From positions 300,566 to 364,565 of the forward strand of contig PBWH01000005.1 in the NCBI GenBank assembly GCA_002727195.1: a stretch of 64,000 nt of DNA, in the 5' to 3' direction. The position numbers and the translations under genes are program-made. The stretch's first letter is position 1; each line of letters starts with the position of its first letter. Source of the stretch: Gemmatimonadota bacterium. GTDB taxonomy: Bacteria; Latescibacterota; UBA2968. This document shows, in pieces, positions 1 to 64,000 of this stretch. The notes below the pieces were generated by a model that was given only the letters and a program-made list of their open reading frames with translations, ran no database searches and was not told the DNA's origin.

Positions 1-389
1 TTCTCTGCCGCCAGCATAATGACCGTCGCCGCGCTCGCAGACAGCCCTGTGCTGATGATCTTCACCCGCGGGCGAACGAAACGGATCGTGTCGTAGATGG
101 CATATCCATCGAACACGCTGCCACCGGGCGAGTTGATGAAAATCTTGATCGGCTCTTCCGGATCCTCGTGGTCGAGATACAGCAACTGGGCCGTGATGCG
201 TGCGGTCAACTTGTGATCGACCGGATCGGAGATCAGGACCGTCCGGGCCTTGATCAGGCTGCGGCCGAGAAACTCGCCGTCGCGAGAGCCCTTTTCGTCG
301 TCCTCCTCCTCTTCCTCGTCATCCATACGAATGGCGTCGGGAGCCGAACTCTTCAGGTCTTCCTCGGGCCAATTCCGATCGTCGAACAT
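1..389 (-). CDS. clpP: ATP-dependent Clp protease proteolytic subunit (ClpP family), 5' part only; runs off the left edge
   Basis: Manual minus-strand translation from ATG at 389: MFDDRNWPEEDLKSS...FINSPGGSVFDGYAIYDTIRFVRPRVKIISTGLSASAATVIMLAAE; typical ClpP INSPGGSV motif and catalytic-Ser region; unusual acidic EEEEEDDE N-terminus. Confidence 0.9.
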   Translation of the reverse strand, partial: MFDDRNWPEEDLKSSAPDAIRMDDEEEEEDDEKGSRDGEFLGRSLIKARTVLISDPVDHKLTARITAQLLYLDHEDPEEPIKIFINSPGGSVFDGYAIYDTIRFVRPRVKIISTGLSASAATVIMLAAE

Positions 390-565
390 TGGGACTTCCT
401 TCCTCATAGCGAGCCTTAAAATGACTGATGTCACAGCACCGCTGTGGCACTCTGAAAAGCGGATTCAATGTATCCGATCGATCTGTCTAAGTCAAGCGGC
501 GTAAGGCTTTACGGGGACTTACACACCTTGACGGTGGTGCTCCGGAACAGGTAACTTTCGACCCG

Positions 566-1843
566 ATGGCTGGTCATGCACCCAAACTGAGACCTCGTGA
601 AGAAGCGGTCCGTATCCTCGGCCTCGTAGACGAGGGCGCCCACGCCGATGCCCTCCTGGCGAGTCACACAACCCAGGATCCGGATGCCCGTTTGCTGCGC
701 GAGATCGTACTCGGCACTTTGACCTGGCGGGGACGGCTGGACCATCACCTGGATACCTACCTCAAGCGACCGATCGATCGGCAGAAACGACCGGTGAGGG
801 ACCTCCTCAGGTCCGGCGCTTACCAAATTTTGTTTCTCGACCGGGTTCCCGCCTACGCCATCGTTTCCGAGTGCGTCAGCCTCGCGCGTAGGCACGGGAA
901 AGGCGTGTCCGGGATGGTCAACGCAGTACTGAGAGGATTGGCCGAGGGTCGACGAGAGGTCGTCATACCATCCATTGATTCGGACCCTGTGAAGCATCTA
1001 GCCATCGAACACGCCCACCCTGCCTGGCTCGTGAAACGATGGGTCGAGCGATTCGGAATCGAGCCGACACAAGACCTCTGCCGCGCGGCCAACGTGAAAC
1101 CGCCCCCGACCATCCGCGTAAACGAGCGCAGGACCGATCAGGATAGTCTCCGAACCGAGTTGGCAGACGGTGGGCACGAAGCGGTTCCCGTGGAGGGGCT
1201 TCCGGGCTACCTCACAGTCGGGGCCCCAAGGGGTCTCTTCGACACAGACAGCTTCCACAGGGGCGACTTTACGGTCCAGGGACCTGGAGCAGGACGGGTT
1301 TCCCGACTCCTGAAGACAGCGGAGGGCGACACCGTTCTGGATGTCTGCGCGGCCCCTGGTGGCAAATCGACCGCCGCGGCAGCCAAACCCGGAGTCCGAG
1401 TCGTTGCAGCGGATGTCAGCCTCGATCGCTTGAGAAGACTCGACCAGAATCGGACTCGTCTCGGTCTCGATATCCCGCTCCTGGCGGCCGATGCGAGGCT
1501 GCTCCCTTTCAGAAATACCTTCGACCACGTCCTCGTCGATGCCCCTTGCACGGGTCTGGGCACGCTCTCCCGCCATCCCGAGATCCGCTGGCACCGTGTT
1601 CAGGAGGACATCGCCCGAATGGCCCGGCTTCAGAGAGACATCCTGGTCTCCGCATCGACGGCGGTCTCCCCGGGCGGATCCCTCGTCTATACGACGTGTA
1701 CCACAGAGCCCGAAGAAAACGAATGGGTTGTCGAAAACTTCCTCGAATCACACCCAGAATTCGCCGCCGAGGAAAGTCTTTACGTCCTCCCCGATACGGA
1801 TGGAACAGACGGCGCATTCGGCGTCCGCCTCCGAAGATCCTGA
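566..1843 (+). CDS. rsmB: 16S rRNA (cytosine(967)-C(5))-methyltransferase RsmB/Sun
   Basis: NusB-like N-terminus, SAM motif VLDVCAAPGGKSTAAA, DAPCTGLGTLSRHPEIRW and YTTCTTEPEENEWVV (catalytic Cys motifs). Confidence 0.93.
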   Translation: MAGHAPKLRPREEAVRILGLVDEGAHADALLASHTTQDPDARLLREIVLGTLTWRGRLDHHLDTYLKRPIDRQKRPVRDLLRSGAYQILFLDRVPAYAIVSECVSLARRHGKGVSGMVNAVLRGLAEGRREVVIPSIDSDPVKHLAIEHAHPAWLVKRWVERFGIEPTQDLCRAANVKPPPTIRVNERRTDQDSLRTELADGGHEAVPVEGLPGYLTVGAPRGLFDTDSFHRGDFTVQGPGAGRVSRLLKTAEGDTVLDVCAAPGGKSTAAAAKPGVRVVAADVSLDRLRRLDQNRTRLGLDIPLLAADARLLPFRNTFDHVLVDAPCTGLGTLSRHPEIRWHRVQEDIARMARLQRDILVSASTAVSPGGSLVYTTCTTEPEENEWVVENFLESHPEFAAEESLYVLPDTDGTDGAFGVRLRRS

Positions 1844-2163
1844 GGGTCAGGGCCTTGCCTTGCTAGCGATTCGGCTTACCGCTGCGCCGAACAAAGTTCG
1901 GGGAGGAAGGCAGATATTCTCCTCTTCCACACGCGGGAGAGGAAGTTTGTGTTGCGCACGAACCAGGCCTATTCCCATCGCAGACTTCCCTGAACTCTGG
2001 CTTCATCCTGGCCTTTCCCTGGCTCTTTCCCAGAAAAAGAGGCTACATTTTCGGTGTGAGGACACGTGAACAGCCCCCAAAACCCCTCACGTAAACACCA
2101 AAAGTGCCGATAAGTTTTATGGATATATCCGTCTGACAGACCGAAACACCGATATCGGACCAG

Positions 2164-5100
2164 ATGAAAAGACTCCCCCAAATCCTGCTTATCTGCATGC
2201 TTCTGCTGGTTTCCGCGGCGCATTCAGGCGCCCAGCAGCAGGCATCCGTCGCCATCTTCCCGTTCGGATCGCTCTCCAGTGGGGATCGATGGATCACCAC
2301 TGGTCTGCCCCGTGATCTCGTCGAGAAGCTCATCCGTACGCCTGAACTGCGGCCTGTTCCACTCGATCGCATCGACGAACAACTGGCCGCCGTAGTGCCA
2401 AAAAAATCGAAAGGTCCCGCCTGGCTGGCCCCATCCGTGCAAAGAAAGGTCGGTGAATGGCTGGAAGCGGACCTGATCCTGACCGGCGCGGTGGGTGCCT
2501 CGAACAGTCGTAGATCGGCGCGGGACTTCCTGGGCGGCCTGTCGATCGTGCCCTCCGTCACGCCCGAGGGTTCCGAGGTCTGGATCGCCGCCCAACTGAT
2601 CGATGTCCACCGCGGTGTCGCCATATCCTGGGCATTCGCGGAGGGCAGCCGTGAGGGATTCTTCGAGCTCCAGGCCGCCATCTACCTCCAGATCATCTCG
2701 GACCTGGGCATCGACCCCGGTACGATGCCGCGTGGAACGGTCGGTCGGCCAACCGAGTTTTCGGCCGCATACAAGACCACGCTGGAAGCGGAAGACATCC
2801 TGCTAGAGGAGCGAGAGGCCAAACACCACGAAAAGCAGTGGCGTCGTGCGATCAAGAAGTTGGAAAAGTCGCTGAAAATCGATCCGAGCTACGCGAAAAC
2901 ATACACCTTGCTTGGGCGCGCCTATCAGCGTCAGGGACAACTGGACGGCGCGCTCGCTGCATTCGGTCAGTCTTCCGCGCTGGACCCGAACTACGTCGAG
3001 CCCCGGATGGCCATCGCCGATTTCGCGAAAATGGCCGGAGACACGCATGCCGAAATGCGCGCGCTCGACTCGGTGTTGGAGGCCGCATCTTGGGACGACA
3101 CCGCCCTCGATCGGATGGGGCAGGCCTACGAACGGCTTGGCCAAACGGAACGGGCCGCCCACTACTACGACCGCGCCATCCGACTGTCCGACGGTGAACC
3201 TGACCGGCTGTATCGAGCGGGTTCGGTGAAAGTCAGCCTGGGCGAGTTCGATAAAGCCATCGAATATCTCGACCGTGCCGTTGCCCGTCTGCCGGGCGAG
3301 TCGCCGTATCACGTCATGCTGACTAGGGCCTACACACGTGCAGGTTATCTGGATCAGGCGCAGGCGACACTCCAGACAGCAGTGGACATCGGCGTCGAGT
3401 CAACGGACCTGTGGCTGGCCGCTGGAGAACTCGCGCTGGAGAAGAAGGACTATGCGGCGGCGGAGTCGGCTTTCGCCCACGTATTAGAACTTCAGCCGGG
3501 GCGGATGGATGCGCGACTGATGGTTGCGCGGTTGCGAGTGCTCCGTGGAGATCATCACGCAGCGATCGAGGCCTACAACGCCGCCATCGCCGACGGCATT
3601 CCGCTCGAAGACATCGTCGAGCCGTTGGCGAAGGCATTTGCCGGTGCGGGTGAGAAAGACAAGGCAGAAGAGCTGTATCGCAAAGCGCTGTCGAACCAGC
3701 CCGACAACGTGGACTGGCTCCTCGCGCGTTCCCGGATTCTGATCGAGTCGATGCGGCACGCGGAGGCCATTCCACCGCTGCGTCGCCTACGCGAACTGCA
3801 CTTGGATCACCTGGACGCGACCGAATGGCTTGCCGGAGCGTATGCCGTTGTGGGCAACGACGCTGAGGCCATCCGCCTGTATCGAGCCCTGCTCGTGTCA
3901 TCGCCCGAACTCAGCCACGTCTACGTCAGACTCGGTGAGTTGAACTATCGCGTCCGGAATTTCGAGTCCGCTCGCAATGCCTATGAAGACGCGATTAGCG
4001 CCGGACTGGGCACGTCGGATGTCTACGCAGGTCTTGGACTTTCGGAGGAGGAGCTGCGTCGCTATCGCAGCGCGAGAACGGCCTATCAGAACGCCCTGGA
4101 CCGGGATCGAACGAACGCGATTGCCCGTGCCGGTTTGCACCGTATGCGATCGAAGATCCGCACGCCGCGCCGCGAGCCTTCGGCGGCGGAGTGGGCGCAA
4201 CGGGGCCACAACCGGATGGACAGCGGCGATATCGAGGGCGCGATCAATGCCTTCGAACGGTCGATCGCGAAGCGTGGGAACAATGCGCGTGTACTGAACG
4301 ACCTGGGGCTGGCCTACGCGATGATAGGGGACACGGGTCGTGCCCGGATCGCGTTCGAAAAAGCGGAGCAAGCGGACCCATCTACCGAGACCGCTTACAA
4401 TCTCGGTCGGCTGAGCTTCCAGGAAGGGAAGCCGTCTGAGGCGATGTTGAATTATCAGATTGTGCTTCAGCGCGACGCCACCTTCCTGACGGCTGCCCTG
4501 AACCTTTCAGCCCTCCAGGCGAGTGCGGGGGACGCCGGAAGCGCGATACAGACCCTGAGCGACATCCGTGAACACTATCCGGAGAGCGGTGCGGTCACAA
4601 TCAGCCTTGCGAACGCGTACTTCCAGTCGGGCGAGCTCGATCGAGCGGCGAGACTGTATCGGGAAGCGACAGGAATCGCAAATGGTGCGGCCGATGCGCA
4701 CATCGGCCTGGGTAATGTCTCACTGTGTCAGGGAGACACGACAAGCGCTGCAGATCACTATCAGCAGGCGATCGCTTCGGCGCCGGACAACCCGGACGCA
4801 CGCGTCAACCTGGGAACGGTCCTGATTCAGCAGGGCCGGTATGACGAGGCAGTGCTCGAGTTTCAGCGCGCCCTCGAGTTGAACCCGTCAGACCTGGCGC
4901 TATACCTGAATTTGGCTGTGCTCTACTACCACACAGAGCAGTATCCTGAGTCCTTGGAATACTGCCGCGCCGTCATCGAACAGGATGCATCGGTCGTGGA
5001 AGCACAGCGTCTTATCGGGGATATCGCGATGGCCACGGAGGAGTATCAGTTGGCCGTGGATACCTACGGGGCGGTTCTCCTGCAGGACAGTGGCGACCTC

Positions 5101-5319
5101 TCTGCTATCCTCGGTGTCGCCGAGGCCTACGTCGCACTCGAGCAGCCGGAAATGGCACGCGACTATTGGCAGCAGTGGCTGGATCTTATCGGGGAAGATC
5201 CCGCATACGAATCCCAGACATCCGCTATCTCGCGTCGCCTAAACGGTGAAGAGAATGCGACCGCCACCTGGTTCTACGAGCAGATCAAGGAGCTCCGCTC
5301 ACTGACGGAAAGCCTCTGA
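2164..5319 (+). CDS. Secreted/periplasmic TPR-repeat protein with N-terminal FlgO/CsgG-like domain
   Basis: Signal peptide [34 protein letters not shown]...[11 protein letters not shown] domain; many consecutive TPR motifs. Confidence 0.85.
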
Positions 5320-5382
5320 GCGCCTGACCGTATTTCGCCAGGCCATCGTCTAGGCTTTCGCCGTCTGGAGACGTCTCCCACG

Positions 5383-6045
5383 CTACGGTTTCCGCACACA
5401 CCGGAATCCAAAGGCGTGATCCCGGCTGCCGGGCATCGCCGTATACCGCCCCGAACAGCGGGCAATCCCATCCGTGTTGTTCCAGGCACCACCGCGTAAC
5501 ACGCCACGGCTCGATGTCCATTCCCACACGTTTCCGACCATCTCCATCGCGCCGTATGGGCTAACTCCCATCGGCAGGCTACCGACCTCGACCGTACCGT
5601 ATCTGGATCGGCCTGTCGGATCATAGTTGGCTCAGTCACGATATCAGCAATGCCCCACGGGTAAGGGTAGGACACAAGACCCGTGCACGCTTGACCCCAC
5701 TCGTCTTCTGTTGGCAGCCGCTTTCCGGCCCATTCGCAGTATACCTCCGCATCCCACAAGTCCACTCCAACGACCGGATGCCACTCGTATCCATCCGGCG
5801 GCTTCCCGTCTTCCCACACGTTCCACCGCCTGAGTCCCCTGCCGATAGAAGAGGGGGCACGTCGCTTTGTCTCGTCAACAAAGCTGGCATAGGCCTCCTT
5901 CGTCACCTCGTGGGTATCGATCCAGAAGCCGCCATCGACCAACAGGACCGTCTCATCCACGACTTCATTTACAGCCCGCGTGGGTGGAGTCGGCCGCACA
6001 GAGATCGCCTCCGGTAAGGAGCCAGATGAATGTCACGATCAGCAT
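5383..6045 (-). pseudogene. Formylglycine-generating-enzyme/SUMF1-family protein, frameshifted
   Basis: FGE motifs split over frames: [21 protein letters not shown]...[17 protein letters not shown]...YPWG, then [51 protein letters not shown] in another frame (shift near 5620); signal-like [18 protein letters not shown] in a third frame at the 5' end. Confidence 0.75.
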
Positions 6046-6850
6046 CGTGGGATCCAGGTCAGCTTTGCGTCGATCATCTTCCACTCGTTGTCGATGCGGA
6101 CGAAGTGAGCCTCGGCCCCGCGATTCACGATGCGCGAGTGAACGGCGGCCTGTGAGTAATCGCGGTTTAACACGATGCTGAAGACCTGTGGATCGATCGA
6201 AATCTGCCAGTTTCCCCAATGCCGGGCGTATAAGCAAGTCAGCTGATTGAGGAACGTCACTCGGTCCCTGGATTCAGGCGTGGAGACAGGTCGGCCCCGG
6301 TGTACTTCGTCACGATAAACTCCCGAAGCACGTTCTCTGTTCGCTCTGTGAGAAACCCGACCTTTACCCGGGAACGCTCACATCAGGGCGATAATTCAGA
6401 ATCTTCAGACTCGACCCCGGCGGTGGCGACTCGCCCACGTAGAAGGGCCGTGCCGGAATGGACTGATAGATGTCGAATCGGATTTCGTTCTGGACAAACG
6501 CGTAGGCAATATCTCGGTAATAATTCGGACCTGCCTGAAGCGACCTGGGTCGTGGTTTTTCCCGCCCGATCGCACTCAGGTCCTTAGGTCGGTAGTAGAT
6601 TCGGAAGATCTCGTATGCGTGACGCTCCGGTTCCAGCTTTACCCGGAGGCTGTCCATCGGCATCGGATGAGTATGGTTGACCAGATCGTCGAACACCGCC
6701 CTCAGGCTGTCGAGCGACTGGCGTTGATACGCGCGATCAAGCCGATCGTGGTCGGACAGGTGGAGACTGTCCGCGAGGTCGTTCGAAAGCGTCTCGGCAC
6801 GCGTAGAAGTCATCAGCAGAAAGACACAGTAGATAAGATCCAGAGCACGG
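6039..6850 (-). pseudogene. Degenerate secreted protein of unknown family
   Basis: ORF 6364-6813 (IYCVFLLMTSTRAETLSND...) and ORF 6039-6260 (VHSRIVNRGAEAHFVRIDNEWKMIDAKLTWI) look like two ends of one gene separated by stops and frameshifts. Confidence 0.35.
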
Positions 6851-6925
6851 TCGAGCCCTCAGGCGTCAGGTGTTACTATAAGGAAATGACACCCCAAACC
6901 CGCCGCAACCTCCGCAGGACAAAGG

Positions 6926-6954
6926 AAAAAGCCCGACACGTCGTGTGTCGGGCT
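6926..6954 (-). terminator. Rho-independent terminator downstream of the PilZ-like gene
   Basis: Perfect 10-bp stem AGCCCGACAC/GTGTCGGGCT (6930-6939/6945-6954), 5-nt loop, followed on minus strand by TTTTT. Confidence 0.85.
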
Positions 6955-7174
6955 TCGATGCAACTACGGGATGTATGTGCTGTCTAGGCGTAGATTCAAG
7001 TCCGCTCGGGATCCTCCTGCCTGCATACGAGCCGCTTCGTGTAGGCCGTACCTTTTGCGGCAAGCATATCCCGGATCTCTCGTCTGATCGCGTGCAGACG
7101 ACCACGTTCTCGTCGCACGCTGATAATCCTGTCCGTGTAGGGAGGCACGGGGAGTGTTCTTTTCTGACGCCGAG

Positions 7175-8593
7175 TTATCTCTCCAGGTAAGCAAGCAACC
7201 CGTTGAGGGCCCGATGGATCTCCTTGAAGTGCGGGTTCTCCCTGAGTGCGCGAAGCGGCTCCCACGATTTGACTTCGTAGTTCATCGAATCGTAGTCGGC
7301 CGGGTCGAACCGGAAGGCCACACCCAAGTTGGCGACACGACCCAAATCCTTGCCCGTGTCGATACTTCCATCCACGATCTCCCCGATCACCGGAATCACC
7401 GGCGGCACGTCAGGCTTGTAGATCGCCAGATCCTGCTGGAAGAACAGTCGCGGGTAGAAGTTTAGCAGCAAACCGGTGCCTTCGAGCAGGGACACCAAAT
7501 GCTCGGGATCTTCAGGTACGGACTCGCCGCCCATCAGGTAGGTCTCGAGAAGAGGGCTGTTCTGCAGGCAGGCGCCGCTCACACTGAAGTCGCGAAGGAC
7601 GACAGGCATACCTGTCTGCTTCTGGATGGATCCCTTGGGGCGGACCGTCAGTACTTTGACGCCGGACTTGTGGACGCGACACACCCATCTATGGTGCAGA
7701 TCAGCGCCCTGGACGAACTCGCGAATCGCAAAGTTCAGGACGACGATATCTCCTTCGCGCAACTCGACATCGTCGCGCTTCGTGTCCAGCCGGTTCGGCC
7801 GCCTCAGATGGATCTGGGTACCCCGGGCTTCACCATCGAGCCCGAGCACAGCGCTGCTTCCGACAGGCACCAAGTCTGTTCGGCCAGACCGCAGGTCGTG
7901 CTCAGCCTTCGAGATATACACCGACCTCAAGTAGTTCGGATTTGACTGGATGTATCTGTGGAAGAGAGCGACCAGCTCTTCTGGCTTCTCGCACGACTTG
8001 ACGTCGGCGGGAATGGCATCGTCGCCTGCATAAGGCAGAATTTCCGGGCCGCTGTCCGCGCTCCCGCTCAGCGCCACCCGCTCCGCATACGCGTCGAACC
8101 GGAAGTGAGGGGCGACCTGTGGACCTTTGATGCCTCGTACATGAGCAAACCTGAGGGATCGACGGTTCTCGTTCTTCTTCACCGGACCAACAGGCTTCAG
8201 CTTGAAACCGATAGCCACGCGGGGCTCCAGATGCTGGAGCAGACGGTCCGTAAACCGAACTCGCTGCACGACCTCGCAGGTCAGGTGGTATGGCGTACGA
8301 TTGTGATGGAAACTCAGGCTGACCTGTTCACCTTTTCCGCGCAGGATGCCGGACGAGAGCTTGTACCCAGCCGGCGGAGCCAGGTAGAAGTGGCCCTCAC
8401 GCGCGTAGAGCTCGTTCGGTCGTGCGTAAAACGTGGCGAGACCGACCTCCTCCTGAACGTCCTCACCAGCGGCATTGGAGACGATCGTGCAGACGGCGGA
8501 TCGTGTATGAAACGCGTTTAGTTTCTTGATCGCAGGATCGCCAGTAGTGGGCCGTTTCTGAGTCGGAGTTTTCTTGAAGATTTTCGCAAGCAT
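7175..8593 (-). CDS. PilZ/YcgR-like domain protein (possible c-di-GMP effector)
   Basis: RRSLR (RxxxR) after a PilZN-like segment (VSLSFHHNRTPYHLTCEVVQRVRF) and a distal DFSVSG (DxSxxG) motif; intact 472 aa. Confidence 0.5.
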   Translation of the reverse strand: MLAKIFKKTPTQKRPTTGDPAIKKLNAFHTRSAVCTIVSNAAGEDVQEEVGLATFYARPNELYAREGHFYLAPPAGYKLSSGILRGKGEQVSLSFHHNRTPYHLTCEVVQRVRFTDRLLQHLEPRVAIGFKLKPVGPVKKNENRRSLRFAHVRGIKGPQVAPHFRFDAYAERVALSGSADSGPEILPYAGDDAIPADVKSCEKPEELVALFHRYIQSNPNYLRSVYISKAEHDLRSGRTDLVPVGSSAVLGLDGEARGTQIHLRRPNRLDTKRDDVELREGDIVVLNFAIREFVQGADLHHRWVCRVHKSGVKVLTVRPKGSIQKQTGMPVVLRDFSVSGACLQNSPLLETYLMGGESVPEDPEHLVSLLEGTGLLLNFYPRLFFQQDLAIYKPDVPPVIPVIGEIVDGSIDTGKDLGRVANLGVAFRFDPADYDSMNYEVKSWEPLRALRENPHFKEIHRALNGLLAYLER

Positions 8594-8852
8594 AGGCGCT
8601 CCAGAGACCTAAGGTGGTTATGGTAGGCCAGTCTGTGTCTTTAGTGATACTAAAAAACGCTATTTAGTACTATCGTCCAGGCAGACTGGATCCTCAGCAC
8701 GAAATGGATCTACTCGTCCGTTGGTCTCCCTTTCGCAAGCCCTATGCCACGAACCACCTATCCGCATATACGTATGTTTTACAGATGTTTATGTAGTTTT
8801 TATCTCGCATGGGGGTTCCTTGTCATCGGAAAAACTTTCCACCCGTACACAG

Positions 8853-8883
8853 AAAACCCCCCGGATCCTTCGGATCCAGGGGG
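8853..8883 (-). terminator. Rho-independent terminator downstream of sat
   Basis: Hairpin CCCCCCGGATCC-TTC-GGATCCAGGGGG followed on minus strand by TTTT. Confidence 0.75.
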
Positions 8884-8910
8884 CCCAACTGTGCTTGTCT
8901 TCTCTGGGCC

Positions 8911-10182
8911 TTAGCCTGCTGCTAGAGCTCCAGACATAGCTTCCGACAGAATCGCCGAGGTACTCTCCCGCATGATCCTCGGATCGACCTGCTCGCCGTT
9001 CTGCAGCAGTTCGCGGACCTTCTTCCCAGATATGAACACCGGATCCTCGCCGTCGTGGTTCTCCATCAGATCCACGCGCCCAAGCGACTCGTAGAACGCG
9101 GCAAACCCGACGTTCACTGGCTTGATCTTCAGGTCGCCCTTCAGATCATTGAAGATCGCCTGCGCATCGAAATCACCCCAGATCGCCGAACCGTCGTGAT
9201 AGGGTGCATCGGCGTGCTTTCGACCGATCACGATATCGGTGAACCCGTAATTCTGGCGATAGATCCCGTGCATCACCGCTTCCTTCGGTCCGCCATAGAA
9301 CATCTTGATATCCAGGCCGAGCAGCAAAACCCGATCGGGCACCGACTCACCCAGCCCCGACCACAGCGCGCCGTCACTATCCCCCTCGCCCAGTGCGCGT
9401 GCTTCGATCAGCGCTTCGTAGGTGTGCATCCGGATCTCGGCGCTCACGTCATCCGACTTCGTCTCACCGATCAACGGATTCAGCACCGCTCCTGCGTTGG
9501 CGCCGTCCTTGAGCAGCTTCTCCAGACCGTAGACCAGGGCATACTCGTGCGCGCGATGCAGGGGATTTCGGGTCTGAAACGCGACCACCCGATCCCAGCC
9601 CTTGACCGCAAGCAGTTCACGGACTGCAGCAGGTGACTTCACGTAGTCTCCGAACGCGGGATGTGTCGCTTGAGGCAGAACGTTGACCCTTCCACCAATC
9701 AGATGGGTCGCACCCTTGTCCCCTTCCAGCACCATGTCACCGCCAGGATGATCGGTCCGGTCGGTCAGGTAGACGCTGCGGAGATAGGTCTCCTTGTCCC
9801 AAGGGAACACGTCGCTCAGTTCCAGTGAACCGACAATCTCATCAGCCGAGTTCACCAGCGCGACCTCCTCACCTGCCTTCAAGCCCACTGCCGTTTCCGA
9901 ATCCACGGGAAACGATATCGGAATGGTCCAGGAGTAGAGCGACCCGTTGTACTCGATTACCGACTCCTCGAGCACCCGGTTATACGTCGCCGAGTCCATT
10001 GGACCCTCAAGCGGGCTGAGCGCGCCGTCACCAAATCGGTAGACACTGGATAGGTCCGCATCACTGACGGCGACCTTCGTCAGCTGGGAAACACGTGCAA
10101 CAAACGCCTCCCGATCGCCTTCCGGGACCGCACGGTTGACGGGGACATCAAGACCGCCGTGTGGCTGAATCCGACCGCTCAT
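8911..10182 (-). CDS. sat: Sulfate adenylyltransferase (ATP sulfurylase)
   Basis: [15 protein letters not shown] nucleotidyl-transfer motif, [33 protein letters not shown]. Confidence 0.93.
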
Positions 10183-10479
10183 AGGAGAAAACCTCCACCT
10201 GAAATCATAAAGTTGACTTTCCTGATAAACTTCACCTTAAACAGCATCTCAATTTATACGACTCTACCTATAAACACAATACAAAAGCAAAAATCCCTCT
10301 CCCGCGGGAAAGGCTGAATCTGGGTCCGACCGATCCTTCGCGGGCGCAGATTCGTGAGAGGGAGGGGCTCAGGTGTATGCAACAACCATTCAAGATCGCA
10401 CGAGAATCACACGTCAACAGGTGCGAGGGCTCGACCGTATCGTCTGCACTTCGTCAATTGCTCGAGTATCAGCTAACTG

Positions 10480-10505
10480 AAAAAAGCCGCCTCTCCGGAG
10501 GCGGC
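10480..10505 (-). terminator. Rho-independent terminator behind decayed kinase gene
   Basis: Perfect 8-bp stem GCCGCCTC/GAGGCGGC with TCCG loop, then TTTTTT on minus strand. Confidence 0.8.
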
Positions 10506-10519
10506 CCAAATCCTTCACG

Positions 10520-10990
10520 CTGCCGCTGGCTAATCTATCCTTGCCGATGCGAGATCGTAAAAGTGTACTTGCCCCCTTCCCTTCCTCACTCTCCACCCAG
10601 ATCGTCCCCCGTTTAGCTCCACAAGGCCCTTGGTCAGCGCCAGTCCCAGGCTGGTTCACTCGTAGCGGCGGGCGTAGGTTTCGTCGACCTGCCTGAATTC
10701 CGAAAAAATCAGGTCCTGGAACTCTTTCTTTATGCCGATTCCGGTATCCTAGACCTCAATCTGGACCATATCCTGCTCTTTCAGCTCCACCCGCGTCGTA
10801 ACGCTGCCGACTTCCGATACAAAGTCCGCCAGCTCGTTGGCACTCGAGTCACTGCCATCCGCAACTCGTCGGACCCTCCTGACGATCACGGGGAGTGTCG
10901 GCAGGGTCTTGATGTTCCGGAGCCAAGCAGTATGTCTTCGCGATCCATCCCGATCTGTCTCCAAGAGAGCTGTGTCGTCAATCGGCAACG
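10520..10990 (-). pseudogene. Sensor histidine kinase C-terminus (HATPase) fused to an HDOD-like fragment, with in-frame stops and a frameshift
   Basis: Minus-strand frame: LPTLPVIVRRVRRVADGSDSSANELAD (HDOD-like)...[60 protein letters not shown], then other frame GTIWVESEEGKGAS. Confidence 0.8.
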
Positions 10991-11127
10991 GTGTCTGGGG
11001 AAGACCGATCTAAGGACCTGACTGAGCACAAACCCTAGTAAAATCTACCCCTTGACGAACAGGGAAATAACGGGAAAAACCAAAGTCAAGCGACAATTAT
11101 CTTGCAGCAGAATGCCCCTGATTCTGC

Positions 11128-11160
11128 AAAAAAAAACCCTCCCGGCGGTGCCGGAAGGGC
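11128..11160 (-). terminator. Terminator downstream of tRNA-Lys
   Basis: Stem CCCTcCCGGC/GCCGGaAGGG with 9-nt A run (T tract on minus strand). Confidence 0.85.
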
Positions 11161-11170
11161 TCTCATTTTC

Positions 11171-11246
<76 letters not shown>

Positions 11247-11335
11247 TTTTGAAATTTCCGGGAAGCCTCTCCCAGAGCGCGTTGAATTTACCGAACGCCT
11301 ATACCCTTGTCAAGAAAACGCCCCAAACGACCGAC

Positions 11336-11650
11336 CTACCACTTGAACCCGTCGTTGTCGGCCACCTTCTTGCGCAACTCGGTCGCCCTCATCTCAAGTT
11401 CCTCGTACTTGGTCTCTAGCTCCGTGATCGCGTCCTGGTGCTTGCCGGCTTCCTTCTCGACGTCATCCATCACCTGCTGGACCTTGTTCATCTCTTCCTT
11501 GTGTCGATCCTTGACCCGGAGGACCTCATGCAACTGCGGTCGAATCGACGAAGCCCGTTTGGTGTAATCCACGAGCGTTTGCAGGACGAACAGAATGCAG
11601 CCGAACGTCAGAACCACGAAGATGGTGCCCAGATCGATGTCCAGGCTCAT
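11336..11650 (-). CDS. Small membrane-anchored coiled-coil protein, hypothetical
   Basis: N-terminal TM (GTIFVVLTFGCILFVLQTLV) then heptad-rich coiled coil; ATGA overlap with moaC stop supports translational coupling. Confidence 0.65.
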   Translation of the reverse strand: MSLDIDLGTIFVVLTFGCILFVLQTLVDYTKRASSIRPQLHEVLRVKDRHKEEMNKVQQVMDDVEKEAGKHQDAITELETKYEELEMRATELRKKVADNDGFKW

Positions 11651-12129
11651 GCCTCTTCACCAGGACGGATGTAGGTCCCCGACCGACCACCCGTCTTCTT
11701 GATCAACCGAATGTTCCCGATCACCATAGATTTATCGACCGCTTTGCACATATCATAAATCGTAAGCAGGCTAGCGGACACGGCGGCGAGCGCCTCCATC
11801 TCGACACCCGTTCGCTCGTCGACCTTGACCGAGCACCTGACCTCAACAGCTTCCGAACCGATCTCGAAGTCGATATCCACGGCCGTCACGGCGATCGGAT
11901 GACACATCGGGATCAGTTCGTGTGCGCGCTTGGCAGCCATGATGCCCGCGATCCGGGCCGTCTCGAGGACGTTCCCCTTGGGCAGCCCGCCCGCCGTGAT
12001 CGCCTCGACCGTCGTCCCTGCCATCGAGATCTGGGCTCCTGCAACCGCTTCGCGAGCCGTAATGGACTTCTCGCTCACGTCCACCATGCGCACACTGCCG
12101 TCAGAATCGAGATGCGTCAGGTCAGCCAT
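11647..12129 (-). CDS. moaC: Cyclic pyranopterin monophosphate synthase MoaC
   Basis: MVDVSEKSITAREAVA, PMCHPIAVTAVDIDFE, VEMEALAAVSASLLTIYDMCKAVDKSM. Confidence 0.95.
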   Translation of the reverse strand: MADLTHLDSDGSVRMVDVSEKSITAREAVAGAQISMAGTTVEAITAGGLPKGNVLETARIAGIMAAKRAHELIPMCHPIAVTAVDIDFEIGSEAVEVRCSVKVDERTGVEMEALAAVSASLLTIYDMCKAVDKSMVIGNIRLIKKTGGRSGTYIRPGEEA

Positions 12130-12132
12130 CGT

Positions 12133-13377
12133 TTACCACTCGGTCAGAAGCACGACATCCACCTGCGCACCCGCCGCCACCTCGGCTTGGTCCGTCCCCA
12201 CCACGAAGAGGCTGTTCGCATCGGCGATCGAGAACAGGTCGGCCGAACCGTGATGACCCACCCAACGCGTCGTCCACGATCCGTCAACAAACTCGGTGAA
12301 CGCGGGAACAAACTGCTCCCTTCCGGGCGTCTGAGAGAATGAGGCTTCGAGTGTGGCCGTCACGCGGGGCCGATGACAGTCGACAACGGCCTGCATTTTC
12401 TTGAGCGCGGGACGAACCAGCATCTCCAGACCCACCAGCGAAGAGACCGGATTGCCGGGTAGCCCGAAGACAAGCTTCTGCCCGCAGACCCCGAACGTAA
12501 GCGGCTTCCCAGGCTTCATCTTGATCCGATCGAACAACACCTCGATGCCAAGGTCACGCATCACCCCCTGCACGAGATCGTAGACACCCGCAGACACACC
12601 ACCCGAAAGCAGCAGCACATCGCACGTATCCAGACCCTCCTGCATCACCCGTTGCAGATCCTCAACCGTATCGCCCGCAATCCCCATGTAGCTCGATTGT
12701 CCCTCCGCACGCAACACCTGCGCCGCCATCGAGTATCCGTTGCTGTTCCGGATCTGACCGGGTGCAGGGACATCGTCCGGTTCGACGATCTCGTCACCCG
12801 TCGCGACAACCCCGACAACAGGCCGTCGATAGACCGGTACTTCCGTCACACCCACGGCGGCCATGATCCCTATCTCGGGCGAACGAATTCTGCGGGGTGC
12901 TGTGAGCACTGTATCCCCCGTGCGAACGTCCTCGCCAAGCGGAACCCAGTTCTGTCCGGTGGCAGTTGGCTCGAGAATGCGAACCTGACCGTTCTCCGTC
13001 TCGGTATCCTCGACCATCACGACCGTGTCCGCCCCTTCGGGCATCGGTGCACCCGTCATAATGCGGGAAGCACTCCCGGACTGAACGGTCTTCGTCGGAA
13101 CGGATCCAGCCCGAATCTCTTCGACCACCTCCAACGCCACGGGATCCGACTTCGTGGCGAAGGCGACGTCCGCCCCCACGACGGCGTAGCCATCCATCGT
13201 GGCCTTCTCGAACGGGGGCATGTTGATGTCACTGACGACAGGATCCGCCAGCGTATGACCCAGCGCGTCCATCAGGGGAACAGTCGTTGTCTCTAAAGCA
13301 GTCACGCTGTCCGTTACGATCCGGACAGCTTCGTTCATGGGAATCATTTGTAAGGGATAGCTCCAAGCTTGAGGCAC
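12133..13377 (-). CDS. moeA: Molybdopterin molybdenumtransferase MoeA
   Basis: MPPFEKATMDGYAV, RIMTGAPMPEGADTVVMVEDT, GVVATGDEIVEPD, KPGKPLTFG, GLPGNPVSS; start may be the internal MIPMNEAVRIV. Confidence 0.93.
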   Translation of the reverse strand: MPQAWSYPLQMIPMNEAVRIVTDSVTALETTTVPLMDALGHTLADPVVSDINMPPFEKATMDGYAVVGADVAFATKSDPVALEVVEEIRAGSVPTKTVQSGSASRIMTGAPMPEGADTVVMVEDTETENGQVRILEPTATGQNWVPLGEDVRTGDTVLTAPRRIRSPEIGIMAAVGVTEVPVYRRPVVGVVATGDEIVEPDDVPAPGQIRNSNGYSMAAQVLRAEGQSSYMGIAGDTVEDLQRVMQEGLDTCDVLLLSGGVSAGVYDLVQGVMRDLGIEVLFDRIKMKPGKPLTFGVCGQKLVFGLPGNPVSSLVGLEMLVRPALKKMQAVVDCHRPRVTATLEASFSQTPGREQFVPAFTEFVDGSWTTRWVGHHGSADLFSIADANSLFVVGTDQAEVAAGAQVDVVLLTEW

Positions 13378-13556
13378 AAACGTAACACGCTATTCGATAA
13401 GAATATAAGCTACGTCATCTTCTTTGTCACCAAAGTGGGCGGCGTCTTCGGCCGTGCGTGCTTGACCGTCCCGCTCCGCACCGATACATTCGACTCGCCG
13501 ATGATGCACACCCACCGAACCGTCCCGCCTCACTCTAACCACGGAACTGAATCAAG

Positions 13557-14279
13557 ATGCCAAACGACAGAACGGCCCTGATCACCGGCGCCGGAACCGG
13601 GATCGGCCGCGGAATTGCCATTGCTTTCTCCGAAGCCGGCATCCAGGTGGCTTTGCTGGGTCGAACGCCCGCAACTCTCGAGGAAACAGCAGGACTGTGT
13701 AGCGGCCGATCGATCACGCTCGAAGGTAGCGTCACCGATCGGGAGGGGCTGGCGCAGGCAGTCGCCCAAACGGAATCGGAACTAGGGCCGATCGGCATAC
13801 TGGTCAACAACGCCGGGATGAACACCCGTCAGCGTAACCTCGCCGACATACCACCCGACCAGTGGGACCAGGTCATCGACGTCAACCTGACGGGAGCCTA
13901 CAACGGTTTCAAGGCCGTCCTGCCTGGATTCCAGAAGTCAGGCGGTGGCCTGGTGATCAATATTTCATCCATGGCCGGAAAGGGCGCGGGCACCGTGGGC
14001 GGCGTTGCTTACAGCGCCTCCAAGCACGGGATGGGCTCGCTCACCCATTCCATCAATGCCGAGTTCAGAGAAGACGGTATACGGGCCACCTGCATCTACC
14101 CGGGCGAAGTCGACACGCCCATCCTGGACAAGCGACCGGTGCCCGTATCCGACGACAAGCGAGCGGCCGCCCTTCAGCCCGAGGACATCGCCGCCGCAGC
14201 CCTGATGGTCGCCAACGTGCAGGACAGAGCAATCGTCGAAGAAATCACGATCTTCCCTCGCCGCAGGGTCACCGGCTGA
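13557..14279 (+). CDS. SDR-family NAD(P)-dependent oxidoreductase
   Basis: TGAGTGIGRGIA cofactor motif, NNAG, S...YSASKHG catalytic triad. Confidence 0.92.
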   Translation: MPNDRTALITGAGTGIGRGIAIAFSEAGIQVALLGRTPATLEETAGLCSGRSITLEGSVTDREGLAQAVAQTESELGPIGILVNNAGMNTRQRNLADIPPDQWDQVIDVNLTGAYNGFKAVLPGFQKSGGGLVINISSMAGKGAGTVGGVAYSASKHGMGSLTHSINAEFREDGIRATCIYPGEVDTPILDKRPVPVSDDKRAAALQPEDIAAAALMVANVQDRAIVEEITIFPRRRVTG

Positions 14280-14318
14280 GGTTGAGACTGCTGTTGTCTT
14301 TGTCATTTTGACTTTTGT

Positions 14319-14345
14319 ATTTATACGCCCTATTTTCGTATAAAT
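14319..14345. promoter_or_regulatory. Perfect 9-bp inverted repeat in the rng 5' region
   Basis: ATTTATACG-ccctatttt-CGTATAAAT, in the AT-rich gap between the SDR stop (14279) and the rng start. Confidence 0.45.
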
Positions 14346-14408
14346 GACCAATTTTTAGCAATTTACGCCGGCCCAGTACCGGCGGAATCGCAGTAAGGAA
14401 GTATTGCT

Positions 14409-15950
14409 TTGAAGACTGAAATCATCATAAACGTCGCCTCTCAGGAGTCGCGTATCGCGATTCTCGAGGATAGCCGACTGGTCGAGATCCTCGTCGAACG
14501 CTCGGAAAGCGAGCGTATGGTCGGGGACATCTACAAAGGGACGATCACGGCCGTCCTCCCCGGCATGCAAGCCGCTTTCGTGGACATCGGCCTGGAAAAG
14601 AGCGCGTTTCTCCACGTTTCCGACCTTCCCGGATCACCCGGATCGATGGTCGAACTGGACGAAGAGGCGCTCGAAGAGATCGAGTATCAGACCAACCGTC
14701 GTGGACAGCCGGTCTTCCAGATCGACGAGATGCTCAAGAAGGGTCAAGACGTCATCGTCCAGATCAAGAAGGAGCCGATCGGTACCAAGGGCCCACGGGT
14801 CACGGCCGTCCCCTCGCTCGCAGGTCGATTCATGGTCCTTGTCCCGGACGGCGACAAAGTCGGTGTATCGCGCAAGATCACGAACTGGGGAGAGAAAAAA
14901 CGGCTCAAGGATTTGGCCAGAAACCTGAAGCCGAGCGGGTTCGGCGTCATCGTCCGAACAGAGGCCGAAGGTAAGGGCGACCGGGAATTCAGGCGTGATC
15001 TGAAGGACTTGGTCAACACCTGGCACCGCCTGCAGAAGACGGGCAGAAAGATGGAGAACGACGGTCTGATCCACAAAGAGATGGCCATGACCTCCAGCTT
15101 GATCCGGGACCTTTTCACGGATGACGTGACGCGGCTCGTGACGGACTCCAAGCAGGAATACAAGAAGATCATCACCTATCTGAAGGGCGTCTCACCGCAT
15201 CTGAGAGAGAAGGTCGAATACCACAGCGGAACAGAGCCCGTCTTCGACGCTTTCGGGATCGAGGAAGAAATTCAGAAGGCGGCGGAGAGACGCGCCTGGC
15301 TCAGAGGCGGTGGATACCTGGTGCTGGACCAGACGGAGGCACTGCTGGCCATCGACGTCAACAGTGGACGCTATGTCGGCCGGGACAACCAAGAGGAAAC
15401 GGTCCTCAAGATCAACCTCGAGGCCGCACGGGAAGTCGCCCGTCAGATCCGCCTGCGTGATATGGGCGGCCTGATTGTCATTGACTTCATCGACATGATG
15501 CTCCCGCACAACAGACGCAAAGTCGAGGAAGAGTTCCGCCATGCCCTCCGGCGCGACCGCTCGAGACCTCGCACCTCCGAAATCAGCGAATTCGGTCTGA
15601 TGGAAATGACCCGTCAGCGTGTGCGACCCAGCCTGCTGTTCACATACAGCGAGCCCTGCCAAACCTGTGGCGGTACGGGTCGCATCATGAGCAAGGAAAC
15701 AACCCTGTCGTCGATCGAGCGCTGGCTGAAGCGAAGCCGAGCCGCTGCCATCGAGCGCCGTTTGACCGTCATGGTCCACCCGGATATGGGCAATTATCTA
15801 CTCGAAAACCGGAAAGAACGGCTCAAATCGATGAGGAAGTCGACGCGCGTCTGGCTCAACGTGGAGACCGACGATTCGCTCGACCCGAACACTTACAGAA
15901 TCTTCTCCCGCAAGCGGAAACGGGACATCACGAGCCAATTTAAAACTTGA
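14409..15950 (+). CDS. rng: Ribonuclease E/G family protein
   Basis: S1 domain, GRYVGRDNQEETVLKINLEAAREVARQIRLRDMGGLIVIDFIDM, CQTCGGTGRI zinc-link motif; TTG start. Confidence 0.93.
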   Translation: MKTEIIINVASQESRIAILEDSRLVEILVERSESERMVGDIYKGTITAVLPGMQAAFVDIGLEKSAFLHVSDLPGSPGSMVELDEEALEEIEYQTNRRGQPVFQIDEMLKKGQDVIVQIKKEPIGTKGPRVTAVPSLAGRFMVLVPDGDKVGVSRKITNWGEKKRLKDLARNLKPSGFGVIVRTEAEGKGDREFRRDLKDLVNTWHRLQKTGRKMENDGLIHKEMAMTSSLIRDLFTDDVTRLVTDSKQEYKKIITYLKGVSPHLREKVEYHSGTEPVFDAFGIEEEIQKAAERRAWLRGGGYLVLDQTEALLAIDVNSGRYVGRDNQEETVLKINLEAAREVARQIRLRDMGGLIVIDFIDMMLPHNRRKVEEEFRHALRRDRSRPRTSEISEFGLMEMTRQRVRPSLLFTYSEPCQTCGGTGRIMSKETTLSSIERWLKRSRAAAIERRLTVMVHPDMGNYLLENRKERLKSMRKSTRVWLNVETDDSLDPNTYRIFSRKRKRDITSQFKT

Positions 15951-15975
15951 CACAAACTGGTGTAACGGATACTCT
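15947..15975 (+). promoter_or_regulatory. Candidate sigma70 promoter for rplU-rpmA
   Basis: TTGACA, 17-nt spacer, TACTCT; the -35 overlaps the rng TGA stop. Confidence 0.5.
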
Positions 15976-16020
15976 TGCTTCTCTCTTTTCGCATTTCAGC
16001 TGAGTATTCGGAGGCCACAA

Positions 16021-16331
16021 TGTTTGCAGTCGTAGATCTCGGTGGAAGCCAGATCCGGGTCGAGGAAGGGGATCGCGTTCGCGTGAACACGATCGCCGGT
16101 GAACCAGGGGACAAAGTCACCCTGGACAACGTTCTCCTCGTCGGTCAGGATGGCGACACCAAAATCGGCACCCCCAAGGTTGAAGGGGCGGCAGTAGAGG
16201 CCAGCATCTTGGATCACGGCAAAGCCAAGAAAATCCGGGTCTTCAAGATGAAACGACGGAAGGGCTACCGCCGGACCAACGGCCATCGCCAGCCCTACAC
16301 CGAGCTGCAGATCGATAAGATCTCGGCGTAA
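16021..16331 (+). CDS. rplU: 50S ribosomal protein L21
   Basis: MFAVVDLGGSQIRVEEGDRVRVNTI...KKIRVFKMKRRKGYRRTNGHRQPYTELQIDKI. Confidence 0.95.
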
Positions 16332-16349
16332 CGAGATTAGAGGCGAACA

Positions 16350-16610
16350 ATGGCACATAAAAAGGGTGTCGGTAGTTCCAGAAACGGGCGTGACAGCCAG
16401 GGGCAGCGCCTCGGCGTCAAGGCATACGGCGGCGAGTTCGTCACTGCGGGCAGCATCATCACGCGCCAGCGCGGTACGAAGATTCACCCGGGCAACAACG
16501 TCAAGAAGGGCAAGGATGACACTCTCTTCTCCGTCGTAGACGGCATCGTGACGTTCGAGCGACTCGGCAAGAGCCGCAAAAAGGTTTCCGTCTACGCCGA
16601 ATCTACGTAG
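16350..16610 (+). CDS. rpmA: 50S ribosomal protein L27
   Basis: [51 protein letters not shown]. Confidence 0.97.
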
Positions 16611-16653
16611 ACGCACGTTGTAACCGCGGCCTTTCAGGTCGCGCGTTTTGATT

Positions 16654-16691
16654 GGCGCCTTCGGACTCGTTTCCGGAGGCGCCTCGTTTTT
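16654..16691 (+). terminator. Rho-independent terminator after rpmA
   Basis: Stem GGCGCCTtCGG/CCGgAGGCGCC, then TTTTT. Confidence 0.75.
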
Positions 16692-16707
16692 CCTACCTAC
16701 GAGGTAA

Positions 16708-17634
<927 letters not shown>

Positions 17635-17899
17635 CCGCTCTTTCAATCCTCGATCCTCAATCCAGAGGGACCTTCCGTCGACTTCGGGCGTGTAAGGCTG
17701 TATCAAGCCACGTCTGGATCGATTTACCTTCTGTATTCAACACTTTGGACTCGGCACTCTGAATTCGTTCTGCCCAGAGTAGGCGTCCGACCTGAGCTCG
17801 ACCATGGGAGGGTCCTCTGTCACACCGTCAACTCATCGATTATGTCCTGTCCGTAACGGGTCTCGCCACTCTGACCGAGTTTCTGGCTCCCGTGTTCGG

Positions 17900-18370
17900 C
17901 TACCTGTCTCCCCTGTCCTTCGAGCAGAAAGAAAGCCCTCGAGGAGATCAAGGAACGGGGTTTCGACGTCGTCATGCTCGAAATCCTGATGCCAGGGATG
18001 GATGGGCTTGAAACCCTCGAAAAGATCAAGCGCATTCGGCCCGATCGGGTCGTCATCGTGCTGACCGGACAGGGAAGCCTGGAGAGCGCGGTCGAAGCCA
18101 GTCGCCCGGGGGCATACGACTACCTGGAGAAACCGTCGACCCCGGAGGAGGTTCATCTCAGGATTCAGAAGGCCGTGGAGCACCAAGGGGTCAAGCAGAA
18201 GCTAGAAGACATCGAGTCGATGGTTGGAGACGACTTCAAAGACGTCGTCGGCAAGAGTCCGGCCATCGCGGAAGTCTTCGCTCTCGTTCGAAGGGTAGCC
18301 CCGACCAACAGCACGATTCTGATCACGGGTAAGACCGGCACGGGCAAGGAGTTGATCGCCAGTTCACCGA
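17900..18370 (+). pseudogene. 5' part of an NtrC-type sigma54 activator (REC plus start of AAA+), truncated
   Basis: [33 protein letters not shown]...[16 protein letters not shown]...[38 protein letters not shown] (Walker A) then homology stops. Confidence 0.85.
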
Positions 18371-18478
18371 TGCGGTGTCACAGAAGACGGGATACCAAGT
18401 ACAAACAAGCAGAGACACGGCTCCATCGGTCACTGTGGAGTAGATAAAGGTGTCTGTTAAAGTATAAAGGAGAAAAGA

Positions 18479-19012
18479 ATGAAAAAATTATTTCAAACTG
18501 TGTGTGAAACACCAATTAGTGCACCCAAAGAAGCATTCAATCTTCACGATTGGGTCTTCACCCTATCGGATAAGGACTACCAAACCACAGCACGCGGACA
18601 TATTGCTGCTGGATCAAGTATTCATACTGATGGAACACAAACGTCTGTCAATGTAGAGAGCGTTGGAGGAAACTTATTAGTCCAACATTATGTAGCAGAA
18701 GTTAAAGAACCTGATTACGTTAAGATGGTTTCTATGTCTGATCTTTGGTTAATGAAGCTAGTACATGTAGTTGTGAAAGTTACATGGGAAATGCGTCTAA
18801 TTTCTGTTTCTGAAAATGAATGTAAATTCCAAAACACCGTATTGGTAGAACATCCTTATTTCATTATGAAAATTTTGTCTGCTCTAGCATTAGGCGGTTA
18901 TTTTGTGAGAAAACATAATGAAGAAGAAACCCCTTTGTTTGCTCAAAACTTAGTCGACCTGACGCACTTGCCTTCGACCATCCAGGAGGGCGCTGCCCCC
19001 CAGATCAGGTAA
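18479..19012 (+). CDS. ORF of unknown family inside an AT-rich insertion; last ~20 codons derive from the host NtrC gene
   Basis: Own SD (aaaggagaaaagaATG); MKKLFQTVCETPISAPKEAFNLHDWVFTLSDKDYQTTARGHIAAGSSIHTDGTQTSV...; reads into LVDLTHLPSTIQEGAAPQIR, which looks like NtrC sequence. Confidence 0.6.
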   Translation: MKKLFQTVCETPISAPKEAFNLHDWVFTLSDKDYQTTARGHIAAGSSIHTDGTQTSVNVESVGGNLLVQHYVAEVKEPDYVKMVSMSDLWLMKLVHVVVKVTWEMRLISVSENECKFQNTVLVEHPYFIMKILSALALGGYFVRKHNEEETPLFAQNLVDLTHLPSTIQEGAAPQIR

Positions 19013-19198
19013 GTGTCGGGCTACTCGCATCTGTCGCTCCAGGAAGCCCGCGAATCATTCGAGCAGACCTACATCAAGGAAGTCCTAACCAAAACCAACG
19101 GAAACATCACCCACGCCTCGAAAATGGCTGGTATCGCCTGGCAGAACTTCCACCAGAAGCTCAAAAAATCCACGATCGACGCGAATCCCGTCAACTAG
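18950..19198 (+). pseudogene. 3' part of the NtrC-type regulator (Fis-type HTH)
   Basis: LVDLTHLPSTIQ...(in-frame TAA 19010)...LSLQEARESFEQTYIKEVLTKTNGNITHASKMAGIAWQNFHQKLKK. Confidence 0.85.
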
Positions 19199-19236
19199 AA
19201 AAAAGCGCAGTCCTGACACGCATCGACAGCGCAACG

Positions 19237-19278
19237 CAAAAGGCCCTTCCGACTGACATCGGAAGGGCCTCCTTCTTT
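19237..19278. terminator. Bidirectional terminator between NtrC remnant and acnA
   Basis: 12-bp stem AGGCCCTTCCGA/TCGGAAGGGCCT with T-rich tracts on both sides. Confidence 0.85.
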
Positions 19279-19293
19279 TTCTGAACCTTCTGG

Positions 19294-21972
19294 CTAACTC
19301 TTCAGAAAGTTCCTGAGCACCGTGTGCAGAATCCCACCGTTGCGGTAGTAGTCCACCTCTACCGGCGTATCGATCCTGACCGTGGCCGTAAACGTCTTCT
19401 CTCCATCGTCACCAACGGCGGTGACTGTCACATCCTGCAGGGGTTTCAGATCACCCGCCACACCCGTGATCGAGATCGTCTCCTGTCCCTTCAGTCCGAG
19501 TGAAGAGACCGAATCGCCGTCCTTGAACTGAAGCGGCAACACACCCATCCCGACCAGGTTACTCCGGTGAATCCGTTCGAAGCTCTCCGCGATCACTGCC
19601 TGGATCCCCTGCAGTGCAGGACCCTTGGCCGCCCAATCGCGTGACGACCCCGTGCCATACTCCTTCCCCGCCAGCACGACCGACGGTGTGCCCTCATCGA
19701 CATACCGCATCGCGCAATCGTAGATGCTCATCTGTTCGCCGCTCGGGACGTGAACGGTCACGCCGCCTTCGGTACCGGGCGCCATCAGGTTCCGGATCCG
19801 GATGTTGGCAAACGTACCGCGCATCATCACCTCGTGATTCCCGCGACGGGAACCATACGAGTTGAAATCCTTCGGCTCGACGCCCTTCGAGATAAGATAC
19901 TGACCGGCAGGGCTGTCCACGGCGATACTACCGGCCGGTGAGATGTGATCGGTAGTCACCGAGTCGCCCAGGACGGCCAGCACGCAAGCGCCCTCGATAT
20001 CCGTGATGTCCGAAACGTCCGGTGTCAGATCCTTGAAGAACGGCGGCTCCTGGACGTAGGTACTGTCCGTGTTCCAGCCATAGATCTCAGCATCCTGCCC
20101 GGAGATCGCGTTCCACATCTCGTTCCCGTCGAACACATTGCCATAGCGCTCCGCGAACATCTCAGGCTTGAGTGACTGCGCAACCGTATCGGCGATCTCC
20201 TGCTGGCTCGGCCAGATCTCCTTGAGGAAGACGTCATTTCCGTCGCTGTCCTGCCCGATCGGCTCCTTCACCAGATCCACATCGACGCGACCGGCCAGTG
20301 CATATGCGACGACAAGAGGCGGTGAAGCGAGATAGTTGGCCTTTACGTGCGGGTTGACCCGCCCCTCGAAGTTCCGGTTACCGGACAGCACCGAGGCTGC
20401 CACCAGATCGCCTTCATTGATCGCTTCGACAACCGGCTCGGGAAGCGGACCGCTGTTCCCGATGCAGGTCGTACACCCATATCCCACAGTGTGAAATCCA
20501 AGCGTGTCGAGATGTTCAGTGAGCCCGGCCTCGTCCAAATAGTCTGTGACCACGCGCGAGCCCGGTGCCAGACTGGTCTTCACACACGAGGCGACCTTCA
20601 GCCCTCGCTGCGCGGCCTTCTTCGCCAGCAGACCGGCGGCCACCATCACCGACGGGTTGCTCGTGTTCGTGCAACTCGTGATCGCCGCAATAACGACCGC
20701 GCCGTGGCCGATAACCGATCCACCGTTGAGCGACACGTTCACCTGCTGCGTCCGCTGAGCGGCGTTCAATCCGAAACCGCTGTTCCCCACCGGTGCCTCG
20801 AGGGCGTCCTCGAAACCGGGACGCATCTCACTCAGCGGAATCCGATCCTGTGGCCGCTTGGGCCCGGCCAGGCTCGGCTCGATCGACGACAGATCCAGCT
20901 CCAGACCATCCGTGAACTCCGGCTCCGGGCTGTCATCCGTCCGATACAGTCCCTGCTCCTTCGCGTAGCGTTCGACGAGGTCGACCTCTTCAGGCGAACG
21001 ACTCGTGCGCTCCAGGTAGCGGAGGGTCTCGTCATCGATCGGGAAGTAGCCCATCGTGGCGCCATACTCCGGCGCCATGTTCGCGATCGTCGCCCGGTCG
21101 GCGAGAGACACACCGGTCAGGCCGGATCCGTAAAACTCGACGAACTTCCCGACCACACCCTTCTCGCGGAGCATCTGCACAACGGTCAGCGCGAGATCCG
21201 TTGCCGTCGCACCCTCGGGTAGTTGTCCATCCAGCTTGAACCCGATCACCTCGGGAGTCAGCATATAAATGGGTTGGCCAAGCATCACCGCCTCAGCCTC
21301 GATACCGCCCACACCCCATCCCAGGACACCCAGCCCGTTGATCATGGTTGTATGCGAGTCGGTCCCCACGAGACTGTCCGGAAACGCGACGCCGTCCCGA
21401 TTCACGACGCCCTTAGCCAGATATTCCAGGTTCACCTGGTGCACGATTCCTGTTGCCGGGGGGACGACCCTGAAACTCTCGAACGCGTTCGATCCCCAAC
21501 GCAGGAACTCGTAGCGCTCGTTGTTCCGCTCGAACTCGATTTCCGAATTCTGCTGGAGCGCCAGTGAGGATGCGAAGCGATCGACCTGAACCGAGTGGTC
21601 GACAACCAAGTCGGCGGGAATCAGCGGTTCGATCCGGGTCGGATCGCCGCCCAGGCGATCCATCGCGCTTCTCAACGCGGCCAGATCAACCAGAGAAGGA
21701 ACGCCCGTAAAGTCCTGGAGAACGACACGGGCGGGTTTGAAGGGAAGCTCGACCTGGGCAGGCGACTTGGCGTTCCAGCCGGCAAGGCCGGTTACGTCTT
21801 CCTCGTTGACCTGATACCCGTCCAGATTCCGGAGCGCTGCTTCGAGCAGGACCTTGATGCTCATTGGCAGTCTCGTCGTATCTACGTCCAGACGGTCGAG
21901 ACGATAGATGGTGACATCCCCGCCCTTGGTCTGGAGGGTGTCTTTAGAGTTCAGTGGATTATGGTCGCTCAT
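19294..21972 (-). CDS. acnA: Aconitate hydratase (AcnA type); likely start at 21972, ORF open to 22053
   Basis: [78 protein letters not shown]. Confidence 0.95.
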
Positions 21973-22167
21973 GTTTGGGCCTCGCGGGAGATGGATCGGA
22001 GGAGATCTCGATATTCGAAGATGAGACCTGCCGGCAGAACGCGAAAGCAGCATTCGTGTAACAAATGCCGGTCAGAAGTCTGGCTTGGCAACACGCCAAA
22101 TCTAGCTACATTGATAAATTATAAAAGCGAATCATTAGACTACTTTTCATTCTGATAAGGAATATAC

Positions 22168-23055
22168 ATGATCGCTAATCTCGAGACCCTCTCAGCACTT
22201 TCAGAACTTGGCACCATGACCAAGGCGGCCACCCGACTCCGTATCACTCAGTCCGCGGTCAGCAAACGGATCGCGGCGCTGGAAGCCTCGACGAGCCACC
22301 GATTGATCGAGCGTGTCGGCCGTGGCGTTCGCCTTACACCTGCCGGTGTTTCGCTCCTGGAGAAGACGGACCCCTTTATGACGGCGCTCCGTGACGCCTT
22401 GCGTGACGACCGCCCAGCAGGAAGCGAGCGATTGGAAATTGGTGTCTCGGAATCGATCCTGGCTTCGTGGGGGGCCGAAATCCTTGCGCGCGTTTGGGAA
22501 GCCAACCCTCGACTCGCTCTCGTGGTCAACGCACACCGAAGCCCCGTCGCCCTTGATCACGTACGTTCGGGAGAGTACGTCCTCGCCCTCTGTGCGGGCC
22601 TGGCTGAAGACACGCCAGAGCTCCGCTCTGAGGTGATCTACGAGGAGCCGATGGTCATCGTCCCACGCGGTCTGGGTCGGCTGAAACTGGAGAACGACGT
22701 CCAGGTCATGACGATCGAGCCGCATTCTGCGACGTGGCAGTGCATCGGTCGCCGGATTCGTGCGGCTTCCCGATCGTGGCCATTCAGGATCGAGGTCACC
22801 CAAACACTCCAGTCCTTCGCCTGTATCGCACAGATGGCAAAGTGTGGACTGGCCCACGGCCTCGTTCCTTTGGGAATCGCTCAAGCCCTGGGCATTCCCG
22901 AGAAGAACGTCCTTCCATTCCCTGAGCCGGGGCTGACGCGTCCTGTCAGCCTGGTCGGGCGCGCATCCGCCTTTGCCCGTCCCGCGGCGGAGGCCTTTCA
23001 TGAGTCTCTGATCGAAGCCGCGGAGGTGACGATCTCCAGCCGAGATCTCGACTGA
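22168..23055 (+). CDS. LysR-family transcriptional regulator, divergent from acnA
   Basis: N-terminal HTH NLETLSALSELGTMTKAATRLRITQSAVSKRIAALEAS. Confidence 0.88.
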   Translation: MIANLETLSALSELGTMTKAATRLRITQSAVSKRIAALEASTSHRLIERVGRGVRLTPAGVSLLEKTDPFMTALRDALRDDRPAGSERLEIGVSESILASWGAEILARVWEANPRLALVVNAHRSPVALDHVRSGEYVLALCAGLAEDTPELRSEVIYEEPMVIVPRGLGRLKLENDVQVMTIEPHSATWQCIGRRIRAASRSWPFRIEVTQTLQSFACIAQMAKCGLAHGLVPLGIAQALGIPEKNVLPFPEPGLTRPVSLVGRASAFARPAAEAFHESLIEAAEVTISSRDLD

Positions 23056-23154
23056 CTGGCATCGAAATCGTGCGATCCGACTCGCCCCAAATCCGACAAA
23101 TGGGTATGTTGAGCCCTTCGTCGCCGGCCAACACGACCCATTGGACACCGAACC

Positions 23155-24717
23155 ATGCCTGATCGATTCACGAGCCTGATCATCCTGGACGGATGGGGGC
23201 TGAACCCGAACAAGGATCACAACGCCGTCTCCATCGCCGACACACCGACGATGGACCGAATCACGCAGGACTATCCCTCCGCGACGCTCCGCACCTCCGG
23301 ACGCAACGTGGGCCTCCCGGACCGGTTGATGGGCAACTCCGAGGTCGGTCACATGAACCTCGGGGCTGGTCGCGTGGTGACCCAGGCCATGACGCAAATC
23401 GAGGACAGCATCAACGACGGCAGCTTCCGCACCAACGATGCGCTCCTCAAAGCAGTCGACCGTCTTGTCGATTTGGACGGCAACCTGCACCTGTTCGGTC
23501 TGGTATCCAATGGAGGGGTCCACTCCTGGCCGACCCACTACCAGGGCATCTTCGAGGTCGCGAAAGCGCGCGGCGTATCACCAGACCGCGTGTTCATACA
23601 CGCCTTTCTGGACGGCCGAGACACACCCCCACAAAGTGGCATCGATCGACTCAAGGAGCTGACCGCCTTCCTCGATCAGCTGGGGACGGGCAAGATCGCC
23701 TCGATCTGCGGTCGCTACTACGCGATGGACCGAGACCAGCGATGGGAACGCACGCAGCGCGCCTACGACCTGCTGACGGAGGGCAAAGGTGAGCGCTCAG
23801 CATCTGCGCTCGAAGCGATCGAGACTTCGTATGCCGGTGGCACAACAGACGAATTCCTCGAGCCCTGTGCAATCGTAGACAACACGGGCAACCCGGTGGC
23901 CACCGTCGGTGACGGCGACTCTGTGATCTTCTTCAACTTCCGTGGCGACCGTCCACGCCAGCTGACACGAGCCTTCACGGACGACAGGTTCACCGGTTTC
24001 GAGCGAGCCGTTCGCCCTGACGTCCATTACACATCGCTCACCCGTTACGAGGAAGGTCTGCCCGTTGACGGGATCGCCTTCCCGCCTGAGGCCCTGTCGC
24101 AGGACATGCCGAGGATCTTCGGGGAGACGGCCAGCTCGGCTGGCAAGCGCCAGCTTCGGATCGCTGAGACAGAGAAATACGCGCACGTCACGTTTTTCTT
24201 CAACGGATTACGTGAGGAGCCTTATCAGGGCGAAGACCGCATCCTGGTCCCCTCACCCAAGGATGTTCCCACATACGATCACAAGCCCGAGATGAGCGCA
24301 CCCGAGATCGCGAATCGTTTGTCGGATGCCATTCGAGCGGGTGAACACGACGTCGCCATCTGCAATTTCGCCAACCCCGACATGGTCGGGCATACGGGTA
24401 TTCTGGATGCCGCCGTGCAAGCAGTGACCACCGTAGATCGATGCCTGGCGCAGGTCCTGAAAGCGGTTGGAGACGTCGGAGGGGTCGCCATTGTCACCGC
24501 CGATCACGGGAACGCGGAACAGATGATCCACTACGAGACAGCCGAACCTCACACCGCTCACACCACGAACGAAGTCCCGCTCATCCTCGTCGATCCCGAT
24601 CATCAATCCGACCTGAGAGAGGGAGGCGCTTTGTGTGACATCGCACCGACCTTGCTCGGCCTGATGGGTGTCGACCTGCCTGCTGAGATGAACGGGAGAG
24701 ACCTGCGGCTGACCTAG
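23155..24717 (+). CDS. gpmI: 2,3-bisphosphoglycerate-independent phosphoglycerate mutase
   Basis: LIILDGWGLNP, GNSEVGHMNLGAGRVV, HAFLDGRDTPP, YYAMDRDQRWERTQRAY, TADHGNAEQM. Confidence 0.96.
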   Translation: MPDRFTSLIILDGWGLNPNKDHNAVSIADTPTMDRITQDYPSATLRTSGRNVGLPDRLMGNSEVGHMNLGAGRVVTQAMTQIEDSINDGSFRTNDALLKAVDRLVDLDGNLHLFGLVSNGGVHSWPTHYQGIFEVAKARGVSPDRVFIHAFLDGRDTPPQSGIDRLKELTAFLDQLGTGKIASICGRYYAMDRDQRWERTQRAYDLLTEGKGERSASALEAIETSYAGGTTDEFLEPCAIVDNTGNPVATVGDGDSVIFFNFRGDRPRQLTRAFTDDRFTGFERAVRPDVHYTSLTRYEEGLPVDGIAFPPEALSQDMPRIFGETASSAGKRQLRIAETEKYAHVTFFFNGLREEPYQGEDRILVPSPKDVPTYDHKPEMSAPEIANRLSDAIRAGEHDVAICNFANPDMVGHTGILDAAVQAVTTVDRCLAQVLKAVGDVGGVAIVTADHGNAEQMIHYETAEPHTAHTTNEVPLILVDPDHQSDLREGGALCDIAPTLLGLMGVDLPAEMNGRDLRLT

Positions 24718-24822
24718 CCTCCTCGGTCGTTTTGGCCTTGGGTCCAGGGTAAACTTCCCTATCTTACGTTCTCTGAACGACAAGGGGCGCCAGATCGCCC
24801 GGCAGATTTCAAGGAGCCAGGA

Positions 24823-25986
24823 ATGAAAATCCACGAATTCCAAGCGAAAGACATACTCAAGCAATTCGGTATCCCCGTTCCACAGGGCATGGTCGCGTCG
24901 ACCTCAGCCGAGGCGAAGGCGGCCGCGGACGAGCTCGGCGGCAAGGTCGTCGTCAAGGCCCAGATCCACGCCGGTGGACGTGGCAAGGGTGGCGGCGTCA
25001 AGCTGGCCGGCAGTGCGGATGAGGCCAAGAAGCACGCTGAAGATATAATCGGGATGCAGCTGGTCACGCACCAGACCGGGCCGGAAGGACAGAAGGTCAA
25101 GCAGGTCCTGATCGAAGAGGCGACTGACATCGACCGGGAACTCTACCTGGGAATCGTCCTGGACCGTGCCACCTCGAGTCTGACCATCATGGCCTCGCAG
25201 GCCGGCGGAATGGACATCGAGCAGGTCGCCGAGGAAACGCCCGAGAAAATCCTGAAGGAAAAGATCGATCCCGGCATCGGTCTGCAGGCTTTCCAGGCGC
25301 GCCGACTCGCATTCGGCCTCGGTCTGGAGGGTGATGCGTTCAAGCAAGGCGCCGGGTTCATCGCTACACTGGCCAAGGCATTCGAGGCGACGGATTGCTC
25401 CCTCGCCGAAATCAACCCACTCGTCGTCACCGGGGACAATCAGGTCGTGGCCCTCGACGCTAAGATGAACTTCGATGACAACGCGCTCTACCTGCACAAG
25501 GACATCCAGGCCCTTCGCGACACGGATGAAGAGGATCCGCTCGAGGTCGAGGCTTCCGAGTTCGAATTGAACTACATCAAGCTCGACGGCGAAGTCGGCT
25601 GCATGGTAAATGGTGCCGGCTTGGCGATGGCCACGATAGATATCATCAAGTATGCCGGGTCGTCCCCGGCGAACTTCCTCGATGTAGGCGGTGGTACGAA
25701 CGTCGAGCGCGTCCGGAATGCCTTCCGCATCCTCATCTCGGACGAGGACGTTAAGGCGGTCTTCATCAACATCTTCGGCGGTATTGTCCGGTGCGATCGG
25801 GTCGCTCAGGGCGTCGTCGAAGCGCTCGCCACGCTCGATGTCAACGTGCCGTTGATCATTCGGCTCCAGGGCACCAACGCAGAAGAGGGGGCCAAGATCC
25901 TCGATGAATCGGACCTGGAATTCACAGTCGCCCTCGAGCTTCGGGAAGCTGCCGAAGCTATCGCTTCCACCGTCAAGGCCGCCTGA
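24823..25986 (+). CDS. sucC: Succinate-CoA ligase (ADP-forming) beta subunit
   Basis: [73 protein letters not shown]. Confidence 0.96.
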
Positions 25987-26009
25987 CGAAACTGACATAG
26001 ATCTGCGTA

Positions 26010-26040
26010 GCGGGACTGCCGACGGGGCAGTCCCGCTTTT
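26010..26040 (+). terminator. Rho-independent terminator after sucC
   Basis: Perfect 11-bp stem GCGGGACTGCC/GGCAGTCCCGC then TTTT. Confidence 0.85.
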
Positions 26041-26252
26041 CTATACCTGCACAGCAGCCATAATGGCATTCCGAGGGTGCCACATTGACTCTTATGGTTT
26101 TAGCGCCGATTTCCAATAAATCTCATAAATCATTTTAAAATATATATTTACGCCCTAATCCGGCTTCCGGAACATCACTTGCTTCACATGACTCAAGATT
26201 TACCCAATACTTCGAAATAGAACCGTAGTCACCGAGCAGAATAGGAGAACAG

Positions 26253-28175
26253 ATGAGGAAAGTCATCGGCATCGACCTGGGGACCACCAACTCGTGTGTA
26301 GCGGTTATGGAAGGTGGCGACCCGGTCGTCATCCCCAACTCCGAGGGTGGTCGTACGACACCGTCCGTCGTCGCAACGACCAAAGAAGGTGAGCGCCTGG
26401 TCGGTCAGGTCGCCAAGCGGCAGGCTGTCACGAACCCCCAGAACACGATCTTCTCAATCAAACGATTCATGGGACGACGACACGACGAGGTCTCGACCGA
26501 AATCACCGAGGTCCCGTACGAAGTGAAGTCCGGGACAGGCGGTCTCGCGTCCGTCCACGTGTCGGAGAAGGACTACACACCTCCCGAGGTCTCCGCAGTC
26601 GTGCTCCAAAAAATGAAGCAGACCGCCGAGGACTACCTGGGAGAGAAGGTGGACAAAGCCGTGATCACGGTCCCCGCCTATTTCAACGACGCGCAGCGTC
26701 AGGCCACCAAGGACGCCGGCAAGATCGCGGGCCTCGAAGTCGAGCGCATCGTGAACGAGCCGACGGCGGCCGCTCTGGCCTACGGACTCGACAAGAAGTC
26801 GGACGAGAAAATCGCGGTCTACGACCTTGGTGGTGGAACCTTCGACATCTCCATCCTCGAGCTCGGTGACGGTGTCTTCGAGGTCAAGTCGACCAACGGA
26901 GACACACACCTGGGTGGAGACGACTTCGACCAGAAGATCATCGATTGGCTGGCCGAAGAGTTCGAGTCCGAGAACGGAATGGACCTGCGCAAGGACCCGA
27001 TGGCGCTTCAGCGTTTGAAGGAGGCCGCGGAGAAGGCCAAGTGTGAGCTCTCTTCGTCGATGCAGACCGAGATCAATCTGCCGTTCATTACCGCCGACGC
27101 CTCCGGGCCGAAACATCTGAACACCTCGCTGTCTCGCTCGAAATTCGAGCAGATCACCGATGACCTGATCGAGCGCAGCAAGGCGCCCTGTATTCAGGCG
27201 ATCAAGGACGCCGGGCTCCAAGCATCGGAAATCGACGAAGTCATCCTGGTCGGCGGAAGCACACGCATCCCGCGCGTCCAGGACATGGTTCAGGATCTGT
27301 TTGGGAAAGAGCCGAACCGCGGCGTCAACCCCGACGAAGTCGTCGCCGTCGGTGCGGCGATTCAGGCGGGCGTTCTGGCTGGTGACGTCACCGACGTCCT
27401 TCTGCTCGACGTCACGCCGCTTTCGCTCGGCATCGAGACGCTGGGCGGGGTCATGACCAAGCTCATCGAGCGCAACACGACGATCCCAACGAAGAAGGCC
27501 GAGGTCTTCTCGACGGCAGCGGACAACCAAACGTCGGTGGAAATCCACGTGCTCCAGGGCGAGCGCGAAATGTCGGTCGACAACCGGACAATCGGACGCT
27601 TCCATCTAGATGGAATTCCGCCGGCCCCGCGTGGCATGCCGCAGGTCGAAGTTACATTCGACATCGACGCCAACGGCATCCTGAACGTCGCCGCGAAGGA
27701 CAAGACGACGGGCAAGGAGCAGAACATCCGAATCGAGGCGTCTTCAGGGCTTTCCGATGCCGAAATCGACCGGATGGTCGACGACGCGCAATCCAACGCG
27801 GCGGAAGACAAGGCCAAGCGGGAGAAGATCGAAGTCCACAACCAGGCGGATCAGCAGGTATATCAGGCTGAGAGGCAACTCGAGGAGTCCAAGGACAAGA
27901 TCAGCGAGGATGCCGCGAACGAGGTCCAGGCAGCGATCGATCGCGTCAAGGAGACGCTCCAGGGCGAAAACACGGACGAGATCAAGGCCGCCACGGAAGC
28001 GCTGACTCAGAGCCTGCATCAGATCGCCAGCGAGCTCTACGAACAGGCAGCTGCCGCTGAGCAGCCTCCGGGTGGCGATCCGGCCGCCGGTCAAGAGCCG
28101 AACGCCCAGGGCGAGCAGCAAACAGAAGGTGCCGTCGACGCCGATTTCGAGGTCGTCGATGAAGAGAAGAAGTAG
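26253..28175 (+). CDS. dnaK: Molecular chaperone DnaK (Hsp70)
   Basis: [70 protein letters not shown]. Confidence 0.98.
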
Positions 28176-28197
28176 ACCCGAGTTCCAGTAGGACTAG

Positions 28198-28236
28198 AAA
28201 AAGGGCGGTGACTCCATCGAGTCATCGCCCTTTTTT
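28198..28236 (+). terminator. Rho-independent terminator after dnaK
   Basis: Stem AAAAAGGGCGgTGACTC/GAGTCAtCGCCCTTTTTT. Confidence 0.9.
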
Positions 28237-28308
28237 GGCCTCCTGCTCTCGCTCCCGGCTCGCCTGTCTGGCCGTAGCCTTGGCGAAAGCCGAGAGCCTG
28301 GGAAAGAG

Positions 28309-29067
28309 TCAGGTCGTCGGTTCTACGGTCACGCGTACCGCACCAAGCGCCTTGAGGAACTCGAAGGACACCACGCGTCCCTTTGCCTGAAGTTCACCGC
28401 TCCCCTCATCTCGACTCGAAATCTCCTTCAGGCGGCGCACCATCCATTCCCGGTCACGCTTCAATCCGGGAAGTGCACTCTTCACGAAGTCGAGCGCGAA
28501 CTGCGCATTCACGTTCAGATCGTCCTCGGAAAGGTTCAGCACGCTCACCATCATCATCGCGCGGTCGAGCTTGTCTTCGTCCCCCCAGAACTCCACAACC
28601 ACCTGACCTTTGCGCGTCGCCCCAATCACCCGATCAACACCCTCCAACGGCGGCAGAATCTCCGTTGGGACCTCCTCGGATAACCCCGTCAGCAGACCGT
28701 CGATCGAAAGGGTCTTTGACGTCTTCCGGACCGGTCTCGGCGTACGTCTTCGGACAGTCGTCCCTTGCTTCTTCTGCAGATCCCGATTCAGGCTCGCCCT
28801 GACATCCGGCGGGCTACCCAGGTAGTCCCCGTGAACCCACCCGGGTGCATCGTCTGGCAGCAACACGCTCAGCCACTTCCCTTCGCTCGCCACAATCCGG
28901 AGCTCCTGTCCCCGCCTAACCTGCGTCAAGATGGGATCCTTGACGGAGGGCCCTTTCCTCACGTTCAGAACGGGCGGCACGACGTATGTGGTTTCGTAGT
29001 CGGGAGCGCATCCCGCGGTCGCAAACAGTAGCGTGACAACGAGTATCCTCTCGATTCGTCTCTTCAC
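28309..29067 (-). CDS. Lipoprotein with bacterial SH3 domain
   Basis: Lipobox LLFATAGC; SH3_3 pattern VVPPVLNVRKGPSVKDPILTQVRRGQELRIVASEGKWLSVLLPDDAPGWVHGDYLG. Confidence 0.8.
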   Translation of the reverse strand: MKRRIERILVVTLLFATAGCAPDYETTYVVPPVLNVRKGPSVKDPILTQVRRGQELRIVASEGKWLSVLLPDDAPGWVHGDYLGSPPDVRASLNRDLQKKQGTTVRRRTPRPVRKTSKTLSIDGLLTGLSEEVPTEILPPLEGVDRVIGATRKGQVVVEFWGDEDKLDRAMMMVSVLNLSEDDLNVNAQFALDFVKSALPGLKRDREWMVRRLKEISSRDEGSGELQAKGRVVSFEFLKALGAVRVTVEPTT

Positions 29068-29304
29068 TGCATTCTCACCATTTCAAGTAGCCGGAACCAG
29101 AACATGAGCGGCGGAAAATAGCGCGGCGAACTGAGAGTGGCAACCGAAACATGGAATTTGACACGGCCGCGCTCACGCCAGATTTTTTCGTTGCTTCGGC
29201 CCTCCACTGCCTACCGTGAGTCACGCTTGAGTCACAGACAGAAATACGACGATTTATCCAGGAACATCGTGGCAGTGCTTGCACGGAACGAAGCACCCAA
29301 CGCG

Positions 29305-29860
29305 ATGTTCACCCCGGCTGGCCAAGACCATCCTCGAGATCGTTCCTGTCTAGCGATTCAGCCTGGGCACCTCCGTACTCAATCGCTGGCATATCTACGA
29401 AAACGGCGAGACGGTTTTCGAGGAATACGTCAGTGGTACGCTCGCCCGTGGGTTCTCCGCGAGTGCCTAGGTGCTGGACAACGGCCAGCCCATCTACCGG
29501 AAGAGCCTCAAAGACGATCAACGGTTCGCTTTTGACGCGGAGATGATCCAGAAAGGGTAGGCGTCGGACCTGATCCTGCCCTTGAGGATCGGTGATATCA
29601 CCGTGGGGACCGCAAACTTCACCAGTCGACGGCCGGATGCCCTCCATCCCTGGCAATCAGCTCACCGAGAAGATCCGCAGGGTCGATCCTTCCATCCTCA
29701 ACATCCTCGTCTCCGGATGGGAGCGACGGACGAGTTACAAGCAACTCAGGCACTTCGACCTCCATATGCTCAAGCCGATCGAGAATCTCGAGGAGCTTCA
29801 CCAGATGATCGGTGATGCATTGCGAATCCGGGAGCGCCGACATCGTACCACGGGTTGAAT
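29305..29860 (+). pseudogene. GAF-domain sensor joined to a REC-domain remnant, several in-frame stops
   Basis: V*RFSLGTSVLNRWHIYENGETVFEEYVSGTLARGFSASA*VLDNGQPIYRKSLKDDQRFAFDAEMIQKG*ASDLILPLRIGDITVGTANF (GAF-like; TAG at 29351, 29468, 29558), then shifted MPSIPGNQLTEKIRRVDPSILNILVSGWE...LKPIENLEELHQMIGDAL (REC-like). Confidence 0.75.
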
Positions 29861-29938
29861 CCGGCCGGCTTGCATCAAAATTGACTGAACCGTAAATTCC
29901 TATCTTTCCAGACTTTACACCGCAACAGGGATGGCCAC

Positions 29939-30205
29939 TTGACGTTCGATTACAGCGTGCAAAACATCATTGACGGCCAGGGGATTCCAATCGTGATCAC
30001 CGGAATGGTGATCGTCTTTTTTGCCCTGACGTTGATCAGTCTGTTTATCGCCGCCCTGCCGCGCATCCTGGAGCGGATCGCCCAGCGTTGGCCCGAACCG
30101 GAGGGGCACCACCACAGCGCTCCAGCGGCCGCCCAGGCCGGGGTCACGGACGACGTCGTCGCGGCGATTGCTGTGGCTCTTCACCGTCGACGGGCCCGAG
30201 GTTAG
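29939..30205 (+). CDS. oadG: Na+-pumping decarboxylase gamma chain (OadG-like)
   Basis: Single TM GIPIVITGMVIVFFALTLISLFIAALPRI with His/Pro/Ala-rich tail, directly upstream of oadB. Confidence 0.75.
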   Translation: MTFDYSVQNIIDGQGIPIVITGMVIVFFALTLISLFIAALPRILERIAQRWPEPEGHHHSAPAAAQAGVTDDVVAAIAVALHRRRARG

Positions 30206-30209
30206 CAAA

Positions 30210-31337
30210 ATGGGCATCCTGTTTGAATTCCTGCACACCACGGGCTTCGCCCAGATGACGATCGGCAACATCGTAATGATCGTCATTGGCATCATCTTCA
30301 TCTCTCTCGCCATCACGAAAGACTACGAGCCCCTACTGCTGGTCCCGATCGGGTTCGGCATCATCGTCGGAAACATCGCCTACATCGATACGATGTCGCT
30401 CGGTGTGTATGACGAAGGCAGCGTCCTCTATTACATCTACTTCGGCGTCAGCCAGGGCATCTTCCCGCCGCTGATTTTCCTCGGCATCGGCGCGATGACC
30501 GACTTCTCGACGATGCTCTCGAACCCCAAGCTCATCCTGTTGGGTGCGGCCGCCCAGATCGGCATCTTTCTGACACTCATCGGCGCCCTCTACCTCGGGT
30601 TCAGTCCGAACGAGGCCGGTGCGATCGGGATCATCGGCGGTGCGGACGGGCCGACGGCCATTTTCCTGTCGGCCAAACTGGCCCCTCATTTGCTCGGAGC
30701 CATCGCGATCGCCGCCTACTCGTATATGGCGCTCGTCCCGGTCATCCAGCCCCCGATCATGAAGCTGCTGACCACGCGCGAGGAACGGCTCATTCGGATG
30801 CCGGACCCGCGCGCCATCTCGCGGCGGGAACGCATCATCTTCCCGATCGCCGCTTTCCTGATCGCGGCCATGATTGCGCCCGGATCGATCGCCCTGCTTG
30901 GTATGCTCTTCTTTGGCAACATACTCAAGGAATCCGGCGTCACCGAGCGGCTCGCCAACTCGGCGAGAAACGCGATGATCGACATTGTCACCATCCTGCT
31001 GGGTTTCTCCGTCGGCGCCAGCACCCAGGCGCAGACATTCCTGAAACCGGATTCGCTCCTCATCTTCGGACTCGGCGCTCTGTCATTCGGAATCGCCACG
31101 GCCGGTGGCATCCTGGGGGCGAAGTTTATGAACCTATTTCTGAAGCAGAAGATCAACCCCCTTATCGGCGCTGCCGGCGTGTCGGCCGTCCCGGATTCCG
31201 CGCGTGTGGTGCAAATGGTCGGTCAACAGGAGGACCCTCAGAACTACCTCCTGATGCACGCGATGGCCCCGAACGTCGCCGGCGTCGTCGGCTCGGCCAT
31301 TGGGGCCGGTATCCTTTGGTCCGTCCTGGTCAAATGA
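30210..31337 (+). CDS. oadB: Na+-translocating oxaloacetate/acyl-CoA decarboxylase beta subunit
   Basis: Multi-TM; GVSQGIFPPLIFLGIGAMTDFSTMLSNPK, GIIGGADGPTAIFLSAKLAP, GLGALSFGIATAGGILGAK; ATG at 30210 preferred over upstream ORF start 30168. Confidence 0.93.
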   Translation: MGILFEFLHTTGFAQMTIGNIVMIVIGIIFISLAITKDYEPLLLVPIGFGIIVGNIAYIDTMSLGVYDEGSVLYYIYFGVSQGIFPPLIFLGIGAMTDFSTMLSNPKLILLGAAAQIGIFLTLIGALYLGFSPNEAGAIGIIGGADGPTAIFLSAKLAPHLLGAIAIAAYSYMALVPVIQPPIMKLLTTREERLIRMPDPRAISRRERIIFPIAAFLIAAMIAPGSIALLGMLFFGNILKESGVTERLANSARNAMIDIVTILLGFSVGASTQAQTFLKPDSLLIFGLGALSFGIATAGGILGAKFMNLFLKQKINPLIGAAGVSAVPDSARVVQMVGQQEDPQNYLLMHAMAPNVAGVVGSAIGAGILWSVLVK

Positions 31338-31397
31338 TTCCGGTCGGCAGCGACTCTCCAGACAATGAGCGATGACTCCACGAGCTGAGGTGAAACC

Positions 31398-33185
31398 GTG
31401 AAAAAGAAAGTCACCTTCATGTGCACGGCGTTCCGCGACGGCTTCCAATCGGCCTACGGCGCCCGCGTGCTCACCAAGGATTTCCTCCCCGCCCTTGAGG
31501 CGGCCAGGGATGCCGGGATCGACTACTTCGAGGCAGGCGGTGGCGCGCGATTCCAGTCGCTCTACTTCTACTGCAACGAAGACGCTTTCGACATGATGGA
31601 CGCCTTCCGCGAGACGGCCGGGCCGGACGCCAACCTCCAGACGCTGTCCCGCGGTGTGAACGTGGTCGGTCTCGAATCGCAATCGAGCGACATTGTGAAT
31701 CTGCACGCGCTGATGTTCAAGAAGCACGGCATCACGACGATCCGGAATTTCGACGCCCTCAACGACGTCAACAACCTGATCCACAGTGGGAAGTGCATCG
31801 TGGACGCCGGCCTCAAGCATCAGGTCTGCGTGACGTTGATGGAGCTCCCCCCCGGCTGCGAGGGTGCCCACGACCCCGACTTCTACGAGCGGACGCTCCG
31901 TGAAATCCTGGACGCCGGCATCCCTTACGATTCGGTCTGCTTCAAGGACGCCTCCGGCACGGCAGTCCCTTCGAAGGTCCACGAAACCATCAAGCGTGCA
32001 CGGGCGATGCTCCCCGAGGGCACCTTCATCCACTTCCACACGCACGAGACGGCCGGCATATCGGTCCAGGCCAACATGGCCGCTCTGGATGCCGGGGCGG
32101 ACGCCATCGACCTGTCGCTGGCGCCGTGCTCTGGCGGAACCTGCCAGCCCGACGTGCTCGTGATGTGGCACGCTCTGCGTGGCTCTGATTACGATCTGGA
32201 TCTCGACATCGAAAAGGTTCGGGAAGCCGAAGAAGTCTTCAAAGAGTCGATGGCGGACTACTTCCTCCCTCCGGAAGCAACTGCAGTAGAACCGCTTATC
32301 CCCTGGAGCCCTATGCCGGGTGGCGCGTTAACGGCCAACACCCAGATGCTGCGCGACAACGGCATCATGGACCGCTACCCGGAGATGATCCGGGCGATGG
32401 GCGACGTCGTCCGGAAGGGCGGCTTCGGCACATCGGTCACGCCGGTCTCGCAGTTCTACTTCCAGCAAGCCTTCAACAACGTGATGTTCGGAGAATGGGA
32501 GCGGATCGCCGAGCCCTATGGCCAGATGGTCCTCGGCTACTTCGGGAAGACCCCGGCGATACCGGATCCGGAAGTCGTCAGGATCGCCTCGGAACAGCTG
32601 GAACTCGAGCATACGACGCAGCCGCCGCTCGAAAGAAACGACGCCGATCCGAACAAAGGCATTGAAGCGGCCAAAAAACAGCTCGAAGCAGAGAACTTGC
32701 CGACGACGGACGAGAACATCTTCATCGTCGCCGCGTGCAAAGAGAAGGGCCTCGCGTTCCTCAAGGGGGAAGGCGAAATCGGCGTTCGGAAAGTCGACCG
32801 ACAGGCCGAGGCGCCACCGACCGACGGACCTGCCAGCTACACCGTAACGGTTGACGGGAAATCGTTCCAGCTGTCGATCGACGGCGACCGGGCCACGGTG
32901 AACGGGAAGACGTATCAGGTCAGGCTTTCCGATGGCGAGACATCAGCCGCCGCTCCTTCCGCGGGAGGCGCGGGACAGGCGGTGACAGCTGAGATGCCGG
33001 GTAAGGTGATCCGGATCCTCGCTTCCCCGGGCAGCGCCGTCTCCGAAGGGGACCCGCTTCTCGTGTTGGAAGCCATGAAAATGGAAATGCAGATTGCTTC
33101 GCCCACCAGCGGTACCGTTCAGTCGGTCGACGTCTCAGAGGGAGAGCAAGTCACAGCCGGGGCCACACTTCTCACGATTGGTTAG
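31398..33185 (+). CDS. oadA: Oxaloacetate decarboxylase alpha subunit with C-terminal biotinyl domain
   Basis: FRDGFQSAYGARV carboxyltransferase start, CFKDASGTAVPSKVHETIK, FHTHETAGIS, biotin motif VLEAMKMEMQIASP. Confidence 0.92.
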   Translation: MKKKVTFMCTAFRDGFQSAYGARVLTKDFLPALEAARDAGIDYFEAGGGARFQSLYFYCNEDAFDMMDAFRETAGPDANLQTLSRGVNVVGLESQSSDIVNLHALMFKKHGITTIRNFDALNDVNNLIHSGKCIVDAGLKHQVCVTLMELPPGCEGAHDPDFYERTLREILDAGIPYDSVCFKDASGTAVPSKVHETIKRARAMLPEGTFIHFHTHETAGISVQANMAALDAGADAIDLSLAPCSGGTCQPDVLVMWHALRGSDYDLDLDIEKVREAEEVFKESMADYFLPPEATAVEPLIPWSPMPGGALTANTQMLRDNGIMDRYPEMIRAMGDVVRKGGFGTSVTPVSQFYFQQAFNNVMFGEWERIAEPYGQMVLGYFGKTPAIPDPEVVRIASEQLELEHTTQPPLERNDADPNKGIEAAKKQLEAENLPTTDENIFIVAACKEKGLAFLKGEGEIGVRKVDRQAEAPPTDGPASYTVTVDGKSFQLSIDGDRATVNGKTYQVRLSDGETSAAAPSAGGAGQAVTAEMPGKVIRILASPGSAVSEGDPLLVLEAMKMEMQIASPTSGTVQSVDVSEGEQVTAGATLLTIG

Positions 33186-33188
33186 GCC

Positions 33189-33876
33189 ATGACACCTGCA
33201 CTGCGTCTCTTGTTGGCGGTGTGTTTCGCCGTCTCGATACTAGGATTTGCCCACGTTGGCGCCTGGTTGCAGAAGAAGGACGGGGGCTACCTCAAGCTCT
33301 CGTATGCCACGTTCCGGTCGATCACCGTCTTCGACCAGAACGGCGACGCCGTGGACCTGAACGCCGGTGGCGTTTCCTCCGGCGACTACACCTACATCAG
33401 CTTCAACTCCTACCTTGAATAGGGGCTTCACGAGAAGCTCACGGTCATCGCGAACGTGCCCATCAAGCAGGCCAGCAAGACGGTCGACCGAACCGTCGGA
33501 CTCGGCGACCTGACGGCGGGCCTCCGGACACCCGTTCTGGATGGGCCGATCATCCTCCCGCTCAGCAGCTGCGTCAAGGTTCCTCTGTATGGTCAGAGCC
33601 AATCCTCGGCACCATCGCTCGGCACGGTGAATGTCGACGGCGATTCGCGAGTACTGATCTGTCGCAGCTTCTGGCCGATGCCTGCATATGGGACCGCCGA
33701 AATCGGGTATCGCCGGTGAGAACAGCCGGATCGATCCCTCGCTAGTGAACCTCGGATTTTGTCTGGGGCTGAAGACCGGGGAAATATCACTCACCGTTGA
33801 CGTGATTCACACCATCTCCGGCCGAAACACGGCCAAACGTACCTACCTGGCCGCAGGCGTCGCCCACAGCTGTTAG
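33189..33876 (+). pseudogene. Outer-membrane beta-barrel/transporter-like protein, in-frame TAG and later frameshift
   Basis: Frame of 33189 continues across TAG at 33420 (ISFNSYLE*GLHEKLTVIANVPIKQASKTVDRTVGLGDLTAGLRTPVL), then the 33688 frame near the C-terminus. Confidence 0.65.
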
Positions 33877-33886
33877 GCAAACGGAG

Positions 33887-34408
33887 TTGGAAGGCGGCGC
33901 GCCAGTCAGGTCGAGCTGGGCGACAACGCCAGACAGGCGGTCGAGCGTATCTGGTCAATGTGCGCGGAGACCCATACGGAGGCGGATTTCGAGGATCTGG
34001 TACGGGCAATCGGCCTGGAACTGGTCCGGCTCCCGACGAATCTTTATCTCGGTGACGATCCACCGGGTCATCGATGAAGAGGAAAAACGCTTTACCAGCG
34101 ACCTGGTCAACGCGTCAACCGAGTATAGTCGAGTAGAAACGCATAGACTGAGGGTCTACGACGACTGGAAAACCGGGAAAGTGATCTGCCAACGCGACCT
34201 GACGAGGAATATGGAGGGTCTCCCGGAGAAGTCGATCAAGCATCGAGAGGCGATACTCGGCATACCCTCACGCTCGACAGTCAACGTGCCCTACGCGAAG
34301 GGAACGATCGTCCTCAGGATTACAGAGTTAAACGGTTTCTCTGACGCTCGCGTCGAGGTCCTCCTGCTGATGGCGAACACCCTTTCACTCGCTCCCATCT
34401 TCGCCTGA
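33887..34408 (+). pseudogene. Decayed GAF-like signalling protein
   Basis: ARQAVERIWSMCAETHTEADFEDLVRAIGLELVRL in one frame, then GIPSRSTVNVPYAKGTIVLRITELNGFSDARVEVLLLMANTLSLA (GAF C-terminal pattern) in another. Confidence 0.5.
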
Positions 34409-34535
34409 CGAGCGCCAGACGCCGCTTTTTTCATTTCACAAACGCCCCGTTTTTGCACATTATTCACTTCCGTAGCATTTCCTATCGGTTCATATCTTTG
34501 ATTTTCCAGTAGTTACACCACTTTACAGCCTGCAA

Positions 34536-35255
34536 ATGACCGATTCACCGGATAAGACTCCCGTCGTCCTTGTCGCAGACGACGACGAAGACCTCCTCGA
34601 GTTTCTGGTCCTTAGACTCGGGCGCGAACCGTGGGATTTTCGGAAGGCGAGCGATGGTCAGGAAGCGCAGGATATCCTCCTGACCCGGGAGGTCGATGTG
34701 GCGGTTCTCGATCTCAAGATGCCGAAACTGGACGCCCTCAACATACTCAAGTCTGTCCAGCAGGAAGGCGTCGAGTCCGATATCATCATTCTCACAGGTT
34801 ACGCGACCGTCGAGTCCGCCGTTCTGGCGATGCGGCGGGGGGCCCGCGATTTCCTGCAGAAACCCTTCAAGACCGAAGAACTCCTGACCATCGTGCGCCG
34901 GTTGTTGGATGCGCGCTACCCCTCGACGAGAACACTCGCGCAGCGACTGGAAGCGTATGTCAAGGATCACGCCTACGATCCAGCCCTTCGCATCGATGAT
35001 CTCTGCAGCCACTTCAACATCTCCCCGCGATACGTGTCGAAACTGTTCCGTGAGCACCTGGGGACTTCGTTCAAGCGCAGCGTGGCCGAGCACAGAGTGC
35101 ATCGGGCGAAGCAACTGATCGAATCCGGGGACGAGCCACTCTACTCGGTCGCAGACAAGTGTGGGTTTCGCAACTACCGTCAGCTGACTTCGACCTTCAA
35201 GAAGGTCGAGGGGATGCTCCCGCGAACGTATCGCGAAGTGTGCGACAAGACCTGA
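34536..35255 (+). CDS. Response regulator, REC domain plus AraC-type HTH
   Basis: VLVADDDEDLLEFL, VDVAVLDLKMPKLDALNIL, FLQKPFKTEELL; C-terminal HTH IDDLCSHFNISPRYVSKLFREHLGTSFKRSVAEHRVHRAKQLIESG. Confidence 0.93.
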   Translation: MTDSPDKTPVVLVADDDEDLLEFLVLRLGREPWDFRKASDGQEAQDILLTREVDVAVLDLKMPKLDALNILKSVQQEGVESDIIILTGYATVESAVLAMRRGARDFLQKPFKTEELLTIVRRLLDARYPSTRTLAQRLEAYVKDHAYDPALRIDDLCSHFNISPRYVSKLFREHLGTSFKRSVAEHRVHRAKQLIESGDEPLYSVADKCGFRNYRQLTSTFKKVEGMLPRTYREVCDKT

Positions 35256-35276
35256 GCGCGCCAGGCGTTCAGATCC

Positions 35277-35315
35277 GGGGATGGGCACCAGCCGGGGCCC
35301 ATCCCTTCTTTTCTT
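35277..35315 (+). terminator. Terminator after REC-AraC gene
   Basis: Stem GGGATGGG/CCCATCCC then TTCTTTTCTT. Confidence 0.65.
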
Positions 35316-35392
35316 ATCGAGTTTTCGGATTCCCCAAACCAGAAACACTCCCTACCTTGACGACTTGTCACGCCAAAATCGAAAGGTAATCC

Positions 35393-36139
35393 ATGAATTC
35401 AGGCGGTATCGAAACTCCAGACATCACGCGTCCGCCACAGGACCTGATCGACAGTCTCAAGGGGATCGGCAGCGCGACAGCGGCCGGCGAGCTGTCCAAG
35501 CTCGGTGTCTGCAACCCGCATCTGCAGGGACCGCTGCCTCGACTGGAAGGCGCGAGCATCGTGGGTCCTGCGATCACGCTCCAGTTCCTTCCGAAGCGGG
35601 AAGACATCCACAAGCCCGGTGAATACTCAGGCCCTGAGCGACAGCTCCATCGCCACGCGCTGTATCACACCCAACCCGGTGACGTGGTTGTCGTCGATGC
35701 ACGTGGAGATATGATGAGCGGTGTTTTCGGCGACATGATGCTCACCTACTTCAAGGGGCGAGGCGGCGCTGGCGTGATCGTCGATGGCTGTATTCGCGAC
35801 TGGCCAAACGTGCAGCGTCTCGAGATTCCGCTCTGGACTCGCGGGTTCACCCCCAACTTCCACACGCAAACCAACATCTGGCCAATGGGAGTAAACGTCC
35901 CGATCGGTTGCGGTGGGGTTCTAGTAATGCCCGGCGACATCATCGTTGCTGACGACGATGGTGCCGTCGTCGTCCCCGTCGATCTCGCCCCCGAGCTGGC
36001 CAAGAAGGCGGGCGAACACGCCGAGTGGGAAGTCTTCAGCCGCCAGCGCCTCCTCGAGGGTGGCGATCTGCGGAAGTACTACCCGCTGACAGATGAGGCG
36101 CGCGAAGAATACGAAGCCTGGAAAAAGAAACAGAAGTAA
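35393..36139 (+). CDS. RraA family protein / HMG-type aldolase-like
   Basis: GVFGDMMLTYFKGRGGAGVIVDGCIRDWPNVQRLEIPLWTRG, GVLVMPGDIIVADDDGAVVVP. Confidence 0.88.
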   Translation: MNSGGIETPDITRPPQDLIDSLKGIGSATAAGELSKLGVCNPHLQGPLPRLEGASIVGPAITLQFLPKREDIHKPGEYSGPERQLHRHALYHTQPGDVVVVDARGDMMSGVFGDMMLTYFKGRGGAGVIVDGCIRDWPNVQRLEIPLWTRGFTPNFHTQTNIWPMGVNVPIGCGGVLVMPGDIIVADDDGAVVVPVDLAPELAKKAGEHAEWEVFSRQRLLEGGDLRKYYPLTDEAREEYEAWKKKQK

Positions 36140-36144
36140 ACACC

Positions 36145-37854
36145 ATGACACACGGCGGACGCCCCGCTCCTCCTCGTCTTACCTATGAACGCCTCCTTCG
36201 TCACCTCGACGATCAGGTCGCTTCCATCCTGCCCAACCAGATCGTCGACCCCGACCATCCCGAACACGGCGGATTCGTCAGCGCTCAGGAGGGGATGGCC
36301 GGGATGGGTCAGATCGGATGCGCACAATCACTGGGTACGGCCTGGCTCCTGGAGGGATCCCGCTACCACGGCGACCCCGCCCTTCTCGATCGGCTGGAGC
36401 GTTCTGCCGCCTTCTGTCGGGCCATTCGTCGGCCGTCGGGACGCTACGATCTCGCAACCACGAACTGGGATTGTGGACCCTACACCGCGTTTATGGTCCA
36501 GGCCATCGCGCCCGTCGTGGCGGCCGCCCGAAACAGCGACCAGGAGGGGTCGGACCGGGTCGGCGAGGTGTATGGCGAAATCATCCGGACGGCCGTCCCC
36601 GGAATGGCCACCGGCGGCTTCCACACCCCGAACCATCGCTGGGTCCTGACCTCCGCTCTCTCGCAAGCGCTCACCCTGTATCCTGATCTCGACGTCGCGT
36701 CCGTCATCGAATCCTACCTGGCGGAAACCATCGACATAAACCCGGATGGCGAGTATACCGAGCGAAGCACAGCCGTCTATAATGCAATCTGTAACCGATC
36801 GCTTCGCCTTACAGCCGAACACTTCGACAGACCAGATCTGCTCGATGCTGTACGGCTCAACTTGGACGCCGCCTATCGGCTCCTCCACGCCGACGGATCC
36901 GTTGTCACGAGTCTCTCCAACCGCCAGGATCACGGCCAGCAGATCATCCCGGTCTCGATGGTCGACAGCTACTATGCGCTCGCCAGGGTCGACGGAAACG
37001 GCTTCTACGCCGCCGTAGCCGACTGGCTGGGATCCCACCAGCGTGCGGCCGTGCCCTGGTCACTGGAGCCTTATCTGTCGCATCCGGAATGGCGGATCGA
37101 TGACCTCGACCGCGAACCCCTTCCTCCGACCTACACGCATCATATGCCGGCTTCAGGTGTGTGGCGCTCACGACAGCACGACACAAGCGCCACAGCCGCC
37201 ACCGGCATCAGCACCCCTTTCTCGGTCAAGCACGGGGACATCGAAGTGGGCGTGAAGATCTGCGCCACCTACTTCGGCAGAGCACAGTTCAGGGCCGACC
37301 GCCTGGAAGAGACTGAGAAAGGAATCAGCCTGACTTTCGACGGTGCAGGTGGATGGCGGGATGCGCCTGGCTACTACCACCCGGTCGGACGACCCGTCAC
37401 GATGGATGAGTACGCCTACGTTATGCGTGAGCGCGATTACACGGCATATGACCGTCTGTCGATGACCCTCGACATCGGCCAGGTCCCGGGAGGGTTCGAC
37501 CTCCGGCTTTGTACCTCAGAGCCCTTCAACAACATACCCCTTGAGATCCTGTTCGCCTTCAGCCCCGGCGGAACGCTCCATACCGACTCGCTAGTCGCCG
37601 ATGGCGAGGCTGGGCACACGGCATTTCTGCGTTCGGGAACGGCCACCTACCATCAGGGTGCAGACGCCATCTTGGTCGGTCCCGGCGCTCACGCCCATCG
37701 GATGCGTCAGATGCGGAACAGCGAGCCGGAGCCAAACGCATTCCGGCTGTTGACCATGCTGCGACTCCCGGTCGACCACACATTCCATATCCGGACGGGA
37801 ACCTGGTCCGAAGCCACCGAAGCTATCCAGATCGATGGAGGAGATAACGCGTGA
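36145..37854 (+). CDS. Conserved-looking protein of unknown function, possibly an (alpha/alpha)6-barrel glycan-active enzyme
   Basis: Intact 569 aa; helical N-terminal half, beta-rich C-terminal half; between RraA and MDR dehydrogenase with 5-nt gap / 4-nt overlap. Confidence 0.5.
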   Translation: MTHGGRPAPPRLTYERLLRHLDDQVASILPNQIVDPDHPEHGGFVSAQEGMAGMGQIGCAQSLGTAWLLEGSRYHGDPALLDRLERSAAFCRAIRRPSGRYDLATTNWDCGPYTAFMVQAIAPVVAAARNSDQEGSDRVGEVYGEIIRTAVPGMATGGFHTPNHRWVLTSALSQALTLYPDLDVASVIESYLAETIDINPDGEYTERSTAVYNAICNRSLRLTAEHFDRPDLLDAVRLNLDAAYRLLHADGSVVTSLSNRQDHGQQIIPVSMVDSYYALARVDGNGFYAAVADWLGSHQRAAVPWSLEPYLSHPEWRIDDLDREPLPPTYTHHMPASGVWRSRQHDTSATAATGISTPFSVKHGDIEVGVKICATYFGRAQFRADRLEETEKGISLTFDGAGGWRDAPGYYHPVGRPVTMDEYAYVMRERDYTAYDRLSMTLDIGQVPGGFDLRLCTSEPFNNIPLEILFAFSPGGTLHTDSLVADGEAGHTAFLRSGTATYHQGADAILVGPGAHAHRMRQMRNSEPEPNAFRLLTMLRLPVDHTFHIRTGTWSEATEAIQIDGGDNA

Positions 37855-38885
37855 AAGCCGTGATGCTCAGCGAACCCGGACGAATCGAAGTCATCGAAGC
37901 CCCGGACGAGCGGGACCCGGGACTGGGAGAGGTCAGGCTCCGGATCGAAGCCTGCTCGGTCTGCGGATCGGATTTGGAGGGACTTCACGGCCAGCACCCG
38001 AAAATGACATTCCCTCGCGTGATGGGGCACGAAGTCGCGAGCGTCGTCGATGCCGTTGGCGCCGGCGTGTCGAACCTTACCGTTGGGGATCGTGTTGCGG
38101 GAACAGGCCACCGTGCTTGTGGATCTTGTGCTGTGTGTCGGTCCCATCGATTCGCGGAATGTGCGAATCCGGGAGGCCCGGGATTCACGGCCCACGGAGC
38201 ATACGCCGAGTATATGACCGTGATTGCCCAAGACCTCGTCCCGATACCGGAATCCCTTACCGACGACGAAGCTGCCGTCGCTCAGCCGGTCTGCATCGCG
38301 AACCACGCCGTCTCCGGACGAGCCCGCGTCGAAGTCGGCGAAACGGTCCTTATCCAGGGATGCGGTCCAATCGGCCTGTCGGCGATGATGCTCGCAAAGC
38401 TGAAGGGCGCTCGCGTCATCTCGACCGACACCGTCGACTACCGGCTACAAAGAGCAACAGAACTGGGAGCTGACCTGGCGATCAACACTTCAAAAGAGGA
38501 CGTCTTCTCTCCGATTAGGGATCTTACAGGCGGTGCGGGTGCGGACAAGGTGATCGAATGCGTCGGCGGCGACCAGGATGACACCCTCCGGGAAGCCGTG
38601 GAAGCGGTACGGTCGTCAGGGCTGGTCGTGGTGGTCGGCTCGTTTGCCGCGAACCGTGCCACCATCCCGATCATCGACTTCAAGTTCAGTGAAAAATCGA
38701 TCATCGGCTCTCAGGGCATGCCCGAGGGCTATCCACCCGTCTTCGACCTGATGGCTGACGGGACGCTCGATGTAAAGCCGCTGATTACACACCGCGTGCC
38801 CCTGGACCAGGCCCCCCGCGCCCTTGACCTGATGGACCGCAAGGCCGAGGAGGTGATGAAGGTCGTCCTCCAGCCCCAGACCTGA
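37851..38885 (+). CDS. Zinc-dependent medium-chain dehydrogenase (threonine/sorbitol dehydrogenase-like)
   Basis: CSVCGSDLEGLHG, GHEVASVVDAVGAGVSNLTVGDRV, VLIQGCGPIGLSAMMLAKLKGA; GTG start overlapping upstream stop. Confidence 0.92.
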   Translation: MKAVMLSEPGRIEVIEAPDERDPGLGEVRLRIEACSVCGSDLEGLHGQHPKMTFPRVMGHEVASVVDAVGAGVSNLTVGDRVAGTGHRACGSCAVCRSHRFAECANPGGPGFTAHGAYAEYMTVIAQDLVPIPESLTDDEAAVAQPVCIANHAVSGRARVEVGETVLIQGCGPIGLSAMMLAKLKGARVISTDTVDYRLQRATELGADLAINTSKEDVFSPIRDLTGGAGADKVIECVGGDQDDTLREAVEAVRSSGLVVVVGSFAANRATIPIIDFKFSEKSIIGSQGMPEGYPPVFDLMADGTLDVKPLITHRVPLDQAPRALDLMDRKAEEVMKVVLQPQT

Positions 38886-39302
38886 ACCGAGGCGGCTGCT
38901 TTTGGCCTGAACTCTGGACTCTTCCTGGCTTTTTCCCACGCTTTACCGGCATTTACCATCTTTTTCACTCGCCCAAACTCTTCCGGAAACATTCCCACGT
39001 TATATTAGGTCTTCGTTTGTCTCGTCCCCGCCTGGACATCCAGGCTTGACCAACCAATCTCACCTTACGCGCACAGGATTTTAGGCGTTCGTGACGGCCA
39101 GAGAGGAATCTGATGAGTGGAAGTGACGCCCGACTGGAGGCGATCTCTGCGGTCACGAGCTATGAGCAGAACGGAGCCGCGTTCAACTTTGTCGATACAC
39201 CGACGAGCGAGATCTTTGGCGCCAGCTCAAGACACTGGGGCACACCGTTGAGACCGCTCGATTCTCGAGACTTTCCTGGGGCATCAGCCCCACAAAGCCA
39301 GA

Positions 39303-40097
39303 ATGAGGATAACGATGCGCACCGCGACCGAGCCAGTCCTGACAGATGACCAGATCGCCCTATACCACAAGGAAGGCTACCAGCTTGTCTCAGGTTTGAT
39401 GTCGGAAGCAATCGCCGACCAAGCTGAGCAGGCGATGTGGCGGCTGATGGAAATGGATCCGGCGGACACGGACACCTGGTCACGCGTGCCCGAATCTGCG
39501 GACGAGTTCACCGAAGGCAGAGGCGTCGTCATCTTCAACGGCTTACAGGATCACGACCTGATGGCGTGTGCGACCGAAGACTACCTGACGGCCGTGGCGC
39601 AACTGCTTGGGGAGCCGATCGGATCGCTCCATCCGCCTGAAGCCGTCCACACCCAGAACCTCCTCCAACGCGACGTCGAGTGGTCGCTGCCCAGACCACA
39701 CGTCGACGGGATTCCGAAGATGCATATGCACCGCACCTTCCCGGGCCCTTACCGGATCACGAGCCTGTTCTACCTGAGTGACGTCGAACATCAGGGCGGT
39801 GGTACCTGTGCCTGGCCCGGGTCGCAGCGGAAAATCCGTGAGCTCGCCGAGTCCGATCCGGTCGCATACGAGCATCTCTACGACCTCAACAAGGACATCC
39901 CGTCTCTAGACCTCGGTGAGCCGATCGAACTGACCCCTAAGCGTGGCGACGTCCTCTTCTTCCAACACCTCTTCGGCCACAACGGGTCCGCGAACGTCCT
40001 ACCTAAGCCTCGCTTTATGATGCGCTTCTTCTGCTCCTGCGAGAGATGCTACAGCACCTGGAAGAAGGTCGATCACTGGGGCCACTGGGCCCCCTGA
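39303..40097 (+). CDS. Phytanoyl-CoA dioxygenase (PhyH) family protein 1
   Basis: LTDDQIALYHKEGYQLVSGLM; HVDGIPKMHM (HxD), GGGTCAWPGSQRKI, FFQHLFGHNGSANV. Confidence 0.88.
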   Translation: MRITMRTATEPVLTDDQIALYHKEGYQLVSGLMSEAIADQAEQAMWRLMEMDPADTDTWSRVPESADEFTEGRGVVIFNGLQDHDLMACATEDYLTAVAQLLGEPIGSLHPPEAVHTQNLLQRDVEWSLPRPHVDGIPKMHMHRTFPGPYRITSLFYLSDVEHQGGGTCAWPGSQRKIRELAESDPVAYEHLYDLNKDIPSLDLGEPIELTPKRGDVLFFQHLFGHNGSANVLPKPRFMMRFFCSCERCYSTWKKVDHWGHWAP

Positions 40098-40394
40098 TCG
40101 GCGGTTTCCCACTCTTCTGCTGGATTGTTCCCGAACCTAAAAATTGGACGAACAGCCGAAAAGGCCTGTCTACTCAAGGTTTTCTGCATATGACGTTGAA
40201 CAGGTCTGGCACGACTACCGACTCTCCATCCTCACACATCTGCAAAAACTGCTGCGCGGTCTGACGATCCGACCCAGTCACGAACGACACGAGCGAGTGC
40301 AACTCGCCATCCGTCGTCGGGTCATACAGACAGTCGAAGACCGCAGCGATCTGGGGATGATCAAGTAACGATAGATTTTGAATTTGAGGATAAG

Positions 40395-40751
40395 ATGGAT
40401 CAGAAAGCGTTCTACGAAGCCAAGCTTGCATACGAGATCGACGCCTACGACCTCAACGCGAAACGTGAGAACGGTGATAAGGTCTTCGTACTCGATGCGC
40501 GATCGCACGAAGCTTTTACAGAGGAGCACATTCCTGGCGCCATAAGCCTGCCGCATCGAAAAATGAGCAAGGCGACTACCGCGCAGATCGACAGGAACGC
40601 TCTGATCGTCACCTACTGTGATGGGATCGGATACAACGCCTCGACGAAAGGCGCATTGTGAATGTTGGGCCTGGGCTTCATTGTCAGGGAACTACAGGTC
40701 GGACTCGTCTGGTGGAAACAGGACGTCTATCCCAAGGTGGCTGGCTCGTAA
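40395..40751 (+). pseudogene. Rhodanese-domain protein with in-frame TGA (40659-40661)
   Basis: VFVLDARSHEAFTEEHIPGAISLPH...IVTYCDGIGYNASTKGAL*MLGLGFIVRELQVGLVWWKQDVYPK; same frame both sides of TGA. Confidence 0.85.
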
Positions 40752-41578
40752 TGTCCTCACACACTATCACCTATCAGATCCTAAAAACACACAACACCGG
40801 GGGTGTCGAGCTCTTGCGCGACGTAAAAGTTCACGCGACCGAAGAAGAACTCGACCACCTCGACCAGCAAGGTTACCTGGTTCGTGAACGTTTGTTCCAG
40901 GGCGAGCACCTGGAGCAGCTGCGTGACGCGACGGATCGGCTGTTCGATGCAGAGGTCGATCTCGCCAAACGGAAGACGAGTAAACGTTCGTAGGGACCGA
41001 TCCTCCGCTACCTGGAGGACGAAGACCCTGTCTTCCTCTACCTGATCCAGTTCGAGCCGATCGTCTCGATAGCACGCGCGATGATGGGACCGAAGTTTCG
41101 GCTGCGAGGACTGAGCACACGGATCAGCTTCCCTGGAGAGGAGATCCAGTCCGCCCCCTACCATCAACACCTTCGCCTGAATGCGAACCCACGTCCTCGC
41201 TGGTTCTACGACCCACACTGTCTGGATGCCCTGATCTATCTTGATGACCTCAACAACGATACAGGCCCTGTGTGCGTGGTACCCGAATCGCACAAGTGGG
41301 TTGACCGTGAGCCGTCCTTCCGTCACTTCGACTCGCTCGAAAACGAGATCGTCTTCCGTGTTCCGGCGGGCAGCGCCTTCCTGATGCACGGCAACGTCTG
41401 GTACCGCGCCTGTCCCACAGTCGCCGCCCGTCGCCGAATGCTGATCCTGAGCTACACCCCCTGCTGGCTCCGGCGGACCCCTCACGGCACCCGGCCCGAG
41501 AACCCACTGACCGCCTACATCGCCGATGACGCCGACGAACAACTCCGCGAACTCATCGGCACCTCAGGTTACAGCTGA
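40751..41578 (+). pseudogene. PhyH-family dioxygenase 2, interrupted by in-frame TAG (40991-40993)
   Basis: ORFs 40658-40993 and 41081-41578 share one frame: EELDHLDQQGYLVRERLFQGEHLEQLRDATDRLF...SKRS*GPILRYLEDEDPVFLYLIQF...YHQHLRLNANPRPRWFYDPHCLDALIYLDDLNNDTGPVCVVPESHKW. Confidence 0.85.
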
Positions 41579-41661
41579 AACCTGCGCACGAATACCGATG
41601 TCAGGTTAGGTGCCCTTGGTTTGGGTGTTCAATCTTAATTCATCAATCATCCTCGATCAAA

Positions 41662-42300
41662 ATGACTGACTTCGACAAAGTACGTGCCTACTAGAGCCGT
41701 TTCAACGAATGGGATCATCTCTCGTCGCCTCCAGGTCGATTCGAATACGCCCTGACGTGTGACACGCTCGACGAGATGTTGGAGCCGGAGTCGCGGATCC
41801 TCAACCTCGGCGGCGGTCCGGTCGCTATACGGTTTACCTGGCCGGGTAGAACCACACGGTCACGCTGTGCGACCTGTCACAGGATCTGCTGAACGTTGCA
41901 CGAAGCAAGATCGAAGAGCACGCGGCCTCGAAAAGCGTGGAGGGTGTCCAGGTCGCAAACGCGATCGACCTGTCGGCATTCGACGATACGAAATTCGATG
42001 CTGCCCTGTCTTTCGGCCCTTACTATCACCTGACCGGCGAAGACGAGCGTGAGCAGGCTAGGCGCGAACTCTTCCGCGTGCTGAAGCCGGGTGGACGGTT
42101 TCTCGCATCCTTCCTCCCAAGAATCAGTGGACTCACGGGACTCATCGATCGAGCGGCACCCCATCCGGATCAGGTCACAACGGATGTGTTCGCTCAGGCT
42201 GTGAAATCGGGCGCGTTCCACAACGGCTACTCATCGGGTTTTCAGGAATCGCCGCCTGCTCCGGTCAGGCCCTGTATATCGGGACCAAAGCGTAATCGCC
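41662..42300 (+). pseudogene. SAM-dependent methyltransferase, in-frame TAG and 1-nt frameshift
   Basis: MTDFDKVRAY*SRFNEWDHLSS...RILNLGGGP (TAG 41692-41694), then other frame GRYTVYLAG...VTLCDLSQDLLNVARSKIEEHA...LSFGPYYHLTGEDEREQARRELFRVLKPGGRFLASF. Confidence 0.85.
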
Positions 42301-42404
42301 CCAAAGGGCAAACGGTGACTATGCGTTGCTCAGGAGACGTGATATATTAGGTATATCAATACAGCTTCGCAGACAGTCTTAGGGCGAACGATGGAGTCTT
42401 GACA

Positions 42405-43274
42405 ATGCTGAAGTATGACCCCCTTCCGGAAGCGGATATTCAACATTTCGATGAACAAGGATACCTGATCGTCCGGAACGCCCTGGACCAGGAGACGGTC
42501 GGTCGTCTGGTCCAGGCCGGAGATCGGCTGGTGGCAAGCGACATGAAAACCAACCGTCAGACGGCAAAAGGCGGCCAATATGATGGCTTTCGTAACGCGA
42601 TCACCCTGGACAGCGCATTCTCGGATCTGATCGACCACGAGCGTATTCTCCCGACCGTCGTCCAGCTCCTTGGTGCGAACCTTCACGTGATGACCTCACA
42701 CCTCATCATCAAGAAGCCCGACGGTAACGACGCTCCGCTCTCTGCGCGTCTACCGGGATGGCATCGGGATTACGCTCAGGCGATGCACGATATGGGCAAC
42801 GTCGCCATCCCCCGTCTCCTCGTGAAGTGTGCCTACTACCTCACAGATCTGACCGAAAAGAACCGAGGCGTCACGATGGTCGCGCCTGGCAGTCACCTGT
42901 TGACGGATCGACCCGAGATCGCCGACGGTGATGTGGATCCGATTGGGGCCGTCGAGCCGAGTATCGCGCCTGGCGACTGCCTGATCTTCGAGAATCGCAC
43001 CTTCCACGCCGGCGCCGCTCACCGGGGACCGGATCCGCGTCGCGCGATCATGATCGGCTACGGCTACCGCTGGGTGATGCCGATGGACTACGTCAAACAG
43101 GATGCGTCGTTTGTGGAGACCCTTAGCCCACTTCAACGCTATCTCTTGGGTGAAGAGTACGAGAACGTCGAAGAATTCCAGTTCGACGGCGGCCGGAACC
43201 CGATCGCCGAGTGGTGCGAGCAGCACGACATTCCCAAAGCTCGTCATCCGCAGGCTCAGGCCGCGATCGCTTGA
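42405..43274 (+). CDS. Phytanoyl-CoA dioxygenase (PhyH) family protein 3
   Basis: IQHFDEQGYLIVRNALDQETVGRL; WHRDYAQAM; NRGVTMVAPGSHLL; RTFHAGAAHRGPDPRRAI; ORF track start 42399. Confidence 0.88.
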   Translation: MLKYDPLPEADIQHFDEQGYLIVRNALDQETVGRLVQAGDRLVASDMKTNRQTAKGGQYDGFRNAITLDSAFSDLIDHERILPTVVQLLGANLHVMTSHLIIKKPDGNDAPLSARLPGWHRDYAQAMHDMGNVAIPRLLVKCAYYLTDLTEKNRGVTMVAPGSHLLTDRPEIADGDVDPIGAVEPSIAPGDCLIFENRTFHAGAAHRGPDPRRAIMIGYGYRWVMPMDYVKQDASFVETLSPLQRYLLGEEYENVEEFQFDGGRNPIAEWCEQHDIPKARHPQAQAAIA

Positions 43275-43693
43275 ACAGCTCGAATGACCGACCTCGCGTG
43301 GGAGCCGCCGCCGGCCGCAACGGCAACCGCGAGGTCCTGATGGTTCGCCACCGGCACCGTGAAGGATCGACCTACTGAGTGCTGCCAGGAGGGGGCGTCA
43401 AACCAGGAGGAACCGACCACGACGCCGTGATTCGTGAATTAGAGGAAGAGACGGGGCTGACAGGCACGGTAGTAAGGCACCTCTTCACTAACCCATACCA
43501 ATATGGGCTGTCGTCAACCTACCTCGTCGATGTCCCCGCGGATTCGCAGCCGACACTCGGCGTCGACCCTGAAGAGCTTGGCAGGGACCATCAGGAACTG
43601 ATCGACGTGGCGAGGAAGACGGCCTGCGACTACACACCCTCCTTTAAGGTCGGGAAACTGCTCTCATTCCCGAAATTCGCTCAGGAACCGTAA
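43268..43693 (+). pseudogene. Nudix hydrolase with in-frame TGA at a conserved Trp position
   Basis: VLMVRHRHREGSTY*VLPGGGVKPGGTDHDAVIRELEEETGL; TGA 43376-43378 where Y-W-x-LPGG is usual; first Glu of the Nudix box also absent. Confidence 0.8.
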
Positions 43694-43699
43694 GCTACT

Positions 43700-44390
43700 A
43701 CGACCAATCCGCTTACCGTGTTCGCGTAGAGTGGGGAGCGGCAGGTGTCGAAGTCTTCGCACCCATCAGTGACACCATCGTCATCGTGGATGTCGTCGTC
43801 AGTCACCGGGCGGCCGCACTCCCCTAAGGATGGAAGACGGAGCAGGCAGAGACATTCGCGAAACGTCACAACGCGATCCTCGTCGGCCGACGTGGGCAAG
43901 CGGAACTGTGTCTCTCGCCACCCTCCTTATCTGCTCTCGAATCCTGTGCAAGAGTCGTCCTGCCCTCACCGAACGGATCGACGCTCACCCTTCTCGCCGC
44001 CGATCACACGCGCACACTGGCTGGCCTTCTGCGCAACCGTACCGCCGTCGCCGACTATCTCAACAAAGTCGACGGAACGGTGACCGTGACCATCTGCGGG
44101 GAACGATGGCCTGAGAACAATCTGCGTCCCGCCATCGAAGACCAGTTGGGAGCAGGCACGATCGTCCAGGCGCTTACAGCATCGAACTCACCAGAAGCGC
44201 AAGCCGCCGAAGCCGTCTTCTCCTAGGAGCAATCCACGGGTCTTCTCGACACGATGAATGCCTGCGCATCCGGCAGAGAACTAATCGAAAAGGGCTACGC
44301 CCAAGACCTCGCCTGGTCTGCCGACCTCGACACGAGCACAGTTGTACCGGGTTTCAGGGAAGACGCCTACGTAAACGCTGTGACATAAGC
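43700..44390 (+). pseudogene. 2-phosphosulfolactate phosphatase (ComB)-like gene, in-frame TAA and TAG plus frameshifts
   Basis: RVEWGAAGVEVFAPISDTIVIVDVVVSHRAAALP*GWKTEQ...VVLPSPNGSTLTLLAADHTRTLAGLLRNRTAVADYLNKVDGTVTVTICGERWPENNLRPAIEDQLGAGTIVQAL. Confidence 0.65.
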
Positions 44391-44591
44391 AGGAAGTCCG
44401 TTTGGGTCTACGACCCCAAAGCTGCGTTCCGAGCTTGTCGAGGGAGGATCGCATCAGCAGCCCGGGGTTACCGATCGCCGAAGGCGGAGGAACCCACGGT
44501 ACAAACGTGTGGCTATCAGCAGCCCGAGCCGTATTCACAAGAATTCGGTATAGCCCACTCGGGCAAATAGAGATCAGGATCCAGGCCCCAT

Positions 44592-45367
44592 ATGACAAAC
44601 CTCACCGAAAACCAACTCGCCGAATTCGAACAGAACGGCTTCCTATCGCTCGAGGCGATCACGACCCGGAAAAGATCGAATGGCTCTGCGAGGTCTACGA
44701 CCGCCTGTTCACCGACCGCCTCGGCTGGGAAGAAGGCAGTCAGTTCGACCTGGCCGGGACAGACGACGACAACGAAGCCGCCCTCCCTCAGATGCTCGGC
44801 CCCAGCGGATACGTCCCCGAACTGCTTGAGTCGACCTATCGCAAGAACGCCGCCGCTATCGCCCGGCAGATTTTCGGGGACGGGATGACCGATCGCGTCG
44901 GCGAGCATATGATCTACAAACCCGCCGGCCGCGGAGCCGCCACCCCGTGGCATCAGGACCAGGCCTACCACGATCCAACACTGGCTTACAAGGGGGTCAA
45001 CTTCTGGATGTCCCTGGACGGTGCGACAGTCGATTCAGGCTGCTTACAATTCGTTCCCGGCTCGCACAAGATGGACGTCCTCTCCCACCACAGCATCAAC
45101 CACGATCCACGCATCCACGGCCTGGAAGTAGACGACCCGGATCAGTGGGCAGACAAAGCCGTACCGTGTCCCCTACCAGTGGGCGGAGCGACCATCCACG
45201 CCTGCTACCTGCTCCACTGCGCCGAACCCAATATCTCCGACCGACCCCATCGGGCGTATACCCTCACTTTCCGCTGCGAGCTAACGCTCCGCGACGTCCC
45301 CATCGATAACTACTGGCGCCGCGAACAGAACACCGCCCGTCAACAGCGCGCCGACAACCACCCCTGA
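44592..45367 (+). pseudogene. PhyH-family dioxygenase 4, frameshift near 44665
   Basis: MTNLTENQLAEFEQNGFLSLEAIT in frame 1, then DPEKIEWLCEVYDRLFTDRLGWEEG...PWHQDQAYHDPTLAYKGVNFWMSLDGATVDSGCLQFVPGSHK in the frame of ORF 44402-45367. Confidence 0.85.
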
Positions 45368-45570
45368 CGCCCCAATGGCACGTGGAAAGTGGACAAACGC
45401 ACTGTGATAGCGGATACTGGTAACGGCCCAAGCGGGCTTACCAGAAACAGGGCTTCGACACACACGAGTATGTGCTCGGCACCATCCCGCTCCCGGCCTT
45501 CTGGTTTCACCACCAAGCACAGACTGCTAGTCGAGAAAATCTGCCAGGTTTACGAGAATTTTTTGCGGCA

Positions 45571-45619
45571 CCCTTTCGTGTCTTTTCGTATATGGAGCCT
45601 GCCCCTGCGAAGGCAAGGG
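45571..45619 (+). repeat. Dispersed intergenic repeat copy A (related to 55307-55353)
   Basis: cctttcgtgtcttttcgtatatggagcctgcccctgcgaaggcaaggg. Confidence 0.6.
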
Positions 45620-45664
45620 TGGTCTTCTTCTGGTGTTCGAGAAGGGCCATTCCAAGGAGAATCA

Positions 45665-46250
45665 CGTGCCCAGAATCTTCAGCTTTGGCGCCAGCACAGC
45701 GCAGGGATCCAAGGACGACGAAGGCGGATTTATTGCCCGCATTGGGAAGCGTCTGCAGCAGGAAGGGTTGGGACACGCCGAGAATTACGGCATTGGTGGA
45801 CATTCGACCGACGATATGCTCCCTCGTCTGCCGGACCTGCCGATTCATGACAACTCGGATATCGCGATCGTGACGCTGGGCATAAACGATGTACCCCGCG
45901 CCCCAGATCCCCGACCAGACAGACGCGTCCCCCTCGATCGTCACGACGCCAATGTCCACACGATCGTGGAGAACCTGAAAGGCCGCTGTCGCGTCCTTTA
46001 CGTCACGCAGTATCCCGTGAACTACGACCAGCGAGGCCTGGATAAACAGCTGGTCGAGTCTTACGTCAACGTCGGTCGTCAGGTCGCCCACGAAGTCGGC
46101 GTCGAAATCCTCGACATCCACCCAGAGATCGATGACGCGAAGTATGCCGCCTTCATCCACGAGGACGGAATGCACTTCAACTCCGACGGTCACGCCTACA
46201 TCGCCGACCGCATCTGGGACCATCTGACCGCATCGGGACATTTCGACTGA
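45665..46250 (+). CDS. SGNH/GDSL-family hydrolase
   Basis: FSFGASTAQG (GDSL-like block), NYGIGGHSTDDML, TLGINDV, EDGMHFNSDGHAYIA; GTG start proposed within ORF 45633-46250. Confidence 0.85.
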
Positions 46251-46337
46251 ACGACTCCCGTCAGCCCTATTCACCTGAGAGTTTGCGCCGGAACCCGAAG
46301 GGTTGCCGCAAACTCGTCAGCAACGTGGAGAGTTGCC

Positions 46338-47009
46338 GTGCACACCTCTGACTTCAGAAGTACGGATTTCAGTATCGAGGACGGCGATCACACCGTTCTC
46401 CACGCAGATTACTTCGTGTCTTTCAGTATCACCGACCGTGTCGGCATCGTAATCGATCACCGGTTCCAATCCCTGGACGCGGCCACCATCCTGATCGCCC
46501 ACGTCACCGCATTCTACGACCGTTGCCGGTCCACCGCCGACGAGTTCTTCGCCTACCCGGATTTCTTCGCCTTCCAACGGTGTGACCCACTGGACCGATG
46601 CGACTGGTTCGACATCTGGCCTGAAGAGAAGAACGTCGTGCTCAGCAACGACCCGTGGGAAACGCTATCCACCATCGTGAGCCGTGGCGTTAACATCCTG
46701 CTCGTCCCGGACGCAGAGCGGGCCGAACCGCCCGATCCGGAAGAAAATCGACATCGCGCCACGCTGGCCAGCCTCAAGCGCAACCTACGAACGTGCTATG
46801 CGTATGGAGCGGACGGAGACCTGTCGGTCAGCTGTACGAACGAGAGCCTGAAGAAGTGGGGATTTCGTGTGGTAGAGACAGATCCTGAGGGTGAAGCGGC
46901 GAAGAAATGGGAAGCGGCCTGGGAAAGTGGGACGCTCACCCAGGCCTGTAGACGAATCGATCGCGCTGAAGCAATCGGGGCGATTACCGGTAGGTTGGTC
47001 GTCGCCTGA
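46338..47009 (+). CDS. Hypothetical protein (223 aa)
   Basis: Intact ORF, coding-like composition, no recognised family. Confidence 0.5.
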   Translation: MHTSDFRSTDFSIEDGDHTVLHADYFVSFSITDRVGIVIDHRFQSLDAATILIAHVTAFYDRCRSTADEFFAYPDFFAFQRCDPLDRCDWFDIWPEEKNVVLSNDPWETLSTIVSRGVNILLVPDAERAEPPDPEENRHRATLASLKRNLRTCYAYGADGDLSVSCTNESLKKWGFRVVETDPEGEAAKKWEAAWESGTLTQACRRIDRAEAIGAITGRLVVA

Positions 47010-47035
47010 TCAGCAAATCTGGTGGGACGGCTCTG

Positions 47036-47760
47036 CTAGTGACACTCGGCCTTATCCACCAAGTTGACGAGTCCTTCACCCCACGACAGCCGCTCCGCGT
47101 TTTCCACCAGTAGGTCATACATCCGTTCCTGAACGTTCTCGGCGTCCTGCGCTGCGATATGCGGGGTAAGGATCGCATTCTCCAGCGTCCATAGCTTTTG
47201 GTCGGTAGCGGTTCTATCTCGTAGACATCCAATCCGCATCCGGCGATCGTGCCCCCCTCCACAGCCTCCGCCAGATCGTCGATCCGCGTCGTCATCCCCC
47301 TGCCGATGTTAATGAAGTAGCCGGATGGCTTCATCAACTCGAACAGGCCTCGATTCCACATCCCCTCCGTTTGGGGCGTGTGATGCCCCCGACCCCTACG
47401 ATGAACGCCGTCGCCCGCGAGAGGTCAACGGGGTCGAATTGGCGCGCGTCCTTGTCCCAGCTCGCCTTCCGCTGGACGTCCAGGTAATAAGAGAGTCCAC
47501 GAGAAAGACCGAGGACATACATCATAATGTGCTGACCGATATGATCGCTGAACACGCCTCTCGGATTGCACACCGTGACCGGATGATCGATCAACTCGGG
47601 ATAGTAGTAGCCGGCCGGAGGAGCCGCCTGAGCGCTCTGGATCCACTGCAGCTTGTTCGCGGTCTTCAGGGCCTCCAGTGGTACCACACCATACGCGCCC
47701 TCCGCGTCAGTCAACGCTTCCTTGGCCTCTTCATCGGTGGCTGGGGAGACGACCGTGTAT
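47036..47760 (-). pseudogene. D-2-hydroxyacid dehydrogenase, frameshifted and internally deleted
   Basis: LKTANKLQWIQSAQAAPPAGYYYPELIDHPVTVCNPRGVFSDHIGQHIMMYVLGLSRGL...; GLFELMKPSGYFINIGRGMTTRIDDLAEAVEGGTIAGCGLDVYEIEPLP; LENAILTPHIAAQDAENVQERMYDLLVENAERL; Rossmann core missing. Confidence 0.85.
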
Positions 47761-47949
47761 TCGGGTAGGTCAGCTAATCAGGCGTGGGAGCCACGCGCGT
47801 CTGCGATCGTCGAGCGGCGGCATCAATACGAGTTTTGGCAAGGTGATCGTCCACGTTGAATGTTCGGGGAATCGCGCTACAATCAGGTGCCGGAACGGGT
47901 GAAGGCCAAGCAGGCTTCTTGCCTCACGACCTGACTCGTATGGTGCTAC

Positions 47950-48600
47950 CCTATGCTGCTCAATCCGCACGACGACATCCTCTCCGTCCGGAGATCGTCC
48001 CTCCAGAGTCTGCTCTCGTTCTACGAGCAACATCGAGAGCGATCCCCACGTTTCTACCCGAAACGTGTTCACTTTCTTCGTCGTCCTCAACCTGGCGTGC
48101 ACCTGGGCCGGCCTGTTCACCACGTTCCCTGAGTATCTGCACGATGCTCAGGGCCGGCATTACTTCCTCATTCAGTTTCCCGTCGACCTTCTTGGTGCTG
48201 TCTTTGACAGCCTCTCCTTCTTCATAACGATCGCCATCGTTCGGCGGGCCCTGGTCACACACGCGGGCTGGACCTACGTATCCCATCTGTCACTGGACGG
48301 CGTGATCGCGATTCTGGCGACGTTCTGGGTTCTATTCGTCTTCGTCGTTTAAGGCTGGATAGTACACGCGACCACACCGGGAGAGCCGATGTTCGGTTCG
48401 AAGCCCCTCGATGATCGCCAAGATCGGTATACGATGATGCTCACGGACGCACTGCGGAATCCGTTCGCCAACGTGAGGAACATCTACTTCAGATTGTTGA
48501 TGGGAGTATCGGCCAGCTCGCCGACTTGTGTTTACGTAGGGCTGTTCTTTAGGGTTGTCGTGGTTCGTGTGAACCGGAAGACCCGGGATCCTACGACAGA
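47950..48600 (+). pseudogene. Membrane protein remnant with in-frame TAA
   Basis: ORFs 48065-48352 and 48389-48613 share one frame across TAA 48350-48352; three TM-like segments. Confidence 0.55.
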
Positions 48601-49200
48601 AGGGACTGTCTGAACTGCGGATGGTGGGTTTCCAGGACGTCTCTGAGGCGAGTACGACACCGGAAAAGGCGCGACTTGACGGTGCCGATCGATACACTCC
48701 ATCTGCCCCGGAATCTCCTTATACGACAGATCGTCGATTTCGCGAAATACGAGCACGTCACGCCAGACGGGCGGAAACTCATCGAGCGCGGCGGTCAGCA
48801 TCTGGACCATTTCTGTGTGCTCTACTGCGGCATCCGATCGGGCTGATCCGGCCGTACGCTTGAAAACCCCCTCGATCACCTCCTCGCGACGCCGGGACAT
48901 CGACAGCTGCCAATCCTTCCACCGATTCAGGGCAACCCCATACAGCCACGTATAGAATTGGGAATCACCGCGGAATCGCCCAATCGATTGGTGCACCTTG
49001 AGACTGACATCCTAGAGAAGATCCTGCGACGCTTCACGGTCGATGGTCAGCCGAAAGAGGGTCGCGTAAATACTATCCCGATACCGGCAAAGCAACATCG
49101 AGAATGCGGTTTCATACCCTGATTGAGCCGCCTTTATGAGGCGAATTTCAGGGGATCTGCCGGTATCATGTCGCTCTGAAGGTGAGGAAATATTCAACAA
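48590..49200 (-). pseudogene. ECF-type sigma factor (RpoE-like), in-frame TAG plus frameshift
   Basis: LIKAAQSGYETAFSMLLCRYRDSIYATLFRLTIDREASQDLL*DVSLKVHQSIGRFRGDSQFYTWLYGVALNRWKDW...LDEFPPVWRDVLVFREIDDLSYKEI, then other frame SIGTVKSRLFRCRTRLRDVL. Confidence 0.9.
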
Positions 49201-49290
49201 CCATACTCCACAAAAATAAAGTCAGTTAACACTTACTTATTAGTTGTGGCTCGGCGCATCATTGTCAATGATCCGAATGTACACGCAGAA

Positions 49291-49321
49291 GGGGCGCCAT
49301 CTCCCCCTGAGATGACGCCCC
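49291..49321 (-). terminator. Hairpin downstream of csp gene
   Basis: GGGGCGcCATCTC/GAGATGaCGCCCC, weak T tract. Confidence 0.5.
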
Positions 49322-49349
49322 TCACGTAAGCTTTATTGTAGAGACCGGC

Positions 49350-49556
49350 TCAGCCGCCGAGCTTCACGACATTCGCAGCTTGGAGACCCTTGGGGCCCTC
49401 CTGAATATCGAAGGAAACCGATTCACCCTCGGCCAGTGTCTTGAAGCCCTCGCCCTCGATCGCCGAGAAATGCACGAACACGTCTTCACCACCATCCTGC
49501 TCAATGAAACCAAAGCCTTTGGAATCGTTAAACCATTTCACTTTACCTTCAGGCAC
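49350..49556 (-). CDS. Cold-shock protein (CspA family); GTG start proposed
   Basis: [65 protein letters not shown]. Confidence 0.95.
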
Positions 49557-50064
49557 TAAGTTCACCACCTCTCTAAGTGGAATCCGTGCAAATTCTCGAG
49601 AGCTGAACCAGGCGAGGCCACCAAACCCGACGCTTGCCATGTCCTTCTACTTCTCATCAATTGCACACGGGGGGGATAGGAAATCTTCTATTTAGCAAAA
49701 GATTATCTACTTCGCAATGCACCGTCAACCGAATTCTTCCAGACAAACTTTTCCCGCACAAGACGCGAAATGGTCGACAACCAGCAGCGCCCAATCGGCA
49801 CGAACTCCGCGCTTCTGGCCCTTTGGATCGACCTTGAACGAGATGGACGCTCGTGGCGGCGGCAGCCTCGCCTTACCCGCACAGATAGACGCTCAAGTCA
49901 CCCACCGATCGTCACCCCAGTTGCGCCCTCATCTTATCCGATCAGGTCAAATCACTTCCCCGGCACGTCGGTGCGGTCTGGCCATTGACCGATTCTACCG
50001 ACATCTTACGGATCAGACGAACCGCCCATCTTGTAAATCTTTACGACGCCGAAAGGACCGATCC

Positions 50065-50859
50065 TTGAGCGCGCTAACTGACGAACAGATTCACACCTAC
50101 CACGATCAAGGATTCTTGATTGTCCGAGAGGCCTTCAACCGGTCCCAGATTGACCGTTTCATGAAACACGCGAAGGCGGACCCCCTCCTCGCCCGGGACG
50201 TCAAGCACAACCAGAACTACGATGACGATGACGGGATCGACACCCGGCTTGTGAACCGCCCCCGTTTGGACGACGACATTTACACGGCATTCGGCATCAG
50301 CGAACGGATCGCGGGACGGTGCGCGGCGCTCTACGACGACCGGATGCGTCACTTCTATCACCTGAACATGCAGAAGGAACCGAACACGGGTGGCTGGCAA
50401 TACCATCAAGACTACGGATACCACTACAAGGAGTTCCTGTATCCAAAATTCGTCAGTGTGATGCTCGCCCTCGATCCTGCCACCAAGAAGAACGGCTGTC
50501 TGCGTGTCGTGCCCGGTTCCAACAAATTGGGTCGCCTCGAGCACCTCCAATCGGGGTCTCAGCTGATCACCGACCCTGAACGTCTGGCCCTCGTCCTGAA
50601 AGAAATGGACGAGGTCCACTGCGAGCTCGAACCGGGCGACGCGATGTTCTTCGACGGCAACATCCTGCACGCGTCGGCGCCGAATGTGAGTGACAGGCCT
50701 CGCTGGTCGATGATCTATGCCTACGTTCCCGCGTCTAATCCCTGCGTACTCGACCCGCTCCCTGAGCCAATGCTGGACGACCCGATCGAAACTCTGGATG
50801 ACGCGGCCGTCGACGCGATCGCAGACCGTCACTGGGCAAGCATTCAACAAGCGTGCTGA
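50065..50859 (+). CDS. Phytanoyl-CoA dioxygenase (PhyH) family protein 5 (TTG start proposed)
   Basis: LTDEQIHTYHDQGFLIVREAFNRSQIDRF; QYHQDYGYHY (HxD); NGCLRVVPGSNKLG; DGNILHASAPNVSDRPRW. Confidence 0.88.
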   Translation: MSALTDEQIHTYHDQGFLIVREAFNRSQIDRFMKHAKADPLLARDVKHNQNYDDDDGIDTRLVNRPRLDDDIYTAFGISERIAGRCAALYDDRMRHFYHLNMQKEPNTGGWQYHQDYGYHYKEFLYPKFVSVMLALDPATKKNGCLRVVPGSNKLGRLEHLQSGSQLITDPERLALVLKEMDEVHCELEPGDAMFFDGNILHASAPNVSDRPRWSMIYAYVPASNPCVLDPLPEPMLDDPIETLDDAAVDAIADRHWASIQQAC

Positions 50860-51198
50860 TGGCGAGAGCGCCCGTCAACGCACTGGTCTTGCCGTATCGG
50901 GTGACCGGTGAGCAAATCGAGTTTGCGGTCTTAAACCGTGCGGACAGCGTTCGGAGCCTGAAGGAAGATTTCTGGCAGAGCATCAGTGTTCAAAGACACC
51001 GGTTGGGGGCCTGATGTCTATGTCGTGCGAGAATTTGCCTTCGGTGTGGACGTCGGCGATCACGAGATTTTGCTGGCCGAGGAACATGTTGAATTCGGAT
51101 GGCTGGCCTTCGACAAAGCAGAGGCCATCCTGATGCATCAGAGCAACAGAGTGGCCCTGGGCGAACTCCAACTAAGCATCCGGCGCCAAGACCTGTAG
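50859..51198 (+). pseudogene. Nudix-family protein with the Nudix box deleted
   Basis: MARAPVNALVLPYRVTGEQIEFAVLNRADSVRSLKEDFWQSI, then other frame DVYVVREFAFGVDVGDHEILLAEEHVEFGWLAFDKAEAILMHQSNRVALGELQLSIRRQDL; no GX5EX7REUXEEXGU motif between. Confidence 0.7.
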
Positions 51199-51213
51199 TG
51201 AAGGGAGGTTCAC

Positions 51214-52116
51214 GTGTACAGATCCGCACTTGATCACTTGATGACCGACGAGGAACGCGATCACTTCGAGACGCGTGGCTTTCTCCCTGTCGAGAACGCG
51301 CTGACGTCCGAGGAGGTCGACGCCCTCCTTGGTGAGGTTGATCGGCTGCACCGGGAAGCGCGAGACGCTGGCGACAAGCGGGCAACCAAAGATGGCGCCT
51401 GGGGCAAGGCGGACATCGTGGGTCTCTCGGAGCCGTTCACGAACCTATCAGATAACCCTCGCGTTCTGCCGAAGGTCTGGGGTACGATGGGCTGGAACAT
51501 CATGCTCTACCATACCCACCTACACGTGAAGCCTCCGGCACCCGATGCCGAGGAAGGCGAGGGCTGGATGGAGTTCCATCAGGACAGCGGTCGCGTCAAT
51601 CTGGAAATGCGGACGTTCCCTCAAGCGCGGATCTCACTGAAAGTTGCCTACTTCCTGACCGATGTATCCGAACCCGGTCGCGGAAACTTCTACATCCTTC
51701 CCGGCAGCCACATCTCCGACACCATCCCGATCTCATCGGAAATCGGCCGTGACCCCGCAGAGGCCAGATCGGAAGGCATCCCGGAGGGGGCGATCCCGGT
51801 TTGCGCCAAACCAGGAACGGCAGTGCTCTTCGACCGACGTCTCTGGCACGGCCGAAGCGCCAACCGGTCAACACTGACCCGCAAAGCGCTCTTCTATGGC
51901 TACAGTTACCGGTGGATTCAGCCAAAGGATGCGATGACGGTCGAACACCTGCTTGAGGATGCCGATCCCGTTCGCCGGCAGATGCTGGGTTCGGTCGTCA
52001 ACAACAATGGTCGCTATGTCCCCGTTGACGAGGATGTACCGCTTCGCGGCTGGCTGATCGAACACCTGGGCGAAGAAGCCGTCGCAGAAATGGATGAGCG
52101 GGCCCTTGTCCTCTAG
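51214..52116 (+). CDS. Phytanoyl-CoA dioxygenase (PhyH) family protein 6
   Basis: LMTDEERDHFETRGFLPVENALTSEEVDALL; EFHQDSGRVN (HxD); GRGNFYILPGSHISD; FDRRLWHGRSANRS. Confidence 0.9.
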   Translation: MYRSALDHLMTDEERDHFETRGFLPVENALTSEEVDALLGEVDRLHREARDAGDKRATKDGAWGKADIVGLSEPFTNLSDNPRVLPKVWGTMGWNIMLYHTHLHVKPPAPDAEEGEGWMEFHQDSGRVNLEMRTFPQARISLKVAYFLTDVSEPGRGNFYILPGSHISDTIPISSEIGRDPAEARSEGIPEGAIPVCAKPGTAVLFDRRLWHGRSANRSTLTRKALFYGYSYRWIQPKDAMTVEHLLEDADPVRRQMLGSVVNNNGRYVPVDEDVPLRGWLIEHLGEEAVAEMDERALVL

Positions 52117-52480
52117 TCAGTGCGTCTACATGCTGCGCCACGCCGTATCCGAATGTGGAACCACTGCGTTCCGCGTCGACGACGACTTGACAGAGGAGCT
52201 ACGGCGTCCGATCGAGGCAGCCTGATTCGGCAGTTGTACAGATACCCGAACCTGGCTCGACTTTACCACGCTGACGAAGGCTGGATCTAACACTGAACCT
52301 CGATTACCTCAGGTGATCCGTCCCGAGGTCATCGAGCGGAAGCAGCCCATCCGTATCTGCAGAACCGACCTGAGGTGCAAGACGATCCGTCACGCCGAGG
52401 TTATCCCTGTTCATCCTGTGTTCATCTAGCCGCGCCAACGGCGCGACGGGTGACCGCTCTTTGCTTTTCACTACTTAAAC

Positions 52481-53341
52481 ATGCGCCTCGGCCTCAACAC
52501 GCTGATTCGAGACCCGGACGATCAGACGCAATGGATTCCCATCGAAACCATGATCGACCTGGCCATCGAACTCGGCCTCGACCTGATCGATGTCCAACTG
52601 GATCGTGGCTTGCGAAGCCTGGATGACGCATACCTTCGATCCATCCGCGAGCGGTGCACTAGCAGTGGACTCGACATCGGCTATGCTGGAGTCGGCCACG
52701 GGTTCGTGGGCGTGCGCGAGCACGATGCGACGATCACGGCAGACGCGCTGGCCGCTGACGAATGGGAAGATCGAGTCAGCTAAGTCGAACAAGGGATGGA
52801 TGCCGCTATCACGCTGGGCGCTCCGCTGGTCCGGCTGTTCGCGGGAGCCATTCCGGAACAGACGCCAGACCATGACAGCATCTGGGTCGCAGCGGTGTCA
52901 GCGTTCCACCGAGTCACCACCTACGCCGACAATCGCGGCGTCCGAATCGGCCTCCACAATCACCCTCCCGCAGTCGCCCCCACAGGTGAAGACATCCTTC
53001 GGCTGATCCGCGACATCGACCAGCCAAACGTCACGGTCATCATGGATACGGGCCAGTGGCACGGATCCCCTGGCACCAATCTGCAAGGCACATCGGATCC
53101 CGAGGTCGACTTCTACGCCTACATGGCCCAGGTCGCTCCACAAACCTCATACGTTCGGGCCAAGATTTACCGGATCGATTCTGGGATGGAGGAGTGGCTG
53201 GACTACCCGCGGATTGTCGGGATTCTGAAGGCCGCCCAATATGACGGCCCCATCTCCATCGTCTATGAAGACCGCAACAACCAGTCCGCTTACCCCGAGG
53301 CCCTCCACCTGGCCGTCAACCATCTCCGCGCCCTACTTTGA
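52481..53341 (+). pseudogene. Sugar phosphate isomerase/epimerase (xylose-isomerase-like TIM barrel), in-frame TAA (52781-52783)
   Basis: MRLGLNTLIRDPDD...IELGLDLIDVQLDRGLRSLDDAYLRSIRERCTSSGLDIGYAGVGHGFV...WEDRVS*VEQGMDAAITLGAPLVRLFAGAIPE...NRGVRIGLHNHPPAVAPTGEDILRLI...VIMDTGQWHG; both ORFs in one frame. Confidence 0.88.
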
Positions 53342-53455
53342 CGTCGGCCTCCGATCGATCCGTCTCCAGGGCGCTTGATCATCGCATCAGCATTCCCGTA
53401 ATTGCTTTCGATCACCGGGTAACCCGTCCGCTCTTCATTTTCCATTGGTCTCCCA

Positions 53456-54044
53456 TGCCGCTCGTTTCTCCACTACCCATAGAAAGCAATCCTCAAGTCG
53501 CCAAACTCGCCGGGTTCTTCAACGAGACCCTCGGCTACTCCCCCAACAGCGTCCTGACCACGATGCGCCGCCCGCAGATCGCAAAAGCCTTCATCGAACT
53601 GAACTCATGGAAAACAATGGACGGGTGACGAGCGCGCTAAAGCGACTCGTCGATTACGTCGCGAGCAACGCTGCGGGTTGCCGATACTGTCAGGCGCACA
53701 CCATTCGCGCCGCTGAGCGATACGGGGCAGAGCAGGAGCAACTCGAGAATATCTGGGAGTACGAGACACATTCGGCGTTCAGCGAAGCCGAACGCGCCGC
53801 CCTCGATCTCGCGAGAGCTGCATCGCTCATCCCGAATGCTGTCGACGAGCAACTCCAGTCGCGAGTGCGAACTCACTGGACCTACGAAGAGATCCTCGAG
53901 ATCCTGGGTGTGATCAGCCTGTTCGGTTACCTCAATCGCTGGAACGACAGCACGGGGACAACGCTCAAACCTGACGGTGAAGCATCAGGAGACCGGTGGC
54001 TTTCCGATCGCGGTTGGACAGGTGGCAAGCACCTGGAGTCCTGA
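53456..54044 (+). pseudogene. AhpD-like/carboxymuconolactone-decarboxylase-family protein, one frameshift near 53615
   Basis: MPLVSPLPIESNPQVAKLAGFFNETLGYSPNSVLTTMRRPQIAKAFIELN, then other frame GRVTSALKRLVDYVASNAAGCRYCQAHTIRAAERYGAEQEQL. Confidence 0.8.
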
Positions 54045-54095
54045 TATCAGGGAAGCGGCCAAGGGCTTCGGATGATGTTTCCCCGAAAACCAAAC

Positions 54096-54223
54096 GAAGA
54101 CCACGAAATACACGAAAGAGGAACATCACCGTAGAGGTCTCGATGATACCCAGGCTCAGGATTCTCCGTGAGCTCTCGGCTACTGCCCCTTTTCGTGTGT
54201 TTTCGTGTCCTTTTGTGGTCTTC
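54096..54223. repeat. Long imperfect inverted repeat in intergenic DNA
   Basis: Left gaagaccacgaaatacacgaaa (54096-54117); right tttcgtgtccttttgtggtcttc (54201-54223), near-complementary. Confidence 0.65.
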
Positions 54224-54256
54224 TTTCCTTTTCAAGCGGACATATAAGCCCAGCAA

Positions 54257-55276
54257 ATGCGCGCGCTCCTGATCTCCTACAGTCACCACGGCCGTGCTAT
54301 CGCAAATATCTTACGCGACCTGGGTCACGAGATCGTTTGGGTCGTTGACGGCGAGCCGGATCCGCTCCAGAACCTACAGCAGGAGTTCGATTGCCCCGGG
54401 CACGCTGAACCCGAAGCAGGTCTGGACGCTGCCAGTCCGGATGTGGCCATCATCTGTGGAAAACACACAGAGATTCCGGGACACATCCAGGCCTGTGTAG
54501 ATCGTCGAGTCCCCTACCTGGTCGACAAACCATTCGCCGACTGTGCGGGCCGACTCCGACCGGTGGCGGAGGCATCCGTCAAACACGGCGTTCCCAGCGC
54601 GCTAACACTTCCAAACCGTGCGACCAAACTGATCGCGACAGTCTCTAAGATGATCGCAAACGGGTCGCTCGGAGACCTAGTCCTCTACAGCAGCCGTCTC
54701 TGCAACGGATCTCCCGGTCGGTATGACACGATACCGTCCTACTGGCACAATCAGCCGGACGTGTCAGGTGGTGGGTGTTTTGCGACAGAAGCGGCCCACG
54801 GCATCGACACCTTCCTCCAGTTCTGTGGGAACAGTCCTGTCCAGGTCGTGGGCGCCGTACTTTCCAATGCGCTTCATCGACGAGACATCGAAGACAGCGC
54901 CATCGGGATGCTGCGCACGGCATCTGGAATCAGCGGAATCATTGAGACGGGCTACACGTTCCCGTCAGGTGGCTGGTCGGGCGACCACTTTTTCCGTTTT
55001 GTCGGCACGAAGGCATCTGTCTTCATGGGATACAACGAGGAACACGAACACGTCATCAGCGTACACAGCGAGGATGGGGTGACGTTCTCAAAAGACATCG
55101 ACCACGGCGAGCGAATGCGGTCCATCGTTTCAGCCGGCCTCGAGGCCGTTGGCAACGGCCGCTCTTTCGACCCAGATATTACCCAGGCCGTTCGTATCCT
55201 GGAGGTGCAGGACGCCGTCTACGTTCACGCCCGTCGTTCCAACTTGACCAATGGCCCGTTTCCTCTGGGTTTGTGA
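54257..55276 (+). CDS. Gfo/Idh/MocA-family oxidoreductase
   Basis: MRALLISYSHHGRAIANILRDLGHEIVWVVD; PYLVDKPFADCAGRLRPVAEA (EKP-like); GGCFATEAAHGIDTFLQFCG. Confidence 0.88.
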   Translation: MRALLISYSHHGRAIANILRDLGHEIVWVVDGEPDPLQNLQQEFDCPGHAEPEAGLDAASPDVAIICGKHTEIPGHIQACVDRRVPYLVDKPFADCAGRLRPVAEASVKHGVPSALTLPNRATKLIATVSKMIANGSLGDLVLYSSRLCNGSPGRYDTIPSYWHNQPDVSGGGCFATEAAHGIDTFLQFCGNSPVQVVGAVLSNALHRRDIEDSAIGMLRTASGISGIIETGYTFPSGGWSGDHFFRFVGTKASVFMGYNEEHEHVISVHSEDGVTFSKDIDHGERMRSIVSAGLEAVGNGRSFDPDITQAVRILEVQDAVYVHARRSNLTNGPFPLGL

Positions 55277-55306
55277 TGAGCACCGTCTCCTAGAAGGGTT
55301 TGGCTT

Positions 55307-55353
55307 CCTTTCGAGTCTTTTCGTGTATGAAGCCTGTCCCGAACGGAGTCGGG
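55307..55353 (+). repeat. Dispersed intergenic repeat copy B
   Basis: cctttcgagtcttttcgtgtatgaagcctgtcccgaacggagtcggg, close to 45571-45619. Confidence 0.6.
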
Positions 55354-55385
55354 TGAGGGCTCGACACGGCTGCGCGTGACCTCTC

Positions 55386-56378
55386 ATGACCTCCATTTCC
55401 TCCACCAACTTCACCCTCTCCTCCTTCCCACCGGGCACCCACACCTGGACTCACCTCCACTTCGGCGCCCCCATGCGGGTCCCCGTCACGGTTCCCCTCG
55501 CCGTCGCCCGGGGCGTATCCGACGGCCCAACCTGCCTGGTCACAGCACTCGTCCACGGTGACGAATTCGAAGGCCCGGCTGCCATCGCAGACTGCTTCAA
55601 CACGCTCGACGTCTCCAATCTATCGGGCACATTCATGGGCCTTCCCGTCACCAATCCCTGGGCCTACGCCGGCCAATCCCGCAATACTCCTGACCACTAT
55701 GATGGTCTCAACCTGGCACGCCAGTTCCCGGGCGACGTCACCGGCTCACGTACCCAGCAGCACGCCGCCCTCCTCTATAACTGGGTCACGGAAACGCTGA
55801 CCAGCGAAGACGTCTTCATCGACCTGCACAGCGCCGGCTCGCAATACGAGTATGCCTCGATGGTCGGCTACCACCCAACCGGCGACGAGTCCGAATCTCG
55901 ATCACTAGTCCTCGCTCAGACCTTCGGGATCGACAATATCTGGCGCATCCCCGAATCACCTTCGTCAACGCGAACGTTCAACAGTACCGTCGCCAGAACC
56001 GGCATACCGACGGTCGGAACAGAAGTCCGCGGATGCGGCGCTCTACGAGAATCCGATGTAGCAGACCTCGTTACCGGTCTCCGGAACGTGATGGCCCACC
56101 AGTCGATGCTCCCCGATTCCGCGCCCGACGAGAAGCCACGTCCGGTACACACCACACACCAGACGAGCTTCGCCTCGAGTGGCCTTTTCCGCACGAACGT
56201 AGATCTCGAAGCTTCGGTCTCGGCCGGCCAAACCCTTGGCCACGTCTACTCGCTGAAGGGTGAACTGGTGGAGACTGTCACAGCCCCGATCGGCGGGGTC
56301 ATCTGGGCCATCCGCCGCTTCGCCTCCGTCCGCACAGACGACCTCGCATTCCTAGTCGCCACTCAGCAGAGCAACTGA
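55386..56378 (+). CDS. Succinylglutamate desuccinylase/aspartoacylase-family (M14-like) deacylase
   Basis: VTALVHGDEFEGPAAI (HxxE zinc ligands), GLNLARQFPGD, VFIDLHSAGSQY. Confidence 0.88.
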   Translation: MTSISSTNFTLSSFPPGTHTWTHLHFGAPMRVPVTVPLAVARGVSDGPTCLVTALVHGDEFEGPAAIADCFNTLDVSNLSGTFMGLPVTNPWAYAGQSRNTPDHYDGLNLARQFPGDVTGSRTQQHAALLYNWVTETLTSEDVFIDLHSAGSQYEYASMVGYHPTGDESESRSLVLAQTFGIDNIWRIPESPSSTRTFNSTVARTGIPTVGTEVRGCGALRESDVADLVTGLRNVMAHQSMLPDSAPDEKPRPVHTTHQTSFASSGLFRTNVDLEASVSAGQTLGHVYSLKGELVETVTAPIGGVIWAIRRFASVRTDDLAFLVATQQSN

Positions 56379-56682
56379 AGTGGGCTGAGCTCCATTCATC
56401 ATCCTTCTAACTGCGATCCCTCTCATCTGCAAGGTACCTGTTGAGACTCAAGAATTCTGTGTCCATTTGTGTCCATCTGTGGTTTCTTCCTAGCCTTGCG
56501 GCCGAAGAGTTGGGACCAGCATAGCCTTCTTCCCAATAGGGCTCCCTCAGTCTGGACTCGCCACCTTCCGTGCCCTCCGTGTCCGGAGCCTGCCCTGAGT
56601 AGCGCACGCAGTGCGCGTATCGAAGGATGGTTTCATCTATCTCCCTTAGAGGATCGTCAGACCAGGAGATCAGATAACGATA

Positions 56683-58113
56683 ATGGGCTATCCAAGCGTA
56701 TACCCGACCGGATCGACCATCTACGACCCGGACCAATGCTTCAACGGATACACCTGCTTCCGTTCTCACCAGGGCGTCGTACTGGTTGACATGAATGGCA
56801 AGGTCGCGCACCTCTGGAAAGGCCTCGAAGGGTTCCCGGCCAAGCCAATGCCGGGCGGATTCGTCGTCGGCAGTACAGCACGACGCAACCCGAAGTATGG
56901 CTACCTGGATATGGAAGACCTGGTCATGGTCGACTGGGACGGGAACGTCCTGTGGAAGTACGCGAAATACGATCGCGTCAAGGACGGCAGGAAGCAGAAG
57001 TGGATGGCCCGCGTTCACCACGACTTCCAGGTCGCGGGAAACCCGGTTGGCTATTACGTGCCGGGGATGGAACCGAAGCCCTTTGGCAAGCCGGTCCTGA
57101 TGCTCGCTCACAAGAACATCGAAGCGCCCCAGATCGCGCCTGGCAACATCCTGGACGACACGATCATTAATGTTTCGTGGGAAGGTGAGATCACCTGGGA
57201 GTGGCGATTCAGCGACCACATCGAAGAGATGGGGTTCAGCGAAGCGGCGCGAAACACGATGCATCGGAATCCGAACATCGTGCCGGCGGGGGGCGGGATG
57301 GGCGATTGGGCCCACGTCAACAGCCTGTCAAAGCTGGGCCCGAACAAGTGGCATACGGCAGGCGATGAACGCTTCCAAAAAGACAATATGATCGCCAGCT
57401 GTCGCCAGACGAACGCGCTCCTGATCATCAGCCGACGGAAGCCGCACAACATCACCTGGCGTGTCGGACCGGACTATGGCGAGTCGGAAGCACTGCGAAA
57501 GCTTGGGCCGATCATTGGGCCACACCACGTGCACATGATCCCGCGAGGTCTTCCGGGAGAAGGCAACATCCTCGTCTTCGACAACGGCGGACGCGGCGGC
57601 TACGGCGATCCCAATACAGGTGCCCTCACTGGTCACAACAACGTCATTCGGCCGTACTCACGGGTCATCGAATTCGACCCGAACACGCTGGAGATCGTGT
57701 GGGAGTTCAACGCACAGCTGGCAGGCGGCGCGCCGCTCGTCCACGACAGCCGGTTCTACAGCATCCTGGTCAGTTCCGCCCAACGCCTCCCGAACGGCAA
57801 CACGCTTATCACCGAAGGCTCAGACGGACGGTTCATCGAGGTCAACCAGGACTGCGACATCGTCTGGGAATACATCAGCCCCTACGTCGACCCCAAGTTC
57901 AACCACAACCAAGTCTACCGCGCCTACCGCATCCCGTATGACTGGGTCCCGCAGCTTGATCCGCCCGAGGAAGTACCGATCCACCGCCTGGACAACAGCA
58001 GGTTCAGAGTGGATGACTCAGGGACGAATCGCACGACAGTCGCGACGCTGAAGCGTGGTGGAAAGGTGAATACCGATCCTTCTTTATGTGTGATCCCAAC
58101 CAGGTCATCCTGA
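56683..58113 (+). CDS. Arylsulfotransferase (ASST)-like beta-propeller protein
   Basis: VVLVDMNGKVAHLWKG, VMVDWDGNVLWKY, VSWEGEITWEWRFSDH, GPHHVHMIPRGLPGEGNILVFDNGGRGGYG, SRVIEFDPNTLEIVWEF, SAQRLPNGNTLITEG. Confidence 0.85.
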   Translation: MGYPSVYPTGSTIYDPDQCFNGYTCFRSHQGVVLVDMNGKVAHLWKGLEGFPAKPMPGGFVVGSTARRNPKYGYLDMEDLVMVDWDGNVLWKYAKYDRVKDGRKQKWMARVHHDFQVAGNPVGYYVPGMEPKPFGKPVLMLAHKNIEAPQIAPGNILDDTIINVSWEGEITWEWRFSDHIEEMGFSEAARNTMHRNPNIVPAGGGMGDWAHVNSLSKLGPNKWHTAGDERFQKDNMIASCRQTNALLIISRRKPHNITWRVGPDYGESEALRKLGPIIGPHHVHMIPRGLPGEGNILVFDNGGRGGYGDPNTGALTGHNNVIRPYSRVIEFDPNTLEIVWEFNAQLAGGAPLVHDSRFYSILVSSAQRLPNGNTLITEGSDGRFIEVNQDCDIVWEYISPYVDPKFNHNQVYRAYRIPYDWVPQLDPPEEVPIHRLDNSRFRVDDSGTNRTTVATLKRGGKVNTDPSLCVIPTRSS

Positions 58114-58320
58114 GCAGGGCGAAGGATCTCTCGGGGATCTGGACCATTCCCGGCCGGATTACGCCCTCACCGGCTTCGGCTGGAGCCGAACCGTCCTCTC
58201 CCACTCGCGGGAAAGGGGAGGGGAGCCGACCACCCAATGTACCAAGTCCCAGCTTTCGGTCGGCTTGGGCCGAGCCACCTTACCCCCTCTCACCCCCAGC
58301 CTTTGGCTGGGGGTGGACGA
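58100..58320. repeat. Cluster of palindromic intergenic repeat elements
   Basis: cctgagcagggcgaaggatctctcgggga; cactcgcgggaaaggggagggg; perfect 11-bp hairpin CACCCCCAGCC-TTT-GGCTGGGGGTG (58291-58315). Confidence 0.6.
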
Positions 58321-58482
58321 CTGTCGTCGCTACTACCTCAGACCGGGACACGACGCATAACCTATCCGTTCACAGAGCGCGAGCCCGATTCACATCCCGT
58401 ATCGAAAGACAAGCAGCCAGCATAGCCTGCTACTCAGGATGAACGGGTTTCAGTCTGCTTACTTCGCATCATCCTTCCTGAA

Positions 58483-60375
58483 TTACACAAACCTCCCAAA
58501 CCAATCCACCATCCGCTGGAAGTACTCCTCACGCAGCTTCGGATGTGCCGATTTCCGGAATCCATGCGCACCCCCCGGAAACCGCACGAATTCCACCGTA
58601 TTGCCCTGCCGTTTCAGCGCTACGTAGAACTGTTCCGTCTGTTCGATCGGACAACGGTAATCCGCCTCACCCGTCATCAGCAATGCGGGGGTCTGTACGT
58701 CTTTCGCATATGTCATCGGCGAACGCTCGACGAGCGCGTCCACATTCTCGATCGACGACCCGCCAAACTGATTCTCACCGAACGAAACACCGATATCCGA
58801 TGTCCCGAAGAAGCTGTACAGGTTCGTGACCGGGGCGCCGATCACGGCTGCCTTGAACCGATGATCGCGTCCGATGATCCAGCTGCTCATGAAGCCACCG
58901 TAGCTGAACCCGTGCACGCCCATCCGGTCCGGGTCGACGTAAGGTCGCTCGCAGACGAGATCGACCGCGGCCATCAGGTCCAGGAAATCCTCGCCTCCCC
59001 AGTCCCGCAAGACGGCCTTCATGAAATCCGGTCCATACGACGAGGATCCTCTCGGGTTCACAGCCAGGACGAGATATCCCTGTCCGAGCAAGATCTGCTG
59101 AGATGTGTCGAACGACTCCGCAAACCGTCCGTTCGGTCCGCCGTGGATATCCAGAACCAACGGATACGACTTCGACTCGTCGAACCCTTCCGGGAACAGA
59201 AGCCGCGCGTGGATTTCCGTGTCCTCCCGATCGAACGTAAAGGACTCGACATCGGACAGCGACGGAACGCTCCTATTCGTGTCGGTCAGATGTCCACCGG
59301 AGCCACCAACCAGGTTCAGCTCATAGATGTCAGCCGGCCGGCCCATCGAGGACGCGATCGCCACGCCTTTCCCTTCACGCACACAGAGCGACGTCAGAGT
59401 CAGGTCACCGCCCGTGATCACCTCCTCGTCCCCCCCGTCCTCGTGGACACTGCAGACGAAAGACTCGCCTGCCCGGTCAGCGATGTAAACGAGATCGTCG
59501 CTCCGCGTCCAGCAAACCTCAGGGATCGGCTGCACGACAGCGCGGAAGTCACCGGCTACTGGACGCGCGTGCTGTCCAGGCTCCAGCACATACAGCCAGG
59601 ACTGACGTGGATCCCATACGTCCGGATCGTGGGATCCCGCCGCCACGAGTTGATGTCCATCGTGTGACCACGCCACGGAACCCGCCCGTGTCATCCCCTC
59701 GGATCGGCACACCGTTTCCCGCGTCTCCAAAGTCATTACGTGCACTTCAGAGTGCCTTGAGAAGTCCCGCCCTTCCACCGCATCGGTCACATACGCGATC
59801 CTCGTCCCATCGGGCGACCAGACAGGCGCGAGGTGATCACCCTCGCCATCCGTGATCTGCTCGGGCTCTCCGCCTACCAGATCAGCAATAAACAGTTGAG
59901 AGAAGGCATCTCCTCGCCAGCCGTCCCCATCATCTCGATACCGGATTCGTCTGACCACTTGGCCACGGGGCACATCATCGTCCGATTCCTGTGCATCCGG
60001 ATCCACCTGTGACACGAGCGCCAGGAGGTCTGATCCCGGTGCCCAGCCATAGCTCTGCACGCCCGAAGGAAAGTCCGTCACGCATCGCGCTTCTCCCCCT
60101 GCCGTGGGAATCACCCAGACCTGCTTCTTCCCATCCTCTTGCCCACGCAGAAACGCGATCGACGCCCCATCCGGGCTGAACCGCGGTCCTCCGTCTTTGG
60201 GACCGGCCGTATAGATCTGTTCGTCTCCATCGTGCAGCACAACGATCCGCGACTCCACACTCCAGTCGGATCGGTTGGTCTCCGTGCGCACAAAGACAAT
60301 GCGGTTCCCGTCCGGTGACAGATCCGGACTGGTGACTTCAATCAGATCGTGTATGGTATCAGGCAGAAAAGCCAT
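58483..60375 (-). CDS. S9-family peptidase (acylaminoacyl/prolyl oligopeptidase-like)
   Basis: WD40-like TolB repeats; LVLDIHGGPNGRF, GVHGFSYGGFMSSWIIG (GxSxGG), EADYRCPIEQTEQFYVALK, PGGAHGF. Confidence 0.93.
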   Translation of the reverse strand: MAFLPDTIHDLIEVTSPDLSPDGNRIVFVRTETNRSDWSVESRIVVLHDGDEQIYTAGPKDGGPRFSPDGASIAFLRGQEDGKKQVWVIPTAGGEARCVTDFPSGVQSYGWAPGSDLLALVSQVDPDAQESDDDVPRGQVVRRIRYRDDGDGWRGDAFSQLFIADLVGGEPEQITDGEGDHLAPVWSPDGTRIAYVTDAVEGRDFSRHSEVHVMTLETRETVCRSEGMTRAGSVAWSHDGHQLVAAGSHDPDVWDPRQSWLYVLEPGQHARPVAGDFRAVVQPIPEVCWTRSDDLVYIADRAGESFVCSVHEDGGDEEVITGGDLTLTSLCVREGKGVAIASSMGRPADIYELNLVGGSGGHLTDTNRSVPSLSDVESFTFDREDTEIHARLLFPEGFDESKSYPLVLDIHGGPNGRFAESFDTSQQILLGQGYLVLAVNPRGSSSYGPDFMKAVLRDWGGEDFLDLMAAVDLVCERPYVDPDRMGVHGFSYGGFMSSWIIGRDHRFKAAVIGAPVTNLYSFFGTSDIGVSFGENQFGGSSIENVDALVERSPMTYAKDVQTPALLMTGEADYRCPIEQTEQFYVALKRQGNTVEFVRFPGGAHGFRKSAHPKLREEYFQRMVDWFGRFV

Positions 60376-60447
60376 ATGCCCGGCCTCCCCATGGAGAATG
60401 GTGAATGGCTGATGGATATTGGGAAATGCTGTTGAACTCTTTGGTCA

Positions 60448-60909
60448 TTAGTCACTTTTCAATGGTCGTTGACTCCGAATGCTCTTCCACGGCTCCTCCT
60501 CTGAGACATCCACCAGCGCCGGCCCTTCCAAGACCGCCGGCGACAGAATGGCCAGGAACACGAGCTCGTCGTCCCCCGCATTGTAGGTTCCGTGCACCAT
60601 ATCCACGGGAATATGTGCCGAGTCCCCGGGCCCAAGCAGCTGCTTCTCCCTGTCCACCCACTGCTCCGCCTGCCCGCTGATCACGTAGATGATCTCCTCC
60701 ATCGCCGGATGCCGATGGAACGCGTGCGCTTCGCCCGGCGGCATGTTCACCCGGACGAGCATCAGGTGTTCCGCATCCGTCAGCCCAGGCCGACTGATCC
60801 ACTCGTTCGGCCCCCACGGCGCCTCCTCGACCTGCACGTCATCCTTCCCGATGAATCGCAGAATATCCTCTCGTCCCACAACCAGCTCCTTCTGGTGGGC
60901 TCTGCCCAC
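60448..60909 (-). CDS. Cupin-domain protein
   Basis: VRVNMPPGEAHAFHRHPAMEEIIYVISGQAEQWVDREKQLLGPGDSAHIPVDMVHGTYN. Confidence 0.88.
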   Translation of the reverse strand: MGRAHQKELVVGREDILRFIGKDDVQVEEAPWGPNEWISRPGLTDAEHLMLVRVNMPPGEAHAFHRHPAMEEIIYVISGQAEQWVDREKQLLGPGDSAHIPVDMVHGTYNAGDDELVFLAILSPAVLEGPALVDVSEEEPWKSIRSQRPLKSD

Positions 60910-60991
60910 GCTTTTCGGATGCGTTACACACTGGTCGCCGTGCTTCGCACGGTGACCTTCACTACGAGCTCAGTTTCGCCTACTGGAATCA

Positions 60992-61240
60992 ACCCAACAC
61001 CTCCAACGCCCGAATATGATCAGGCTTCAACCCGCAACAGCCACCAATCGTGGACACGCCATCTATCCGCCACTCTCGCACGTGCGCCACCAGTTGCTCC
61101 GCCGAAATCACATCCTCGAACTTCCAGTTCGGCATCTCGAAGGTCCCACTGTCCGGGTAGGCATAGGTCGGCCCAGCGAATGTGTCCCGCAGGATGGCCA
61201 ACGTATCTCCAATGATGTTGCTGGACGTGTGCATCACGTC
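60992..61240 (-). pseudogene. Homocysteine S-methyltransferase-like C-terminal fragment
   Basis: RDVMHTSSNIIGDTLAILRDTFAGPTYAYPDSGTFEMPNWKFEDVISAEQLVAHVREWRIDGVSTIGGCCGLKPDHIRAL (GGCC zinc motif); N-terminal two-thirds absent. Confidence 0.8.
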
Positions 61241-62703
61241 TCGAACGGGAACATCGGTTGTTGCCTGTACTTGTACTCGAAGGTGCGCATATCCGCCGCC
61301 GTTGCTCCGTCGGTGTTCACTCGAATCAGGTCGGCACACACAGGCGCATAAGCCGCCACCGGTGCGTGAACACCCTTCGCCACGAGAACTTGAAAGTCAG
61401 CCGGATCCAACCCGATACTCGTCACCACGCCAAGGCTTACCGGCACCGTACGTCGTGACGTCAGGCTGATCGTAAGCCCCGTGTCCGTGGTCACCACAGT
61501 CGTCGGTCCCATGTCGAAGTGGGTGTATCCGCCGTGTCGAATCTCGCTCTCCTCGAACGTACCCTCGTGCACGCTCTTGACCGTCACCTCTGCCGTGAGC
61601 GGCTCCCCGTGGCGGTCGTCAGTCTTCCCACCCATCGACAGCGTCAACCGCCCGCCCGGGCCGGCAGTCCTCGCCGCCTCCTGCGATTCACGGTCGTAAA
61701 GACACACGAACGCCGTCGTGTCCCCACGTCGATGGACCTCGTGTGCGATCAGCGTACTGTCCGCCGCCGAACCACCGCCGACGTTGTCGCCCATGTCCAG
61801 TAGGCAGATCGGCCCCGTCTTCGAGACCGCTGACGCGACCGCTTCCTCCACGGTCACGTACTCCCCGACAAACTCCTCACGATGCTCGAGCATGTAGTCG
61901 ACGATCTCCTGCGCCAGACGCTCGGCCAGATCTGGATCATCATCGGTCACCACGATCGCCGCGGATCCCATCTCCTCAACATCTCCATACGGAAACCCGA
62001 GCACGACGGAGTTCGACAGTACGCCAGGCTGCTCCAGCTGCTTGTTCGCGAGTTCATACATCGGCAGACACGGCCACTGCGTCGTCCCCTGCCGCTCGAT
62101 ATTGATCCCGAACGGCGGGTGCACGGCACGCTGGACAGGCCGAATTTCCCCTCGCAGCGTCCGGACCATCAGGTCGACTGCTTCGAAACCACGCTCCTTC
62201 TGATCAAGATGCGGGTTCGAGCGGTAGGCGATCGTTACATCGCACGTTTCGACCATCCGTTCCGACAGGTTAGCGTGCGGGTCGATCACGCAAATGATCG
62301 GTATCTCCGGACCCGCAAGCGTACGAAGCCGCTCGAGCCAATGGCCGTCCAGGTCTCGATACTCATCGCCCTCCCCCGCGTTTGCCCCGTGCGGGGAGAC
62401 GAGATAGCCATCCAGTCTGCCCTCAGCCTCAACGGCCTCGAACATCAGCCGAATCAGCGTGTCGCACGTCTCCTTCGTAATCGTCCCTGAAGGCGACGTC
62501 CCGGCGTGGAAAATCTGTACGGGTTCGATATCCGCTTCATCCAGCCCCTCGAGAAACGCCGTCAGTTGGTGCAGCCCACCACCGAACGTTTCACGAATCT
62601 GCTCGCCAAACAGGATGCCGTCCCGCTCGAACAGCTCGATCGTGGTCGGGGTAACGGCAAACGTGTTCGACTCGTGCATCAGGGAGATGATTCCAACTCT
62701 CAT
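61234..62703 (-). CDS. M81-family metallopeptidase (MlrC/microcystinase C-like)
   Basis: MRVGIISLMHESNTF, LVSPHGANAGEGDEYRDLDGHWLE, IDPHANLSERMVE, DMGDNVGGGSAADSTLI. Confidence 0.92.
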   Translation of the reverse strand: MRVGIISLMHESNTFAVTPTTIELFERDGILFGEQIRETFGGGLHQLTAFLEGLDEADIEPVQIFHAGTSPSGTITKETCDTLIRLMFEAVEAEGRLDGYLVSPHGANAGEGDEYRDLDGHWLERLRTLAGPEIPIICVIDPHANLSERMVETCDVTIAYRSNPHLDQKERGFEAVDLMVRTLRGEIRPVQRAVHPPFGINIERQGTTQWPCLPMYELANKQLEQPGVLSNSVVLGFPYGDVEEMGSAAIVVTDDDPDLAERLAQEIVDYMLEHREEFVGEYVTVEEAVASAVSKTGPICLLDMGDNVGGGSAADSTLIAHEVHRRGDTTAFVCLYDRESQEAARTAGPGGRLTLSMGGKTDDRHGEPLTAEVTVKSVHEGTFEESEIRHGGYTHFDMGPTTVVTTDTGLTISLTSRRTVPVSLGVVTSIGLDPADFQVLVAKGVHAPVAAYAPVCADLIRVNTDGATAADMRTFEYKYRQQPMFPFET

Positions 62704-62797
62704 GCCTCATCCTTGTCGGCTGTTTGATTCATCGACACATTAGTACTCGCAATACAACACCCTTTCACGCGTGCGTCAACGGAGGCTCTACGCAACT

Positions 62798-64000
62798 ATG
62801 AGCCTAATCTCCACGCTCGAATCCGGTCTTCACCTGAAGTCACTCGAAGGTGAGTCCGAGGACCCCCACCGACGATTCGTCCTGTTCCACGGCAAGGACA
62901 AGTCGCATTGGGGCTCGACCTACCGGAACGGTGCGCACCCGACGGTCACCGACGTGAAAATCTTGGTGGTCGTAGAGCCGGCGTCTCACGAGGTCGTCTC
63001 ATCACTGGTCCTCATCCTGCAGACCTGGCGATACGAGACTATCGACCTGACGGTCGGCCGGATCGAACTCGTCAAGACGGATCGTGCATATCGCCGTCTG
63101 GGCTTGATGCGAGCCCTAGTCGAGGCCGCACACGATCGGGCCGACTTAATCGGTCACGATCTGCAAATCATCTGGGGCATCTTGGGCTTCTACGGCCGGT
63201 TCGGATATACCCAAACCATTCCCAGAGGCCAGAGTGCCGACCTTGCCACCGGATCCATCAAGACGGATCGGGACATACGGTTCAGCCTGCGGCCTGCATC
63301 TTCTGGGGACGCTGAGTTCCTGGTATCGATCGATGACCACGTCAGTTCGCGCTATGCGGTGACGTCGCCCCGTGATGCGAGAGTATGGAATTGGGAAATC
63401 GGTGGACGCCCGGCCCGGAAACGTCTCGTCAGTCTGATCGTCGATAGCGACGGGTCCTATGTTGGCTAGGTCGTCACCCAACCGGACTTCACGAACGTTT
63501 ACGCCTGGTTCGTCGGACCGACGATGTCGTATCTCGAGACGTTCGAGGACGTCGACATCGCCATGATCGCACAAGGATGTGACTTCGCTGACCGTAACGG
63601 AAAGAACCCTCCGAGGACGATCGTCGTACAGTCTCCGCCCCCCGAGATCGAACGCCTGATCGCGCTCACCGGCCAGTATGTGGCCCCGCCCAACCGATGG
63701 GACTGGTATATTCTTACTTCTAACCTCCCTACATTGATCTCGAAACTCGCTCCCGTCCACGAGAAACGAGTCGAGGGAAGCTCAGCGCACCGATATACCG
63801 GGGCGTTCAGCATCGATCTGGGCGATCGCGCCGGATTGTCCATCGCATTTGAAGACGGACGAATCACTGAAGCTTCCGCCCTGGAAGATATCAGCCGAGC
63901 CGACGCGCGTTTTGCGACAGACACGTTCCTAAATCTTGTGTTCTGTGAACGCACGTATGAGACACTCGTATCCAACCATCCCGACTGCACGGCCAACCGA
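62798..64000 (+). pseudogene. Eis-like GNAT acetyltransferase, in-frame TAG (63467-63469), runs off right edge
   Basis: IELVKTDRAYRRLGLMRALVEAAHDRADLIGHDLQIIWGILGFYGRFGYTQTIPRG...; frame continues past the stop (VVTQPDFTNVYAWFVGPTMSYLETFEDVDIAMIAQGCDFADR...) to window end. Confidence 0.75.

Follow-up and report, generated by a model that had tools for sequence, protein, structure and literature searches.

The window, a stretch of 64,000 nucleotides, contains the remains of a recently lost gene for an NtrC-type regulator, into which illegitimate recombination probably brought a fragment of marine bacterial DNA of about 0.55 kb, at the expense of 444 bp of AAA+ coding sequence. The event is most likely real and of an ordinary kind: a random fragment, acquired horizontally, lodged in a pseudogene. 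The considerations that counted for this reading are gene lesions that are independent of the patch, fragment ends that do not fall on gene ends, and a donor gene that is scattered in its occurrence. If the join is real, the locus is a fresh and well-delimited case of a random, gene-sized scrap crossing distant bacterial lineages into a dying gene, captured before its base composition had adjusted.

The locus consists of NtrC-like pieces at both ends with AT-rich DNA between them. It is flanked on the left by a malate-dehydrogenase-like gene (16711-17634) and on the right by a convergent aconitase-like gene on the minus strand (19294-22053; open reading frames named from similarity recognised by eye). 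A consensus scan places a terminator-like stem-loop on the plus strand at 19241-19270, between the NtrC remnant and the aconitase-like gene. The aconitase neighbour fixes the orthology of the locus, as it also stands beside NtrC in two relatives, G001 and G019. In both of these, cytochrome b- and c-type genes lie upstream of NtrC; a search of the host genome (about 92% complete) for the upstream cytochrome gene of G001, run without a positive control, found nothing. The locus lies inside a 617-kb contig (G000:C32), and both of its flanks are colinear with one orthologous gene. The sampled part of this contig contains about 100 single ambiguous bases, which are clustered, for example at 29121-33798, 64700-74624 and 227353-260664.

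Base composition sets the locus apart. The G+C content falls to 36.5% over 400 bp, the lowest value in a 1.64-Mb sample of this genome (mean 59.2%, sd 3.05). The other AT dips in this sample are shallower (41-43%); on inspection of their ORFs they look like intergenic DNA or ordinary genes, and no gene-interrupting patch was recognised among them. Foreign patches as a general habit of this genome are disfavoured in this sample.

The initial annotation had described a receiver domain with Walker A that stops near 18360, AT-rich DNA after it, and NtrC homology that resumes near 18950. All of these are present, the first at 17929-18360 and the NtrC C-terminus at 18953-19198. The 5' part of the remnant (17929-18362, plus strand) comprises the receiver domain from residue ~37, the linker and the start of the AAA+ domain with a 12-residue Walker A sequence. 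It aligns with orthologues at 47-63% identity (tblastn), and profile searches of NCBIfam and Pfam match it to Response_reg and the start of Sigma54_activat. The native sequence was thought to end near 18360, but it continues in another frame: a frameshifting deletion of 112 bp at 18362/18363, just after Walker A, removes residues 181-218, and is followed at 18363-18395 (plus strand) by an 11-residue stretch from the region of the FTGA loop, 82% identical to residues 219-229 of the G001 protein. On its own this tblastn match has an E value of only 0.2, but it is colinear with the NtrC orthologue. The next ~30 bp (18396-18425) hold the left junction and align clearly neither with the NtrC orthologues nor with the closest donor relative. 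Beyond them, 148 AAA+ codons (residues 230-377) are absent. Alignment of the flanks to NtrC orthologues, proposed earlier as a means of sizing the replaced segment, gives 444 bp replaced by 557 bp. The 3' part (18953-19198, plus strand) carries the end of the AAA+ domain or linker and a Fis-type helix-turn-helix (HTH), at 59-63% identity by tblastn. The HTH is recognised by its profile in 19013-19195 (HTH_8, E 8.7e-8), but an in-frame TAA at 19010-19012 separates it from the upstream part.

By its sequence, this gene is a pseudogene, and the regulator is dead. Its receiver domain is not that of a functional sigma-54 activator: homology to the orthologues starts only at residue ~37, the start codon and ~37 N-terminal codons being missing, and the phospho-acceptor Asp is replaced by Glu (VVMLEILMP). 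A complete AAA+ domain would also have the GAFTGA loop, Walker B and the arginine fingers; here only Walker A is left, and the frame after it is shifted. The orthologue alignment thus agrees with the earlier proposal that the regulator is dead and its AAA+ core replaced by foreign DNA; that picture of a simple replacement was incomplete, given the further lesions, among them the missing N-terminal codons. It is important to note that, as the foreign insertion is not the sole lesion, the gene may have died from another cause than the replacement.

Full-length NtrC orthologues were found in G001, G003 and G004, which represent three other genera of the family, and in G019, a single genome from the order. 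The window copy shares with these NtrC-type sigma-54-dependent response regulators the domain order, the aconitase-side locus and the 47-63% identity of its remnants; it differs from them in lacking the start, part of the receiver domain and most of the AAA+ domain, and in having a frameshift and a stop. The remnants diverge from the orthologues mainly at third codon positions, and about as much as the orthologues diverge among themselves, so the loss of NtrC is recent on the scale of genera. Homologues with the same continuous domain layout as the window copy were sought in related genomes, since these would have spoken against a replacement, and none has this layout.

The G001 orthologue (sister genus; L003 1369-2745) is itself interrupted by an in-frame TAA within the receiver domain, and its Walker A reads GETGTVKE; this damage is apparently an independent loss. 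In genus g3 (11 genomes), no NtrC orthologue was found, only paralogues at ~43-44% identity. Such parallel decay or loss in G001 and g3 counts for capture in a gene that was being lost anyway.

Judged by its nucleotide matches, the segment at 18426-18952 (plus strand) is foreign and of marine bacterial origin. It consists of a leader and a truncated gene, and is 95.3% identical over 527 bp to L010, a sequence from the single-cell genome of an uncultured marine gammaproteobacterium of the OM182 clade. Other matches, at 78-92% identity, are labelled SAR86, Porticoccaceae, Halieaceae, OCS116, Hyphomicrobiales, Erythrobacter and Planctomycetota. A search of 63 further genomes from the host phylum found no relative of the segment. 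The idea of horizontal transfer, already raised in the initial annotation, is strengthened by this absence together with the close relative in an unrelated marine lineage. That account had a foreign insert between about 18360 and 18950; the foreign middle stands, but the donor-derived part is confined to 18426-18952, with a left boundary placed to within ~30 bp.

About 50 bp of leader in the window copy are common to L010. The gene that follows (18479-18952, plus strand) comprises the first 158 of 167 codons of its full-length relatives, and the last 9 codons and the stop are missing. From ends that ignore the ends of the gene, the segment is a chance fragment. Of the 15 codons at which window copy and L010 differ, 12 are synonymous changes. 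Towards the 3' end the window copy agrees with another marine allele, L014, instead of L010, which makes L010 a relative of the donor and not the donor itself.

The foreign gene is predicted to encode a protein of the SRPBCC/START fold. An AlphaFold2 model of the L010 protein (pLDDT 77) has the helix-grip fold characteristic of this group, as found with Foldseek. Compared with known SRPBCC/START-like proteins (the aromatase/cyclase ZhuI, 3tfz, and MSMEG_0129, 5z8o), the model reaches a Foldseek probability of 1.00 and a TM-score of up to 0.71 to ZhuI, whereas sequence identity is just 7-15% and no Pfam family matches convincingly. Searches of Pfam and NCBIfam with the insert protein returned only sub-threshold matches to NeuB/PseI; these were judged to be chance, and this identity was rejected. 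A sequence search of the PDB gave no match for the protein, and a search for RNA elements gave none in Rfam. In many marine genomes (L010-L025) the START-like gene adjoins different genes, with no visible mobile element. It is 84-90% identical between L010, L014 and L023, while their GlmS-like neighbours are only 49-51% identical. On these comparisons it looks like a frequent traveller among distant marine lineages.

An assembly chimera, in which DNA of a co-occurring marine bacterium was wrongly attached to the host contig and is absent from the real chromosome, is the main rival of capture, and we regard it as unlikely. In its favour, the foreign piece is short and very close to known marine sequence, and the scattered single ambiguous bases of this draft genome may suggest that several contigs, strains or samples were merged into one consensus. 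Cross-sample contig merging with Minimus2 has been described for one ocean set of metagenome-assembled genomes (PMC5769542), a set that may not include this genome. However, a chimera needs two joins inside one gene, both colinear with that gene, and the donor relatives and the host have no long shared word at either join. There is no ambiguous base in the 105.9 kb around the locus. The displaced native AAA+ piece is not found elsewhere in the genome, where the best matches are intact paralogues at 57% identity or less, and the rest of a 5-kb OM182 query finds nothing in the host genome. Finally, a chimera leaves the other lesions of the gene unexplained.

It is very unlikely that the insertion created a functional new gene, which would encode a START-like protein extended by an NtrC-derived tail and might be coupled to the HTH ORF of 61 residues. 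The frame of the fusion is fully open, its ATG is preceded by a Shine-Dalgarno-like AAGGAG, most of its codon differences from L010 are synonymous, and TAA and GTG abut at 19010-19015. But the START-like protein has lost its conserved C-terminal 9 residues, no sigma-70-like promoter was found, descent within the donor lineage would by itself produce the excess of synonymous differences, and recent arrival suffices to explain the open frame. A living two-gene unit, in which translation of the fusion would be coupled through TAAGTG at 19010 to that of a separate Fis-type HTH protein of 61 residues, is less credible still. The ORF at 18479-19012 (plus strand) had been taken for an unrelated ORF; the ORF list and alignments reveal no self-contained gene but an accidental fusion, in which the foreign gene, minus its end, runs on through 19 NtrC-derived codons to the in-frame TAA. 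This chimeric ORF is probably without function. For annotation, the locus is a warning against listing this ORF among the native genes, and the regulator is to be recorded as a pseudogene.

If a dedicated mobile element or cassette system had inserted the START-like gene, this would agree with the scatter of the donor gene over distant lineages, mostly beside different neighbours. Such an insertion is highly improbable, as the segment has no transposase or integrase and no terminal repeats beyond those of chance length, the copy lacks its 3' end, and host sequence was deleted at the target. Nothing that marks a transposon, an integron cassette or a prophage (terminal repeats, a recombinase, a matching element elsewhere) was found, in accordance with the initial annotation, which had noted neither transposase nor terminal repeat. 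A phage origin was discarded after tblastn and blastn searches against phages and a scan for viral contigs found nothing. A plasmid origin was likewise set aside: plasmids yielded only protein relatives below 60% identity and no DNA match.

Illegitimate capture of the fragment could have proceeded as follows. The DNA would have entered the cell as a free fragment, through transformation, as lysis debris or by an unseen vector. Its joining would have needed little or no homology and would have cost the host a comparable length of DNA. The event may have persisted in that the regulator was already dispensable, or simultaneously became so. As regards the host machinery, no match to Ku was found in the host genome, and non-homologous end joining was rejected on this ground. 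The only ComEC-like match in the host genome (G000:C3:93101-93487, L048) covers half of the profile and contains two TAG codons; it is possibly a pseudogene, and the competence of the host is uncertain.

Insertion-with-deletion events are already known, and are one route to chimeric ORFs. Homology-facilitated illegitimate recombination (HFIR) inserts ~1 kb on average and at the same time deletes a stretch of about that size; its illegitimate junction usually shows 3-10 bp of microhomology (PMC3240628). HFIR is described from Streptococcus pneumoniae, Acinetobacter baylyi and Pseudomonas stutzeri, and in E. coli genomes many small variable segments combine an insertion with a deletion (PMC3240628). 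Unlike HFIR, the window locus has no demonstrable homologous anchor on either side: with the relatives available, no homology between donor and host is seen beside either join, and the two agree over a few bases at most (TTA at 18950-18952). Like HFIR, the event couples a gain of 557 bp to a loss of 444 bp, with no recombinase and no repeats, and by this analogy we infer that the capture may be described as HFIR.
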